Shown one piece after another: positions 1 to 64,000 of a stretch of DNA of 64,000 bases. How positions within the stretch are numbered: position 1 is the stretch's first letter; each line of letters begins with the position of its first letter. The position numbers and the translations under genes were made by a program. Source of the DNA: Desulfuromonadales bacterium (lineage in GTDB: Bacteria; Desulfobacterota; Desulfuromonadia; Desulfuromonadales; BM103); assembly GCA_014860225.1 (NCBI GenBank), contig JACZKE010000009.1:62001-126000 (forward strand). The letters run 5' to 3'. The notes beneath the pieces are model-generated. The model was not told the DNA's origin. It saw nothing but the letters and a program-made list of their open reading frames with translations, and ran no database searches.

Positions 1-418
1 TCCCCGGAATATCAAAAGCATTGCCCAAAACCACGTTCGCAGTTTTACGCCCGACACCTGGCAATGCAATGAGCGCCGTCAGTTCCTGCGGGACCACGTT
101 TTTATGAAATCTCACCAGCGCAGCTGCACAACCAATCAGGTTTTTAGCCTTGTTGCGAAAAAATCCGGTAGAACGAATCAAGTTTTCAACCTCAACCTGG
201 TCGGCAACGGCCAGACTTGCCGGGTCAAGAAAGCGCTTAAACAAAACAGGCGTCACCAGATTGACCCGCACATCGGTACACTGTGCAGAGAGAATCGTTG
301 CAACCAGCAATTGCCATGGGTTTTGATGGGTGAGGGCGCAACTTGCCTCCGGGTAGGTTACCTGCAGCAGATCGAGAGTGGTGAGCACGTGGCTGGATGT
401 AATTCGTGAGATTTTCAT
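1..418 (-). CDS. nth: Endonuclease III, partial (C-terminus cut by window edge)
   Basis: DNA glycosylase/AP lyase that removes oxidised pyrimidines in base-excision repair. The first 139 codons are present, against about 210 in the family. The helix-hairpin-helix LPGVGRKTANVV lies at residues 119-130 and contains the catalytic Lys125 (equivalent to Lys120 of the E. coli enzyme). ILSAQCTD near residues 42-49 is also typical. The catalytic Asp and the C-terminal Cys cluster for [4Fe-4S] lie beyond the window edge. The start is ATG at 418. It is transcribed in the same direction as the hydrolase gene upstream (start 1230). Confidence 0.93.
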   Translation of the reverse strand, partial: MKISRITSSHVLTTLDLLQVTYPEASCALTHQNPWQLLVATILSAQCTDVRVNLVTPVLFKRFLDPASLAVADQVEVENLIRSTGFFRNKAKNLIGCAAALVRFHKNVVPQELTALIALPGVGRKTANVVLGNAFDIPG

Positions 419-495
419 GTTTACAACGCAGGTATCTATTGAATTGACTAGAAATACTGTTATCAACCCTGTCCACAGAGTTTTCCACAAGCGGA

Positions 496-1230
496 TTAAC
501 CGGGAGCAGCTTCCATACGTGTGCCTGTCAACGGCTTCAAACGCACTGAGCGCCGCGTATCCGTGACCTGCACCGTCATGGTCAGCGGCAAATGACTGGA
601 GGCCTGGCGAGCCAGAAAGCTGTGATTGATTGAAGCCTCGAGAACTCGTACTGCTCCACGCAGATATGCGCGGTCTCGCCCGAAAATCGGAAAACGGGCA
701 GGGTAGGTGCCTCGCCAAAGCGGCCGGCGGGTCCGCCGCAGGGTCGAGGCCAGCTCCAGATTACCGGCACCCCAGACGTAGTCGGCAAAATCGCCCATAA
801 TCAATGCCGGGCAAACCAGGGATGGGTTACCGAGCAGATCCGGTCCAAGCAGATTTGCAATCTGGTGGATGCGCAGGCGGGGAAAACTGTCGAGGCAGAC
901 ATTAAGCAGGTGCATACGCTTGCCGCCAAGCTCCACGTCAGCACGCAGACACTGGCCACCGTAACCGAGATCGAATTTCTGCACCGCCTTTAGCGGGAAA
1001 AAAGAAAGATAGGCGAGCGTTCCACCACCGGCATCCCGATAAACATCCAGGCCGAGACGTTCCGCAAGATAGGGCAGAATATCAAGCTGATGCGTTGCAC
1101 CAAACTCCTGTAAAGCTACGATATCGGGAGCGGTGTCTGCAATCACATTCAAAATCCGGTCAGGATTGATCCAACCGTCACTGCCGCGGCAATCTTGAAT
1201 GTTATAGGTCATGATGCGGGCGGTGGTCAT
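496..1230 (-). CDS. Endonuclease/exonuclease/phosphatase (EEP) family protein
   Basis: Metal-dependent phosphoesterase fold, 244 aa from the chosen start. TYNIQ near residue 8, VALQEFG (metal-binding Glu), MGDFADYVWG (catalytic Asp region) and a C-terminal SSHLPL in place of the usual SDH motif all support the fold. An ATG 51 bases upstream (1281) is possible, but ATG 1230 is preceded by a GAGG-type ribosome site and begins right at the conserved core. The substrate cannot be told from sequence: family members cut DNA, RNA, phospholipids or inositol phosphates. No signal peptide is evident, so it is probably cytoplasmic. The Ser in place of the usual Asp in the last motif is mildly unusual. 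Confidence 0.8.
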   Translation of the reverse strand: MTTARIMTYNIQDCRGSDGWINPDRILNVIADTAPDIVALQEFGATHQLDILPYLAERLGLDVYRDAGGGTLAYLSFFPLKAVQKFDLGYGGQCLRADVELGGKRMHLLNVCLDSFPRLRIHQIANLLGPDLLGNPSLVCPALIMGDFADYVWGAGNLELASTLRRTRRPLWRGTYPARFPIFGRDRAYLRGAVRVLEASINHSFLARQASSHLPLTMTVQVTDTRRSVRLKPLTGTRMEAAPG

Positions 1231-1299
1231 ACCTGCCTCGCTGCCAGGAAGCTGTCGTACGTAACCAGAACCTGGTACCACTAAATAGTGGCAGCGCTA

Positions 1300-1869
1300 T
1301 TATTGCTGAGTCAGACGTTTGACACTTCGAATAACGACTGGCTCCACGGGAACATCACTGAACCGACGATATGTGTGCGTCGGGCTGGCGGCAATCTTGT
1401 CTACCACATCCATTCCTTTGACGACTTTGCCAAACACGGCGTAACCATAGCCTCTGGCCGTGGTATCTTTGTGGTCGAGAAAAGCATTATCCTTGAGGTT
1501 GATGAAAAACTGGCTGGTTGCACTGTCAACCACGCCGGTGCGGGCCATGGCGATAGTGCCGCGCAGGTTACGCAAACCATTGCTGGCCTCATTTTTGATT
1601 TCTTCTCCGGTCTTTTTCGGCTCCATTTCGGCGGTAAAGTTGCCGCCCTGGATCATGAAGTCTTTAATGACCCGATGAAAGATTGTGTCTGCGTAGTGTC
1701 CGCTATCCGTATAGGCCAGGAAGTTGGCCACCGACAACGGCGCCTTTTCGCTGTCCAGCTCTACGGTAATGTCGCCAAAGTTGGTTTCAATGACAACCAG
1801 ATCCAAGGCAAATGCCGGAGCAGTCAGCAGCAAGGTTGCAAAGAGAGTAGTCAGTAAAATGTTTTTCAT
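1300..1869 (-). CDS. Secreted cyclophilin-type peptidyl-prolyl isomerase
   Basis: Cyclophilin, 189 aa, isomerises X-Pro bonds. Residues 1-21 form a signal peptide ending in APAFA, so the protein is likely periplasmic. The cyclophilin core is clear: [13 protein letters not shown] near residues 64-76 (catalytic Arg in FHR), SATSQFFIN near 115-123 and [15 protein letters not shown]. It resembles the E. coli PpiA/PpiB type in length. It lies 18 bases after the gpsA stop, so it is probably cotranscribed with gpsA. The site AAAGGA lies upstream of the ATG at 1869. Confidence 0.93.
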
Positions 1870-1887
1870 CGTCGTTCGTCCTTTCCC

Positions 1888-2892
1888 TTACTCGTCTTCA
1901 GAGGTCAGTGTCCGCATCATCAGATCGGCAGCCGCCTGCTGAGGGTCTTTGTTTTCGTAGAGAACCTGATACATCTGCTCGGTGATCGGCATGACTACAC
2001 CGAGCCGGGTAGACAGTTGGTAAGCGGAAAGGGTCGTCTTGACGCCTTCAGCCACCATGCGCATCTGTTTGAGAATGTCATCCAGTTTGCGGCCGCGGCC
2101 GAGCTCGATGCCGACTGAGCGGTTTCTGGAAAGATCACCGGTGCAGGTTAACACCAGATCACCCATACCAGCCAGACCGGAAAACGTTGCTTCCTGGGCA
2201 CCCATAGCATTACCGAGCCGGGCTATTTCAGCCAGGCCGCGCGTAATCAGGGCGGCACGGGCATTATGGTTAAAGCCAAGTCCGTCAGCCACGCCGGCGG
2301 CCAGAGCAATCACGTTCTTTATCGCACCGCCGATTTCAACGCCGACAACATCCTGGTTGGTATAAACCCGGAAATAGTTGGTACTGAACAGCTCCTGTAT
2401 CCGAACCGCCACATCAAGATTGTCAGCCGCCACAGAAACCGCCGTTGGTTGTTCTGCGGCGACTTCGCGAGCAAAAGACGGTCCGGAAAGGAAGGCGCTC
2501 CGGTTCTTGACGCCTGTGCCAATGACTTCCTGCAAAACTTCCGACATGGTCATCAACGTGTCGTTTTCAATCCCCTTGGCCGCTGAAACCAGCAGACAGT
2601 CATCCGCCAGGTGTGGTTTAAGTTGTTTGAGGACAGGACGCATGACCTGCGACGGCGACACCAGAACCACAACCTGACAACCCTCAACGGCATCGGTGAG
2701 GATATTGGTGTATGAGAGGTTTGAGGAGAGGGTTATTCCATCCAGGTAAAGATCATTCATGCAGGTCTTCGACAACCGGTCTGCCAGGTCTTTTTCATAG
2801 ACCCAGAGGGTCACCTTGTAACCTTTTTTGGCCAACAGGTTGGCAAGGGTTGTTCCCCAGCTTCCGGCACCAATGACTCCGATTTTCATCAT
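1888..2892 (-). CDS. gpsA: Glycerol-3-phosphate dehydrogenase [NAD(P)+]
   Basis: Reduces dihydroxyacetone phosphate to sn-glycerol-3-phosphate for phospholipid synthesis. Length is 334 aa, normal for the family. The N-terminal Rossmann motif GVIGAGSWGTTLA is at residues 5-17. SAAKGIE, FLSGPSFAREVA and the catalytic region GGAIKNVIALAAGVADG follow in the expected order, and GLAGMGDLVLTCTG lies in the C-terminal domain. The first ATG (2892) has GAGGT about 7 bases upstream; a second ATG follows directly. It sits 9 bases after the TPR gene in the same orientation. Confidence 0.97.
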   Translation of the reverse strand: MMKIGVIGAGSWGTTLANLLAKKGYKVTLWVYEKDLADRLSKTCMNDLYLDGITLSSNLSYTNILTDAVEGCQVVVLVSPSQVMRPVLKQLKPHLADDCLLVSAAKGIENDTLMTMSEVLQEVIGTGVKNRSAFLSGPSFAREVAAEQPTAVSVAADNLDVAVRIQELFSTNYFRVYTNQDVVGVEIGGAIKNVIALAAGVADGLGFNHNARAALITRGLAEIARLGNAMGAQEATFSGLAGMGDLVLTCTGDLSRNRSVGIELGRGRKLDDILKQMRMVAEGVKTTLSAYQLSTRLGVVMPITEQMYQVLYENKDPQQAAADLMMRTLTSEDE

Positions 2893-3712
2893 AATAAAAC
2901 CTCAGATGGCTTTCTTTTTCTTTTCAATCCGCTCGCGCACCTGTGCTGTTTTCCGTTCCAGTATATCCGGTTTGGGATAAATTCCTGCCAGATCTTCGAG
3001 AATCTTCAGTGCCTCAAGCAGTTCTTCCTGCGCTTCCAGAACCGTTGCCAGACCGAAACTAGCTTCAAGGGCAAAAGGGCTTTCCGTCCAGCGCTCCACC
3101 ACCAGTCGATAGGCTCCGGCCGCCTCGGGAAGCTTGCCTTCAAGAGCATAGGTCACGGCTATACGATACTGCACCTCGGCAGTCAAAGTGCTTTGTGGAT
3201 AATTATTCAGCAGACTATCGAACTCAATCCTTGCCTGATCGAAATGATTCAAACGAAAGTAGCAGTCGGCTACCTCGTACTGCAGTTGGTCCTTTTCCGG
3301 GACTGGATGATCAAGAACTTTCTGGTAAACCGCTATCGCCTGACTGCAGTCATTGAGACGATACTTGTAAAGAACGGCGACCTGCTGCATGGCCGGCAAC
3401 ACCTCTGCGGATCCCGGGAAGTCCCGTTCAAGCAGAAGATAGGTCAACAAGGCATCAGAATAACGGCCAAGATACAGATCCTGAATCTCGGCAGTCTGGA
3501 AAAGCACTTCCGGAGTTCGTTCGAAAGCCGGATATTTGTCGTGCAGTTGTTCAAAAAGTTCAACAGCCTCGACATATTTACCCGCCAGCCTGAGTGCCAG
3601 ACCTTGCTGGAATGTCTCTTCGAGTCTCGTTTGCAGATTAGCGTAATACCAGAAACCTCCGGCAACCATCATCAACAACAAAGTTAGACCGAGAAAAGCC
3701 CAAAGTCTTTTT

Positions 3713-6217
<2,505 letters not shown>

Positions 6218-6221
6218 TACA

Positions 6222-6240
6222 GATTTTCCTCCGGAAAATC
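6222..6240 (-). promoter_or_regulatory. Hairpin enclosing the gyrA ribosome-binding site
   Basis: Read on the minus strand, an 8-bp perfect stem GATTTTCC/GGAAAATC with loop GGA lies 4 bases before the gyrA ATG (6217). The Shine-Dalgarno core GGAGG is formed by the loop and the first stem bases, so folding would hide it. The structure is seen directly; a regulatory role is inferred. Confidence 0.45.
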
Positions 6241-6311
6241 AGGAACGCAGGACGCGGGTTGCTGGACACGCTTCTGACAAGTCCCCAACCCACAGCCCCT
6301 GGTCCCAGGTT

Positions 6312-9805
<3,494 letters not shown>

Positions 9806-9857
9806 ACCTGATAGAAAAAAAAACCCTTAATATATAAAGGCCTTTTATAATTTATTT

Positions 9858-10970
9858 TTATAAACGCATCGGCATGATAACAGCAAGATAACCATCTTCA
9901 TCAACGGGTTGAATTAATCCTGGTGACAAGTTATCTTTGAGAATCATACAAATATTATCCTGATCCTGTACCTGCAATATATCCAGTAAATAGCGGGCAT
10001 TAAAACCAATAGAAAGTTCAGGACCCTGATATTCAATATCCAGCTCTTCGCGAGCATCTCCGAGTTCCGGGTTGGATGATGAAACTTCAAGAAGATTATT
10101 TTTGAAATTCATTTTTACACCACGGGATTTTTCACTGGAGAGAATAATCATGCGACGCAAGGCATGCAAAAACGGATAAACTGCAATTGTGGCCTTTTGT
10201 TCATTTGTTTTAGGAATAACGCGGCTATAGTCAGGAAATTCTCCATCAACCAGTCGCATTATAATGACTGTCTTATTTTTGCTGACAACAGCATTATTAT
10301 CCATAAAACCGAGTGACAGATCCCCCTCGCCTTCTTCAGCAAGTTTTTTTAGTTCGTGAATACCTTTACGAGGCAAAATAACTCCTCGTGATAATTCCGT
10401 ACTTTCAACTGCATCTATTCGCTTATCTATCATGGAAAGACGGTGGCCATCTGTGGCTACTAGACGCAATTGATGAGTATCTTTCTGAACCTGACAGAAA
10501 ATTCCATTTAGATTGTATTTACTTTCATCCTGAGAAACAGCAAAGAGCGTTTTTTCTATCATTTCTTTACATAAATTACTCGCAATGAATACAAAATTTC
10601 CTTTATTTGGCTTAGGAAAATTTGGAAATTCGTCAGCTGATAATCCAACTATATTGAACTGTGCCTTGCCACATTCGATCTCTATCCAACAATTATCCTT
10701 GGAATTAAAAATGACTTCGTTATCTGGCAATTCCTTTATAATTTCATAAAGTTTTTTAGCAGAGACAGTTACCTTTCCTGGTTTACGTATGTTCGCCGGA
10801 TAGGATGATTGCATACCAACTTCAAGATCTGTTGCTGTCAGTTGTAATTCACCATCTACTGCTTCCAAAAGAACATTAGAAAGAACCGGTATGGTATTAC
10901 GTTTTTCAACAATACCCTGGACTCTGGAAAGTCCTTTGAGGAATACTTCTTTTTCGATGGTGAAATTCAT
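9858..10970 (-). CDS. dnaN: DNA polymerase III beta sliding clamp
   Basis: Ring-shaped processivity clamp, 370 aa, normal for the family. The start MNFTIEKEVFLKGL and the end VIMPMRL are diagnostic, as is LVATDGHRLSMID in the middle domain. The protein has three repeated clamp folds. A short AT-rich stretch of 52 bases separates it from recF. The 231-base gap on the dnaA side holds candidate origin elements. Base composition is more AT-rich than in the later metalloid region. Confidence 0.99.
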   Translation of the reverse strand: MNFTIEKEVFLKGLSRVQGIVEKRNTIPVLSNVLLEAVDGELQLTATDLEVGMQSSYPANIRKPGKVTVSAKKLYEIIKELPDNEVIFNSKDNCWIEIECGKAQFNIVGLSADEFPNFPKPNKGNFVFIASNLCKEMIEKTLFAVSQDESKYNLNGIFCQVQKDTHQLRLVATDGHRLSMIDKRIDAVESTELSRGVILPRKGIHELKKLAEEGEGDLSLGFMDNNAVVSKNKTVIIMRLVDGEFPDYSRVIPKTNEQKATIAVYPFLHALRRMIILSSEKSRGVKMNFKNNLLEVSSSNPELGDAREELDIEYQGPELSIGFNARYLLDILQVQDQDNICMILKDNLSPGLIQPVDEDGYLAVIMPMRL

Positions 10971-10994
10971 AATGTCCTCCTTGTCAACAGGCTT

Positions 10995-11200
10995 TACTTA
11001 TATTTAATAACTAATAAATTAAAAGCTAGTAGTAGTAGTAAGTCTTGTTGATTAATCAAATAACTTATTATTTCTCTAAAAAACAGATACTTAGAAACTA
11101 TATAACTCATGGTAAAAACTGTTTATAAAATGGGGATAAGGGAGATTTTTAAAGTTTGCTCTTCTTATGCCCAGGTTATACCCACCCTTATGAACAACTT
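10995..11200. other. oriC: Candidate oriC unwinding region with DnaA-trio repeats
   Basis: The dnaN-dnaA gap (10971-11201) holds, in order from dnaN: an AT-rich stretch (about 10999-11024); TAG TAG TAG TAG TAA on the plus strand (11027-11041), matching the published DnaA-trio unit 5'-[T/A]A[G/A]-3'; a weak box (TAATCAACA on the minus strand, 11046-11054); TTATCCCCA on the minus strand (11131-11139); and three relaxed box-like 9-mers TTATGCCCA (11165), TTATACCCA (11176) and TTATGAACA (11188), spaced 11 and 12 bases apart. The order boxes - trios - AT-rich - dnaN is that of the Bacillus subtilis unwinding region. Most boxes are degenerate, so this is an inference. Confidence 0.6.
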
Positions 11201-11201
11201 A

Positions 11202-12557
11202 TCAGTTGGTCAGTTCCTTCCTTAAATTTTCAATTGTGGTACGTAACTGAAAATCTACTTCCATAAGTTTTTCTATTTTACGTATAGCATGGATTATAGT
11301 TGAATGATCTTTACCGCCAAAACGATCACCGATTTCAGGATAAGAAGAGGGTGTCAGTTGCCTTGAGAGATACATAGCTATCTGTCTGGGAAGTACAACG
11401 GCTTTCAGTCTTTTTGCCGATTTTATATCAGATATTTTCATATTGAAGTGGATGCTGACTCTTTTAATAATTTCTTCCACAGAAAGTTCACGATTGCGCT
11501 CAACCAGTATATCCTTAAGAACATTACGGGCCATTTCCAGTGAAACCGGTATAGAAGTAAGACTGGCATATGCTCCTATTCTTATTAAATAGCCTTCTAG
11601 TTCCCTTACATTGTTACAGATGGAGTTAGCTAAAAAAAGAGCTACATCTTCTGGAAGTTTTATGCAGTTCTGTTCAGCCTTCATTTTAAGAATAGCCAAC
11701 TTTGTTTCCACATCAGGCGGTTGTATATCTGCAATTAATCCCCATTCAAAGCGGGAACGTAACCTCTCTTCTAAACCAGGTATATCTTTGGGAAACTTGT
11801 CGGATGTTACAATAATCTGTTTGTGTGATTCGTAAAGAGCATTAAAGGTGTGGAAAAATTCTTCTTGAGTACGTTCCTTGCCGGCTATGAATTGAATATC
11901 GTCAATCAAGATAACATCCATGGAACGAAATTTATTGCGAAATTCATCCATACGGTTATAACGTAATGAATTGATGAGTTCGTTCATAAATTTTTCAGAA
12001 GTATAGTAACAAATGCGCATATGCGGCGATTTTTTATAAATTGCGTTGCCGATTGCATTAACGAGATGGGTTTTTCCTAAACCCACACCCCCGTAGATAA
12101 AAAGAGGGTTGTAGGTTGTTGCCGGGTTGTTAGCTACAGCCATGGCGGCAGCATAAGCAAATTGGTTTGAAGAACCTGAAACGAATTCGTCAAAAGTATA
12201 TTTTCGGTTTAGATTTAAATCTACCGAATGGCTATTTCTTATGATTTGTTCTTTTACAACCACAGCATTTGCTGTGGTCTGTTTATTTGTAGTTTTGTCA
12301 GGAAGGTTGATTTTAGCCTGGCTGTCAACGGTAAATTGAAGTCGATAGGTGACCGCGGAGAGTTCAGAGAGAATTTTTTGAATCAGTTTACCGTAGTTAT
12401 CTTTAACCCAATCCAAAACAAACCGGTTTGGCACTTCAAGATAGACCATATCTTGCTCGATTTTAACGAGTTTTAATGGTTTTATCCAGGTTGAGAAGTG
12501 TTGTGGACTGAGATTCAGTTCCAGGTGTGCGAGAGTGTCATTCCAGAGTTTACTCAT
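11202..12557 (-). CDS. dnaA: Chromosomal replication initiator DnaA
   Basis: AAA+ initiator, 451 aa. Domain I spans about residues 1-80, followed by a linker with TNKQTTANAV. Walker A GGVGLGKTHLVNAIG and Walker B VILIDDIQFIAGKE lie in domain III. The domain IV signature GGKDHSTIIHAIRKIEKL contacts DnaA boxes. Strong boxes lie upstream of its start (12609-12640), allowing autoregulation. It is divergent from rpmH, a very common origin arrangement. Confidence 0.99.
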   Translation of the reverse strand: MSKLWNDTLAHLELNLSPQHFSTWIKPLKLVKIEQDMVYLEVPNRFVLDWVKDNYGKLIQKILSELSAVTYRLQFTVDSQAKINLPDKTTNKQTTANAVVVKEQIIRNSHSVDLNLNRKYTFDEFVSGSSNQFAYAAAMAVANNPATTYNPLFIYGGVGLGKTHLVNAIGNAIYKKSPHMRICYYTSEKFMNELINSLRYNRMDEFRNKFRSMDVILIDDIQFIAGKERTQEEFFHTFNALYESHKQIIVTSDKFPKDIPGLEERLRSRFEWGLIADIQPPDVETKLAILKMKAEQNCIKLPEDVALFLANSICNNVRELEGYLIRIGAYASLTSIPVSLEMARNVLKDILVERNRELSVEEIIKRVSIHFNMKISDIKSAKRLKAVVLPRQIAMYLSRQLTPSSYPEIGDRFGGKDHSTIIHAIRKIEKLMEVDFQLRTTIENLRKELTN

Positions 12558-12864
12558 ACCGGCATCAGTCGTTACTCAAGTTTCCAGATGGATACAATGA
12601 GAACAGGCTTATCCACAATGTTTTAAACAACCGTGGATAACTTAAAAAGGGTTAAAAGTCAGGTAGTTAGAGAAAAATTAATTAGCTGAAACTTGACGTC
12701 AAAGCCTATCAGAGGATTTTTTTTATTGCAAGCTAAAATTCTGTTCAGGACAACAACTTTTAAAGCTATTATGTTTTTCGTTCTTGACATTATTTTTTAA
12801 CTATGCTTAAAAGTCCCTTTTACAAATATTATCAACTTGAAGATAAACAGGAGATAGAAAAGTC
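12558..12864. other. dnaA-rpmH intergenic region with two strong DnaA boxes
   Basis: This 307-base gap holds a consensus DnaA box TTATCCACA on the plus strand (12609-12617) and TTATCCACG on the minus strand (12632-12640). They form an inverted pair 14 bases apart. The rest is AT-rich and carries the rpmH promoter. It is probably the second half of a bipartite origin and/or the dnaA autoregulatory site. Confidence 0.75.
12784..12812 (+). promoter_or_regulatory. Promoter for rpmH operon
   Basis: A perfect -35 TTGACA (12784-12789) is followed after 17 bases by TTAAAA (12807-12812). It lies about 50 bases before the rpmH ATG. The -35 is strong and the -10 is weak. Confidence 0.55.
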
Positions 12865-13014
12865 ATGAAACGCACCTATCAACCAAGTAAAGTAAGTCGC
12901 AAACGCACTCACGGTTTTCGTAAGCGCATGCGCTCAAAAAGTGGTTCGAATATTATCAAACGTCGGCGTGCTCGTGGCCGCAAGTCTTTGGCCGTATCGA
13001 TTCCTGTCAAATAA
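12865..13014 (+). CDS. rpmH: 50S ribosomal protein L34
   Basis: The 49-aa very basic protein [18 protein letters not shown]... with RMRSKSG and the RRRARGRK tail is unmistakable L34. A GGAGA ribosome site lies about 8 bases upstream. It is the first gene of rpmH-rnpA-yidD-yidC, divergent from dnaA. Confidence 0.98.
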
Positions 13015-13028
13015 CAGTAAATCTACGG

Positions 13029-13385
13029 TTGCAAGGTGAACAGACCCTCGAAAAGTTTCGCCGCATTCGCCGTTCAAGCGATTATGAACGAATCTGGCAT
13101 GAGGGACAACGTTATCACACAAAGCATTTTGTTGTAATTGTGAACCCTGGACGGGATTTTTCTCGTCTGGGGATTACCGTGAGTCGTAAGGTTGGCAATG
13201 CTGTTTGCCGCAATCGGCTCAAACGCTGGATTCGTGACTTGTTCAGAAGCAGTTATAAGCAGTTTGAACCGGTTGCAGATATCTCAATCATCGCCAAACG
13301 CCAAGCTGGCCGCCTGAGTCATCTTCAAGTGGACCAGGAACTTCTGGCAGTTTTTGCCCGCCTGGAGACCGATGATCATGATTAA
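13029..13385 (+). CDS. rnpA: Ribonuclease P protein component
   Basis: Protein subunit of RNase P, which matures tRNA 5' ends, 118 aa. The conserved block RLGITVSRKVGNAVCRNRLKRWIRDLFR (about residues 45-73) contains the RNR motif. The only suitable start is TTG at 13029, 14 bases after the rpmH stop; no ATG or GTG is in frame. The lack of a clear ribosome site suggests translation coupled to rpmH. Its end overlaps the yidD start. Confidence 0.95.
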   Translation: MQGEQTLEKFRRIRRSSDYERIWHEGQRYHTKHFVVIVNPGRDFSRLGITVSRKVGNAVCRNRLKRWIRDLFRSSYKQFEPVADISIIAKRQAGRLSHLQVDQELLAVFARLETDDHD

Positions 13386-13590
13386 ACGGTTAACCTTAGC
13401 GGGTATTACCTTTTATAGAACCTTTCTTTCCCCATTAAAACCGCCTACCTGCCGTTTTTACCCTTCCTGCTCTATGTACACCCTTGATGCCGTTAACAGG
13501 TATGGTGTTTTGAGTGGTCTTTGGTTAGGTATTAAACGTCTGGCCCGTTGTCATCCCTGGCACCCTGGGGGATTTGATCCCGTTGACTAG
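13372..13590 (+). CDS. yidD: Membrane protein insertion efficiency factor YidD
   Basis: A 72-aa protein of the Cys-containing YidD family: PTCRFYPSCSMYTLDAVNRYG and LARCHPWHPGGFDPV are diagnostic. It acts at the inner-membrane surface beside YidC. ATG 13372 has GGAG upstream; ATG 13378 (MIKRLTLAG) is an alternative that looks more like the family start. The gene overlaps the rnpA end by 14 bases. Confidence 0.95.
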   Translation: MIMIKRLTLAGITFYRTFLSPLKPPTCRFYPSCSMYTLDAVNRYGVLSGLWLGIKRLARCHPWHPGGFDPVD

Positions 13591-13623
13591 GATCTGATCA
13601 TTAACAGGAGTTTTTCTTAAATT

Positions 13624-15267
13624 ATGAATTCATCTGAAAATAAAAATCTTGTTCTTGCTATGGTCCTCATGCTTGCCGTTTGGCTTGGCTTTTCTTTCTT
13701 ATTCCCTCCGGAACCGAAGAATCAGCAGCAAATGGTTGAAAAATCCACGACGCAGCCGACTGATGTCAATAAGGCTCAGGAGCAACCTGTTCGCACACCG
13801 GGAGCCATTGAAACCCAAGTGGAATCGGTTGCAGATTCTGCAAATGCCCCGACAACCGAAACCTATGCGCCAGCCCGGGAAATCGTCGTTGACACAGACA
13901 AATATCAGGCCGTTTTTACTACTCAAGGGGCCCGTCTGATTTCTTTCAAGCTAAAGGAATATAAGGCTACGGCCGATAAAAATGCTCCTCCTGTACAGAT
14001 GCTTGAAAGCGGTCCGCTGCGTTATTCGACCTTACGCACGACCGGATCGGAGGGATTTCACTTAAGTGAAGATGCAAATTTTGAAACAGATTCCCCGGAA
14101 GTTGTCGAGGTTGCAGACGGTGGTCAGGTTACCATCCGTTTTCAGCATGTTGCAGCGAATGGCATTAAATACGTCAAAACGTTCCTGATTCGTGGCGACG
14201 GGTACATGATCGATTTAGGGTTTGAATTGTCCAACACCACGACAACACCACAACGTGGCACCATTAACCTCGCCCTGGTACAGCACTGGGATGATTCTCT
14301 CAAGGCAGATAGCTACTCATTTTCCGGCCCTGCTACTCTGGTAAAGGATAAGATAGAAGAAGTTAAAGTTGATAAACTCAAGGAAGGCTCAGTAAGCTAC
14401 AACCAGGATGCTGTCTGGACCTCCTTTCAGACCAAGTATTTTATTTCTGTTGTAGTGCCGGGAGAGAATGTTGCTGAGAAAATTCAGGTTTCTCGAAATG
14501 GTGACGCTATAGAAAACCATTTAGAAACATCCTATTTCACCCTGGAGGGCGGCGAACGCCGCCAGCTCGATTATCTTGTTTACATCGGCCCCAAAGAACC
14601 GGAACCGCTCACAGCTGCCGGCCATCAGTTGGATAAGGTTGTAAGTTTCGGTTTTTTTAACCTTCTGGCGCAACCGCTTTTTGTGGTTCTTACCTTTTTC
14701 TACGGTTTTTTTAAGAATTACGGCGTGGCTATTATTCTTCTGACAGTCCTGATCAAAATCATTTTTTGGCCATTGACGCACAAGAGTTATTCGTCAATGA
14801 AGTCGATGCAGAAACTTCAACCGGAAATGCAGAAGTTACGCGAGAAGTTTAAGAATGATAAAGAACGCCTTAATAAAGAGATGATGACGCTGTATAAGAC
14901 TCATCGCGTCAACCCTTTGGGCGGTTGTCTGCCTATGCTGGTACAGATCCCGGTCTTCTTTGCCCTTTATCAGGTCCTGCTTAATTCCATAGCACTTCGG
15001 CATGCGCCTTTTGCCTTCTGGTTGACGGATCTCTCTGCTAAAGATCCTTACTACATAACACCGATCCTGATGGGTGTTAGTATGTTTGTGCAGCAAAAGA
15101 TGACACCGACAACTGCTGATCCGATGCAAGCTAAGATTTTCATGATGATGCCGATTGTTTTCACCTTCATGTTCTTGAACTTTCCATCAGGACTGGTCAT
15201 CTACTGGTTGGTGAACAACCTTTTAACCATTTTACAGCAATATTTCATTCATCGTAAAGCCACCTGA
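13624..15267 (+). CDS. yidC: Membrane protein insertase YidC
   Basis: Inner-membrane insertase/foldase, 547 aa, the long Gram-negative form. An N-terminal transmembrane helix (NLVLAMVLMLAVWLGFSFLF) is followed by the large periplasmic beta-sandwich domain (about 50-340) and the five-helix core from about residue 345 (YGFFKNYGVAIILLTVLIK, NPLGGCLPMLVQIPVFFALY, PTTADPMQAKIFMMMP). It follows rpmH-rnpA-yidD as in most bacteria, with a 33-base gap from yidD. Confidence 0.99.
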   Translation: MNSSENKNLVLAMVLMLAVWLGFSFLFPPEPKNQQQMVEKSTTQPTDVNKAQEQPVRTPGAIETQVESVADSANAPTTETYAPAREIVVDTDKYQAVFTTQGARLISFKLKEYKATADKNAPPVQMLESGPLRYSTLRTTGSEGFHLSEDANFETDSPEVVEVADGGQVTIRFQHVAANGIKYVKTFLIRGDGYMIDLGFELSNTTTTPQRGTINLALVQHWDDSLKADSYSFSGPATLVKDKIEEVKVDKLKEGSVSYNQDAVWTSFQTKYFISVVVPGENVAEKIQVSRNGDAIENHLETSYFTLEGGERRQLDYLVYIGPKEPEPLTAAGHQLDKVVSFGFFNLLAQPLFVVLTFFYGFFKNYGVAIILLTVLIKIIFWPLTHKSYSSMKSMQKLQPEMQKLREKFKNDKERLNKEMMTLYKTHRVNPLGGCLPMLVQIPVFFALYQVLLNSIALRHAPFAFWLTDLSAKDPYYITPILMGVSMFVQQKMTPTTADPMQAKIFMMMPIVFTFMFLNFPSGLVIYWLVNNLLTILQQYFIHRKAT

Positions 15268-15276
15268 TCGCTGATT

Positions 15277-15656
15277 ATGAAGCAACAGTTCCTGAAGGTT
15301 GAAGGTTCGGAAAAAACTGCGCGTGCTGCCGTTAAAATGCAGAATTATCCAGATGCCGGAGGGGGGCTGTTTTCCTCCGGCAAACAGCTACAGAATGCCC
15401 AACACCCCCGTCGTTTTCTTGGTCGTCATGGACATGTGTTGAATGTTTTGCCGGCTCCAATTGTCATTATAACTGACCTCACGGCCTGCCGTTTGTCGCA
15501 CAACCCTTTTAAATCCTGCAAGTCAGCCCACGCCTTGCCCTGGTCCTTAATGTGCGCCGCTTTCTTCATGAATTGCTTCAACCGGATCTTGAGTCCCATT
15601 CGAAAAATCACGAAAGCGGTTGCAAGCGATTACGCTTTGCGCGTGGAGCATGGTTG
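15277..15656 (+). pseudogene. Degraded jag/khpB-like (KH-R3H) region
   Basis: jag normally sits between yidC and mnmE. Here one plus-strand frame (15277-15657) reads 126 aa starting MKQQFLKVEGSEK and holds a GxxG-like LGRHGHVLNVL (about 15418-15450), as in a KH domain. The R3H-like segment VRRFLHELLQPDLESHS...KRLRF is in another frame (about 15549-15640) that runs straight into mnmE without a stop. This fits a frameshifted, shortened relic. Alternatively the 126-aa frame is a real unrelated protein: its TGA overlaps the mnmE ATG. A 9-bp hairpin TGCCGGAGG/CCTCCGGCA lies at 15354-15382. Confidence 0.4.
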
Positions 15657-17027
15657 ATGCTGTCATTTGATACCATTGTTGCGCCTGCTACACCACCTGG
15701 CGAAGGAGGGATTGGTATAATTCGAATTTCCGGACCTGATGCGGTCGCTTTTCTTGCAACGGTTTTTCGAGGCAAGGTTAACGCTTCAAAGATGCAGTCT
15801 CATCGTCTCTATCATGGACATTTGTTAAATCGAAAATCCGAACGTGTTGATGAGGTTCTTGCTGTCGTTATGCGTGCACCTCGGTCTTATACGGGTGAGG
15901 ATGTGGTAGAAGTCCACTGCCATGGCGGCACTCAGATAACTCGCAATGTACTTGATCTCTTTCTAGACGCAGGCGCACGGATGGCTGGACCGGGTGAGTT
16001 TACTCAGCGGGCCTTTCTTAACGGCAGGCTGGACTTGTCTCAGGCAGAAGCGGTTATCGATGTGATTAAGGCAAGATCAGAACGTGCCGGGCGTGTAGCT
16101 CTCAGCCAGCTTGAAGGTCACCTCTCACGGAAGATTTATCGTTTTTCCGATAGACTTAAAGAGTCTTTGGCTCTAATTGAAGCCCACATTGATTTTCCTG
16201 ATGATGAAGTAGGTGTTCTGGATCTTCCGGCTCTTCTGGATCCGGTCCGTGAACTTTCCCAGGATATGCAGACTCTCGCCAACAGCTTCGACGTTGGCCG
16301 CGTTTTGCGGGATGGAATTAACGTTTTAATTCTCGGTAGACCCAATGTTGGCAAAAGTTCTTTGATGAATGCCATGCTCGGTGAATCAAGGGCTATCGTC
16401 ACCAGCGTTGCCGGGACTACCCGCGACACCCTGGAAGAGCATTTGGTTTTGGCCGGCTTCCCGGTTCGATTGATTGACGCTGCCGGAGTTCGTGAGACTG
16501 ATGATCCTGTCGAGTCGGAAGGTGTGCGCAGAGCCACAGAAAAAGCCCTTGCGGCGGACCTGATTCTGTTGGTTGTTGATGGAACCTGTCCTTTGACCGA
16601 TGAAGACTTTATAGCTCTGGACTTGTGTCAACCCGCCAAAACACTCGTGGTTGTTAACAAGAGCGATCAGGCGCAAGACTGTAATCTCGACAACTTAGCC
16701 CTTTTCACGCATCGTGTTGCCGTTTCGGCTAAACACAACCTGGGTCTTGTTGATTTGAGTCATGCGATTGTTGAACGTCTGGGGTGTGACGCAACCCTTT
16801 CCGGTAGTGAGGGGGTTGTTATTACTGAACGTCGACACAGAGACGCGCTTACTAGCGCAATTACTTCCCTGCAAGGGCTTTTGGTGTCTGTCAAAACGCT
16901 CGCCCCCTTGGAATGCCTGGCGATGGAATTACGTGAGGCATTGTCTGCACTTGGGCAAATAACCGGCGAAACAACGCCGGACGAGATCCTTGACCAGATA
17001 TTTACCCGTTTCTGTATTGGCAAGTAG
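15657..17027 (+). CDS. mnmE: tRNA modification GTPase MnmE
   Basis: Works with MnmG to install carboxymethylaminomethyl groups on U34 of tRNAs. From ATG 15657 it is 456 aa, the usual length. The N-terminal folate-binding domain starts MLSFDTIVAPATPPGEGGIG. The G domain has GRPNVGKSSLMN, DAAG and NKSD, and the C-terminus ends FCIGK with the catalytic Cys. The frame is open further upstream, but that extension encodes the jag-like relic. The TAG stop abuts a repeat-like sequence that continues downstream. Confidence 0.98.
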   Translation: MLSFDTIVAPATPPGEGGIGIIRISGPDAVAFLATVFRGKVNASKMQSHRLYHGHLLNRKSERVDEVLAVVMRAPRSYTGEDVVEVHCHGGTQITRNVLDLFLDAGARMAGPGEFTQRAFLNGRLDLSQAEAVIDVIKARSERAGRVALSQLEGHLSRKIYRFSDRLKESLALIEAHIDFPDDEVGVLDLPALLDPVRELSQDMQTLANSFDVGRVLRDGINVLILGRPNVGKSSLMNAMLGESRAIVTSVAGTTRDTLEEHLVLAGFPVRLIDAAGVRETDDPVESEGVRRATEKALAADLILLVVDGTCPLTDEDFIALDLCQPAKTLVVVNKSDQAQDCNLDNLALFTHRVAVSAKHNLGLVDLSHAIVERLGCDATLSGSEGVVITERRHRDALTSAITSLQGLLVSVKTLAPLECLAMELREALSALGQITGETTPDEILDQIFTRFCIGK

Positions 17028-17285
17028 CCTGAAATCTGTCGGGCTATCCATGTGTCGACCGCAAATCCCACAGTTTTCGCCCGCGGCAATTTTTTACATG
17101 CCCGTTCTTGTGTTTATGGTCTTTCTTGTGTGTTTGAGATCACTTTCAGATATTTTGTTTTATTTTACGCCGGAGCGTTTGAAAGAATCTGTGTTGTTTT
17201 GCTCGGTGTGTTCTGTGGTTGTCGGGGTTATTGTTCCACGTGAAACATATCCCATGTGCTTGTGTAGTTTTGAAGGAAGTCGATT
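17028..17285. other. mnmE-mnmG intergenic region with repeat fragment and parS
   Basis: 258 bases without a gene. The first 45 bases (CTGTCGGGCTATCCATGTG, CCGCAAATCC) match one end of the repeat at 21584-21752. Most of the rest is T-rich. A parS site lies at 17232-17247. I see no clear promoter. Confidence 0.5.
17232..17247. promoter_or_regulatory. parS: parS centromere-like site
   Basis: TGTTCCACGTGAAACA differs at one position from the 16-bp consensus TGTTTCACGTGAAACA bound by chromosomal ParB. It lies 2.7 kb upstream of parA-parB and 39 bases before mnmG. Origin-proximal parS near gidA/parAB is the usual arrangement. Confidence 0.88.
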
Positions 17286-19133
17286 ATGGCTGAACGTTAT
17301 GATGTAATCGTTGTTGGTGCAGGCCACGCTGGTTGCGAGGCGGCTTTGGCTGCTGCCCGCATGGGATGTCGTGCTCTGCTCTTAACCCTCAACCTTGATG
17401 CGATTGCGCAGATGTCGTGCAATCCGGCGATAGGCGGTCTGGCCAAGGGACACCTGGTGCATGAGATCGACGCGTTGGGTGGTGAGATGGCGCGTAACAT
17501 AGATGCCACAGGCATTCAGTTCCGTGTTCTTAACACCAAGAAGGGCCCAGCGGTAAGGGCATCGCGCGCTCAGGCAGACCGCGATCTGTATCGCGCTCGA
17601 ATGAAGCAGGTGATAGAGTCTCAACGGGGGGTTGATCTCAAACAGGGGCAGGTGGTCAGGTTGTTGGTTGAGGGGGACCGGGTCACTGGTGTGGAAACAC
17701 GCGATGGCCTGCTCTTTCAGGCGTCTACGGTTGTATTAACAACCGGCACTTTTATGCGCGGTTTGATCCATGTCGGCCTGGTCAATTATCCTGGTGGTCG
17801 TGCTGGAGAACCACCGTCAGAGGGCCTCTCTGACCATTTGCGAGCGCTTGGTTTTGTTGTGGGTCGCCTGAAGACCGGAACACCACCGCGACTGGCTTCG
17901 GCAACAATCGATTTTTCAGAACTGGAAGAACAACCCGGCGACCCATGTCCCAAGCCGTTTTCCGCTGACACAACGAGAATCGAGCGGACGCAGGTGTCTT
18001 GTTATATTACCTATACGAACACACGCACCCACAATGTGATTCGCCGCGGTCTGGATCGCTCCCCGCTCTATTCTGGCGTTATAGAGGGTGTTGGTCCTCG
18101 TTACTGTCCGTCAATTGAGGATAAGGTGGTGCGCTTCCCCGAAAAGGATCATCATCAGATATTTTTAGAACCTGAAGGGCTTGTGAGTGGCGAGATCTAC
18201 CCTAACGGGGTTTCCACTTCGTTGCCGGTTGATGTGCAGTTGGCTTACCTGCGAACCATGAAGGGCCTTGAACGGGTTGAGATTACGCGCCCCGGTTACG
18301 CGATTGAATATGACTATGTCGATCCGATTCAATTGCATCCGACTCTCGAGACCAAGCGTTTGCATGGCCTGTTTCATGCTGGTCAGATCAACGGTACCTC
18401 GGGTTATGAGGAGGCTGCAGCCCAGGGCCTTTTGGCGGGCATAAATGCTGCATTGCAGGTTAAGGGGGATGCCCCGATCGTGATCGGCCGAGATCAAGGT
18501 TACCTGGGTGTCCTGGTGGATGACCTTGTAAACCTCGGAGCCAAGGAACCTTATCGGATGTTTACCTCTCGCGCTGAATATCGCCTCCTGTTGCGTGAAG
18601 ATAACGCCGACCAGAGACTCTCTCCCCTTGGCAGGGCAGTTGGTTTGTTGACTGACGAACGCTGGCAGCGGTTTTCGGTCAAGCTGGCAACCCTGGAGCG
18701 GGGACGTGAGCGCTTACAGCAAATTCGCATCTCTCCAGGCAATCAGGACGTGTTGTCCCACCTGGGTCTGCAGGATCTGAAAAATGGCGCCTCACTCGAA
18801 GAGTTGCTGCGCAGGCCCGAGATCGGCATCGACGATCTGGATTTCCTTGATCCTGAGTTGACTTGCTTTTCCATGGAAGTTCGCAACGAGCTGGAAACCG
18901 AGGTCAAATATGCCGGTTATATTCGTCGCCAACAGGAGCAGGTCGAACGCTTCAAACGCTTGGAAAATCTCGTAATTCCGGATGGTTTTGATTACGACGC
19001 AGTCAAGGGCCTCTCAGCCGAGGTTCACGAAAAGCTCAAACTGGTGGCGCCTCGCACCCTTGGCCAGGCCGGAAGAATCCCCGGCGTCACCCCGGCGGCG
19101 ATTGCTATTCTTGCGGTTCTTCTGCGGCGTTAA
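17286..19133 (+). CDS. mnmG: tRNA uridine-5-carboxymethylaminomethyl modification enzyme MnmG (GidA)
   Basis: FAD-dependent partner of MnmE, 615 aa. The FAD-binding motif [19 protein letters not shown] is at residues 9-27. [37 protein letters not shown] and [17 protein letters not shown] follow in family order. It is separated from mnmE by the parS gap and followed after 11 bases by rsmG, with which it is probably cotranscribed. Confidence 0.99.
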
Positions 19134-19144
19134 AGGGAAAGCTC

Positions 19145-19771
19145 ATGATGTTGCCGGAATTGTTATACAGGCTCGACTTGCATGTTGCACCCGAGTCTCT
19201 CCCTCTTCTGGAGAGGTTGGTCGACGAACTCTTGCGCTGGAACCCTCGCCGCAATCTAACCGCAATCGTTGATCGTGAGGAGGTGTTGGAAAAACACCTG
19301 GTTGACTCCTTGACTTTACTGCCCTTTGCCAGGCAGTCGACTCACCTTCTTGATATCGGTTCCGGAGCCGGGTTTCCCGCGCTGCCCCTGAAGATCGTCT
19401 GCCCGGGACTTAAGGTGGTTTCTGTTGAAGCGGTTGGTAAAAAGGTCGATTTTCAGCGCCATGTCGTCAGAACCCTGGGCCTGGAGGGTTTTACAGCGCT
19501 TCATCAGCGTGCCGAGACTTTGGCCGGTTTTCCGGCCGCTTTTGACCTGGTAACCGCGCGGGCTCTTTGTTCCCTGGGCGAGTTGGTTGTCCTGGCAGAG
19601 CCGTTTATAAAGCCGGGCGGCCGCCTGGTGGCTATGAAAGGTCCCGAAGGGAGTCGCGAGTTTCTTGTCCTGCAGGACAAGCTGAAAGAGGAGGGATGGA
19701 CTGCCTTTTTACATAACCTGAGGCTGCCGGATTCGGGGGCTGAGCGTTGTTTGGTTGAGTTGATTCGTTAG
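19145..19771 (+). CDS. rsmG: 16S rRNA (guanine-527-N7)-methyltransferase RsmG (GidB)
   Basis: SAM-dependent methyltransferase, 208 aa. The SAM-binding motif LLDIGSGAGFPALPLKI is near residues 65-81, with RNLTAIVDREEVLEKHLVDSL before it and VTARALCSLGEL after it, all typical of the family. The site AAAGGGAAAG precedes ATG 19145. It follows mnmG closely, as in many bacteria. Confidence 0.97.
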   Translation: MMLPELLYRLDLHVAPESLPLLERLVDELLRWNPRRNLTAIVDREEVLEKHLVDSLTLLPFARQSTHLLDIGSGAGFPALPLKIVCPGLKVVSVEAVGKKVDFQRHVVRTLGLEGFTALHQRAETLAGFPAAFDLVTARALCSLGELVVLAEPFIKPGGRLVAMKGPEGSREFLVLQDKLKEEGWTAFLHNLRLPDSGAERCLVELIR

Positions 19772-19919
19772 AGAGTTTTCCCCACATCTTGTGTTTTTTT
19801 TAGGGATCATGTCAACATCTGGTGGTTTAACATTGTCAGGCAAATTTCCTTTGCGGATCCAAAGGCGTATGTTAGTCTGAGCGACTCGAAAAACTTCACC
19901 TTTAAGGGGATATCAGGGT

Positions 19920-20681
19920 ATGGCCCAGGTAATCGCGATCGCCAATCAAAAAGGCGGCGTCGGCAAGACCACGACAGCAGTGAATCTCGCTGCATCTCTG
20001 GCTGTTGCTGAAAAGCGAACCTTGTTGGTGGATCTGGATCCCCAGGCCAATGCTACCAGCGGTGTTGGTGTCGATCCCAACCGTATGCAGCAGACGGTCT
20101 ACCATACCTTGCTTGGTACCGCTCTGGTCAGCGCGGTGCGGCAAACCACGGGTCTCGACCCTCTCCACCTCCTGCCTGCCAATCCCGATCTGATCGGTGC
20201 CGAAGTTGAGCTTATCTCGGCCCTGGCAAGGGAGAACAAGTTAAAAACAGCATTGTCTGAAGTGACCGACGAGTACGATTACGTTCTTATCGATTGTCCT
20301 CCTTCGCTCGGCCTGCTGACAATTAATGCCCTGACGGCTGCCAACAGTGTGCTGATTCCCCTGCAGTGCGAGTATTACGCCATGGAAGGGTTGAGCCAGT
20401 TAATCAATACGGTGCGCCTGATCCAGCGGGAATTAAATCCGGGTCTGATGATTCACGGGATTCTGCTGACGATGTTTGACGCCCGCAACAACCTGTCCCA
20501 CCAGGTCAGAGATGAAATTCGCAAACATTTTACCAGCCAGGTCTTCGAAACCATGATACCGCGTAACGTCCGCCTCTCTGAAGCGCCCAGTCACGGCTTG
20601 CCGGCCCTGCTCTACGATATCTCTTCGCGGGGCGCTACGGCTTATTTGGATCTGGCGCGTGAAATCATTCGTATGGAGTAG
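19920..20681 (+). CDS. parA: Chromosome partitioning ATPase ParA (Soj)
   Basis: Deviant-Walker ATPase for origin segregation, 253 aa. KGGVGKTTTAVNLAASLA is at residues 11-28 with the signature lysine. DLDPQANATSGVG and LIDCPPSLGLLTINAL are the A' and B motifs. The site AAGGGGATAT lies upstream of ATG 19920. It forms an operon with parB, 8 bases downstream, and acts on parS at 17232. Confidence 0.98.
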   Translation: MAQVIAIANQKGGVGKTTTAVNLAASLAVAEKRTLLVDLDPQANATSGVGVDPNRMQQTVYHTLLGTALVSAVRQTTGLDPLHLLPANPDLIGAEVELISALARENKLKTALSEVTDEYDYVLIDCPPSLGLLTINALTAANSVLIPLQCEYYAMEGLSQLINTVRLIQRELNPGLMIHGILLTMFDARNNLSHQVRDEIRKHFTSQVFETMIPRNVRLSEAPSHGLPALLYDISSRGATAYLDLAREIIRME

Positions 20682-20689
20682 CAAGAAGA

Positions 20690-21544
20690 ATGGCTAAGCT
20701 TCCCGCATTAGGCAAGGGTATCGGCGCTCTTTTGACTTCGGCTTCCCAGGATGGTCGTCATAAGTATTTCGTCTGTCCAGTCGAAGAACTTAAACCGCAT
20801 CACCAGCAACCGCGTAAAACCTTTAATGACGCCAAGATGGCGGAGCTGGTTGCATCGATCCGTGAAAAGGGTGTGATCCAGCCTTTGGTTGTCCGTCACA
20901 CGGGCGATCATTACCAGATTATTGCTGGAGAGCGACGCTGGCGGGCGGCACAAAAGGCTGGTCTCAAGGAAATTCCGGTTGTTATTCAGGATGTGTCTGA
21001 AGATTGGGCCCTGGAGATGGCCCTGATTGAGAACATTCAGCGTGAAGATCTCAATCCGATTGAAGAAGCCGAGGCCTATCGCTACCTGATGAGCACCTTT
21101 GACCTCTCTCAAGACGAAGTCGCCCGGCGGGTTGGTCGTGAGCGGCCAACGGTCGCCAATGCTTTGCGTCTTCTGCGGTTGCCTGCGGCGATTCAACAGG
21201 ATGTGATCACCGGTCAACTGACTATGGGGCACGCCAGGGCCTTGCTGGCGTTGGAAAGTGCCGCACGCATTAAGGATGCTCGCGACCAGGTTGTTAAAAA
21301 ACAGTTTTCCGTGCGCCAGACCGAAGCTCTGGTCAAAAAGCTTAAAGGTGGTCAAGGGAAAGTGCCGCGCAAAACACTGATTGACCCGGAGTTTGCAGAT
21401 TTGGCCGCTCGTCTGCAACGTTGTCTTGGCACCAAGGTGAATATTCAGCCTCAGGCACGCGGAGGCAAGGGCGGTAAAATAGAAATAAGTTATTACTCGC
21501 CGGAAGAGTTTGAGCGCCTGCTGGATATTTTTGAAGGGCGGTAA
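20690..21544 (+). CDS. parB: Chromosome partitioning protein ParB (Spo0J)
   Basis: CTP-dependent sliding clamp that loads at parS, 284 aa. The N-terminal CTP-binding domain contains GERRWRAAQKAGL (about residues 82-94). The helix-turn-helix region (LSQDEVARRVGRERPTVANALRLLRLP) reads the parS palindrome. The C-terminal dimerisation segment is short and basic. It is followed by a MITE-like repeat. Confidence 0.98.
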   Translation: MAKLPALGKGIGALLTSASQDGRHKYFVCPVEELKPHHQQPRKTFNDAKMAELVASIREKGVIQPLVVRHTGDHYQIIAGERRWRAAQKAGLKEIPVVIQDVSEDWALEMALIENIQREDLNPIEEAEAYRYLMSTFDLSQDEVARRVGRERPTVANALRLLRLPAAIQQDVITGQLTMGHARALLALESAARIKDARDQVVKKQFSVRQTEALVKKLKGGQGKVPRKTLIDPEFADLAARLQRCLGTKVNIQPQARGGKGGKIEISYYSPEEFERLLDIFEGR

Positions 21545-21583
21545 ATAGCTCATTAATTCTGGTGCGTAACTTTCATATGTTGT

Positions 21584-21752
21584 CTAGCAGCCTGTCGAAC
21601 TATCCATGCGCCGGCTGCAAATCCGGCTGTTTGGCCCATATTTCAGCTCCTTTTAGATCCATAGCTACGGCTATGAACCTGCAAACGAGCTAAAACCTGT
21701 TCTCAAACATCCAAATTTTCGCTTCGGCCCGTATAGGCCGACAGACTGCTAG
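21584..21752. repeat. MITE-like element with CTAG-ended terminal inverted repeats
   Basis: A 169-base non-coding element. The left end CTAGCAGCCTGTCGAACTATCC (21584-21605) and the inverted right end (21731-21752, read as CTAGCAGTCTGTCGGCCTATAC) match at 18 of 22 positions. It contains a small hairpin CATAGC-TACG-GCTATG. A related element in opposite orientation lies at 62703-62808, and one end resembles 17025-17070. No transposase is encoded. Confidence 0.7.
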
Positions 21753-21763
21753 GGATACAAGTC

Positions 21764-22183
21764 ATGTTCAGCAAGAAGGAAAAAGGACTCATGCGTAAAG
21801 AGACTCCGATAGAAAAAGGTGAAATCAAGGCTTTTCTTGGCCCCGGCAGTCAATTTGAAGGCAAGCTGGTATTTAATGAAATCGTTCGTCTGGATGGCGC
21901 TTTTCGTGGAGAGGTGACCTCCCATGACACCTTGATTGTTGGCGAGAGTGCTGACATTCAAGCGGATGTACAGGTTGGCACGTTAATTTTGAGCGGCAGC
22001 TTCAAAGGCAACATCAAGGCCAAGTCGCGCGTTGAGCTGCGGGCCCCGGCCAAGGTTGACGGCACCATTGAGACGCCGGCCCTGTCAGTTGAGGATGGTG
22101 TCACTTTGAACGGTACGATCACTATGACCCTCGGCGAGAATGCGCCTGTCGCCAAGCCTATAGAGCTCGGTATTAAAAAGTAG
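21764..22183 (+). CDS. Bactofilin family cytoskeletal protein
   Basis: A 139-aa polymerising scaffold protein. The central bactofilin domain (about residues 20-120) is made of short beta-helix rungs such as LDGAFRGEVTSHDTLIVGE, QVGTLILSGSFKGNI and VELRAPAKVDGTIETP. The N- and C-terminal tails are short. It lies near parAB; bactofilins in some deltaproteobacteria work with ParAB at the poles, so a link is plausible but not shown. An alternative start MRKETP lies nine codons in. Confidence 0.93.
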   Translation: MFSKKEKGLMRKETPIEKGEIKAFLGPGSQFEGKLVFNEIVRLDGAFRGEVTSHDTLIVGESADIQADVQVGTLILSGSFKGNIKAKSRVELRAPAKVDGTIETPALSVEDGVTLNGTITMTLGENAPVAKPIELGIKK

Positions 22184-22249
22184 TCACGCCCCGATTCTGT
22201 CATACGGTTATTCGGCCCTTTTGTGTGGTAAGTTTTTATGAAAAGAGCC

Positions 22250-22278
22250 TTGACATGACCTAAATGCTGTGATAGTTG
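22250..22278 (+). promoter_or_regulatory. Candidate promoter of the atp operon
   Basis: TTGACA (22250-22255) is followed about 15-17 bases later by a weak -10 (GATAGT/ATAGTT, around 22271-22278), preceded by TG as in extended -10 promoters. It lies about 100 bases before atpF'. Confidence 0.4.
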
Positions 22279-22324
22279 TCTCCTGCTTTTCCCCATGGTT
22301 GAAGCGTTCCAGGCTCCTGTCAGC

Positions 22325-22339
22325 TGTATACAGTATACT
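22325..22339. promoter_or_regulatory. GntR-type operator upstream of atpF'
   Basis: TGTATACAGTATACT is a palindrome with one mismatched outer pair. It matches the perfect palindrome TGTATACTGTATACA in front of the GntR gene (29423-29437) at 13 of 15 positions. It lies 40 bases before the atpF' start and downstream of the candidate promoter, so a bound regulator could block transcription. Confidence 0.6.
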
Positions 22340-22378
22340 GTGTGCCGATTTGGTACGAACTTTAAATGAGGTAAGACG

Positions 22379-22804
22379 TTGATCAAGCTTGACTGGACAC
22401 TGCTTTTGCAGTTTGTCAATTTCATGATTCTGATGGCGGTGCTCAATGCACTGCTCTTCAAGCCGTTGCGGGCCGCCTTGCAGGCGCGCAGGGACGCTGT
22501 TGAAGGTTCCAGGGCGAAGGTGCAGGATATTGACGAGCAGGTACATGCACAAATTGTCCGCTATGAAGCACAGCTTCAGGAAGCTCGGCTACGAGGCGCA
22601 CAAGAACGTGCATCCCTGCGTAAGACGGCCCAGGAAGAAGAAGCCCGGATTCTGGGTGGAGCAAATCAGGCCTCTGCTGAGAAGCTGCAGACCATCAAGG
22701 AGCAGATTCAGGTAGAGGCCGGTGCCGCTCGCAAGGCCCTGCGCAATGAAACCGAGGCTCTGGCCAAAGAGATTGCCGGCAAGGTGCTCGGGAGGGCGGT
22801 CTGA
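22379..22804 (+). CDS. atpF': ATP synthase F0 subunit b'
   Basis: Shorter of two peripheral-stalk b-type subunits, 141 aa. One N-terminal membrane helix (LLLQFVNFMILMAVLNALLF, about residues 8-27) is followed by a long charged coiled coil. The start is TTG at 22379, with GAGGT about 7 bases upstream; no closer ATG exists. The TGA overlaps the atpF ATG (ATGA). Having b' and b side by side is typical of this group. Confidence 0.9.
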   Translation: MIKLDWTLLLQFVNFMILMAVLNALLFKPLRAALQARRDAVEGSRAKVQDIDEQVHAQIVRYEAQLQEARLRGAQERASLRKTAQEEEARILGGANQASAEKLQTIKEQIQVEAGAARKALRNETEALAKEIAGKVLGRAV

Positions 22805-23399
22805 TGACGCAACACAATGTAAACGTTAAATCTTTTCTTTACATGTCTTTTCTCTTGCTGATTTTGTTGATGGCACCTGCCGTTGTCTTTGCTGCGACAG
22901 GCGATGGTCATGCCGACAGCGGTGTCATCCTCAAGGATTTTCTCTACCGTTGTTTCAACTTTATCCTGATGGTTGGTCTGCTCGCCTATTTTGTAACCAA
23001 GCCGATTCGCAAAGGGCTCAAGGCCCGTCGCGATGAAATAGAGAAAACCCTTGCCGATGCCCGGGCCGCCAAGGAAGCGGCTGAAGCCAAACATCGTGAA
23101 TACAGCGAAAAACTTGCCAAGGCAACGGAAGAGATTGCGACCCTCACCGAAGCGATTCGCCGTGATGGTGAGGTGGAACGTGAAAAGATCCTGGCTGCCG
23201 CAAAACAGCTGGCGGTTAAAATAGAAAAGGAAGCCGACAATAAGGCTTTCAGTGTCGTTGCCAAAGCGCGCATCGAATTGCGCGAAGAAGCAGCACGCCT
23301 GGCTGTGGAACTTGCTGAAGACATGCTCAAAAAGCAGGTTTCTGCAGATGACCAGAAGCGTCTGGTCGATGAATATATGCAGAAAGTGGGAGAACTTCA

Positions 23400-23403
<4 letters not shown>
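22804..23403 (+). CDS. atpF: ATP synthase F0 subunit b
   Basis: Second stalk subunit, 199 aa. It has a hydrophobic N-terminus (about residues 12-31) that may be a cleaved leader ending VVFAA. A membrane helix (NFILMVGLLAYFVTKPIRKGL, about 55-75) and a long coiled coil rich in Ala, Glu and Lys follow. It overlaps atpF' by one base and atpH by four. Confidence 0.95.
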
Positions 23404-25464
<2,061 letters not shown>

Positions 25465-25488
25465 TCATGCAACGATCGGGTAATACAG

Positions 25489-27835
<2,347 letters not shown>

Positions 27836-27868
27836 TCAGAAAATTCCGGCATAAAGGAATCAACAAGC

Positions 27869-28282
27869 ATGGCTGAAAAGCTTAAATTGGAATTGGTTAC
27901 ACCCTACAAACGCGTGTTGTCGGAAGAGGTCGACGAAGTGACTGCTCCCGGCAGCATCGGTGAATTCGGTGTGTTGCCCGACCATACTTCCCTGCTGACA
28001 ACCTTGAAGGTCGGCGTATTGACTTATAAAAAAGGCAATGAATCCTTTCAGGTTGCTGTCAACTGGGGCTATGTGGAAGTTGAAGACAACGTTATGACAG
28101 TCTTGGTCGAAACCGCTGAACCTGCCGACCAGATTGACATGGAACGTGCCAAGGCCGCTCTTGCACGCGCTGAAGAGGCTCTTAAGGGTCTGACCAGTGA
28201 AGACAAGCAGTTTAAGATCATGGAGGCAGCACTGGAGCGGGCTCTGATCCGCGTCCAGGTCGCAGGAAAGACCCACCACTGA
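27869..28282 (+). CDS. atpC: ATP synthase F1 subunit epsilon
   Basis: Central-stalk regulatory subunit, 137 aa. The N-terminal beta-sandwich (LELVTPYKRVLSEEVDEVTA, GEFGVLPDHTSLLTTLK) and the C-terminal helical hairpin (ERAKAALARAEEAL) are clear. It is the last gene of the operon. atpB (a) and atpE (c) are absent from this window, so they are encoded elsewhere, as in Desulfuromonadales relatives. Confidence 0.98.
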   Translation: MAEKLKLELVTPYKRVLSEEVDEVTAPGSIGEFGVLPDHTSLLTTLKVGVLTYKKGNESFQVAVNWGYVEVEDNVMTVLVETAEPADQIDMERAKAALARAEEALKGLTSEDKQFKIMEAALERALIRVQVAGKTHH

Positions 28283-28312
28283 TCCTGATACATATTGCAA
28301 AGTTCAAAGTTC

Positions 28313-28342
28313 AAAGGGCGGCTCGAAAGAGCCGCCCTTTTT
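28313..28342. terminator. Bidirectional rho-independent terminator
   Basis: A perfect 12-bp stem AAAGGGCGGCTC/GAGCCGCCCTTT with a GAAA tetraloop, a T-run after it and an A-run before it. It lies between the convergent atpC and TIM-barrel genes and can serve both. Confidence 0.93.
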
Positions 28343-28345
28343 GCT

Positions 28346-29119
28346 TCAACTGAATAAAGTTTTTACCTGTTGTAAAGAACGCTTAAGGTGCTCTGGGCTA
28401 TGTGCCTCAAGGGTCATGCTGGGCAGAGACGACAGCTTGGCCAGTTTGAGCAGCAGCGGCCTGAAATCGATTGTTCCATCTCCAACCGGAAGATGCTCAT
28501 CAGCCAGGCCGCGATTGTCGTGCAGGTGCAGATGAAAAAGCTGTGGACTGATCGCGTCCAGCCACTCGGCCATGGAACGCTTGCCGAACAAATGCCAGTG
28601 GCCGGCGTCAAAACAGTGTCCGAACCATTCCGAGTCAATCTCTTCCACCAGTTGAACCAGCAAATCCGGTGTTTCCTCATAAATATTCTCAATCGCCAAG
28701 CGGCAACCGCAAGCAGACGCCTGCTCAATAAGGGGCGGGAAAAATTCTTTGGCAAGCGTAAGCCAATTCTGCTCAAGATTCGGGTAACGCCACTTGTCGA
28801 CACCAGGGTGAATGACCATCAGGTGGGCGTTCAAACGGCTGGCAACGTATAACGACTGGCTGAGACGTTGGTAAGTCACCTGACGTATAAGAGGATCAAG
28901 AGCTCCGGGGTTGAGATCGAAAAAGGGCGCGTGAACACTTGGCCTGACCCCGGCTTTGGCAAGCGTTTGTACGACTTCTTCCAGGAGAACTTCATCGAGA
29001 AGATCCAGTTCCGGGCCTTTGATGGCAATTTCAGGGACCAGGTTGGCATCAAGCACTGTTTCGAGAGCGCTGCCGATCTGTGCCCATGGGATGTGGGCTC
29101 CCAAGTGAGGGTGATTCAT
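28346..29119 (-). CDS. Sugar phosphate isomerase/epimerase-like TIM-barrel protein
   Basis: A 257-aa xylose-isomerase-like TIM barrel (AP endonuclease 2 superfamily). SVHAPFFDLNPG, LMVIHPGVDKW, LAIENIYEE (metal-binding Glu), GHCFDAGHWHLFG (Asp and His) and FHLHLHDNRGLADEHLPVGDGTIDF are the metal-site strands in order. Its substrate is unknown; relatives include epimerases and deoxyribose-phosphate-processing enzymes. The start at 29119 overlaps the stop of a small upstream frame (ATGA). It converges on atpC and shares the terminator. Confidence 0.85.
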   Translation of the reverse strand: MNHPHLGAHIPWAQIGSALETVLDANLVPEIAIKGPELDLLDEVLLEEVVQTLAKAGVRPSVHAPFFDLNPGALDPLIRQVTYQRLSQSLYVASRLNAHLMVIHPGVDKWRYPNLEQNWLTLAKEFFPPLIEQASACGCRLAIENIYEETPDLLVQLVEEIDSEWFGHCFDAGHWHLFGKRSMAEWLDAISPQLFHLHLHDNRGLADEHLPVGDGTIDFRPLLLKLAKLSSLPSMTLEAHSPEHLKRSLQQVKTLFS

Positions 29120-29283
29120 AGTTGATAACCTGCAGTATCACTGATCCCCGGGTTTTGCCGTATACCTGAATCAGTCGTCGCCTTACCGTCCACCCTGGAA
29201 TCGGCAGCGGTGGCAATTGCCTCGATCGGGTTTTCCAATTTCTTCCTCCCAAGTGTTTCGCGTTGCCGGTCTTCATTTGACAT
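29116..29283 (-). CDS. Small hypothetical protein coupled to TIM-barrel gene
   Basis: A 55-aa hydrophilic frame MSNEDRQRETLGRKKLENPI... ending SDTAGYQL. I do not recognise it. Its TGA overlaps the ATG of the TIM-barrel gene (ATGA), the usual sign of coupled translation. The ribosome site is weak, and the start lies in one arm of a 13-bp inverted repeat. It may instead be a chance frame in the leader. Confidence 0.4.
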   Translation of the reverse strand: MSNEDRQRETLGRKKLENPIEAIATAADSRVDGKATTDSGIRQNPGISDTAGYQL

Positions 29284-29310
29284 TTCAGCCTGCTGCAATG
29301 TCAAATGAAG
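29271..29310. repeat. 13-bp perfect inverted repeat
   Basis: CTTCATTTGACAT (29271-29283) and ATGTCAAATGAAG (29298-29310) are perfect reverse complements with a 14-base loop. It is located between the divergent TIM-barrel and GntR transcription units. It could be a hairpin in the minus-strand leader or an operator. No T-run follows on either strand. Confidence 0.6.
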
Positions 29311-29411
29311 ACATGAAATATCCTTTATAAATACGGGATTGATGATAATCACGCAAAGGTTAAAAGGCAAGCAGTTAAGCTGTTTAGCTCCAGATCAGAG
29401 TGAGAAAATGC

Positions 29412-29439
29412 TTGACATTCAGTGTATACTGTATACAAT
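29412..29439 (+). promoter_or_regulatory. gntR promoter with overlapping operator
   Basis: TTGACA (29412-29417), a 16-base spacer and TACAAT (29434-29439). The perfect 15-bp palindrome TGTATACTGTATACA (29423-29437) fills the spacer and covers the -10, the classical layout for autorepression by the downstream regulator. Confidence 0.8.
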
Positions 29440-29470
29440 TTGCCGAAGCCTGATAAAACGGAGTTTCCCT

Positions 29471-30154
29471 GTGCGCAGAAAACAAATAGAACGACACCAG
29501 ACCTTACGTGAAAAGATTTTGGAAACGATTCGGGATGCTATCCTGAAGGGTACCATGAAACCGGGCGAGCGTGTTTCGGAACCGGACCTGGCAGAACGCT
29601 TCGGTATCAGCCGGACACCGATCAGGGAGGCTTTTCGACAGCTTGAATCGGAAGGCTATCTGCACGTGGTCCCGCGAAAGGGTGCTGTTGTCGCATCGTT
29701 GTCCGAGCGGGATATCAAGGAATTTTATGCGATCAAGATTATCCTTGAGGGTTTTGCCGCGAGGATGGCCGCTGAAAAACTCACCGAAAAAGATTTAGAA
29801 CGCCTTGAATCGATCAATGAGCGCCTGCAGAAGATTGCCGACGAAGGTGACGTGAAGAGCTTCTTCCGTGTGCACAACGAGTTCCATGAAGTTTTCATCA
29901 GGGCAGCCGGTAATGAGAAGCTTTGCGATATGATCAATCAGCTGGTCATGAAGTTCAAACGCCTGCGCCTGGCATCGCTTTCACAGCCGGGCCGTATGGA
30001 GGTTTCTGTAGAAGATCATCGCAACATGATTCAGGCGTTCAGGGAGCATGACGGTGAGCGTGCCGACAGTTTGGTGCGGCATGCCGCAACAATTGGTGCC
30101 GACGTATTGATCCAGGGCATGACTGAGACAGAGACGATTGCCAACGAACAGTAA
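29471..30154 (+). CDS. GntR family transcriptional regulator (FadR/FCD subfamily)
   Basis: A 227-aa regulator. The N-terminal winged helix (about residues 8-75: LREKILETIRDAILKGTMKPG, SEPDLAERFGISRTPIREAFRQLESEGYL) is classic GntR. The C-terminal FCD domain (YAIKIILEGFAARMAA, NEFHEVFIRAAGNEKL, DHRNMIQAFREHD) usually binds a carboxylate or metal-carboxylate ligand. The start is GTG 29471 with GGAG 7 bases upstream, placed after the promoter. The matching palindromes here and before atpF' suggest control of itself and of the ATP synthase operon. Confidence 0.9.
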   Translation: MRRKQIERHQTLREKILETIRDAILKGTMKPGERVSEPDLAERFGISRTPIREAFRQLESEGYLHVVPRKGAVVASLSERDIKEFYAIKIILEGFAARMAAEKLTEKDLERLESINERLQKIADEGDVKSFFRVHNEFHEVFIRAAGNEKLCDMINQLVMKFKRLRLASLSQPGRMEVSVEDHRNMIQAFREHDGERADSLVRHAATIGADVLIQGMTETETIANEQ

Positions 30155-30202
30155 CGAATCTATCTATTGCAGACATTAATAATTTTGCGTGACGAATAAC
30201 GT

Positions 30203-30230
30203 AAGGCCCATCAAACTCGATGGGCCTTTA
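30203..30230. terminator. Terminator between gntR and moeA
   Basis: Perfect 10-bp stem AAGGCCCATC/GATGGGCCTT with loop AAACTC and a short T-run. It lies between two convergent genes. The remaining bases of the 176-base gap (30155-30330) show no other signal. Confidence 0.75.
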
Positions 30231-30330
30231 TACTTTAACTGCCGGATCTCAAAGGTTTTGTGCGAAAGAAGGTGTTACCGTTGTCTGCCTGGGTCAGTGG
30301 CAAAAAAATCATTTCCGGACGAAAACTCAG

Positions 30331-31518
30331 CTACAATAGCAAGACCTCGACGTCCTCTCCCGCCCCTAGTTTCTCGACGCCTACAGGCACAGAGAGGAGA
30401 GCATTTGCGGTACTCAAACCACGATTCTGGCCAGACCCTTGACATTGAGAGAGTGTGACGATGTAAGCACGCTCTTGCCATTTGAGACGGCACCAGAGAA
30501 ACGTCTGGCGCTCGCCGCCCCCCATGACCTCGCTGGTCAAGATTGCCCTGCGTCTTTCTGGAAGGATATCAGTCTCTCCGGCCAGCCTCTTGAGTGCCGG
30601 TTTGACGAATAGTTCGAAGGTTGCTGCCGTTGCCGCAGGGTTCCCGGGCAGACCGAAGCAAGGTTTACTCTCAAGCATGCCGAAAAGCACAGGTTTCCCG
30701 GGTTTGATGGCAACCTTCCAGAAGACTTTCCTGAAATCGCGTTTTTCGAGCGCAGCCTGGACATGGTCTTTTACACCAACCGAAACACCACCGGTGGAGA
30801 TGATGACATCAGCAGAAAGTGCCTGATCAAAGAGCTGATCCAGCGTGCCGGGATCATCGGCACCGATGCCGAGACAGATGGGGATGCATCCGCATTCCGA
30901 TAAGCGGGTTTTCAGGAGGTGCAAGTTCGAATTGATGATTTTGTCGGGACCGGGATCCTGACCGAGTTCCACCAGTTCATCACCGGTTGAGATCACGGCG
31001 ACCCGCGGTCGCGGAAAAACGGTAACATATTCGATGCCGGCGCTTGCCAGCAATGCAACGTCGCCGGCACGCAACCGTGCTCCCACATCAAGCAGGACGT
31101 CACGGCTGCAATACTCCTCTCCGCGGTAACGCACATGCTGCCCAACTTCTGCCCTCTCGATCAGGTAAACACAGTCGCCTTTTTGCTGGGCCTGTTCGAG
31201 GGGAATGACTGTATCGGCACCCGGAGGCAGTTGAGCACCGGTGGTGATGTGGACCGCTTGTCCCGGGTAAAGTTTGCCAGGGAAAGGGTGCCCTGCGTAA
31301 GAGGCACCGACGATTGCAAGCCCCACATCAGTCTTTTCGGGCAGACCGGCGAGGGCAAAACCGTCCATAGCCGAATTGTCGAACCGTGGCATATCCCAAC
31401 GGGACTTTGCCGGCAAGGCCAGAACGTGTCCTGGCGCGTCGTCCAGAAGAACATGGATGGGCGGCAAAGGGGTCACCGAATCCATGATCCGCTGCAGGGC
31501 GTCATCGTAACTGATCAT
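30331..31518 (-). CDS. moeA: Molybdopterin molybdenumtransferase MoeA
   Basis: Inserts molybdate into adenylated molybdopterin, 395 aa from ATG 31518 (GAGAGGAT upstream). DNSAMDGFAL near residues 50-60, ITTGAQLPPGADTVI, ISTGDELVELGQ, NSNLHLLKT, ISTGGVSVGVKDH and GLPGNPAATAATFE are all family motifs. It is the last gene of the mobA-mobB-modE-modA-modB-modC-moeA operon and overlaps the modC end by about 17 bases. Confidence 0.97.
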   Translation of the reverse strand: MISYDDALQRIMDSVTPLPPIHVLLDDAPGHVLALPAKSRWDMPRFDNSAMDGFALAGLPEKTDVGLAIVGASYAGHPFPGKLYPGQAVHITTGAQLPPGADTVIPLEQAQQKGDCVYLIERAEVGQHVRYRGEEYCSRDVLLDVGARLRAGDVALLASAGIEYVTVFPRPRVAVISTGDELVELGQDPGPDKIINSNLHLLKTRLSECGCIPICLGIGADDPGTLDQLFDQALSADVIISTGGVSVGVKDHVQAALEKRDFRKVFWKVAIKPGKPVLFGMLESKPCFGLPGNPAATAATFELFVKPALKRLAGETDILPERRRAILTSEVMGGGERQTFLWCRLKWQERAYIVTLSQCQGSGQNRGLSTANALLSVPVGVEKLGAGEDVEVLLL

Positions 31519-32632
31519 TCTGATCCTCTCGTGAAAGTGCGCTCCCATCCAGTGGTATGGTCCAGAGACTGCGTTTGCGCAGACAGACTCTCAGGGTATC
31601 GCCTACGCTGTAACCCAGATCACGCATGGCGCAGTTCGGCAGTTCGACATCGACGGTGACATCACTGTTATGGAGCTTGACACACAGTGTATGCGTGCCG
31701 CCGAACACAAGAATGTCGTCGACCGTGGCGTGAAACAGGTTGTCCTCAAGCTCCGGGCCAATCGGCTTGTTTGGCCGGATGACGATCACTTCCTCAGAGC
31801 GGATACCGGTGGCGAGCTTTTGGCCCCTCTGCGCTCCTGCATGTCCGGGAGCATACAGATTGAGGTCGTCGCCGAGTTGTAACGATCCATCCGGAAGAAC
31901 GTCCTGGACGGTCAGATCAAAAATGTTCTGGTTGCGCAGAAACCGCGCGACATCAAGAGTGGCCGGTCGATAGTAAATGTCATCACGGGCGCCAACCTGT
32001 CTGAGTTGCCCACTGATGACTACGGCGATCTGTTCGCCGAGCATGAAGGCTTCCTCCTGGTCATGTGTCACGTGGAGGATGGTAACCCCCAACTGCTGGT
32101 TGATCTCACGCAGTTTCACCTGGAGTTGTCGCTTGATCGTCGCGTCCAGGGCCGAAAAAGGTTCATCGAGGAAAAGCAGGCGAGGTTCCGGCAGTAGGGC
32201 TCGGGCAAGTGCTACACGTTGCTTCTCTCCGCCCGAGAGGGTGGCCACGTCATTGCGGTCTATGACACTGTGAAGGGCCAGCAGATCGAGAAGGCTGGTG
32301 AGCCGTGATTCAACCCGGGTCATGTCCAGTTGGCGGCGTCTCGCTCCAAAAAGAATATTCTCGCGAACATTGAGATGCGGGAAAAGTGCCAGATCCTGTG
32401 GTAAGTAAGAGATATGGCGACGTTCGGGAGCGATTTTTGTGACCTCCTGTCCATCCAGCCAGACCTGCCCGTCGCTCGGTGCTACCAACCCCATACAGGT
32501 TTCCAGAAAAAGCGTCTTGCCTGAACCTGATGGGCCAAGAATGGTCAGATAGGAACTGTTGCCGAGGTCGAGATCAATCGGCCCCAAGGTGAAGTTGCCC
32601 CGTTTTGCAATGAGCTGCTGCACCCGGATCAT
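31502..32632 (-). CDS. modC: Molybdate/tungstate ABC transporter ATPase
   Basis: A 376-aa ABC ATPase. Walker A GPSGSGKTLFLET, signature LSGGEKQRVALARAL and Walker B LLFLDEPFSALD are in the first 200 residues. A C-terminal TOBE-like domain (GIRSEEVIVIRPNKP, HNSDVTVDVEL) is typical of ModC and related oxyanion importers. ATG 32632 overlaps the permease TGA (ATGA). The frame stays open far upstream, but that part is antisense-like and lies inside modB. Confidence 0.93.
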   Translation of the reverse strand: MIRVQQLIAKRGNFTLGPIDLDLGNSSYLTILGPSGSGKTLFLETCMGLVAPSDGQVWLDGQEVTKIAPERRHISYLPQDLALFPHLNVRENILFGARRRQLDMTRVESRLTSLLDLLALHSVIDRNDVATLSGGEKQRVALARALLPEPRLLFLDEPFSALDATIKRQLQVKLREINQQLGVTILHVTHDQEEAFMLGEQIAVVISGQLRQVGARDDIYYRPATLDVARFLRNQNIFDLTVQDVLPDGSLQLGDDLNLYAPGHAGAQRGQKLATGIRSEEVIVIRPNKPIGPELEDNLFHATVDDILVFGGTHTLCVKLHNSDVTVDVELPNCAMRDLGYSVGDTLRVCLRKRSLWTIPLDGSALSREDQNDQLR

Positions 32633-33414
32633 GTCTGTGGCTCCAAAACCATGCGAACCCCGAACAGCACCAGCAGTGCGATGCCGATCAGGATCACGAC
32701 CAGGGTAACGGCCTGCGGCAGATCGGCCATCGACATGGCGAGGTAGATGCTGCTCGGCAAAGTCGCGGTCTGTCCTCTGGCGGTGCCGGCCACCATGACC
32801 GTGGCGCCGAACTCGCCAACGGCGCGGGCCCAGGTCAGGATGATCGCCGCAAGGATACCGCGCCTGGCTAACGGCAGGGTCACATGGATAAAACTGCCGA
32901 AAGCCGAGCATCCGAGCAGCCGAGCAACCTGTTCCTGGCGTGGATTGATCTGCTCAAAAGTCGCTTTAAGCATGCGCACGCTGATGGCGACTACGACTGT
33001 AAACTGGGCGAGGATGACGCCGGCCAGGGTAAAGGGAATCGTCAGGCCGAAGCCGGCAAGCATTCTTCCGATTGCTGTATTCCAGGACATGAGGATCAAG
33101 GTGCCAAGGGCAATCGGGGTGAGCACCATCGGCAGGTCGATAAAGGTGTCGATCAGGCGCTTGCCGGGGAAATCAATGCGGGCCAGGGCATATGCTGACG
33201 GAATCGCTATGCCAACAGCGACAGCACTGCTGACGGTCGCGGCAATCAGGCTCAGAGCGATTGCCGAACGGATGTCGGCTCGGGATAACTGCTCGATAAA
33301 ACCGAAGAAACTAAAAAAAGCCGACTGGCTGCCGACCAGCAGCAGAAAATAACCGGTGAGTACAGCCAAAGGCAGGAGCACGGCAAACTTGAAAGCAGCA
33401 TCCCATTGCTTCAT
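32629..33414 (-). CDS. modB: Molybdate/tungstate ABC transporter permease
   Basis: An inner-membrane permease of about 261 aa with six hydrophobic segments. The EAA-type loop near residues 180-210 (EQVARLLGCSAFGSFIHVTLPLARRGI) contacts ModC, and ARAVGEFGATVMVAG is typical of ModB/CysT permeases. ATG 33414 has GGAGGAG upstream and overlaps the modA TGA (TGATG). Molybdate and tungstate importers cannot be separated by this gene alone. Confidence 0.93.
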   Translation of the reverse strand: MKQWDAAFKFAVLLPLAVLTGYFLLLVGSQSAFFSFFGFIEQLSRADIRSAIALSLIAATVSSAVAVGIAIPSAYALARIDFPGKRLIDTFIDLPMVLTPIALGTLILMSWNTAIGRMLAGFGLTIPFTLAGVILAQFTVVVAISVRMLKATFEQINPRQEQVARLLGCSAFGSFIHVTLPLARRGILAAIILTWARAVGEFGATVMVAGTARGQTATLPSSIYLAMSMADLPQAVTLVVILIGIALLVLFGVRMVLEPQT

Positions 33415-34235
33415 CACCACTCCTCCGGACGTTGATAGAGGCCGCCAATACCTGCTTGGGGTGCAAACTTACGGGCCGCACTTTCATCAGTCAAGTAACC
33501 CCACTTCCGGAAGATCGCCTGTCCTTCACTGGAATTCAGGAAGGTAATGAACGCTTCCGCTCCTCGCCGGTTTTTCGCATGTTTCAGTACGGCAGACGGG
33601 ATATACGCCAGGCGAGGAAGTTCTTCCGGGTTGAGCAGGACAGCCTCCATGGCTGCAGGATTCCATGAGGCGAATTCACGCCAGCCGAGCACCACATCCA
33701 CCAGATTGAGGGGGATCATCGCCGCAGCCTTGGCACAACTTTCGACCATGCCGCGCAGGTTGGGGCGGACCCGGTCCGTTAAGTCGTTGGCTTCAAGGAT
33801 CTCGATTGCGTAGAGGCCGACGCATACCCCGTCAGGATCCGCAAGCCCGACCCGTAATCCCTGCCTGACCAGGTCCTGCAACCCGGTAATCTGGTGTGGA
33901 TTGCCTTTGGCAACGATGAGTGCCGGAATCAGGTAGGCGATGATTGTCGTCTCATTGTCTACGAGGCCGAATGCTTTTGCCTTCTCCATGTAATCAGGCG
34001 AACCCGGAATGTAGAGGTCGCCCTGGCCGGTCAGTTGTATCTGGCTGAGCATGGTCCCGGAGCCACCCATATGAAGAATGATCGCGATACCGGATTCTTC
34101 TTCAAATTTCCTGGCGGCTTCTTCGAGTGGCGGTTGTGATGCGGAACCGGCAAAAACCAGAATCGGTTGGGTTGTACTGGCCGATGACGGCGCAACGATG
34201 AACAGCATGAGGCTGAGGAAGAAAATGCTACGCAT
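33414..34235 (-). CDS. modA: Molybdate/tungstate-binding periplasmic protein
   Basis: Substrate-binding protein, 273 aa. The signal peptide MRSIFFLSLMLFIVAPSSAS is followed by LVFAGSASQPPLEEAARKFEEESG and MGGSGTMLSQIQLTGQGDLYIPG, the oxyanion-binding lobe of ModA/WtpA-like proteins. ATG 34235 has GAAGGGT upstream and gives a proper signal peptide; longer in-frame starts do not. It overlaps the ModE-type regulator by 8 bases. The operon context favours molybdate or tungstate over sulfate. Confidence 0.9.
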   Translation of the reverse strand: MRSIFFLSLMLFIVAPSSASTTQPILVFAGSASQPPLEEAARKFEEESGIAIILHMGGSGTMLSQIQLTGQGDLYIPGSPDYMEKAKAFGLVDNETTIIAYLIPALIVAKGNPHQITGLQDLVRQGLRVGLADPDGVCVGLYAIEILEANDLTDRVRPNLRGMVESCAKAAAMIPLNLVDVVLGWREFASWNPAAMEAVLLNPEELPRLAYIPSAVLKHAKNRRGAEAFITFLNSSEGQAIFRKWGYLTDESAARKFAPQAGIGGLYQRPEEW

Positions 34236-34590
34236 CAAAATCTGACCCTTCTTCAGAAAAACATTCTTTATAGAGACGGTCCGCTTGCTGATTGACCTGA
34301 TGACGCAATATTTCGAAGCGCTCAATCAGTTCGACGGCCTGCGCCGTCAGTCGTGTTTCTCCACCACCACGACCGCCGGTGCGACGCTCCAAAAGCGGCA
34401 TGGGAGAGATCTCCTCCAACGCCTGCAACTGTGCCCATGCCTTGCGATACGAGATGCCGAGGTCTTTGGCTGCGGCGTTGATGGAGCCATTGCGCTGCAC
34501 AGCCATCAACAGGCGCAAGCGTCCATCGCCAAGGAAAGGCTTGCCGTTGACCTCCAGCCAGGTTTTGCTGCGGACCCGAAAGCCTGTCAC
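34228..34590 (-). CDS. modE: ModE-type molybdate-responsive regulator, DNA-binding domain only
   Basis: A 120-aa LysR-like winged helix of the ModE N-terminal type: LGDGRLRLLMAVQRNGSINAAAKDLGISYRKAWAQLQALEE, then the ERRTGGRGGGETRLT wing. The molybdate-binding Mop domains of full ModE are absent, so metal sensing, if any, needs another part. GTG 34590 overlaps the mobB TGA (GTGA), implying coupling; an ATG at 34620 is an alternative. It lies directly ahead of modA and probably regulates the operon. Confidence 0.88.
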   Translation of the reverse strand: MTGFRVRSKTWLEVNGKPFLGDGRLRLLMAVQRNGSINAAAKDLGISYRKAWAQLQALEEISPMPLLERRTGGRGGGETRLTAQAVELIERFEILRHQVNQQADRLYKECFSEEGSDFDA

Positions 34591-35096
34591 CTCAGATACC
34601 GTTCCACGATCAGGTCGCAAAGGCCTTGTGCATCATTGATGTCAAAGAGCGGCACATCGATCTGCAGACAACTGTCTGAGGCAACGGCAATCAGGGCTGA
34701 ATCAAGCTCCTCATCGCGGCAGAGGAGCTTCTCGCTGCGCGCACGCCGATGAACTTCAATCTTCGGCATGACACTCTTCTTGAAACCTTCTGTCAGTACG
34801 ATATCGACATCCTGACAATAGAGCGCAACGCTTTCAGCCAGATTTGGCTCCTGCTCTGGCAGGTACTGTTTAATCATGGCGAGTTTATCCGGCGAGGTGA
34901 TCAGCATGGTGTCGGCCCCGGCCCGGGACAGTCTCCAGGAATCCTTGCCTTCATGATCGATGTCGAAACGGTGCGCATCGTGCTTAATGATGGCCACCTT
35001 GTAGCCGCGCCGTTTCAGTTCGGCGATCAGTTTCTCCAGCAGGGTGGTCTTGCCGGTGCCACTTTTGGCGACAATCGAGACGACAGGAATAGTCAT
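34587..35096 (-). CDS. mobB: Molybdopterin-guanine dinucleotide biosynthesis protein MobB
   Basis: GTP-binding accessory protein of MobA, 169 aa. Walker A VAKSGTGKTTLLEKLI is at residues 9-24; IIKHDAHRFDIDHEGKDSWR and DIVLTEGFKKS are family motifs. Its ATG overlaps the mobA TGA (ATGA). Confidence 0.95.
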   Translation of the reverse strand: MTIPVVSIVAKSGTGKTTLLEKLIAELKRRGYKVAIIKHDAHRFDIDHEGKDSWRLSRAGADTMLITSPDKLAMIKQYLPEQEPNLAESVALYCQDVDIVLTEGFKKSVMPKIEVHRRARSEKLLCRDEELDSALIAVASDSCLQIDVPLFDINDAQGLCDLIVERYLR

Positions 35097-35707
35097 GGTT
35101 GTTTCTCTCTGAGCCGGGCCAGTTCATGCGGCGTGTTGACATTCAATAAAGAGCGTTCCCAGTCGTCCGGAAGTTCCTGCCAGTCAAGGAAGCGAATTGC
35201 GATGCGTTGGTAAAAATCATAGATGCGCAACTGGCCATGACGCAGCATGTCCTCCATCTGCGTCAGGCAGTTCTTGTGGTAGAGAGCGAACACCGGTTCA
35301 TAACCATGCGGTGTACGTGGTACAACAGCATCAAATCCGTTACGATGCGCAAGCAACAATTCAAGTATGCGGTGGTCCGGGTAGGGCATGTCGCATGGAG
35401 CGACAAAAATCCAGTCTGTTTGTGCCGAGAGCAGCCCTGTATAGAGCCCGCCCAGGGCGCTGCCCGGGTAGATGTCCGGAATGGCTGGGATGCCAGGCTG
35501 GGCCAGGTCAGGGCGGTCCCCGGCGATCAGGACTTTTGTAAAATATCGGCGCAGCAGATCGAACGATCGGGAAACCAGGGTTTGTCCTGCAATTTCGATG
35601 CGAGCCTTGTCGTAGCCCATGCGCAGGCTTTTCCCCCCGGCAAGGAGGACGCCTGTGATGTCTGTTAAGCCAGCGGCTTTAAGCTTTTCGTTGTGCGCTT
35701 CATGCAT
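35093..35707 (-). CDS. mobA: Molybdenum cofactor guanylyltransferase MobA
   Basis: Attaches GMP to Mo-molybdopterin, 204 aa. The nucleotide-binding N-terminus VLLAGGKSLRMGYDKA (about residues 20-35) and the catalytic VAPCDMPYP (Asp) are clear. It is the first gene of the molybdenum operon. There is no ribosome site before ATG 35707, and a TATAAT box ends 7 bases before it, so the mRNA may be leaderless. Confidence 0.95.
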   Translation of the reverse strand: MHEAHNEKLKAAGLTDITGVLLAGGKSLRMGYDKARIEIAGQTLVSRSFDLLRRYFTKVLIAGDRPDLAQPGIPAIPDIYPGSALGGLYTGLLSAQTDWIFVAPCDMPYPDHRILELLLAHRNGFDAVVPRTPHGYEPVFALYHKNCLTQMEDMLRHGQLRIYDFYQRIAIRFLDWQELPDDWERSLLNVNTPHELARLREKQP

Positions 35708-35714
35708 AGCGCTA

Positions 35715-35742
35715 ATTATAGAAATTTACCGAGGCATTGCAA
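35715..35742 (-). promoter_or_regulatory. mobA operon promoter
   Basis: Read on the minus strand: TTGCAA (35742-35737), a 16-base spacer and a perfect TATAAT (35720-35715). Transcription would start at or within a base or two of the mobA ATG (35707). It is back-to-back with the arsR promoter. Confidence 0.65.
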
Positions 35743-35749
35743 CAAAATA

Positions 35750-35782
35750 TTGACATATTTATTCGCTTGGCTATAATGCCAA
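35750..35782 (+). promoter_or_regulatory. arsR promoter and operator
   Basis: Perfect TTGACA (35750-35755), 16 bases, and perfect TATAAT (35772-35777). The inverted repeat TTGGC-TATAAT-GCCAA (35767-35782) is centred on the -10. A similar TTGGCC-ATTA-GGCCAA lies at 36152-36167, before the permease. This is probably the ArsR-family operator. Confidence 0.8.
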
Positions 35783-35800
35783 ATAACCAAGGAGATTAGT

Positions 35801-36133
35801 ATGGATCAACAACGCAAAAATCATCTTGATGCCCGGGCGCGAGTCCTCAAGGCCATGGCTCACCCGACCCGGTTGTTCATCATTGAGGAATTGGAGAAGG
35901 GCGAGCAGTGTGTCTGTGACCTGACAGCCATGATCGGCGCCGATATCTCCACTGTTTCGAAACATCTCACCGTACTCAGGCAGGCCGGCATCGTGCTTGA
36001 CGACAAGCGGGGCAACCAGGTCTTCTACCGTTTGCGCGTGCCCTGCATTCTCAATTTTTTCGGCTGCGTCGAGTCTGTGCTTGAATCCCGGGCGAAGGAT
36101 CAGGCGGCTTATCTTGCGGTGGTTGGCAAGTAG
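35801..36133 (+). CDS. arsR: ArsR/SmtB family metalloregulator
   Basis: A 110-aa winged-helix repressor. MAHPTRLFIIEELEKGEQCVCDLTAMIGADISTVSKHLTVLRQAGIV contains the CVC metal-binding motif in the recognition region, as in As(III)/Sb(III) sensors. GGAG precedes ATG 35801. It probably represses itself and the permease operon through the TTGGC...GCCAA sites. Confidence 0.93.
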   Translation: MDQQRKNHLDARARVLKAMAHPTRLFIIEELEKGEQCVCDLTAMIGADISTVSKHLTVLRQAGIVLDDKRGNQVFYRLRVPCILNFFGCVESVLESRAKDQAAYLAVVGK

Positions 36134-36151
36134 CTTTTTTTATCAAGAAAA

Positions 36152-36167
36152 TTGGCCATTAGGCCAA
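36152..36167. promoter_or_regulatory. Second ArsR-type operator, before the permease
   Basis: TTGGCCATTAGGCCAA has two perfect 6-base arms like the site in the arsR promoter. It lies 27 bases before the permease start, in the 60-base gap after arsR. Confidence 0.55.
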
Positions 36168-36193
36168 ATGACCAATTGAACAGGGATTCAGCC

Positions 36194-37513
36194 ATGAACT
36201 GGAAAGCTGAGCGCCAGCCGCTCGTCATGATCATTGCCCTTTTCCTCGCCATCTATTATCTGCCGCTGGAGTGGCTGCAGCAGCAGATGCATCTGCCGCA
36301 AAGTCTGTGGGAAGCGCTGCATCTCGCCCGCTGGTACGCCCGGGAGCATGTGCTGCTCTGCCTGGTTCCCGCCTTTTTCATCGCCGGTGCGGTCGGAGTG
36401 TTCGTCAGCCAGGCAGCGGTGATGAAGTATCTGGGACCCAAAGCTCATAAAGGCGTGGCCTACGGCGTCGCCTCCGTGTCGGGAACGATCCTGGCGGTCT
36501 GCTCCTGCACTATCCTGCCGCTGTTTGCTGGTATCTACCGCATGGGTGCGGGCCTCGGTCCGGCCAGTGCTTTTCTTTATTCCGGTCCAGCCATCAACAT
36601 CCTGGCCATCGTCCTGACCGGCGCCGTACTCGGCCCCGAGATGGGAATCGCACGAGCGGCGGGCGCTATTGTCTTTGCCGTGGTCATCGGTCTGGCCATG
36701 CACTTCATCTTCCGCAGGGATGAGGCGGAGAAAATCGAGGCGGCCGCCGGCATGCCCGAGCCGGAGGTGAGCAGGCCTCTCTGGCAGAACGCTTTGTACT
36801 TCGGTTCGATGATCGGCATCCTGATCTTCGCCAACTGGGGAAGTCCAACAGGCGATACCGGTCTATGGGCGGTCATTTACACGGCGAAGTGGAACCTCAC
36901 CGCCTTCTTTGCCCTTGCCCTGGCGGCAATTCTGGTCGCCTGGTTCAACGTCGGCAAGTGGCGCATGCTCATTGTTGCTTCGCCGGTAATGGTGCTGGCT
37001 CTGGCTGTGCCGGATTATCCGCTGCTGCCCTTTGTCGTTGGAGCCCTTGGCCTCTCGACCCTGACCGCCACCAGCAAGGATGATGATGGGGAACTGCGTG
37101 AATGGTTTGCCACCAGCTGGGATTTCGCCAAAAAGATTCTGCCCCTGCTGCTAATCGGCGTGCTCATTGCCGGGGCGCTGCTCGGGCGTCCAGGCAACGA
37201 AGGGCTGATACCCTCAAGCTGGATCGCCGGACTGGTTGGGGGCAACTCCCTGTGGGCCAACCTGTTTGCCGCGGTGGTCGGTGCCTTCATGTATTTTGCC
37301 ACCTTGACCGAAGTGCCGATTCTGCAGGGACTGATCGGTGCCGGCATGGGCAAGGGCCCGGCGCTGGCCCTGCTGCTGGCGGGTCCGGCCTTGAGTCTGC
37401 CGAACATGCTGGTGATCCGCTCGGTGATGGGCACCAAGAAGACCGTGGTGTTTGTTGTGCTGGTGATCGTCATGGCAACGCTCTCCGGCCTGATTTACGG
37501 AGCACTGTTTTAA
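36194..37513 (+). CDS. Putative permease, ArsP/DUF318 family
   Basis: A 439-aa inner-membrane protein with about 8-10 hydrophobic segments. The conserved SGTILAVCSCTILPLFAGIY and LGPASAFLYSGPAINILAI are hallmarks of the permease family that includes the organoarsenical exporter ArsP. The Cys pair in CSC may bind arsenic. ATG 36194 has AGGG upstream. The context (arsR before; thioredoxin, CcdA after) supports metalloid export, but the substrate is not certain. Confidence 0.82.
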   Translation: MNWKAERQPLVMIIALFLAIYYLPLEWLQQQMHLPQSLWEALHLARWYAREHVLLCLVPAFFIAGAVGVFVSQAAVMKYLGPKAHKGVAYGVASVSGTILAVCSCTILPLFAGIYRMGAGLGPASAFLYSGPAINILAIVLTGAVLGPEMGIARAAGAIVFAVVIGLAMHFIFRRDEAEKIEAAAGMPEPEVSRPLWQNALYFGSMIGILIFANWGSPTGDTGLWAVIYTAKWNLTAFFALALAAILVAWFNVGKWRMLIVASPVMVLALAVPDYPLLPFVVGALGLSTLTATSKDDDGELREWFATSWDFAKKILPLLLIGVLIAGALLGRPGNEGLIPSSWIAGLVGGNSLWANLFAAVVGAFMYFATLTEVPILQGLIGAGMGKGPALALLLAGPALSLPNMLVIRSVMGTKKTVVFVVLVIVMATLSGLIYGALF

Positions 37514-37524
37514 CGACTGTTACA

Positions 37525-37577
37525 TGTAGGGGCGCCCCTTGCGGGTGCCTTGGGCAGGCGCAAGGCCTGCCCCTACA
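37525..37577. repeat. REP-like palindrome
   Basis: TGTAGGGGC...GCCCCTACA outer arms with inner CCCCTTGCG/CGCAAGG complementarity form an imperfect hairpin between the permease and the small thioredoxin gene. GTAGGGGC palindromes of this kind are dispersed in many bacterial genomes. Confidence 0.6.
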
Positions 37578-37606
37578 AAATCTGACCAAAACCACAGGAG
37601 GACGTG

Positions 37607-37855
37607 ATGAAAAAAATCCAGATACTTGGTACGGGCTGTAACAAGTGCAGCGAGCTGGAGAAGAATACCAGGGAAGCAGCCGTTGCTCTTGGTGAGGACG
37701 TGGCGATTGAAAAAGTCACGAACCTCAATGATATTATGAAATTTGGCTGCATGACGACGCCGGGGCTGGCCATCGATGGCCAGTTGGTCTCCCAGGGCAA
37801 GCTGCTCAAGCCGGACCAGGTCATGAAGCTGTTGAGGTTGGCAGGAGGAGAATAA
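37607..37855 (+). CDS. Small thioredoxin-fold protein (redox-active disulfide protein 2 type)
   Basis: An 82-aa cytoplasmic thioredoxin-like protein. IQILGTGCNKCSELEKNT carries the CxxC (CNKC, about residues 10-13), and MTTPGLAIDGQLVSQGKL has the cis-Pro. ATG 37607 has AGGAGG 5 bases upstream. It follows ArsP-like permeases in several metalloid operons. It could reduce the permease, the regulator or arsenic species; that is inferred. Confidence 0.85.
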   Translation: MKKIQILGTGCNKCSELEKNTREAAVALGEDVAIEKVTNLNDIMKFGCMTTPGLAIDGQLVSQGKLLKPDQVMKLLRLAGGE

Positions 37856-37857
37856 GC

Positions 37858-38280
37858 ATGAATGTGACATATTTTCGGTCCATCACGTCGCGCTGTATAG
37901 TCTTCGGTCTGGTTTTGTTGCTGGCGCTGAGTGCCTGCAATCAAGCGGAGTCGGTGACTATTGCCGAGAGCGGACCAACAACCGATCAGAATCTGCCCAG
38001 ACTGGTCGACGTCGGTGCCGACAAGTGCATCCCCTGCATCAAAATGGCGCCGATCCTCGATCAGTTGCGAGAGGATTACACCGGGCAGCTTGAGGTTGTG
38101 TTTGTCGACGTCTGGAAGTACCGGGACGAGGCGGCCAAATACCGTGTGCAGATGATTCCGACGCAGATTTTTTACGCTCCCGACGGCAGCGAGCTATATC
38201 GTCATACCGGTTTTTATGGTCGTGAGGATATTCTTGGCAAGTGGCGAGAACTCGGCTTCAATTTCAAGGACAAGATCTGA
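37858..38280 (+). CDS. Thioredoxin-fold lipoprotein
   Basis: A 140-aa exported protein. The signal ends in the lipobox ALSAC (about residue 26), so it is probably membrane-anchored in the periplasm. The thioredoxin site is GADKCIPCIKMAP (CIPC), and the cis-Pro loop is VQMIPTQIFY. It lies 2 bases after the small thioredoxin gene, and its TGA overlaps the ATG of the CcdA gene. CcdA likely keeps it reduced. Confidence 0.9.
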   Translation: MNVTYFRSITSRCIVFGLVLLLALSACNQAESVTIAESGPTTDQNLPRLVDVGADKCIPCIKMAPILDQLREDYTGQLEVVFVDVWKYRDEAAKYRVQMIPTQIFYAPDGSELYRHTGFYGREDILGKWRELGFNFKDKI

Positions 38281-38984
38281 TGATCGAACAACTCTTCACT
38301 GTTTTAAGCCAGGCCGTCAGTGGGGCTCCCGTGCTTGCCCTGAGTGCTGCTGCCGGCTGGGGGGTGTTGAGTATTCTGCTCTCCCCCTGCCATCTGGCCA
38401 GCATTCCGCTGATCGTCGGTTTTATCGACGGACAGGGGCAGATGAGCATCCGGCGGGCGTTTATCATTTCCAACCTGTTTGCCATTGGCATCCTGTGCTC
38501 CATTGCCCTGATCGGACTGCTCACCGCCTTGGCCGGGCGCATGCTGGGCGACCTAGGCCCCTGGGGCAACTGGCTGGTGGCCGGTATCTTTCTCCTCTTC
38601 GGCCTGCATCTGCTGGGGCTGGTGCCAATGCCCTGGTCGGGGCCGGGCCAGATCGGCATGCGGCGCAAGGGGTTGTGGGCGGCATTGTCACTCGGCCTGA
38701 TCTTCGGTATTGCACTCGGTCCCTGTACCTTTGCCTTTATGGGACCAGTGCTTGGCGTGGCCTTTGCTGAAGCAGCCAACAGCGTGTTCTACGCAGCGCT
38801 GCTGTTGCTGGCTTATGGACTGGGTCATTGTGCAGTGATTGTCTTTGCCGGTACCTTTACCGAAAAGGTCCAGCACTATCTCGACTGGAACGAAAAATCG
38901 AAAGGCGCCATCATCCTCAAGAAAATCTGCGGTATTCTTGTTATAGTCGCCGGCGTGTGGCTGATCTACACGGCACCGCTGTAA
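38280..38984 (+). CDS. ccdA: CcdA-type thiol-disulfide electron transporter
   Basis: A 234-aa six-helix membrane protein of the CcdA/DsbD-beta family. The two conserved half-sites are LLSPCHLASIP and IALGPCTFAFMGP, each with the redox Cys. It carries electrons from cytoplasmic thioredoxin to periplasmic partners, here probably the lipoprotein encoded just upstream (TGATG overlap). The start is ATG 38280. Confidence 0.9.
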   Translation: MIEQLFTVLSQAVSGAPVLALSAAAGWGVLSILLSPCHLASIPLIVGFIDGQGQMSIRRAFIISNLFAIGILCSIALIGLLTALAGRMLGDLGPWGNWLVAGIFLLFGLHLLGLVPMPWSGPGQIGMRRKGLWAALSLGLIFGIALGPCTFAFMGPVLGVAFAEAANSVFYAALLLLAYGLGHCAVIVFAGTFTEKVQHYLDWNEKSKGAIILKKICGILVIVAGVWLIYTAPL

Positions 38985-39020
38985 AGGCTTGAAGAGCAGG
39001 ATAAACACGGGAAGGCAATC

Positions 39021-39245
39021 ATGAATGGCAAGAAAGGCTTCATTCTCTGCGACTGTCAGGGAACCTGCCCAAGCTTCACCAAAATGGACATCTCCGGTGT
39101 CCTCTCCGACGTGCGCAACCCCTATAACTGTGTCGTCGAGTGCAGCACCTGCGGGCGGCTCTGTCCGTCGGAGTCGATCAGTTTTCCCGACCAGAAGGCG
39201 TTTACCGGGATTATCGGAACACTGATCGAAGAGTACAGACGATAG
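39021..39245 (+). CDS. Small Cys-rich iron-sulfur-like protein
   Basis: A 74-aa protein with seven cysteines in two groups: FILCDCQGTCPSF near the N-terminus and NCVVECSTCGRLCPS near residues 36-50. The first group resembles the start of HdrA/QmoA-type proteins (short hydrophobic strand, then CxC), and the second looks like a ferredoxin half-site. It may bind one FeS cluster or metalloid. AAGG lies upstream. It ends the ArsR-permease-CcdA operon. I do not recognise a named family. Confidence 0.7.
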   Translation: MNGKKGFILCDCQGTCPSFTKMDISGVLSDVRNPYNCVVECSTCGRLCPSESISFPDQKAFTGIIGTLIEEYRR

Positions 39246-39305
39246 TTATCATTGAGCTCCACTGCCGGTCAGTGGGGCTTTTTTGCGGATATCAGGGAGA
39301 GGCCC

Positions 39306-40010
39306 ATGCAGCTCATCGTGGCCGAAAATGTGCACAAAACCTATCAGGTCGGAGAAGTCCAGATCAACGCCCTCAAAGGGGTGAGCTTCGCCATCGAGCC
39401 CGGTGCCTTCGTCTCCTTCGTCGGGCCGTCGGGGAGCGGCAAGACCACCCTGCTCAACCTCATCGGCTGCCTGGACAAGCCGAGCGAGGGGAAGCTGACG
39501 GTGGCCGGCGTTGATGTCTCCAGCCTCGACCGCCGGCAAGGTGCAGCCTTCCGGGGGGAGAAGCTCGGTTTCATCTTTCAGGACTTCAACCTGATCCCGG
39601 TTCTCACCGTCTACGAGAACATCGAGTACCCCCTGCTCATGGTCCAGGACGTTCCGGCACGGCAGCGCTCCGAGCGGGTCCTGGCGTTGCTGGAGGCGGT
39701 CGGCATGAGCGAGCAGAAGGACAAATTTCCAGGCCAGATTTCCGGCGGCCAGAAGCAGCGGGTGGCGGTGGCCAGGGCGCTGGTGACCAACCCGGCGCTG
39801 GTGCTGGCCGACGAGCCGACCGCGAACCTCGACCACGCCACCGCCTACCAGGTGATCGAGCTGATGAAGCGGATGCGCGACAGCTTCGGCACGACCTTCA
39901 TCTTCTCCACCCACGACCCGAAGATCGTCGGCGAGGCGGAGACCATTTTCACCCTGGAGGACGGCAGGCTGGTCGACACGCAGGTGAAGGGGGAGGTGAA
40001 CCATGGGTAA
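39306..40010 (+). CDS. LolD/MacB-type ABC transporter ATPase
   Basis: A 234-aa ABC ATPase starting MQLIVAENVHKTYQVGEV. Walker A GPSGSGKTTLLNLIG (about residues 40-54), signature SGGQKQRVAVARAL and Walker B LVLADEPTANLD. The LolD/MacB/FtsE subgroup pairs with FtsX-fold permeases, as here: the next gene starts inside this one (8-base overlap). GGGAGAGG precedes ATG 39306. From here to about 45.8 kb third codon positions are strongly G/C-rich. Confidence 0.93.
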   Translation: MQLIVAENVHKTYQVGEVQINALKGVSFAIEPGAFVSFVGPSGSGKTTLLNLIGCLDKPSEGKLTVAGVDVSSLDRRQGAAFRGEKLGFIFQDFNLIPVLTVYENIEYPLLMVQDVPARQRSERVLALLEAVGMSEQKDKFPGQISGGQKQRVAVARALVTNPALVLADEPTANLDHATAYQVIELMKRMRDSFGTTFIFSTHDPKIVGEAETIFTLEDGRLVDTQVKGEVNHG

Positions 40011-41241
40011 ACTGCTGAAGATCGCCGTGCGCAACCTGCTGCGCTACAAGCGGCGGACCCTGCTGACCACCTCGCTCATCACTCTCGGCGTCGTCTTCGT
40101 GCTGGTCTTCGTCTCGGTGACGGGTTCGTTCAAGAGACTGATGATCGCCCAGAACACCGACTCCATGCTCGGCCATCTGCAGGTGCACCGCAAGGGGTAC
40201 GTCGCCTCCATCGACAACCTCCCCCTGAACCTCAACCTCAAGGCCGGAGCCATCGGCCGGCTCGAAAAGGTGCTGGACGCTCAGTCCGAAATCGCCGCAT
40301 ACTCGCCGCGGATCAAGTTCGGAGCCATGTTCAGCACCTTCGTTGAGACGACCAACATCCGCCTGAACGGCATCGATCCCGAGAGGGAATTCCAGACCGT
40401 CTCCCTTCTCCCTGGCCGGGTTCTCGAAGGTGACAAGACTCTGGCGCGGGGGGATATCTGGATTCCGGAACTGCTTGCCCGGGGGATGAAGGTGAAAATC
40501 GGTGATACCGTGGTCATCGTCGCCACCAACCAGGACGGCTCGGTCAACGGCAAGCAGTTCAAGGTCGCCGGCGTCCTTGAAAGTGTCTCCGGACCGGGAG
40601 GGCGGGACGGCTACATCACCATCGAGGATGCCGCCGAGGTACTGCGGATGGAGGGGATGGAGATCAGCGAGGTCGCTATCAGGCTGCACGATTTCGGCCG
40701 ACTCGGCGTCGTGAGCGAACGACTCACTGGCCTTCTCGAACAGGAGCTGAATCAGCAAGAGAAGCCGATCTTCGAGCTGCATACCTGGGAGAAGCTCTCC
40801 CCCTTTTACAACATCGCCCGGATGATCGATGTCATGACATTCTTCATGAAGCTTATGCTCATCGCCATCGTATTGGTGAGCATCATGAACGTGATGATCA
40901 TGGCCGTTTATGAACGGATTCGGGAAATCGGCACCATCGCCGCCATCGGCACGCCACCCGGCCGCATACTGTCCCTGTTTCTGCTCGAAGGGCTGAGCCT
41001 CGGCGTCGCCGGCGCGATACTGGGCAATATAGTCGGCGCCCTTATCATCTTCGTGCTCAATGCTTCACACATCACCTACGACTTCGGCCGGCAGAAGGAC
41101 CTGCTGCTGCAGGTGAGCCTCGATCCGGTCGACGTCTTCGTGCTGTCGGTCATCGTGATCATCATCGCCGTCGTCGCCAGCCTGCAACCGGCCTTCAAGG
41201 CTTCGAGGATGGAGCCGATCAAGGCACTGCGACACGTGTAG
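40003..41241 (+). CDS. FtsX/MacB/LolE-family ABC transporter permease
   Basis: A 412-aa permease with one N-terminal transmembrane helix (about residues 17-40), a large periplasmic domain (about 45-270) and three C-terminal helices (MLIAIVLVSIMNVMIMAVYERIREIGTIAAIG; LFLLEGLSLGVAGAILGNIVGAL; LSVIVIIIAVVASLQPAFKASR). This is the mechanotransmission topology of LolCE and MacB. With LolA-like and barrel neighbours, lipoprotein or envelope-molecule extraction is a fair guess. Confidence 0.88.
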   Translation: MGKLLKIAVRNLLRYKRRTLLTTSLITLGVVFVLVFVSVTGSFKRLMIAQNTDSMLGHLQVHRKGYVASIDNLPLNLNLKAGAIGRLEKVLDAQSEIAAYSPRIKFGAMFSTFVETTNIRLNGIDPEREFQTVSLLPGRVLEGDKTLARGDIWIPELLARGMKVKIGDTVVIVATNQDGSVNGKQFKVAGVLESVSGPGGRDGYITIEDAAEVLRMEGMEISEVAIRLHDFGRLGVVSERLTGLLEQELNQQEKPIFELHTWEKLSPFYNIARMIDVMTFFMKLMLIAIVLVSIMNVMIMAVYERIREIGTIAAIGTPPGRILSLFLLEGLSLGVAGAILGNIVGALIIFVLNASHITYDFGRQKDLLLQVSLDPVDVFVLSVIVIIIAVVASLQPAFKASRMEPIKALRHV

Positions 41242-41466
41242 CCGATGGTTTAAGAACAGCAAATCGCAACTATTCAGCGTAATCGGAAGCAGAAAAATTC
41301 TCTAACAAGGATACAGTGGATATACTCGAGAATATGGAGAAGTTTTCTAATGCCCTTATCCACTGCATCCCCTTCATCCCTGTAAATTCGGTTTTCGATT
41401 ATTTTAGGGCACACATGCATCGAACCGACACCTCAGAAACCAGAGGTGAACATAAGGAGATTCGTG
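41242..41466. other. Intergenic region with dispersed repeat
   Basis: 225 bases. ATCCCCTTCATCCCTGTAAATT (41367-41388, written as two parts ATCCCCTTCATCC and CTGTAAATT) recurs at 42703-42724 with one difference. AAGGAG before the next gene is its ribosome site. No clear promoter was seen. Confidence 0.5.
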
Positions 41467-41856
41467 ATGAAAAAGTCCATCGGTATTTTTCTGGCTCTGG
41501 TGCTTATGGTTTTCTTCACATTCACAGCTTTTGCCGCCGATCCGGCGAAGATCGCCGTGGCCGCCGAAGGTAACACGCCATCTGCCCAGGTCAGCGCCGT
41601 CGCGGCGCGCTGCCCGTATTTCCTGCTGTTCGACGGTCAGGGAACGTTGGTCGAAGTCTTGGCTAATCCGCATAGAGATGCGTCGGGTGGAGCTGGGTCA
41701 AAGGCTGTCCAATTCCTCGCCGGCAAGGGTGTGACTGACGTTATTGCCGGGGCCTTCGGCCCGAAAATGGTCGGTGCCTTGCAGGCTGAAGGGATGCGTT
41801 ATCTGGAATTCAAGGGGAGCGCCGCCGATGCCGTGAAGCAGGCTTTGAAGAAATAG
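41467..41856 (+). CDS. Secreted NifX/NafY-like (dinitrogenase iron-molybdenum cofactor) domain protein
   Basis: A 129-aa protein. The signal peptide is about residues 1-22 (MKKSIGIFLALVLMVFFTF... ending TAFA). The rest is a NifX/NafY-type fold: KIAVAAEGNTPSAQVSAVAARCPYFLLFD, HRDASGGAGSKAVQFLAGKGVTDVIAGAFGPKMVGAL. Cytoplasmic relatives carry FeMo-co precursors, but no nitrogenase genes are here and this copy is exported, so another metal-cluster or redox role is likely. ATG 41467 has AAGGAG upstream; it lies 9 bases before the LolA-like gene. Confidence 0.82.
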   Translation: MKKSIGIFLALVLMVFFTFTAFAADPAKIAVAAEGNTPSAQVSAVAARCPYFLLFDGQGTLVEVLANPHRDASGGAGSKAVQFLAGKGVTDVIAGAFGPKMVGALQAEGMRYLEFKGSAADAVKQALKK

Positions 41857-41865
41857 GGGGAGCAG

Positions 41866-42600
41866 ATGCGTAAAGTCATCAACCTGGTCCTGGCCATCGT
41901 CCTCTTCTTCCCCCTCCCGGCCCACGCCCTGGATGGGGAAGCGCTGCTGCGGCAGATCGACCGCAATCTCAATCCCGAATCGTACGAGTCCTACCGCAAG
42001 CTCATCAACATCGAGCCCGATGGCCGGACGAAGGAGTACGTCCTGTTCAGCGTGAAGAAGGGGTTCGACAAGGTGGCGGCCCTGTTCATTTCACCGGCGA
42101 GCGAAAAGGGACGCTCCACTCTGCGTCTCGGTGAGAACATGTGGCTCTACATTCCGGGGATCGGCAAGCCGATCCGCATCACCAGCCTGCAGTCGGTGGT
42201 CGGCGGTGTCTTTAACAACAGCGACATCCTGCAACTCGATTATGCGGCCGAATACAGCGTGGAGAGGGTGGAGGAGGCGGGTGACCAATACCTGCTGCAC
42301 CTCAAGGCAAAGACGAAGACGGTCGCCTATGACCGCATCCGGTTGTGGGCGGACCAGAAAAAACTGTTGCCGACCCGCATTGAATGCCTCACCGAGGCAG
42401 ACATGCTGATCAAAACCATCCACTTCAAGGAGATCAAGGATTTCGGTGGCGGCATCGTCCGGCCCTCGGTGATCGAAACCGACAGCCCTCTCTACCAGGG
42501 GTACCGCTCGGTGATGATCTTCGCCGGGATAAAGGAGAGAACGTTGACAGACGAGGTCTTTACACAGACCTTCATGCCGAATCTGGAGTCCTTGCGATAA
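41866..42600 (+). CDS. LolA-like outer-membrane lipoprotein-sorting family protein
   Basis: A 244-aa periplasmic protein with a signal peptide (MRKVINLVLAIVLFFPLPAHA). The body (YESYRKLINIEPDGRTKEYVLF, ENMWLYIPGIGKPIRI, VGGVFNNSDILQLDYAAEY, DRIRLWADQKKLLPTRIEC) fits the large family annotated as outer membrane lipoprotein-sorting proteins, related in fold to LolA. GGGGGAG precedes the ATG. The neighbouring FtsX/LolD pair and outer-membrane barrel suggest a dedicated trans-envelope shuttle. Confidence 0.85.
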   Translation: MRKVINLVLAIVLFFPLPAHALDGEALLRQIDRNLNPESYESYRKLINIEPDGRTKEYVLFSVKKGFDKVAALFISPASEKGRSTLRLGENMWLYIPGIGKPIRITSLQSVVGGVFNNSDILQLDYAAEYSVERVEEAGDQYLLHLKAKTKTVAYDRIRLWADQKKLLPTRIECLTEADMLIKTIHFKEIKDFGGGIVRPSVIETDSPLYQGYRSVMIFAGIKERTLTDEVFTQTFMPNLESLR

Positions 42601-42630
42601 GCAGAAATACAACTCAAAACCAATTCGAAT

Positions 42631-42724
42631 CAACAGGGATAAAGAGGATGTAGGGGATGAACAGGATAAGACGCCATAAACAAGATCGTTCTTATCGCTT
42701 TTATCCCCTTCATCTCTGTAAATT
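42631..42724. repeat. Dispersed repeat covering the start of the barrel gene
   Basis: The left arm has GGGATGAACAGGATAAG-like sequence and the right arm ATCCCCTTCATCTCTGTAAATT-like sequence (42703-42724). The right arm matches 41367-41388 at 21 of 22 bases. The arms are roughly inverted. The barrel gene ATG (42657) lies in the left arm. Confidence 0.6.
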
Positions 42725-44018
42725 AAAAGTTTGCTTCTGGCTTTTGACCTTAGCCTTCCGGCTCGTCAGTACCTGCGCCCAAGCCGAGGAATTCAGTTTC
42801 GACGTCGCCGAGTTCGAGAAAAAGCCCTACCATCTCGGCGGCTACGCAGAGGTGCGGCCGGTGCTGTTCGGTCTCGGCCGCGATGCCGCCCTCTATCGTC
42901 TGCGCTTTTACGATCGTGACGAGGGGCAGACAACGCCCGAATACAACGGCAAGCTGCAGATCGAGGGGAGCCTGGAAAAGGGGATCGGCCGGGCTTTTGT
43001 TCGCATCAACAGCGACTACCAAAACTCTTACCGGGGTGAGACCTTCCGGACGACCTTCTATGACGGCTACTTTTCGCTCAAACCCTCCCCGAGCCTGACC
43101 CTGGAGGCGGGAAAGAAGAGCCTGCGCTGGGGGACGGGGTATGCCTGGAATCCCGTCGCCTTCTTCGACCGACCGAAGGACCCGGATGATCCCGAGCTGA
43201 ATCTGGAAGGGTTCATCCTCACCTCGGTCTCCTGGATCAAGAGTTTTGACGGCCCGTTGCGAACCCTTTCCCTGACGCCGGTACTGCTTCCCGTCTATGA
43301 CGAGATCAATGACGACTTCGGTGAACCCGATCACCTCAACGCTGGCGGCAGGCTCTACGCTCTGCTTTACGACACCGATATCGACCTGCTATTCTTGGCC
43401 GGGGGCAGTCGGCCCAACCGCTACGGCTTCGACTTCGCCCGCAATCTCACCTCCAACTTCGAAGTGCATGGCGAATTCGCTTATCTCCGCAACGTCCGCA
43501 AACGGGTCATCGATGCCGAGGGCGTCATCACCGAAAAAGAATCGGATACGCAAAGCTATCTGGTTGGCATCCGCTACCTGAGCGAAGCCGAAACGACCTG
43601 GATTGCCGAGTATTATCACAACGGAGCTGGCTACAGCCGTGATGTGGTGCGAGATTTCTTCAAATTCGTCAACCGGGGTTACGACGAATTTGTCGCCACT
43701 GGCGATGCCAGCCTGTTGCGCCAGGCCGAAAACCTGGGTCAAGGAGCCTATACGGGAATGAACCCGATGCGCGATTATCTGTACCTGCGGGCGAGCCAGA
43801 AAGAGCCCTTCGATATCCTCTATCTGACGCCCGCCGTGACGACGATCTTCAACCTGATTGACCGCAGCTTTTCACTCTCGCCGGAAATCCTCTATACAGC
43901 TGTCACCAACCTGGAACTGAGGCTCAAGGGGACGGTTCTGCAAGGAGAGCGAGGCAGCGAATACGGCGAAAAACAGAACGACTGGCGGCTGGAAATTCGT
44001 CTCAGATATTATTTCTGA
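42657..44018 (+). CDS. Outer-membrane beta-barrel protein
   Basis: A 453-aa protein ending in the outer-membrane signature LEIRLRYYF (terminal Phe). Alternating polar/aromatic strands run through the body (YDGYFSLKPSPSLTLEAG, RVFGVHGEFAYL-like pieces, TWIAEYYHNGAGYSRD). The signal peptide has an unusually long basic start (about 25 residues) and then LLTLAFRLVSTCAQAEE. That extension is encoded by a dispersed repeat. The barrel follows the LolA-like gene and probably serves the same system. The ligand is unknown. Confidence 0.75.
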   Translation: MNRIRRHKQDRSYRFYPLHLCKLKVCFWLLTLAFRLVSTCAQAEEFSFDVAEFEKKPYHLGGYAEVRPVLFGLGRDAALYRLRFYDRDEGQTTPEYNGKLQIEGSLEKGIGRAFVRINSDYQNSYRGETFRTTFYDGYFSLKPSPSLTLEAGKKSLRWGTGYAWNPVAFFDRPKDPDDPELNLEGFILTSVSWIKSFDGPLRTLSLTPVLLPVYDEINDDFGEPDHLNAGGRLYALLYDTDIDLLFLAGGSRPNRYGFDFARNLTSNFEVHGEFAYLRNVRKRVIDAEGVITEKESDTQSYLVGIRYLSEAETTWIAEYYHNGAGYSRDVVRDFFKFVNRGYDEFVATGDASLLRQAENLGQGAYTGMNPMRDYLYLRASQKEPFDILYLTPAVTTIFNLIDRSFSLSPEILYTAVTNLELRLKGTVLQGERGSEYGEKQNDWRLEIRLRYYF

Positions 44019-44043
44019 GGCAACATGCAGGGGAGCTCAGCGT

Positions 44044-45030
44044 ATGATTGATGACATGCGCCCCGTTATCGAGGCACGGGGCCTGGTCAAACACTTCGGA
44101 ACGGTGACCGCCGTGGCCGGGATCGACTTCGATGTCTGCCGAGGCGAGCTGTTCGGCTTTCTCGGACCCAATGGCGCGGGTAAGACCACGACCATCAACC
44201 TGCTGATTGGCCTGGCCCGCCCGGACCGGGGCAGCATCCACGTCGCGGGGATCGACTGCACGGGTAGACTCAAGGCCGCCCAGCACCTGATGGGTGTCGT
44301 TCCCGACGAGAGCAACCTCTACCCCGAGCTGACCGGTCTGGAGAATCTCTGCTTTTGCGCCGCCCTGTACGGCATGCCGAAACCTGACCGCGAAGCCCGG
44401 GCCCGCGAACTGCTCGAGCGCTTCGGTCTCGCCGAGGCAGCGGGGCGCAAGTTCGCCGGGTATTCCAAGGGGATGAAGCGCAAACTCACCATCGCCGCCG
44501 GGATTATCCATCGTCCCGCGATCCTCTTCCTGGACGAGCCGACCACGGGAATCGATGTGGCCAGCGCCCGCCAGATCCGCCAGCTCATCGCCGATCTGAA
44601 CCGTGCCGGTACGACGATCTTCCTGACCACCCATTACATCGAGGAGGCCGAGCGCCTCTGCGAGCGAATTGCTTTCATCGTCGGCGGGCGCATCGTCCGC
44701 ACCGACACGGTCGAACGACTCATGGAGCCGGTGCAGGAGCGGCAGGTTGTCGAGTTCGCCTTGGACGGTCAGGTCGCGAGCGTCGAACCAGCCCTGCGCG
44801 AGTCTTTTCCTGAACTGAATCTGCAGGTTGCGTCCGGTTGCCTCCTGCGCGTAATCTCGGATCGACCCGTGCGCATTGGCCCGCTGGTGCGGTTCTTCGA
44901 GGAACGCGGCCTGGAGGTGGGCGAGGTCCGCAAGGTCCGGCCGACGCTGGAAGAGGTTTTTGTCGAGATCACCGGGATCGAGGCCGCCGACGTAAGCTGC
45001 GAGAAGGAGAAAGCCGGAGGCGTCTCATGA
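44044..45030 (+). CDS. ABC-2 type exporter ATPase
   Basis: A 328-aa ATPase. Walker A GPNGAGKTTTINLLIGLA (about residues 42-59), signature YSKGMKRKLTIAAGI (variant of LSGGQ), Walker B ILFLDEPTTGID and the H-loop TTHYIEEAERLCE. The C-terminal extension (about 220-328) is typical of drug/polysaccharide/Na-type ABC-2 exporters. GGGGAG precedes ATG 44044, 25 bases after the barrel gene. The TGA overlaps the permease ATG. Confidence 0.93.
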   Translation: MIDDMRPVIEARGLVKHFGTVTAVAGIDFDVCRGELFGFLGPNGAGKTTTINLLIGLARPDRGSIHVAGIDCTGRLKAAQHLMGVVPDESNLYPELTGLENLCFCAALYGMPKPDREARARELLERFGLAEAAGRKFAGYSKGMKRKLTIAAGIIHRPAILFLDEPTTGIDVASARQIRQLIADLNRAGTTIFLTTHYIEEAERLCERIAFIVGGRIVRTDTVERLMEPVQERQVVEFALDGQVASVEPALRESFPELNLQVASGCLLRVISDRPVRIGPLVRFFEERGLEVGEVRKVRPTLEEVFVEITGIEAADVSCEKEKAGGVS

Positions 45031-45764
45031 AACAGTGGATCGCATTCTGGAGTATCCTGGCCAAGGACATGCGCTTCTACTACCTCAAGCCGCCGAACAT
45101 CAGTTGGGGACTGGTCTTCCCGCTCGCTTGGACGGCGATGTTCTTCATCAAGTCCGGAGAGGGCCTGGAGAGCATCCGGGCGCTTTTGCCCGGCGTGGTG
45201 GCTCTCTCGGTGCTGTTCGGCACGACTTCCATGCTGGCGGTGACCGTGACCTTCGAAAAGAAGGGACGTTCTTTCGAACGCCTGCTTCTGGCCCCCATCC
45301 CTTTGGAAGTATTGGTTCTGGCCAAAACCTCCGGTGCGTTGCTGTTCGGGATTGCCAACGGCTTCGTGCCCGTGCTCATGGCGGCGTTTCTGACCGATCT
45401 GGCAGGGATTCATTGGCCGACGGTCGTTGTCGCCATCGTGCTCATCGCCGCAGGGTCGACCTTCCTCGGACTTTTCATAGCCGTCTCGGTCAGCGAGGTT
45501 TTCGAGGCGCAGACTTTCTCCAACTTTTTCCGATTTCCGATGGTCTTCCTATGTGGGCTGTTCTTCCCCGTCGAAGACCTGCCGGTGTGGCTCCAACCGC
45601 TCTCCTATGCGCTGCCGCTGACCTATGGTGCGGACGTTCTGCACGCCGGATTCCAGCAGCAGGGCCGGATGCCGCTCGGACTCGACTTCCTGATGCTCGG
45701 TCTGTTTTGCCTGGGACTGTTTCTGTTGAGCCAGCGCAATATCCGGAAGAAGTGGACCGTGTAA
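45027..45764 (+). CDS. ABC-2 type exporter permease
   Basis: A 245-aa membrane protein with six hydrophobic segments, starting MKQWIAFWSILAKDMRFYYL. FRFPMVFLCGLFFPVEDLPVWLQPLSYALPLTYGADVL is the ABC-2 motif near the C-terminus. ATG 45027 overlaps the ATPase TGA (ATGA). The frame stays open upstream, but only inside the ATPase gene. Substrate unknown. Confidence 0.9.
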   Translation: MKQWIAFWSILAKDMRFYYLKPPNISWGLVFPLAWTAMFFIKSGEGLESIRALLPGVVALSVLFGTTSMLAVTVTFEKKGRSFERLLLAPIPLEVLVLAKTSGALLFGIANGFVPVLMAAFLTDLAGIHWPTVVVAIVLIAAGSTFLGLFIAVSVSEVFEAQTFSNFFRFPMVFLCGLFFPVEDLPVWLQPLSYALPLTYGADVLHAGFQQQGRMPLGLDFLMLGLFCLGLFLLSQRNIRKKWTV

Positions 45765-45905
45765 TATCGGGCAGTGCGGCGAAGAGCTCAAGGTAAAAGT
45801 TGAACGCTGGTATCTCTACTACGGCTAAAAAACACCGACCCTTTCAACCTTTTTATTGACAATCCTGTTTGCGTTCGGCACCATCCGCATTCGGAGGCTC
45901 TATTG

Positions 45906-46565
45906 ATGGCAGAGAAAATGAAATCGGTCAGCCGCCAGGAATTGCCCGCTCATGCAGAGGACTCTGAACTCCTGCCACAACCTGGCGAAGGCCGACTCTC
46001 CCGCGAAGAAAAAAAACATCGGGTGTACCTGACCGCCCGGCGGCTGTTTGTCGAACTCGGCTATCATAAGGTCTCGATCCAGACGATCGTAAAGGCTTCG
46101 GGCGTCAGCACCGGCGCAATCTACAGCTATTTTCCCAACAAGGAGGCGCTCGCCTCCTATATCCATGAGCAAACCCTCGCCGATTTTCAGACCCTGTTCC
46201 TTGAGCGGTTGGAGGGGCGGGAAACAACCCGTGACAAACTAAGTGCTTTTGCCGAGGTGGTATTCGAATTGACCGAGCAGGACCCGGAAGTGATGGAGTA
46301 TCTTCTCTTCATGCGCCACGGTGAGTTCATGCAGGACTGCTCCCCGATCTGTTTCACCGAGCCGTTTCGACTAGTGCAGGGCATCATCAAGCAAGGGATC
46401 GAGCAGGGTGACATCCAGGCGGATAATGTCTTCGTTGCCGGTATCGCTTATACCGGCGTCATCCTCCGTGCCGCCGAATTGCGTCTGAAGTGCGTCCTCG
46501 AGAGGCCACTCACCGACATCGCCGAAGAACTCTTGATCCATGCCTGGAAGGCCATCAGTCCCTAG
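45906..46565 (+). CDS. TetR family transcriptional regulator
   Basis: A 219-aa repressor. The helix-turn-helix (about residues 38-85: KHRVYLTARRLFVELGYHKVSIQTIVKASGVSTGAIYSYFPNKEAL) is typical TetR, with an unusual extra N-terminal tail of about 35 residues. The C-terminal ligand domain has CSPICF and VLRAAELRLKCVL, with four Cys that could sense metalloid or redox changes (inferred). GGAGG lies 8 bases before ATG 45906. A TetR-like palindrome lies downstream at 46760-46773, before extH. Confidence 0.92.
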   Translation: MAEKMKSVSRQELPAHAEDSELLPQPGEGRLSREEKKHRVYLTARRLFVELGYHKVSIQTIVKASGVSTGAIYSYFPNKEALASYIHEQTLADFQTLFLERLEGRETTRDKLSAFAEVVFELTEQDPEVMEYLLFMRHGEFMQDCSPICFTEPFRLVQGIIKQGIEQGDIQADNVFVAGIAYTGVILRAAELRLKCVLERPLTDIAEELLIHAWKAISP

Positions 46566-46721
46566 TCCGCCAAAACACCATCCCCGCAAAGTCCTTTGAC
46601 GTAATCCGACATCTTCCTTCGGAACTTCCCCGCCTCTTGCTATCTCTCCGCCGGCGCGCAAAAAAGTAAAACAAGCTAATTGTGTTTAATTAATTGGTTT
46701 ATGTTAACCTGAGTCCGCCTA

Positions 46722-46737
46722 TGGCACGTCCATTGCA
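46722..46737 (+). promoter_or_regulatory. Sigma-54 promoter of the ext operon
   Basis: TGGCACGTCCATTGCA fits the sigma-54 consensus TGGCACG-N4-TTGCW completely, with GG at -24 and GC at -12 in correct spacing. The start site would be near 46748. An AT-rich block lies just upstream. Confidence 0.88.
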
Positions 46738-46759
46738 AAGTGTTAGATTTTGCCAATAG

Positions 46760-46773
46760 AATGAACGTTCGTT
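46760..46773. promoter_or_regulatory. TetR-type operator candidate
   Basis: AATGAACGTTCGTT is a palindrome with one mismatched pair. It starts about 12 bases after the predicted transcription start. TetR operators of the GAACG-CGTTC kind are common, and the TetR gene ends 195 bases upstream. Confidence 0.6.
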
Positions 46774-46939
46774 TTAGCTCCACTGCAACGCTTTGCAGCG
46801 TGCTACGGGGCCCAGGAATTCAGTTAAAGGCCAGAATGTGGATTTTTCATTCGTTGTTCTGTCAAAGAAAGGAGGTGACAGAAGCAGGAGGCCAAGGACA
46901 GAGCGATAACCATTATCATTTAACAGGGAGGTTTCATAA

Positions 46940-48256
46940 ATGAAAAAGATTACTTTATTCAGGCAGGGCATCGTCATGCTGTCGATGTTGTTACTTGCCG
47001 CATCGCTTACCTTTACCGGTTGCGGCGGGAGCTCCGACAGCTACGATGAGCCTTCAGCCGCCCAAACGGCTCCGATTGCTGGGCAGACCCAGAGTGTACT
47101 GATCGATGCGGCCACTTTGAAGGGCTGGGTTGACAGTGGTTTGGTCAACAATGATGACGATTGGGAGAAGGTGGTCATTCTCGATGTCACCAGCGCGACC
47201 ACCTATGCCGCCGGTCACATCCCCGGGGCTCAGCTCTGGGCAGGGAACAGCGGCATCGACCGCTTTGATGGCCCGGTGCTCAGTGGCAACATGGTGCTTG
47301 ATGGCGCCGCAATGGACGCTGCGCTGCAGAGCTACGGAATTGATGAGAGAACGACGGTCGTTTTTGCAGGCTCCGGTAATCCCGGCCGCATCTATTTCAT
47401 GTTCCGTTACTGGGGTTTCCCGAAAGACCGCCTCAAGGTTCTCAATGGCGGGAAAGGCGCTTGGACCGCTGCCGGCTATGCTCTGACCCCTATAGCTCCT
47501 GATGTGGAGCCCTCCACCTACAGCGTGAGGGATCTTTCGTTTAATCCCAATGTGCGTGCGGCTCTCAATGAGTTTATCATCGGCGTCGAAAACGACACTG
47601 TCGCGCCCGTGAATACCCTGGTGAACAATACCGATAAGGCCGGCGGCACGACAGGTATTTTTGATCCGTCAGGCGACTATGTCATTTTCCAGGGCCTTAT
47701 CGAAGGTGGCGTGAATGTTGGTTATGCTAATTTCTACGAAGGTGGTTCTACTACAGCCCCGTTAAAGAGCGTTGACGAGCTCAAGACCCTTCTTGAAACG
47801 AACGGGGTTGACGGTTCCAAGCCCATTATCACCTACTGCCGGGCCGGCAATGCTGCTTCTTATGGGTTCCTGCCGATTGACGCGGCCCTGGGATGGGATG
47901 TCATGGTCTATGACGGTTCCTGGAGCCAGTGGGGCAGTTTGACCAATGAGACCGAGGCCGCCTTTGTACCCGATGCCAGCTACGCTCTGCCGGCACTGCT
48001 GTCCGAGTGGTCTACAGATGTTTTGGTTGACCAGCATAAGTTGGAAAATGACGGCGCGTTCTTCCCTGGGCCTTACTACAATATTAACCTGGGGCTCACC
48101 ATTGAAAAACCAACCTTCCGTATCGTGGAAGGTGCCCTAAGCCCCTATGATGCAGGCGCCAACAGCATTGAGATCGAGGACCGGGAGTATTTTGAAACTC
48201 TTCCGGAAGGGGGTGCTCCGACCTCTGGTTCAGGTGGTTCCGGCGGCGGTTGCTGA
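46940..48256 (+). CDS. extH: Rhodanese-like lipoprotein of the selenite/tellurite reduction operon
   Basis: A 438-aa lipoprotein; the lipobox LTFTGC has the lipid Cys at about residue 28. It has two rhodanese domains. The first (about 60-180: VVILDVTSATTYAAGHIPGAQ) has VVFAGSGNPG where the active Cys should be and is probably inactive. The second (about 230-340) has ITYCRAGNAAS with the catalytic Cys. The tail is Gly/Ser-rich and ends in a Cys (GGSGGGC). Position and architecture match ExtH of Geobacter. GGGAGG lies upstream of ATG 46940. Confidence 0.92.
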   Translation: MKKITLFRQGIVMLSMLLLAASLTFTGCGGSSDSYDEPSAAQTAPIAGQTQSVLIDAATLKGWVDSGLVNNDDDWEKVVILDVTSATTYAAGHIPGAQLWAGNSGIDRFDGPVLSGNMVLDGAAMDAALQSYGIDERTTVVFAGSGNPGRIYFMFRYWGFPKDRLKVLNGGKGAWTAAGYALTPIAPDVEPSTYSVRDLSFNPNVRAALNEFIIGVENDTVAPVNTLVNNTDKAGGTTGIFDPSGDYVIFQGLIEGGVNVGYANFYEGGSTTAPLKSVDELKTLLETNGVDGSKPIITYCRAGNAASYGFLPIDAALGWDVMVYDGSWSQWGSLTNETEAAFVPDASYALPALLSEWSTDVLVDQHKLENDGAFFPGPYYNINLGLTIEKPTFRIVEGALSPYDAGANSIEIEDREYFETLPEGGAPTSGSGGSGGGC

Positions 48257-48271
48257 TTCAATCTTATGCGG

Positions 48272-48301
48272 ATCGCTCCACTCCGCCATTGGGCGGAGTG
48301 G
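48272..48301 (+). other. Intercistronic hairpin extH-extI
   Basis: Perfect 13-bp stem GCTCCACTCCGCC/GGCGGAGTGGAGC with loop ATTG. No T-run follows, so it is more likely an mRNA-stabilising or processing element than a terminator. Confidence 0.75.
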
Positions 48302-48326
48302 AGCCTCATGAAAAAGGAGACTTTCT

Positions 48327-49517
48327 ATGTCAAGGCTTAAAAGGGTTGGGTTATTCTGTGCAATAACTGCGGCGTTCTGCCTGGTGGCAGGGGCCGCATT
48401 CGCCGGTCCGACCTGGACGTTCGGTCCCGAGGACCAGGGGCTGCTCAAACTCGAGTACAAGGGGCAGTTCCAGCTGAATATGCGTGATGACGGTGCCGAA
48501 GCCGATGGTGACGGCGACACCAGTGAATTCAACTTCCGCCGCAACCGCATCGCTCTGATGGGCGCCTACGGCGAGCACTTCGGCCTGTATGTGCAGACCG
48601 AGTACACCGAAGACGTCAACATCGGTCCGCTGTCGGTGTCCGACGGCAGCGACAACGAGTTCCAGCTGCTCGACGCGGTGATGCGCTTCCGCTACGACGA
48701 CCGCGCGCAGTTCTGGCTCGGCAAATACAAGTATAGTTTCACCCGTGAGAACCTCGAAGCCTGCGAGATGCCGTTGACCCTCGACCGCTCGGTGCTGATC
48801 CGCGCACCGCTGGCCAGTGAAGGGACCCGTGACAAGGGTGTGACGCTGTGGGGCAACCTGTTCGACCAGAAGTTCCAGTACCGCATCGATGCCATGAACG
48901 GACGCAACGACTCAACCTCGAGTCCGGAATCGGCCTTTCGCTATGGCGCTCGCGCCCACGTCACCCTGCTCGATCCGGAGAGCAATCACGGTTATCGTGG
49001 CACCTACCTGGGTAAGAAAAAGGTGCTGACCATCGGCGCCGCCTACCAAATGGAAAAAGACGTCGCCTACGCAAACACCGTGGCCCAGACCGACGCGGTC
49101 GACTACGAGGCTTGGACCGTCGATGCCTTCTTCGAATACCCGGTGGCTGAGGTCGGAACCTTCACCGTGTCGGCCGCCTATGCCGACTACGATCTCGACG
49201 ACGCCTACCAGGGTGCCAATCCAGATTCAGGGGTCATCGGCCAGAATGGCGAGAAGAACGGCGGCTACGTCAAGGTCGGCTACATGCTGCCGAACCTGCC
49301 GCTGCAGTTCTTTGCCCGCACGGAGAACTGGTCATTTGCCAACCTCGATGGTGTGTACGACCAGGAGGTCGACTGGTACGGCGGTGGCATCAACTACTAC
49401 TTCCGCGGCCAGGATCTGAAACTGACCATGGAGGTTTCACAGGTCGACTACGACACGGAAGGCCCCGAGTGTGAGGACTTCGTGACCTTCACCACCCAGC
49501 TGCAGCTGATTTTCTAA
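48327..49517 (+). CDS. extI: Outer-membrane porin of the selenite/tellurite reduction operon
   Basis: A 396-aa barrel with a signal peptide (MSRLKRVGLFCAITAAFCL... ending AAFA) and a final strand ending LQLIF. The phosphate-selective-porin-like strands (LLKLEYKGQFQLNMRDDG, FNFRRNRIALMGAYGEHFGLYVQTEYTED, FWLGKYKYSFTRENLE) match ExtI. In Geobacter extI was reported as needed for selenite and tellurite reduction (recalled, not checked). AAAGGAG precedes the ATG. Confidence 0.92.
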   Translation: MSRLKRVGLFCAITAAFCLVAGAAFAGPTWTFGPEDQGLLKLEYKGQFQLNMRDDGAEADGDGDTSEFNFRRNRIALMGAYGEHFGLYVQTEYTEDVNIGPLSVSDGSDNEFQLLDAVMRFRYDDRAQFWLGKYKYSFTRENLEACEMPLTLDRSVLIRAPLASEGTRDKGVTLWGNLFDQKFQYRIDAMNGRNDSTSSPESAFRYGARAHVTLLDPESNHGYRGTYLGKKKVLTIGAAYQMEKDVAYANTVAQTDAVDYEAWTVDAFFEYPVAEVGTFTVSAAYADYDLDDAYQGANPDSGVIGQNGEKNGGYVKVGYMLPNLPLQFFARTENWSFANLDGVYDQEVDWYGGGINYYFRGQDLKLTMEVSQVDYDTEGPECEDFVTFTTQLQLIF

Positions 49518-49531
49518 ATTATCCAACCGCG

Positions 49532-49560
49532 GCGCCGGCAAACTGAACGTTTGCCGGCGC
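49532..49560 (+). other. Intercistronic hairpin extI-extJ
   Basis: Perfect 12-bp stem GCGCCGGCAAAC/GTTTGCCGGCGC with loop TGAAC, followed by TGCCCATTTTCC. Very stable but with only a weak T-run. Confidence 0.75.
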
Positions 49561-49586
49561 TGCCCATTTTCCAAAGGAGTAAAGCA

Positions 49587-49829
49587 ATGAAGAAACAAAT
49601 GTTGGTTCTGATGATGGTCGCGGCATTGGTTATGGCCGGTTCGCTGGCGTTTGCCGCCAGCACTCACATCAAAGGTAAAGTGACCGCGGTCAGTGGCTCG
49701 ACAATTACCATCGAAGTGGAAAAAGGCAGCGCCGCTGACGTCGCCGTGGGCGACAGCGTTGAAGTCCAGGTCAAGGGCGCAGTCAAGGCCGCCCCGAAGA
49801 AGGGCGGCGACATGCTGCAAGGCTGCTGA
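49587..49829 (+). CDS. extJ: Small secreted protein ExtJ
   Basis: An 80-aa exported protein. The signal peptide MKKQMLVLMMVAALVMAGSL ends near FAA. A small beta-rich domain follows (HIKGKVTAVSGSTITIEVEKG, VGDSVEVQVKG), then a basic tail ending GGDMLQGC with a terminal Cys. It matches ExtJ of the selenite/tellurite operon. AAAGGAG lies upstream of ATG 49587. Its role is not known; the terminal Cys, like that of ExtH, may hold Se/Te or anchor the protein. Confidence 0.85.
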   Translation: MKKQMLVLMMVAALVMAGSLAFAASTHIKGKVTAVSGSTITIEVEKGSAADVAVGDSVEVQVKGAVKAAPKKGGDMLQGC

Positions 49830-49890
49830 TCCGTAATCGTCATGGCGCCCGGTGATCATGGCCTGGCGCTTTTATCGTGAGGGAGTTTAC

Positions 49891-51243
49891 ATGAAGAGCA
49901 ATAGCTTGTGGATTGTGCTGGCGCTCGCCTTGGTCCTTGTGCCGTTCCTTGCCCTAGCGGGCGATGAAGGGACCGGCAGGGACAAGACGATTGCCGCCAA
50001 ACAAGGGAAGGCGAATACGATCGCCGAACTGGTCGCGATGTACGACTCAAGTTCGTGCGAGGAGTGCCATCTCGATATTCACGCCGACTGGTTGAAGTCA
50101 GCCCATTCCCGGTCCATCTTTGGTACCGGACGTACCGCCGCCACCTTCCGCACCACGATCCTCAACGGTTGCATGGAATGGCCGTATTCGGGCGTTAAAG
50201 AATTCGAAGAGGTCAAGGTGGAGCACCTGCAGGGGTGTACCAAGTGCCATCTGCCGCAACTGGCTGATGCCACTGACGAAGTCGCTCAGGAGATGATGAA
50301 CACCATCCTGACTTTTATGAAAGCCTACCAGGAAGGGGACACTGAGACCTTCGAAAAGAACAAGGCCACGCTACTGAGTCTGAACATCAATTGCCTTGTT
50401 TGCCACAACCGTAACGCCATCGTCCACAAATGGACTGACGGTTATCCTCAGCAGGGGGTCGTCTATGGTTCTATGGAAGGTGAGCATCCGAGCGATGACT
50501 TCCCGGCTATGGCGAAAAGCCCTATCATGAAGGAATCAATCCTGTGTGGTCAGTGCCATGGCCTCGGCCCGAATTTCGAGCTCGAAAACCCGACCCAATG
50601 TGCTACCGCCTATGGCAGCTACCTGTGGGCATACAAGGCGGAAGGTGGGCGTGAGACTTGCCAGGAATGCCACATGCACAAAACCGGCCTGGGGCACAAC
50701 ATGCAGAGTTACCGCGACCCGGGGATGATCGAAGCGGCGCTGGATTTCGACGTAGAAGCATATGGGATGCACTGGCGGGACGGCAGCCTCGTATCACCCA
50801 AGGCGGTGGTCAAGGTGGCGATGACCAATAAGACCGGCCACAGCATCCCTGATGGCTGACCGACCCCCAACCGACTGGTTCTGTCGGTAAGCGTAAAAAC
50901 CAAGGATGGCAAAGAGTTGCTCAACGAAGAAAAAATCTACATGCCGGTGCCGCAGCAGATGGGCCGGGGCGACCGTATGGGGCGTGGCCCCTATGAGAAG
51001 AGCGGCATCATCGAAGACACCGGGTTGCCACCGCACAAGACGGTGGAGGAGCGCTTCGAGGTGCTTTTCCCGGTCGAGGACATCACTAACGACAGTGGTC
51101 GGGTTATTGACCGCAAGCTGCTGGCCAACGAGCTGGATGTGAAGGTCGAGCTCTGGTATCTCCCCTATGGAACCCGGAATTCGGACCCGTTCCTCTGGCG
51201 CGAGGCTGCCAAGACCATCAGCATTAGCACGGAAGGCAGGTAG
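49891..51243 (+). CDS. extKL: Multiheme c-type cytochrome selenoprotein ExtKL (in-frame TGA read as Sec)
   Basis: A 450-aa periplasmic cytochrome read through TGA 50857-50859 as selenocysteine 323. The signal peptide (about 1-23) ends ALAG. Five CxxCH motifs: CEECH, CTKCH, CLVCH, CGQCH, CQECH. The reading continues smoothly after TGA: TGHSIPDG-U-PTPNRLVLSV, a beta-rich C-terminal domain to TEGR and TAG. A SECIS-like hairpin follows the TGA directly. Without readthrough it would look like two genes (extK, extL). Start ATG 49891 has GAGGGAG upstream. Confidence 0.88.
50860..50887 (+). promoter_or_regulatory. SECIS-like hairpin after in-frame TGA of extKL
   Basis: The lower stem CCGAC/GTCGG (50860-50864 with 50883-50887) and upper stem AACC/GGTT (50869-50872 with 50877-50880) close a GACT loop. 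It starts immediately after the UGA, the position of bacterial SECIS elements bound by SelB. Confidence 0.75.
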
Positions 51244-51279
51244 CGTTCAGTTCCTCCTGATATGGGATGCAATTCCTTC

Positions 51280-51322
51280 GGCTGACGACTGCAATTTGGC
51301 AGTCGTCAGCCATACTTTTTTT
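51280..51322 (+). terminator. Terminator-like hairpin extKL-extM
   Basis: Perfect 13-bp stem GGCTGACGACTGC/GCAGTCGTCAGCC followed by ATAC and seven T. It would reduce expression of extM-S relative to extH-KL, or those genes need another promoter; none is obvious in the 30 bases before extM. Confidence 0.85.
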
Positions 51323-51351
51323 CACAAGCTATTCATGGTACATTCCCACGA

Positions 51352-53208
51352 ATGACGCTCTTTGCCCGCCCAGCATTTTTATTGCACTGCCGCCGAATTT
51401 TCAGCGGTATGGTGCTGTTCGCCCTGGGCCTTGGCGCCCTCAGCCTCGCCGGTTGCGATCTGGCTGCAGAGTTCGAGACCAGTTGTACGTTCTGTCATCG
51501 TGGTCTGGAACATGCCTCGCCGGCCCATACCGACTGCGCCGATTGCCATGGTGGCAATCCGCGCGCCTGGGACAAGCGGCTGGCGCACCGAAACATGCAC
51601 GGCAAAAAGAACCCGTCTGATCCACAAGTCTGGGAAAAAACTTGCGGTCGCTGTCACCCCGACCAGCTGGCCAGGGTGAAATCGACCCTGATGACCACCA
51701 ACACCGGAATGATCCACAATATTCAATTGACCTGGGAGGGAGAGGATGGCCGGCAATACGGGGCGAAATCGCTGCAGACGTTCGATGCTGCAGGAGAGCC
51801 GCTTGAACTGGCCGGGGTTAAGGATCTCGACCACTTGTCCGGGGAACTCTACCGCAAGTTCTGCGCTCTCTGCCACGTAGGGCTGGAATCGAACCGGGTC
51901 TGGGCCGGCAGCCATGCCAGCGGCTGCGCCGCCTGTCATTTCCCCTACAATGACAATGCCACCTACCAGGGGGGTGATGCCACGGTGCAGCAACAGTGGC
52001 CCTACTCCGAGACCCACCGGATGGCGTCGTTGCCGGACAACCGGGTCTGTCTGCGCTGCCACAACCGCAGCGGTCGCATTGCTCTGGCCTACCAGGGACT
52101 CAACGACGGCAACAACGGCCTGGTGCCGACCATGGGTGGCGAGCCGGGCCCGGTGATGCTAGGCGGGGTCCGCAACGCCGTGCACATTGCCGCCGACATT
52201 CATTTCGACAAAGGGATGGACTGCATTGACTGCCACACCTCCCGCGATCTCATGGGTGACGGCTACAGCTACCGCAACATGTACCACCAGGTGGAGATTG
52301 CCTGCGAGGACTGCCACGGCACTCCGGACGAGCTACCGCACACCGCACGCATCGATCGTGAAAACGCCGAACCGCTGCGGGAATCGCGCAATTATGCCGT
52401 GCCCCTCGAGTACGGGGCCGAGATGGTGCTGACCGCACGCGGGCGGATGTATTCCAATGTCGTGCGCGACGAAGGCAAATTCTGGGTCATCGGCAAGCGC
52501 AGCGGCAAACGCCACGAAAGCAAAGTGATCACTGGAACTGCCGAGCATGACATTCCCGGACACAAACGGCTGGAGTGCTACAGCTGTCATTCCCGGGCAG
52601 TTCCGCAATGTTTCGGCTGTCACACCGAATACGACCAGTCGGGCCGCATGACCGATTTCATAAAGGGTTACGAGACACCGGGGGCCTTCAGCGAAAGCGA
52701 AGACTACCGTGCTCTTTATCCCTTTCCCCTGGCTCTCAACCAGCGCGGGCGAATTTCTCCGGTGACGCCAGGCTGCCAGACTTTCGTCACCGTCCGCGAC
52801 CAGCGTGGCGAGCTCCTGCAGGAGGAGTATGTGGCTCGTTTCAAGGGACGCAACCAGTTGCGTTTTGCACCGTTCTACTCGCACAATACCGGAGCGAAGG
52901 CGGTCGGCTGTGGCGAGTGTCACAGCAACCCGGCTTTCCTCGGTTTTGGTCAGAGCGTGCTTACTAACGGTGAAATCGAAGCGACCCTGCTCTGTGAGAA
53001 ATCGGCGGAAAAGCCTCTCGACGGGTTCATTACCATGTCGGAAGGCAAGACCAGGGCGTTTTCCGCGATTACCCGCGAAGAGTCGCGGCCGCTCAACGGG
53101 GCCGAAGTGCAGCGGGTTCTGGCGGTCAACCTCTGCCTGATCTGCCACGCCAACCCACAGGATCCGATTTACGCCCAGGAACTCGACTATGGACGGCTTG
53201 AACGGTGA
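51352..53208 (+). CDS. extM: Dodecaheme c-type cytochrome lipoprotein ExtM
   Basis: A 618-aa protein with 12 CxxCH motifs (CTFCH, CADCH, CGRCH, CALCH, CAACH, CLRCH, CIDCH, CEDCH, CYSCH, CFGCH, CGECH, CLICH). The N-terminus has basic residues, a hydrophobic run and lipobox LSLAGC (about residue 35), so it is probably a lipoprotein. The start ATG 51352 lacks a good ribosome site; ATG 51409 is possible but loses the basic residues. It matches ExtM, an electron-transfer cytochrome. Confidence 0.9.
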   Translation: MTLFARPAFLLHCRRIFSGMVLFALGLGALSLAGCDLAAEFETSCTFCHRGLEHASPAHTDCADCHGGNPRAWDKRLAHRNMHGKKNPSDPQVWEKTCGRCHPDQLARVKSTLMTTNTGMIHNIQLTWEGEDGRQYGAKSLQTFDAAGEPLELAGVKDLDHLSGELYRKFCALCHVGLESNRVWAGSHASGCAACHFPYNDNATYQGGDATVQQQWPYSETHRMASLPDNRVCLRCHNRSGRIALAYQGLNDGNNGLVPTMGGEPGPVMLGGVRNAVHIAADIHFDKGMDCIDCHTSRDLMGDGYSYRNMYHQVEIACEDCHGTPDELPHTARIDRENAEPLRESRNYAVPLEYGAEMVLTARGRMYSNVVRDEGKFWVIGKRSGKRHESKVITGTAEHDIPGHKRLECYSCHSRAVPQCFGCHTEYDQSGRMTDFIKGYETPGAFSESEDYRALYPFPLALNQRGRISPVTPGCQTFVTVRDQRGELLQEEYVARFKGRNQLRFAPFYSHNTGAKAVGCGECHSNPAFLGFGQSVLTNGEIEATLLCEKSAEKPLDGFITMSEGKTRAFSAITREESRPLNGAEVQRVLAVNLCLICHANPQDPIYAQELDYGRLER

Positions 53209-53238
53209 AGGGCACGAAGCAATCGGAGCTGATGACTG

Positions 53239-54468
53239 ATGGCGGTTAACGGACAAATTCAGGTATTCTGGCTGGCAGTGGTTCTGCTTCTGCTGATGGT
53301 CGGCCCGGTTCGGGCGGCGGAGTCCGGCGTCAACCAGCAGTTGCCGGTGCGGGGGGCGCATGCCGGCCTGGCTTGTGCCGACTGCCACAGCGGCGAAAAC
53401 CAGGGAGGACAGATCTCTGTCTGTATTGACTGCCATGCCGACCAGCAGGGCGTCTTGCACGAAGCGATGGCTCACCGCCGCAGCGAGCAGGCCTTTGCCG
53501 CGGCGGCATTTGACAAGTACGACCCGCAATTTTTCGAGAAAAATTGCAGCAGTTGCCATGTCATCGGCTGTAGTGACTGTCACAGCGGCGGCGCCCACGC
53601 TACCGCCCGACCAAGCCGGGAAGACTGTCACCGCTGCCATCGCGGCTATTTTGTCGGCGCCGACTACTGGGGGCTGGCGCCGCGCGAAGACAGCCAGCGC
53701 TACCAGCGCGGCATCGACGTCGATGGCGAGAAATATCTGAAGATGCGTCCCGACGTGCATGCCGAGGCCGGCCTTGACTGTGGCGACTGCCATTCCATGG
53801 CGAGCCTGGCCGCCGGCTCGCCTGGTAAGGGGTGTCGCGACTGCCATCAGCCTGATTCACGCATCATCGAGCATCGCATTGCCGCCCACCTTGAAAGACT
53901 CGAATGCTACGCTTGCCACGCGGCCTGGGGCGCTCAGGAGTACGGCAGTTTTTTCCTGCGCGTGGCAGACAACCCGATGGGCGACATCTTCCAGGTGAGG
54001 CGGGAACCGGGGAGCGAATACCTGCGCAGCGCCTACCTGAAGCGTCAGGACGCGCCACCACTGGGATGGAACGCGGCCGGCCGGGTGAGTCCGATTCGTC
54101 CGCAGTTCATCGCCTATTACAGTGATCTGCGAGTAGGCAGCAAGCTGGAAAATGTTCTGGCCGCGGCGCAATGGAAAGCCTATGTCCCGCATACGATCCG
54201 CCGCGGGACGGTCGCCTGTGATGCTTGCCACGACGATCCGCGCCGGTTTCTGCTCGAAGCGGCAGAGCGACGCATCTACCTGCCGGACAAAGACGGTATG
54301 ACCCTGCCGTCGTTCTGGGACAGCGAAGGACAGACACTGAGCAACGGCCGGTTTTTCACCCCTGAGGAGTTTGCCCGCCTGTCTCGGCGGAGTCCGGAAT
54401 ACGTGCGGAGCTACATAGAAAAATGGAAAAACCTCGTCAAACACGTCGACACTTCCTCAGAGCGCTGA
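53239..54468 (+). CDS. extN: Nonaheme c-type cytochrome ExtN
   Basis: A 409-aa periplasmic cytochrome with signal peptide (about 1-27, ending PVRAA) and nine CxxCH motifs: CADCH, CIDCH, CSSCH, CSDCH, CHRCH, CGDCH, CRDCH, CYACH, CDACH. Hemes 3 and 4 are packed closely (CSSCHVIGCSDCH). GGAG lies about 10 bases before ATG 53239. Its end overlaps the Rieske gene by 46 bases. Confidence 0.9.
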   Translation: MAVNGQIQVFWLAVVLLLLMVGPVRAAESGVNQQLPVRGAHAGLACADCHSGENQGGQISVCIDCHADQQGVLHEAMAHRRSEQAFAAAAFDKYDPQFFEKNCSSCHVIGCSDCHSGGAHATARPSREDCHRCHRGYFVGADYWGLAPREDSQRYQRGIDVDGEKYLKMRPDVHAEAGLDCGDCHSMASLAAGSPGKGCRDCHQPDSRIIEHRIAAHLERLECYACHAAWGAQEYGSFFLRVADNPMGDIFQVRREPGSEYLRSAYLKRQDAPPLGWNAAGRVSPIRPQFIAYYSDLRVGSKLENVLAAAQWKAYVPHTIRRGTVACDACHDDPRRFLLEAAERRIYLPDKDGMTLPSFWDSEGQTLSNGRFFTPEEFARLSRRSPEYVRSYIEKWKNLVKHVDTSSER

Positions 54469-54812
54469 TTCTGGCCCTGGCAGCGGTGCCGTTATGGCGC
54501 TTTCTGACTCCTCGCATGACAGCGGTCAAACCGGTGTTGCGGATCGGCCGGGACACGATTCCAGTCGATGGAGCTCTGGTCTATCGCGAGTCGCGGGTGG
54601 CGGTCATGCGTACCGCTGATGAGATTTATGCGCTCAACCTGACCTGCACCCATCTCGGATGCACCGTCAGCATCACTCCGAACGGTATCGTTTGTCCCTG
54701 TCATGGCAGTACCTTTAACCGGGCCGGCGAGGTGCTGAGCGGCCCCGCTTCCCGTCGGCTCGACCGGCTGGAGGTCAGGATTGAAGGCGACGACGTGGTG
54801 ATTTTTAGTTAG
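54423..54812 (+). CDS. extO: Rieske 2Fe-2S subunit ExtO
   Basis: A 129-aa Rieske protein. A twin-arginine start (QTRRHFLRA, residues 6-14) and one hydrophobic helix suggest Tat-dependent membrane anchoring; tatB-tatC lie 9 kb away. The cluster motifs are CTHLGC (Cys75, His77 ligands; Cys80) and CPCHGS (Cys91, His94 ligands; Cys93), with a Cys80-Cys93 disulfide expected. It pairs with the b-type subunits ExtP/ExtQ. Confidence 0.93.
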   Translation: MEKPRQTRRHFLRALILALAAVPLWRFLTPRMTAVKPVLRIGRDTIPVDGALVYRESRVAVMRTADEIYALNLTCTHLGCTVSITPNGIVCPCHGSTFNRAGEVLSGPASRRLDRLEVRIEGDDVVIFS

Positions 54813-54853
54813 TTTTCGTCCGGAGTTTCCGGATGGACACTGAGGGAGCATGC

Positions 54854-55474
54854 ATGGTCAAAGATTTTGTGAGCCACCTCTTCCCGCGGGTTGTCCTCCG
54901 CAATAATTTGCGCCTGAGCTATACGTTATGTCTCGGTGGTCTGGCGTTTACCGCTTTTCTGTCGCTGGTCGTCTCCGGGACGCTGTTGCTCTTCTACTAT
55001 GCGCCGACCCCGGGCGGAGCCTTTGAGTCAATTCTCTTTTTTGAAGCGCAGGTCCCTGGCGGCCGCTATCTGCGCAGTCTGCACCGGGTCGCTTCACATG
55101 CTTTTCTGGTATTGATCTTTCTGCACGTCCTGCGGGTCATCCTCACCGGTGCCTACCGCCATCCCCGTGAGTGGAATTGGGTCATCGGTTTTCTGCTGCT
55201 CGGTCTCGGCTTGTTCGAAGCTTATACCGGCTACCTGCTGCCGATGGACCAGCTGGCTTTGTGGGCAACCCAGACCGGTATGGAGCTGCTGGCGACCCTT
55301 CCGGGCGGCGGCCTGCTGCGGACTTTCCTGGTGCCGGACGGCATCGGCCTAAAGCTGTCGCTGCTGCGTTTCTATGCCCTGCATATTGCCATTCTGCCGT
55401 TGACGATTTTGACACTGAGCCTGCTGCATTTTTACCGGGTGCGCAGGAATAAAGGGCTGCTCCCGTATCTATGA
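54854..55474 (+). CDS. extP: b-type cytochrome membrane subunit ExtP (cytochrome b6-like)
   Basis: A 206-aa membrane protein with four helices. Heme ligands: helix B His-x13-His (LHRVASHAFLVLIFLH) and helix D His-x14-His (LHIAILPLTILTLSLLH). The 14-residue spacing in helix D is that of cytochrome b6 rather than mitochondrial cytochrome b. Quinone-site-like GYLLPMDQLALWATQ is present. ATG 54854 has GAGGGAG 5 bases upstream. The TGA overlaps the extQ ATG. Confidence 0.92.
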   Translation: MVKDFVSHLFPRVVLRNNLRLSYTLCLGGLAFTAFLSLVVSGTLLLFYYAPTPGGAFESILFFEAQVPGGRYLRSLHRVASHAFLVLIFLHVLRVILTGAYRHPREWNWVIGFLLLGLGLFEAYTGYLLPMDQLALWATQTGMELLATLPGGGLLRTFLVPDGIGLKLSLLRFYALHIAILPLTILTLSLLHFYRVRRNKGLLPYL

Positions 55475-55884
55475 AGAACTACCTGAGGAGCTCGCCACAT
55501 TTTTTCCGCCCCGTCAAGATTGCTTTCGTCATCGGCGTGGCTGTCCTGTTGCTGCTTGCCTGGCTGTTTCCGGCGCCGCTTCAAGAGGCTGCCGATTACG
55601 GCCGGGTGCCGAATCCCGCGCGATCCGCCTGGTTTTTACTCTGGATGCAGGAGCTGGTCAGTTATTCATCTCGCTTGATCTACCTGATCGCGGCACTGGC
55701 GGTCATTTTTGCCGGACTCCCATGGCTTCCCGGGTTAGCGGCTGCGGAGCGGGCATGCTGGCTGCCAGCCGATCAGAAGAGAGTGAATCGGGTGACATTG
55801 ACTGTTTTTGTCGGCATCATCGCATTAACATTGATCGCCATGTTCTTTCGGGGGCCAAATTGGGCGCTGGTCGTACCGTTCTGA
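55471..55884 (+). CDS. extQ: b-type cytochrome membrane subunit ExtQ (subunit IV-like)
   Basis: A 137-aa membrane protein with three helices. GRVPNPARSAWFLLWMQEL resembles the PNPxxxxWYFLxLQE region of b6f subunit IV/C-terminal cytochrome b. It overlaps extP (ATGA) and runs past the start of the next cytochrome gene. Together ExtO-P-Q would form a quinol-oxidising complex. Confidence 0.88.
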   Translation: MKNYLRSSPHFFRPVKIAFVIGVAVLLLLAWLFPAPLQEAADYGRVPNPARSAWFLLWMQELVSYSSRLIYLIAALAVIFAGLPWLPGLAAAERACWLPADQKRVNRVTLTVFVGIIALTLIAMFFRGPNWALVVPF

Positions 55885-56690
55885 TCCTGTTGCTGCTCTT
55901 CGTGCCGGTGCTGGCGATCGCCGCAGGGAGCTGCGGCAAGTGTCATGCGCCGCATTACGAAGTGATCGGCAGCTGCATGATGTGCCATCGCGGCGATCCG
56001 CGCACCGACCGTCCCGACCTTGCCCATGCCAATCTGATTGGCGGCCGTTTCGCCTATTTCGCCTTGCCCGACAGCCCGGTGACGCAATACGGTGGGCAAC
56101 TTCTCGAGAAAACCGGCTGTCGCCGCTGTCATCGCAGCGGCAATAAGGGCAATCTTTTGGCCAGCGATCTGGATCAGCTGCTGCCCGGTGCACGCCCCGG
56201 AGATGTTCTGCAATCGATCCGCCAGCCGGTCCTGTTCATGCCTGATTTCGGTTTTGCCGAGTCGACGGCGACTATACTGGTTAATGCCCTGTTCGCACAT
56301 TCGGCGCAGGCCGAGCGGCCGTCCGGAGAAATACCCATGTTGGTGCATTTCGAAGGGGTGGAGCGGGCAGAGAATCCCTTTGAGAAACATTGCGGCGGCT
56401 GCCACCGGTTATTGACCAAAACCTGGGGGGGATTGGGGCAAGGTAATATTGGTCCGAATCTGTCCGGGCTGTTCAGTGAATTCTATCCCGGATCGTTCAA
56501 GGATGAGGAGCGCTGGTCGCCAGCAAATCTGGAAAAGTGGCTGAAGAATCCGCGAGCGATACGCAAGGCGGCGCGCATGGGTCCGCAACCCTTGAAGCCT
56601 GAAGAGTTGCGCCAGGTATTGTCCTTTTTCGAGACACCGGCTGCTGCCTCCGCCAGCAGTATCCCTCCTGGTTCAGTGGTGGTGCCGTAA
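55860..56690 (+). CDS. extS: Tetraheme c-type cytochrome ExtS
   Basis: A periplasmic cytochrome of about 276 aa with four CxxCH motifs (CGKCH, CMMCH, CRRCH, CGGCH). The likely start is TTG 55860 with GGGGG about 8 bases before it, giving signal MGAGRTVLILLLLFVPVLA. The frame is open upstream only inside extQ. Geobacter ExtS is called a lipoprotein; here the first Cys after the signal belongs to a heme motif and no good lipobox is seen. It completes the ext operon. Confidence 0.85.
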   Translation: MGAGRTVLILLLLFVPVLAIAAGSCGKCHAPHYEVIGSCMMCHRGDPRTDRPDLAHANLIGGRFAYFALPDSPVTQYGGQLLEKTGCRRCHRSGNKGNLLASDLDQLLPGARPGDVLQSIRQPVLFMPDFGFAESTATILVNALFAHSAQAERPSGEIPMLVHFEGVERAENPFEKHCGGCHRLLTKTWGGLGQGNIGPNLSGLFSEFYPGSFKDEERWSPANLEKWLKNPRAIRKAARMGPQPLKPEELRQVLSFFETPAAASASSIPPGSVVVP

Positions 56691-56729
56691 TCCTGTAAAC
56701 AGTGCCTTGTCCGCGGTAATTGTTAATGT

Positions 56730-56878
56730 TGATGGCGTCGCAAAAAGTCCACCCTACGGCGTTATGACGTTTTTTCAGGACCTCGACATACCATATGTAT
56801 GCCTTCGTCCCTGAAAAAACACCAAGCCTTGTAGGATGAATTTGCTTAGCCATCCCATAAGTTTTTGCGAGTGCATCA
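56730..56878. repeat. 149-base MITE with 4-base target duplication
   Basis: Terminal inverted repeats TGATGGCGTCGCAAAAAGT and (inverted) TGATGCACTCGCAAAAACT match at 15 of 19 positions. ATGT flanks both sides (56726-56729 and 56879-56882). An inner stem GTTTTTTCAGG/CCTGAAAAAAC is present. No coding capacity. Confidence 0.7.
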
Positions 56879-56907
56879 ATGTTGTACGCCCTGAAAGGAG
56901 ATTGATT

Positions 56908-57645
56908 ATGCCTGGTTTGAAAGTTCTGCTGACCCTGATCGGACTGGCGATGCTTGGCGCGGCAGGCTGCTCGCCGCTGCACACCGAGATCGATTTGAGT
57001 TACCGCTGGTCGACGGTATCCGCTGTGACTCTGGAGGCGCCGGCGCAGGATCCCTGGAAGCTGGCACCGGTGATGCGCCAGGAACTGCAGGATCTGGGTT
57101 ATGTACTGACACTGCCGGAATCCGGCACCCCGGACCTGATCGTACGTTTTGACACCCAGGATGCTCGCGACTTAACGCGGGAGGGCTTATTGGTCATCCG
57201 ACCCAAAAGCCTGCATGTCCAGTTAGTTGATCCGGGCAGCGATACCTTACTGGCCGTGGCCGACTATTTTATGCGCAGCGATGAAGATCCGGCCACCGGT
57301 ATGCGAACGGCCCTCGCCGGCCTTTTTCAGCGCATTCTAAAAGCCGACTCCAGCCCGCCAACGATGGTGCGCAGCCAGAGTCAGGAGCCAATCCCTGCGC
57401 AGGAGAAGAGGCTCGAGAGTGAGTCACCATCTGACAAGGCGACGGCAACGATTTCTCCCGCCGCGGGCAACAATGAGCCAAAATCGACGCAGCCGGGAGC
57501 AATAGCGGATCCGCAGCCAGTGACGGTGCCCGCCATCGGCGATGCCGAGCCGATGGTCCGGCCTTTGAAGCAGTCCCCCTGGGCCCCGCGCTTCAAATCC
57601 TGGGGTTTTGCTGATTGGGGCAAAGCTGATGATGCCGAGCGCTGA
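56908..57645 (+). CDS. Hypothetical lipoprotein
   Basis: A 245-aa lipoprotein: signal MPGLKVLLTLIGLAMLGAAGC with the lipid Cys at residue 21. Residues about 25-150 look folded (TEIDLSYRWSTVSAVTLEAP, TPDLIVRFDTQDARDL, SLHVQLVDPGSDTLLAVADYFMRSD). The remainder is a low-complexity Pro/Ser/Glu/Ala linker ending FKSWGFADWGKADDAER. I do not recognise the family. AAAGGAG precedes ATG 56908. It follows the MITE and may be a separate unit from ext. Confidence 0.8.
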   Translation: MPGLKVLLTLIGLAMLGAAGCSPLHTEIDLSYRWSTVSAVTLEAPAQDPWKLAPVMRQELQDLGYVLTLPESGTPDLIVRFDTQDARDLTREGLLVIRPKSLHVQLVDPGSDTLLAVADYFMRSDEDPATGMRTALAGLFQRILKADSSPPTMVRSQSQEPIPAQEKRLESESPSDKATATISPAAGNNEPKSTQPGAIADPQPVTVPAIGDAEPMVRPLKQSPWAPRFKSWGFADWGKADDAER

Positions 57646-57813
57646 CCGGCCTGCACTTGTCGGTCCGGATTGAAGCGTCGTCGTCGATGCCTTGATAGCG
57701 TTGCACGCTGATCCGAAACAACGGATGCTGGTCGTCGAGAACCTGCTCGGTAATACCGCCAAGTATTTTGCGATCCTGATGCCCGGATCGAAATCTTTAC
57801 CAGCTTTTACCCC
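57646..57813. other. Intergenic region with possible gene relic
   Basis: On the minus strand (about 57789-57660) one frame reads ILGGITEQVLDDQHPLFRIS and continues protein-like (QRYQGIDDDASI), but it lacks a start and runs into the lipoprotein gene antisense. It may be a gene fragment. Nothing else was seen. Confidence 0.25.
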
Positions 57814-57842
57814 TTGACCGTATCCGGATAAGCGGATATGGT
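57814..57842 (+). promoter_or_regulatory. arsR-arsC-acr3 promoter and operator
   Basis: TTGACC (57814-57819), 17 bases, and TATGGT (57837-57842). An inverted repeat TATCCG-N6-CGGATA (57821-57838) fills the spacer, suited to ArsR autorepression. It differs from the TTGGC/GCCAA sites of the other arsR. Confidence 0.7.
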
Positions 57843-57848
57843 TCCATT

Positions 57849-58193
57849 ATGCAAAAACAAGCCAGAATATTCAAAGCCCTCTCTGATGGAACCCGCCTGC
57901 GTATCCTGGCGTTGCTGCTGGAAGGTGAATTGTGCGTCTGTGACATTATGGCCGCGCTGGAAATGCCGCAGTCGACCATCTCGCGCCACCTGGCTTACCT
58001 GCGCAACAGCGGCTGGGTGCAGGACCGCCGCCAGGGTGTCTGGATGTATTATCGCCTCAGTTCCGGCGATCACGTTCTGATTCGCGATATGCTGCCGTTG
58101 TTGGCTATTCATCTGACCAACAGCGACGAGTACGCTGTCGCTCTGCAAAAACTGCGTCATTTTCAAAAAGAGCAGGGTCAACGCACCTGCTGA
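57849..58193 (+). CDS. arsR: ArsR family arsenical repressor
   Basis: A 114-aa repressor. RIFKALSDGTRLRILALLLEGELCVCDIMAALEMPQSTISRHLAYLRNSG includes the ELCVCD As(III)-binding motif, as in classic ArsR. No good ribosome site is visible and the ATG lies within 7 bases of the -10, so the transcript may be nearly leaderless. It heads the arsR-arsC-acr3 operon. Confidence 0.95.
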   Translation: MQKQARIFKALSDGTRLRILALLLEGELCVCDIMAALEMPQSTISRHLAYLRNSGWVQDRRQGVWMYYRLSSGDHVLIRDMLPLLAIHLTNSDEYAVALQKLRHFQKEQGQRTC

Positions 58194-58244
58194 TTTTTTT
58201 GTCTGAACAACATCTGTTTATGCGGATGGAAAGGAATCGAATTG

Positions 58245-58673
58245 ATGCCAGACAAACCACGAATACTGTTTCTCTGCACCCACAACTCCTGTCGTTCGCA
58301 GATGGCCGAGGGCTTGGTCAACCACTTCCTCGGCGACCACTGCCAAGCGTTCTCCGCCGGCACCGAGACGACCCGGGTCAATCCTCTGGCGGCTCAAGTC
58401 ATGGCCGAGATCGGCATAGATCTCACGCACCACCGCTCCAAAACTTTAGACGAGTTTGCCGGCGAAAAGTTCGACTACGTCATCAGCCTGTGTGGTGACG
58501 CCAATGAGAAGTGCCCGCTGTTCTTTGGTGGTGTCAAGCGGATCCATATGGGATTCGAGGATCCATCAAGGCTGCCCGGCAGTGAAGCGGAAGTACTGCC
58601 CGAATATCGCCGGGTGCGGGATGAAATCAAAACAGCGATGCAGTCTTTTTTCACTGAGGAACTGCATATGTAA
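58245..58673 (+). CDS. arsC: Arsenate reductase, thioredoxin-coupled (LMW phosphatase type)
   Basis: A 142-aa enzyme reducing As(V) to As(III). The P-loop CTHNSCRSQ starts at Cys11 (with Arg17), and the redox pair is Cys83 and Cys90 (LCGDANEKCP), as in the Staphylococcus pI258 enzyme, so it uses thioredoxin. ATG 58245 or the TTG just before it follows AAAGGA. It sits between arsR and acr3. Confidence 0.96.
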   Translation: MPDKPRILFLCTHNSCRSQMAEGLVNHFLGDHCQAFSAGTETTRVNPLAAQVMAEIGIDLTHHRSKTLDEFAGEKFDYVISLCGDANEKCPLFFGGVKRIHMGFEDPSRLPGSEAEVLPEYRRVRDEIKTAMQSFFTEELHM

Positions 58674-58750
58674 GAAAAAAAATCACCCCTGCTGGCCCAT
58701 AGCAAATACCACCTGACGCAATGTGTTGCGCCGCTGCAAGGATCTTAACC

Positions 58751-59818
58751 ATGTCTACCCTGACTAAAAAACTCTCGTTTCTCGATCGCTATCTTACTCT
58801 GTGGATCTTTGTGGCAATGGCGGTGGGAGTCGCCACCGGCTGGCTGATCCCGGGCGTCAAGGATTTCGTCAATATCTTCACCGTTGGCACCACCAACATC
58901 CCCATCGCCGCAGGCTTGATCCTGATGATGTATCCACCGTTTGCCAAGGTGCGCTACGAGGAGATGCCGGATGTCTTCCGCAACAAAAAGATCCTCGGCC
59001 TTTCGCTGGTCCAGAACTGGGTGATCGGCCCGATCTTGATGTTCATCCTCGCCATCGTATTTTTGCAGGGCTATCCCGAGTACATGGTCGGTCTGATTAT
59101 GATCGGCCTGGCGCGCTGCATCGCCATGGTCATTGTCTGGAACGAGCTGGCCGACGGCAACACCGAATACGCCGCCGGTCTGGTGGCCTTCAACAGTATT
59201 TTCCAGGTGCTGTTCTTCAGCGTTTACGCCTGGTTCTTTATCAGCGTGCTGCCGCCGCTGTTCGGTCTTGAGGGTGCGGTGGTCGAGATCACCATCGGCG
59301 AGATCGCGCAAAGCGTCTTCATTTATCTCGGCATCCCGTTCATCGCCGGGGCTCTGACCCGTCTGATCGGCGTCAAGCTTATGGGGCGTGAACGTTATCA
59401 CGCCGAGCTGGTGCCGAAGATCAGCCCGATCACCCTGATTGCCCTGCTCTTTACCATCGTCGTCATGTTCAGCCTGAAAGGTGAGCTGATCGTGCAGATT
59501 CCCATGGATGTCGTGCGTATCGCCATCCCGTTGTTGATCTACTTCGTGGTCATGTTCCTGGTCTCGTTCTACATGGGTAAAAAGGTCGGCGCCGACTACA
59601 GCAAGACCACCACCCTGGCGTTTACCGCCGCCAGCAACAACTTCGAACTCGCAATCGCGGTGGCCATTGCCGTGTTCGGCATCAACTCCGGTGCCGCCTT
59701 TGCCGCAGTCATCGGACCGCTGGTCGAGGTGCCGGTGATGATCGGTCTGGTGCATGTCGCCTTCTGGTTCCAGAAAAAATATTTTCGACTAGGTGATGCC
59801 GAAACAGGAAACGTTTAG
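58751..59818 (+). CDS. acr3: Arsenite efflux permease ACR3
   Basis: A 355-aa membrane protein with ten hydrophobic segments. [37 protein letters not shown] (with the conserved Cys of ACR3) and [18 protein letters not shown] are family motifs. It exports As(III) made by ArsC. AAGGAT lies upstream of ATG 58751. Confidence 0.97.
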
Positions 59819-59901
59819 TTGGTTTCCACCTGGAAACTCCGCACAATCAAATCCGCCGATTGACGCAGAGATTGCGGAAAAGGACCGTTTTCGGACGAAA
59901 A

Positions 59902-60690
59902 CTAATTTCGCAGGCGATAGCTGCGGGAGATCAGGCTGGCTGCCCAGCAGAACAGGACCAGGGCCATGACCAGGGCGACGCCGAAGGAGATTGGGAAAGG
60001 GAGGTCGCCGACTCCGAGCAGAGCGTAACGGAAGCCATCGATAAGGTAAAAGAGCGGATTGAGGTGCGAGAGTTTGGCCCACAGCGGCGGCAGGATCGAA
60101 ATCGGGTAGAAGACCCCGCCCAGATAGATCAGCGGCAGGATGATGAAGTTGGTGTACATCGACAGGGAATCAAAATTATCGGCATGAATTGCTGCGATGA
60201 TGCCGAACTGGGCGAAGAGAAAGCTGGCCAGGCAGGCCATGGCGATTGCGGCAAAAGGATGTGCCCAGGGGAGTGTGGCAAACAGGCAGGAGATCAGCCA
60301 GACAACCAGGCCGACAGCCAGGCCGCGCAACATGGCGGCCAGGGTGTAGGCCATGATGAACTGGGTGGGCGAGACCGGGGTGACCAGCAGGTCGACGATG
60401 TTGCCCAGATAGCGCGACATGAAAAGCGAGGAGGCGACGTTGGAAAAAGAGTTGTTGATGACCCCCATCAGAATCAAGCCGGGAATAACGAACTGTGCAT
60501 AGCTGAAACCTTCAATGACGCTGATGCGTTCACCCAGGGTGGCGCCGAAGATAAAGAGATAGAGTGATGCGGTGATGACCGGGGTCACGAGGGTCTGTGA
60601 AGCAACGCGTAAAAAACGGCGAATTTCTTTCTGCAGCAGCGTATAGAAAGGCAACCAGGCTATAAATTGCGGTTCCTGGTGGCGATTCAT
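59902..60690 (-). CDS. ABC-2 exporter permease (YadH-like)
   Basis: A 262-aa membrane protein with six helices. SFSNVASSLFMSRYLGNIVDLLVTPVSPTQF and YLGGVFYPISILPPLWAKLSHLNPLFYLIDGFRY are the ABC-2 signatures of the YadGH family. Its ATG overlaps the ATPase TGA (ATGA). It converges on acr3 across an 83-base gap. Substrate unknown. Confidence 0.93.
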   Translation of the reverse strand: MNRHQEPQFIAWLPFYTLLQKEIRRFLRVASQTLVTPVITASLYLFIFGATLGERISVIEGFSYAQFVIPGLILMGVINNSFSNVASSLFMSRYLGNIVDLLVTPVSPTQFIMAYTLAAMLRGLAVGLVVWLISCLFATLPWAHPFAAIAMACLASFLFAQFGIIAAIHADNFDSLSMYTNFIILPLIYLGGVFYPISILPPLWAKLSHLNPLFYLIDGFRYALLGVGDLPFPISFGVALVMALVLFCWAASLISRSYRLRN

Positions 60691-61613
60691 GGTTTTACCC
60701 TGCCGGCCTGGGTCATCTGCAGAAAGATCTCTTCGAGGCTGGCTTTTCTGGTTTCAATGTCGGCGATTGGCAGGTTGATATCGCATAGATGTTTCAGCAA
60801 CTCGCCGGTCGATTGGCTCGCCGACAAGGTCAGGCGTAGTGTGGTGCCGGTATCATCGAGTTCCACTGCCTGACAACAGAGATGATCAGGCAACTCCTTG
60901 ATGGGTGTTTGCAAGTGGACCAGCATGCTGCGGGTGCCGAGTTCTTTCAGCAGCGTGCTGGTTGTTTCGAGAGCGATCAGGTCGCCGTGGTTCATGATGG
61001 CGATGCGATCACACATCTGTTCAGCTTCTTCCAGGTAATGGGTGGTCAGCAGGATGGTTGTACCCTGCTGATTGATTTCACGGACAAAATCCCAGAGTGT
61101 ATGGCGCAGCTCCACATCGACTCCGGCCGTTGGTTCATCGAGAATCAAAAGTCGGGGTTTGTGAATCAACGCTTTGGCAATCATGAAGCGCCGCTTCATG
61201 CCACCGGATAATTTGATCATGACTTTGTGCAGGTGCGGCTTGAGGCCGAGGCGATCAATCAGGCGCTGACGCCAGGCCGCATCATCGCGAACCCCGTAGT
61301 ATCCGGCGTGCAAACGCAGGGCCTGATCAATCGTGAAGAAGTTGTCGATAACGATTTCCTGATGCATGACGCCGACCAGGCGACGGGTGATGCGCGAGTC
61401 GCTTTGATTGTCAAAGCCGAAGATTTCTATTGAACCGCTGCCGACACGAGTGACGCCAGCGATCATGTTGATCGTTGTGCTTTTGCCGGCGCCATTGGGA
61501 CCGAGAAGACCAAAGATTTCACCAGGTTCAATCGTAAAAGAGAGGTTGTTGACAGCCAATGTGCCGTCGTACTCTTTTGATAGATTCTGTATGGCAAGCG
61601 CTGGAGATGTCAT
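60687..61613 (-). CDS. ABC-2 exporter ATPase (YadG-like)
   Basis: A 308-aa ATPase. Walker A GPNGAGKSTTINMIAGV, signature LSGGMKRRFMIAKAL, Walker B LLILDEPTAGVDVELR and the H-loop TTHYLEEAEQMCDR are clear. It is closer to YadG than the ATPase at 44044. Operon with the permease downstream. Confidence 0.95.
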   Translation of the reverse strand: MTSPALAIQNLSKEYDGTLAVNNLSFTIEPGEIFGLLGPNGAGKSTTINMIAGVTRVGSGSIEIFGFDNQSDSRITRRLVGVMHQEIVIDNFFTIDQALRLHAGYYGVRDDAAWRQRLIDRLGLKPHLHKVMIKLSGGMKRRFMIAKALIHKPRLLILDEPTAGVDVELRHTLWDFVREINQQGTTILLTTHYLEEAEQMCDRIAIMNHGDLIALETTSTLLKELGTRSMLVHLQTPIKELPDHLCCQAVELDDTGTTLRLTLSASQSTGELLKHLCDINLPIADIETRKASLEEIFLQMTQAGRVKP

Positions 61614-61775
61614 AGAGGTTTAATTTATGACGCCGCAAAAGCCGAAAGTCAAGGCTTGTCATGAGCCGAGATTGACATGGGATCGGGCAACGGGTAATTA
61701 TAGGGAGTGCAGCAGCTCAGGATTATAGCGACGAAGGACGCAGTTCTTCCGGGATTTGGGATTGAGGGGGTAAAT

Positions 61776-62624
61776 ATGATGACAGCAGCACGGCGCATTA
61801 GTGTTTTTCTGCTCGGACTGGTCTTAACGACCAGCCTGGCTTATGCGGAACTGCAAGCGAACCTGGTCAAAAGTCAACCCCTGGACAAGACTCCTCTGGA
61901 CATTGCGCAGAGTGTGGCTGATGGGCGCCTGTTCGTGCTCCTTGCAGGGGGTGAGGTTCAGATTCTTTCTGCTGACGGCCAAAAGCAGGAACGCTTCCAG
62001 GTCGGTGATGACATAACCAGCCTGGAAGTTTCGCCAGACGGCCAGATGCTCTACCTCGGCAGCACAAAAAGCAAAGCGCTGCAATTTATCGATCTATCCT
62101 ACATACAAGAGCTGCCGGTGAACAATTCGGCAGTCAAGGGCGCTGAAAACGCACCGGTCACCATGACGGTTTTCGATGATTTCGAGTGTCCTTACTGTGC
62201 TCGCCTGGTACCGACTCTGGAGCAGGTGATGGCAGCCTATCCTCAGCAGGTGCGGCTGGTGTACAAACATTTTCCCTTAAGCATGCACAAATTTGCCAAC
62301 TCGGCGGCAATCGCAAGCATTGCGGCCCGCAATCAGGGGAAATTCTGGCCGTTGCACGATGAGCTGTTTGCCAATTACAATAATCTCAACGATATCAAGA
62401 TCCGGCAGCTGGCCGAGCGCGTTGGCCTTGATATGAAACGCTTTGATCAGGACATTGCGAACCCGGCCCTGCAACAGGAAGTCGCTGCTGATACACAGTT
62501 GGGTACCAAGGCCGGCGTCCGCGGTACACCTGCAGTTTATATCAATGGAATGCAACTCAAAGATCGCAGCTTCAATGGCTTCAAGCAGGTAATCGATGCA
62601 GAGCTGCAGAAGGTTTCCAAGTAA
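61776..62624 (+). CDS. DsbA-like thioredoxin-fold protein with N-terminal beta-repeat domain
   Basis: A 282-aa exported protein with signal (about 1-25, ending LAYAEL). Residues about 30-110 form a beta-propeller-like segment (LFVLLAGGEVQILSADGQK, LEVSPDGQMLYLGST). The C-terminal DsbA-type domain has DDFECPYCARL (CPYC) and RGTPAVYINGM (cis-Pro). It resembles Thioredoxin_4/DsbG-like proteins involved in disulfide chemistry, possibly for cytochrome maturation. GAGGGGG lies before the two adjacent ATGs (61776, 61779). Confidence 0.88.
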   Translation: MMTAARRISVFLLGLVLTTSLAYAELQANLVKSQPLDKTPLDIAQSVADGRLFVLLAGGEVQILSADGQKQERFQVGDDITSLEVSPDGQMLYLGSTKSKALQFIDLSYIQELPVNNSAVKGAENAPVTMTVFDDFECPYCARLVPTLEQVMAAYPQQVRLVYKHFPLSMHKFANSAAIASIAARNQGKFWPLHDELFANYNNLNDIKIRQLAERVGLDMKRFDQDIANPALQQEVAADTQLGTKAGVRGTPAVYINGMQLKDRSFNGFKQVIDAELQKVSK

Positions 62625-62702
62625 AAACAAGATGATGCTGGGTAAAAGGGGCGGGCCTGGTTGTATCTCCAGGTCCGCTTTTCGTTCTTCGACGGTCAGG
62701 CT

Positions 62703-62808
62703 CTAGTACCCTGTAACCTATAGGATTTTGCAAGGTTGCGCAGGGATTTGCCGGGCTATACAGGCCGAAGCGAAAATCCGGCTCATGGAAAGTCCGAAAG
62801 GCGACTAG
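62703..62808. repeat. Second CTAG-ended MITE-like element, reaching into tatC
   Basis: 106 bases bounded by CTAG on both sides. Read on the minus strand it begins CTAGTCGCCTTTCGGACTTTCC and contains CGGATTTTCGCTTCGGCCTG, close to parts of the element at 21584-21752. The last CTAG overlaps the TAG stop codon of tatC. Confidence 0.6.
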
Positions 62809-63572
62809 TCCGCAGATTCCTCTGCGGCCTCTTGCTCCATAGCAGGGTCGCGGCGTTTGCCGAAAAAGCGGGCGATGATGATGCCGATTTCGTAGAGGAT
62901 GACAAATGGCAGGGCGAGAGCAGCTTGTGAGAAGACATCCGGAGGCGTGAGTATGGCACCGATCACAAAGGCGGCCAGAAGCGCAAACTTACGGTTACGC
63001 GCCAGCATTTTGTGGTCGACAATGCCCATGCGTGCCAGGAAAAAGATCACAACAGGCAACTCGAAGACCAGACCGAAGGCAAGCAGCAGTTTGCTGGAGA
63101 GTGACAGGTAGGAGCCCATGGAGAGCATGGCACTCAGTTGACCGTCGCCGGTACCGAACTCGATGAGTACCTTGAAAACCATGGGAAATACAAAGCGGAA
63201 GCCGAAAAATGCGCCGGTCGCAAAACAGAGGGTGCTGGCCAGCACAAAAGGAAAGATGTAACGCTTCTCGTTCTTGTAGAGACCCGGTGCGATAAAAGAC
63301 CAGATCTGCCAGAAAATCACAGGCATAGAGATCAACAAACCGGACAACGCACCGATTTTCAAATAGGTAAAGAATGGCTCGGTCGCGGTGATAAAGACCA
63401 GTGACGTGCCCTCGGGCAAGGCTAGACGAACCGGACCTGCAATCAGGTTAAAGAGCTGCTCGGCATAGGTGTAGCAAGCGAGAAAGGCCACCAGCCAGGC
63501 AACACCGGAAATAATCAGTTTGCGCCGCAGTTCCTCGAGGTGGGAAGTCAACGGCATCCGGTCATCGCTCAT
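62805..63572 (-). CDS. tatC: Sec-independent translocase subunit TatC
   Basis: Six-helix core of the Tat system, 255 aa. [18 protein letters not shown] at the N-terminus, [39 protein letters not shown] and the C-terminal [27 protein letters not shown] are diagnostic. The stop TAG lies within a repeat. It overlaps tatB by 11 bases. It could export ExtO, which has a twin-arginine signal. Confidence 0.98.
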
Positions 63573-63930
63573 CCGGGGCGCCCTCTTTCTTCAGCTCTGC
63601 TTCGGATGATGCGGTCTTTTCCGCACTGGCCTCCTCGCTGGAGGAGGTGCTGTCGAGGTCAGGTTCTAGCTCAGCAGGAACGGCTTCCGGTGGAGAAGGA
63701 TGACGTATGCTGCCGGGTGGTGTGAGCTTGCCAGGTTCTCCCGGTGGTCGCTTGAGATCATGACTGTGGGATTCGTCTGCGAAAGTCTGCTTCAGTTCAT
63801 CGGTTGCCCTTTTGAATTCAGAAAGACCGCGACCGAGGGCCTTTGCCAGATCAGGAAGACGCTTAGGGCCGAGGACGATCAGGGCGAGCGCCATTATCAA
63901 AAGTAATTCGGGAAAGCCGATACCAAACAT
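63562..63930 (-). CDS. tatB: Tat translocase subunit TatB
   Basis: A 122-aa protein starting [20 protein letters not shown] (membrane helix) followed by the amphipathic helix [26 protein letters not shown]. The Glu after FP favours TatB over TatA. A Pro/Ser/Glu-rich tail follows. ATG 63930 has a GGTGA site; a GTG at 63939 is also in frame. Confidence 0.93.
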
Positions 63931-63944
63931 ATGCGTCACCGTGT

Positions 63945-64000
63945 TCAGAGTTTAGAAGCCATGAAGTGTGCTGAGAATACCGGCAAATAGAGGTCCTGTC
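63945..64000 (-). other. Possible 3' end of an upstream minus-strand gene
   Basis: Two minus-strand frames are open from the window edge: one ends GPLFAGILSTLHGF at TAA 63954-63952, the other ends [14 protein letters not shown] at TGA 63947-63945. Either could be the C-terminus of a gene upstream of tatB. Too short to identify. Confidence 0.25.

Follow-up and report, generated by a model that had tools for sequence, protein, structure and literature searches.

The ext cluster and the extKL gene

The window, by which we mean the whole stretch of 64,000 nucleotides analysed here, carries a gene cluster of the extHIJKLMNOPQS type, with the gene order reported for Geobacter sulfurreducens (PMC5877670). 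The genes, the in-frame TGA within extKL and a metalloregulator gene downstream of the cluster are listed below with their bit scores and the cut-offs of the family models.

46940-48256, + strand: extH, rhodanese-like protein (NF040901, 343.3 bits, cut-off 200)
48327-49517, + strand: extI, porin (NF040900, 684.1 bits, cut-off 150)
49587-49829, + strand: extJ, small protein with a putative start codon (NF040942, 67.7 bits, cut-off 52.5, matched from residue 9 of 49563-49826)
49891-51243, + strand: extKL, pentaheme c-type cytochrome with probable Sec at codon 323 (450 codons plus TAG)
50857-50859, + strand: in-frame TGA, very probably the Sec codon, residue 323 (TGA in 104 of 111 distinct copies, TGT in 4)
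51352-53208, + strand: extM, multiheme cytochrome (NF040943, 1031.9 bits, cut-off 800)
53239-54468, + strand: extN, multiheme cytochrome (NF040967, 594.9 bits, cut-off 200; also NF040968, 602.1 bits)
54423-54812, + strand: Rieske-type iron-sulfur protein at the extO position (best Rieske-type match NF045928, 56.8 bits, below the cut-off of 250)
54833-55474, + strand: extP, b-type cytochrome (NF040969, 214.5 bits, below the cut-off of 290)
55471-55884, + strand: extQ, membrane protein (NF040970, 202.1 bits, cut-off 150)
55722-56690, + strand: extS, multiheme cytochrome lipoprotein, the true start probably downstream of 55722 (NF040971, 327.4 bits, cut-off 100, from residue 53 of the frame)
57849-58193: ArsR/SmtB-type metalloregulator downstream of extS (100.2 bits, cut-off 55)

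Within the cluster, ExtP scores below its cut-off and the Rieske protein has no Ext-specific match. A role in selenite reduction has been shown for ExtI, and that of ExtKL is called preliminary (PMC5877670).

The extKL frame runs from ATG 49891 to TAG 51241-51243, and the TGA at 50857-50859 is its sole interruption. An earlier note, made from the letters of the DNA, had described one TGA in an otherwise open 450-codon cytochrome frame and a conserved domain downstream of it. Both descriptions are borne out, the TGA being codon 323 and the family model NF040886 matching on both sides of it. Read through the TGA, extKL scores 620.8 bits against this model (curated cut-off 250); the part before the TGA alone scores 460.7 bits and the part after it alone 132.8 bits, with a match that begins at residue 1 of that part. 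In NCBIfam the model is entitled “multiheme c-type cytochrome (seleno)protein ExtKL”, in agreement with the statement in the note that ExtKL is annotated as a (seleno)protein in relatives. All five CXXCH heme motifs, starting at residues 56, 116, 168, 219 and 257, lie upstream of the Sec site. From sequence comparison, the TGA very probably codes for selenocysteine.

Selenocysteine machinery of the genome

The genome to which the window belongs (3.94 Mb in 68 contigs) contains selA, selB and selD as neighbours on contig 41 (617.7, 394.4 and 362.4 bits, respectively, all over their cut-offs), and a tRNA-Sec gene on contig 56, which scores 74.9 bits against a gathering score of 47 and is also recognised by ARAGORN, with anticodon TCA. 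The tRNA-Sec model is loose, as it gives over-cut-off matches in 5 of 14 control genomes. The earlier note had proposed a search for selA, selB, selC and selD, with their absence counting against the Sec reading, and all four are present. SelD of the same genome has its own Sec at codon 14 (L018:1492-2575); after that codon, no SECIS loop resembling the one of extKL was seen by eye. All 40 ExtKL genomes of the phylum sample have selA when compared by eye, which is weak evidence because selA is present in 355 of the 395 sampled genomes anyway.

The tRNA-Sec model also matches a second place on contig 56 (L010:1501-1577; G000:C56:133155-133231). This match of 77 bases, at 48.2 bits against the gathering score of 47, is probably another tRNA.

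Conservation of the Sec codon

Genomes were scanned with the ExtKL profile at the level of the phylum (395 genomes, 40 over the cut-off), the class (277 genomes, 63 over the cut-off) and the family (22 genomes, 2 over the cut-off), and an additional profile scan of genome contigs gave 12 ExtKL loci. The class scan listed 70 ExtKL places, 51 of which were read and 19 not; 68 of the 70 have one internal TGA (one of them also a TAG), the other two being fragments that end before the Sec position. After removal of three exact duplicates from 114 rows, 111 distinct copies were compared, among which near-identical copies may remain and one of which (L084) is below the family cut-off at 168.3 bits. 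At the Sec column, 104 of these have TGA, 4 have TGT (Cys), 1 has ATC (Ile), 1 has GTT (Val) and 1 is cut before the column. Thus, homologues have Sec (104/111) or Cys (4/111) at residue 323, a point that the earlier note had asked to be checked. Together with the family match and the sel genes, TGA conservation supports its central claim, namely that ExtKL, encoded in an ext (selenite/tellurite reduction) cluster, is a multiheme cytochrome containing Sec.

Each Cys copy was found in a different genome (G281, G027, G327 and G289), and all four genomes also have a TGA-containing copy. Cys is therefore found in extra copies, and not as a replacement of a sole copy. One of these genomes, G027, holds Sec, Cys and Ile forms together. 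Judged by their sequences, the Ile and Val copies show that the fold would tolerate the loss of Sec, and the NCBI wording “(seleno)protein” suggests that curators were aware of non-Sec forms after 2007.

Some of the non-Sec copies lie in tandem. At L076:559-3250 an Ile form is followed by a Cys form, and at L077 (the same place as L040) a copy truncated by the end of the contig comes after a Val form. The Cys-type copy at L079:686-1567 has an in-frame TAA upstream of the piece that was read, which may mark a pseudogene or a sequence error; its genome also has a TGA copy.

ExtKL is over the cut-off in one of the 11 genomes of the window's genus (several of which are incomplete), namely the window's own, and in two of the 22 of its family. 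This patchy spread suggests transfer or repeated loss.

Codon constraint and the hairpin after the TGA

The codons just past the TGA are under the strongest synonymous constraint in extKL, by a measure that is independent of any RNA fold. Among 42 Sec copies (less than 80% mutual DNA identity, thinned from 56 and mostly outside the class), constraint over 184 columns is highest at codons +6, +8, +10, +11 and +7, counted from the TGA. In 23 class copies, thinned in the same way from 46, the only invariant codons among 128 testable columns are -1 and +5 to +9. Codon +5 is CGA in 41 of 41 distinct sequences of the type found in the window (hereafter window-type), CGA making up 1.4% of the Arg codons elsewhere in these genes.

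Two pairings can be drawn over this region:

50859-50888, + strand: pairing of the earlier note, ACCGAC 50859-50864 with GTCGGT 50883-50888 and AACC 50869-50872 with GGTT 50877-50880 (lowest-energy fold in isolation)
50870-50888, + strand: best SECIS candidate, a 6-bp stem ACCGAC/GTCGGT with a 7-nt apical loop TGGTTCT (50876-50882), the loop 16 nt after the TGA; inner 17-mer 50871-50887 (-9.1 kcal/mol)

CCGAC is present twice, at 50860 and 50871, and both can pair with GTCGG 50883-50887; the two pairings share this 3' arm and are mutually exclusive. When 50857-50900 is folded, the lowest-energy structure is the pairing of the earlier note, at -11.5 kcal/mol. By energy this fold is unremarkable (z -1.88), and since 11 of 200 shuffles fold as well, fold energy alone was rejected as proof of a hairpin. 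What follows the TGA is nonetheless more than chance, and the proof is comparative, namely the recurrence of TGA at this codon in 104 of 111 distinct copies and the synonymous constraint on the codons behind it.

The published bSECIS model calls for an upper stem of 4-16 bp, a loop of 3-9 nt with G in the first two places, a distance of 16-37 nt from the UGA and an energy of -7.5 kcal/mol or lower (PMC13188914). The 50870-50888 hairpin lies within these limits, its loop UGGUUCU having G in second place. In our test, which tolerated one-base bulges, did not cap the stem length and covered 45 nt from the TGA, 41 of 41 distinct window-type sequences passed vs 19 of 205 synonymous recodings, a comparison that treats sequences as independent when they are relatives. 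The 41/41 is partly built in because the group was chosen by eight bases, seven of them inside the 17-mer. This does not hold for the class count, in which the 17-mer CCGAC-TGGTTCT-GTCGG (50871-50887) is identical in 47 of 50 copies (of the 51 read, L138 was too short); it also occurs in one copy outside the set, L063. Among the six non-Sec ExtKL copies, none passes the bSECIS limits and none has either hairpin stem (this one or the second type described below). A scan of 46000-58500 against Rfam gave no SECIS family, its single match being far below the gathering score.

The earlier note had placed a two-part hairpin right after the TGA. Its letter blocks, CCGAC/GTCGG and AACC/GGTT, are present, but the structure they form is probably not the working SECIS, its apical loop being 13 nt from the UGA and thus under the published 16-37 nt. 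We consider it unlikely, though well short of absurd, that this pairing is the functional one. In isolation it is 2.4 kcal/mol more stable than the inner hairpin (-11.5 vs -9.1 kcal/mol); all 41 distinct window-type sequences keep its upper stem AACC/GGTT intact, codon +1 is CCG in 38 of the 41, and the same codon ranks eighth of 128 in synonymous constraint. On the other hand, its 5' arm adjoins the codon being read and would be within the ribosome, and its outer stem CCGAC/GTCGG loses one pair in 3 of the 41 sequences (38/41 complete) while the inner hairpin 50871-50887 is unchanged in all 41. The hairpin at 50870-50888 is therefore, with good probability, the working SECIS.

A second hairpin type

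Most other copies have a different stem, TGGTC/GACCG, found in 50 of 54 distinct sequences (the other 4 are without it), and the three remaining class copies of the 50 are of this letter type. Sequences of this type pass the SECIS limits in 39 of 54 cases (15 fail) vs 32 of 270 recodings, again counting relatives as independent. Two pairs of the stem have changed in both arms: one sequence has A-U in place of G-C, and two sequences have G-C in place of C-G, which may be one event. Eight of the 41 window-type sequences could also form four pairs of this stem.

In all 41 window-type sequences the best loop is UGGUUCU, preceded by C. In the other type it is GGA (27), UGGAU (15), UGGAC (2) or UGGAUU (1) in 45 of the 54, at 22-23 nt from the UGA, the remaining nine being of other kinds. 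Both types thus have CUGG at the loop, with a shift of two codons between them. The SECIS seems to have moved along the gene, with a CUGG loop at 16 nt in the lineage of the window and at 22-23 nt in most others.

Fold and relatives of ExtKL

A structure model of ExtKL from 61 sequences (an alignment from which duplicates, fragments, L084 and L079 were left out) has a mean pLDDT of 91.3 and a pTM of 0.86. The protein is predicted to consist mainly of helices to about residue 283 and of strands thereafter to the end, Sec323 being placed in a loop between predicted strands 300-313 and 328-337. Among residues not belonging to a CXXCH motif, His72, His269, His317 and Cys237 occur in all 61 aligned copies; His179 is found in 53 of these and His199 in 51.

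The model has the fold of pentaheme cytochromes (PHC/c552). Its best fold match is the penta-heme cytochrome c552 of Thermochromatium tepidum (PDB 5ze8; E 6.6e-15, TM 0.54/0.62), which differs in having Ala at the aligned Sec position and shares 18% identity, and the profile match of ExtKL to the group of penta-heme c552 and PHC, a family of cable bacteria, scores 67.4 bits. From models, a paper on cable bacteria lists small pentaheme cytochromes including ExtKL among those with at least one five-coordinate heme (PMC11976967); ExtKL may hold a selenol at such a heme.

Two relatives are closer. ExtKL of G. sulfurreducens (GSU2937-GSU2936) is of the same family and likewise has five CXXCH motifs, the Sec site and an ext cluster, with no difference in kind found. 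MccSep, “Multiheme cytochrome c selenoprotein” (PDB 9wt8, 9wt9, 9wta, 9wtb and 9wtc), aligns over all 450 residues at 704 bits, its sequence not being identical. The five entries comprise two sequences, in which the Sec place is an unknown residue in one and Ala, named U325A, in the other; a literature search found no paper on MccSep. Bacterial selenoproteins with a bSECIS, such as formate dehydrogenase of E. coli, which is unrelated to ExtKL, likewise have an in-frame hairpin after the UGA that fits the published limits. The extKL loop may resemble that of E. coli fdhF.

Reading of UGA323 and a proposed mechanism

We hold it highly likely that extKL encodes one exported protein in which UGA323 is read as Sec. 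Such a protein would carry its pentaheme cytochrome domain at the N-terminus, followed by a C-terminal domain rich in beta strands. SelA, SelB, SelD and tRNA-Sec(UCA) would supply Sec and deliver it to UGA323, and the hairpin, with its loop UGGUUCU 16 nt past the UGA, would recruit SelB, as its conservation and the published SECIS model suggest. When Sec-tRNA is lacking, the ribosome would be expected to stop at the UGA and leave the five-heme N-terminal part. Sec323 would stand six residues after the invariant His317, in a loop GH-xx-PDG-U, and His317 is likely a distal heme ligand. Going by the published role of the cluster, the most likely function is that of a redox-active selenol near a heme that helps to reduce oxyanions (selenite or tellurite, for example), the electrons probably being routed through the Ext cytochromes. 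The earlier note further conjectured that selenium status may feed back on the selenite-reducing pathway.

According to another reading, the operon encodes ExtK and ExtL separately, with the UGA acting as an ordinary stop and a downstream start for the second gene. The gene of G. sulfurreducens is indeed numbered as two loci, GSU2937 and GSU2936 (PMC5877670), and Fujita 2007 kept the two-protein option open (PMC1914089). The earliest in-frame ATG, GTG or TTG past the TGA is TTG 50917, but the 19 codons from the TGA to this TTG are conserved, the post-TGA part matches the family model from its residue 1, and codons -1 and +5 to +9 are frozen. Moreover, no stop stands at the Sec place in any Cys, Ile or Val copy (L079 has its TAA further upstream), and the homologue MccSep is deposited as a single chain of 450 residues. 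The earlier note, judging by eye, had also seen no ribosome site at which translation could restart. We therefore regard two separate proteins as very improbable. That the TGA is a sequencing error, a result which the earlier note had named as refuting, or the mark of a pseudogene, as a lone in-frame stop in one assembly might suggest, has practically no chance, since the TGA recurs at the same codon in many separate genomes (104 of the 111 distinct copies) and the frame past it is intact and conserved.

Building on the preferred reading of one Sec-containing protein, a more specific proposal may be put forward, for which we have rather less than even confidence. Sec323 might be a redox-active or heme-bound selenolate acting with the invariant non-heme Cys237, so as to form a heme-selenol site for oxyanions, and the SECIS might have shifted within the gene, being built from different codons of the same protein segment.

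Relation to earlier work

Sec in ExtKL is already known from the NCBIfam name, a 2026 review and the PDB homologue, and the window adds a further copy in another genome. The ExtKL family was proposed by Fujita 2007 from nine sequences, with neither a SECIS nor a non-Sec homologue noted (PMC1914089). A 2018 J. Bacteriol. paper considered that the TGA may join ExtK and ExtL as one protein (PMC6148476). A 2022 review lists a “cytochrome c family protein” among selenoproteins (PMC9312934), which we take as the ExtKL family because the table of the 2026 review gives the synonym; the latter lists ExtKL as a selenoprotein (PMC13188914). In the accessible portions of the literature, our search found no described ExtKL SECIS.

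The present analysis adds a candidate SECIS in two forms, describes the Cys, Ile and Val copies and shows by count how widely the TGA is spread. This answers two doubts raised in 2007, when neither a SECIS nor a non-Sec homologue had been noted. A pipeline that takes the TGA as the end of the gene breaks ExtKL into two pieces and misses its C-terminal domain, an easy mis-annotation. With its Sec, Cys, Ile and Val forms, three of which share a genome, the family lends itself to asking what selenium adds to a multiheme cytochrome, and its two hairpin types in one gene to asking how a SelB signal shifts within a coding sequence.

Two minor observations concern the neighbours of extKL. NF040968, described as the iron-sulfur subunit ExtO, scores the 409-residue ExtN-type cytochrome at 602.1 bits, near the 594.9 bits of the ExtN model, and the Rieske protein at 54423-54812 gave no match to it at E 0.001; NF040968 looks to have been built on ExtN-type sequences. 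The ArsR/SmtB-type gene downstream of extS is a candidate for a local regulator.
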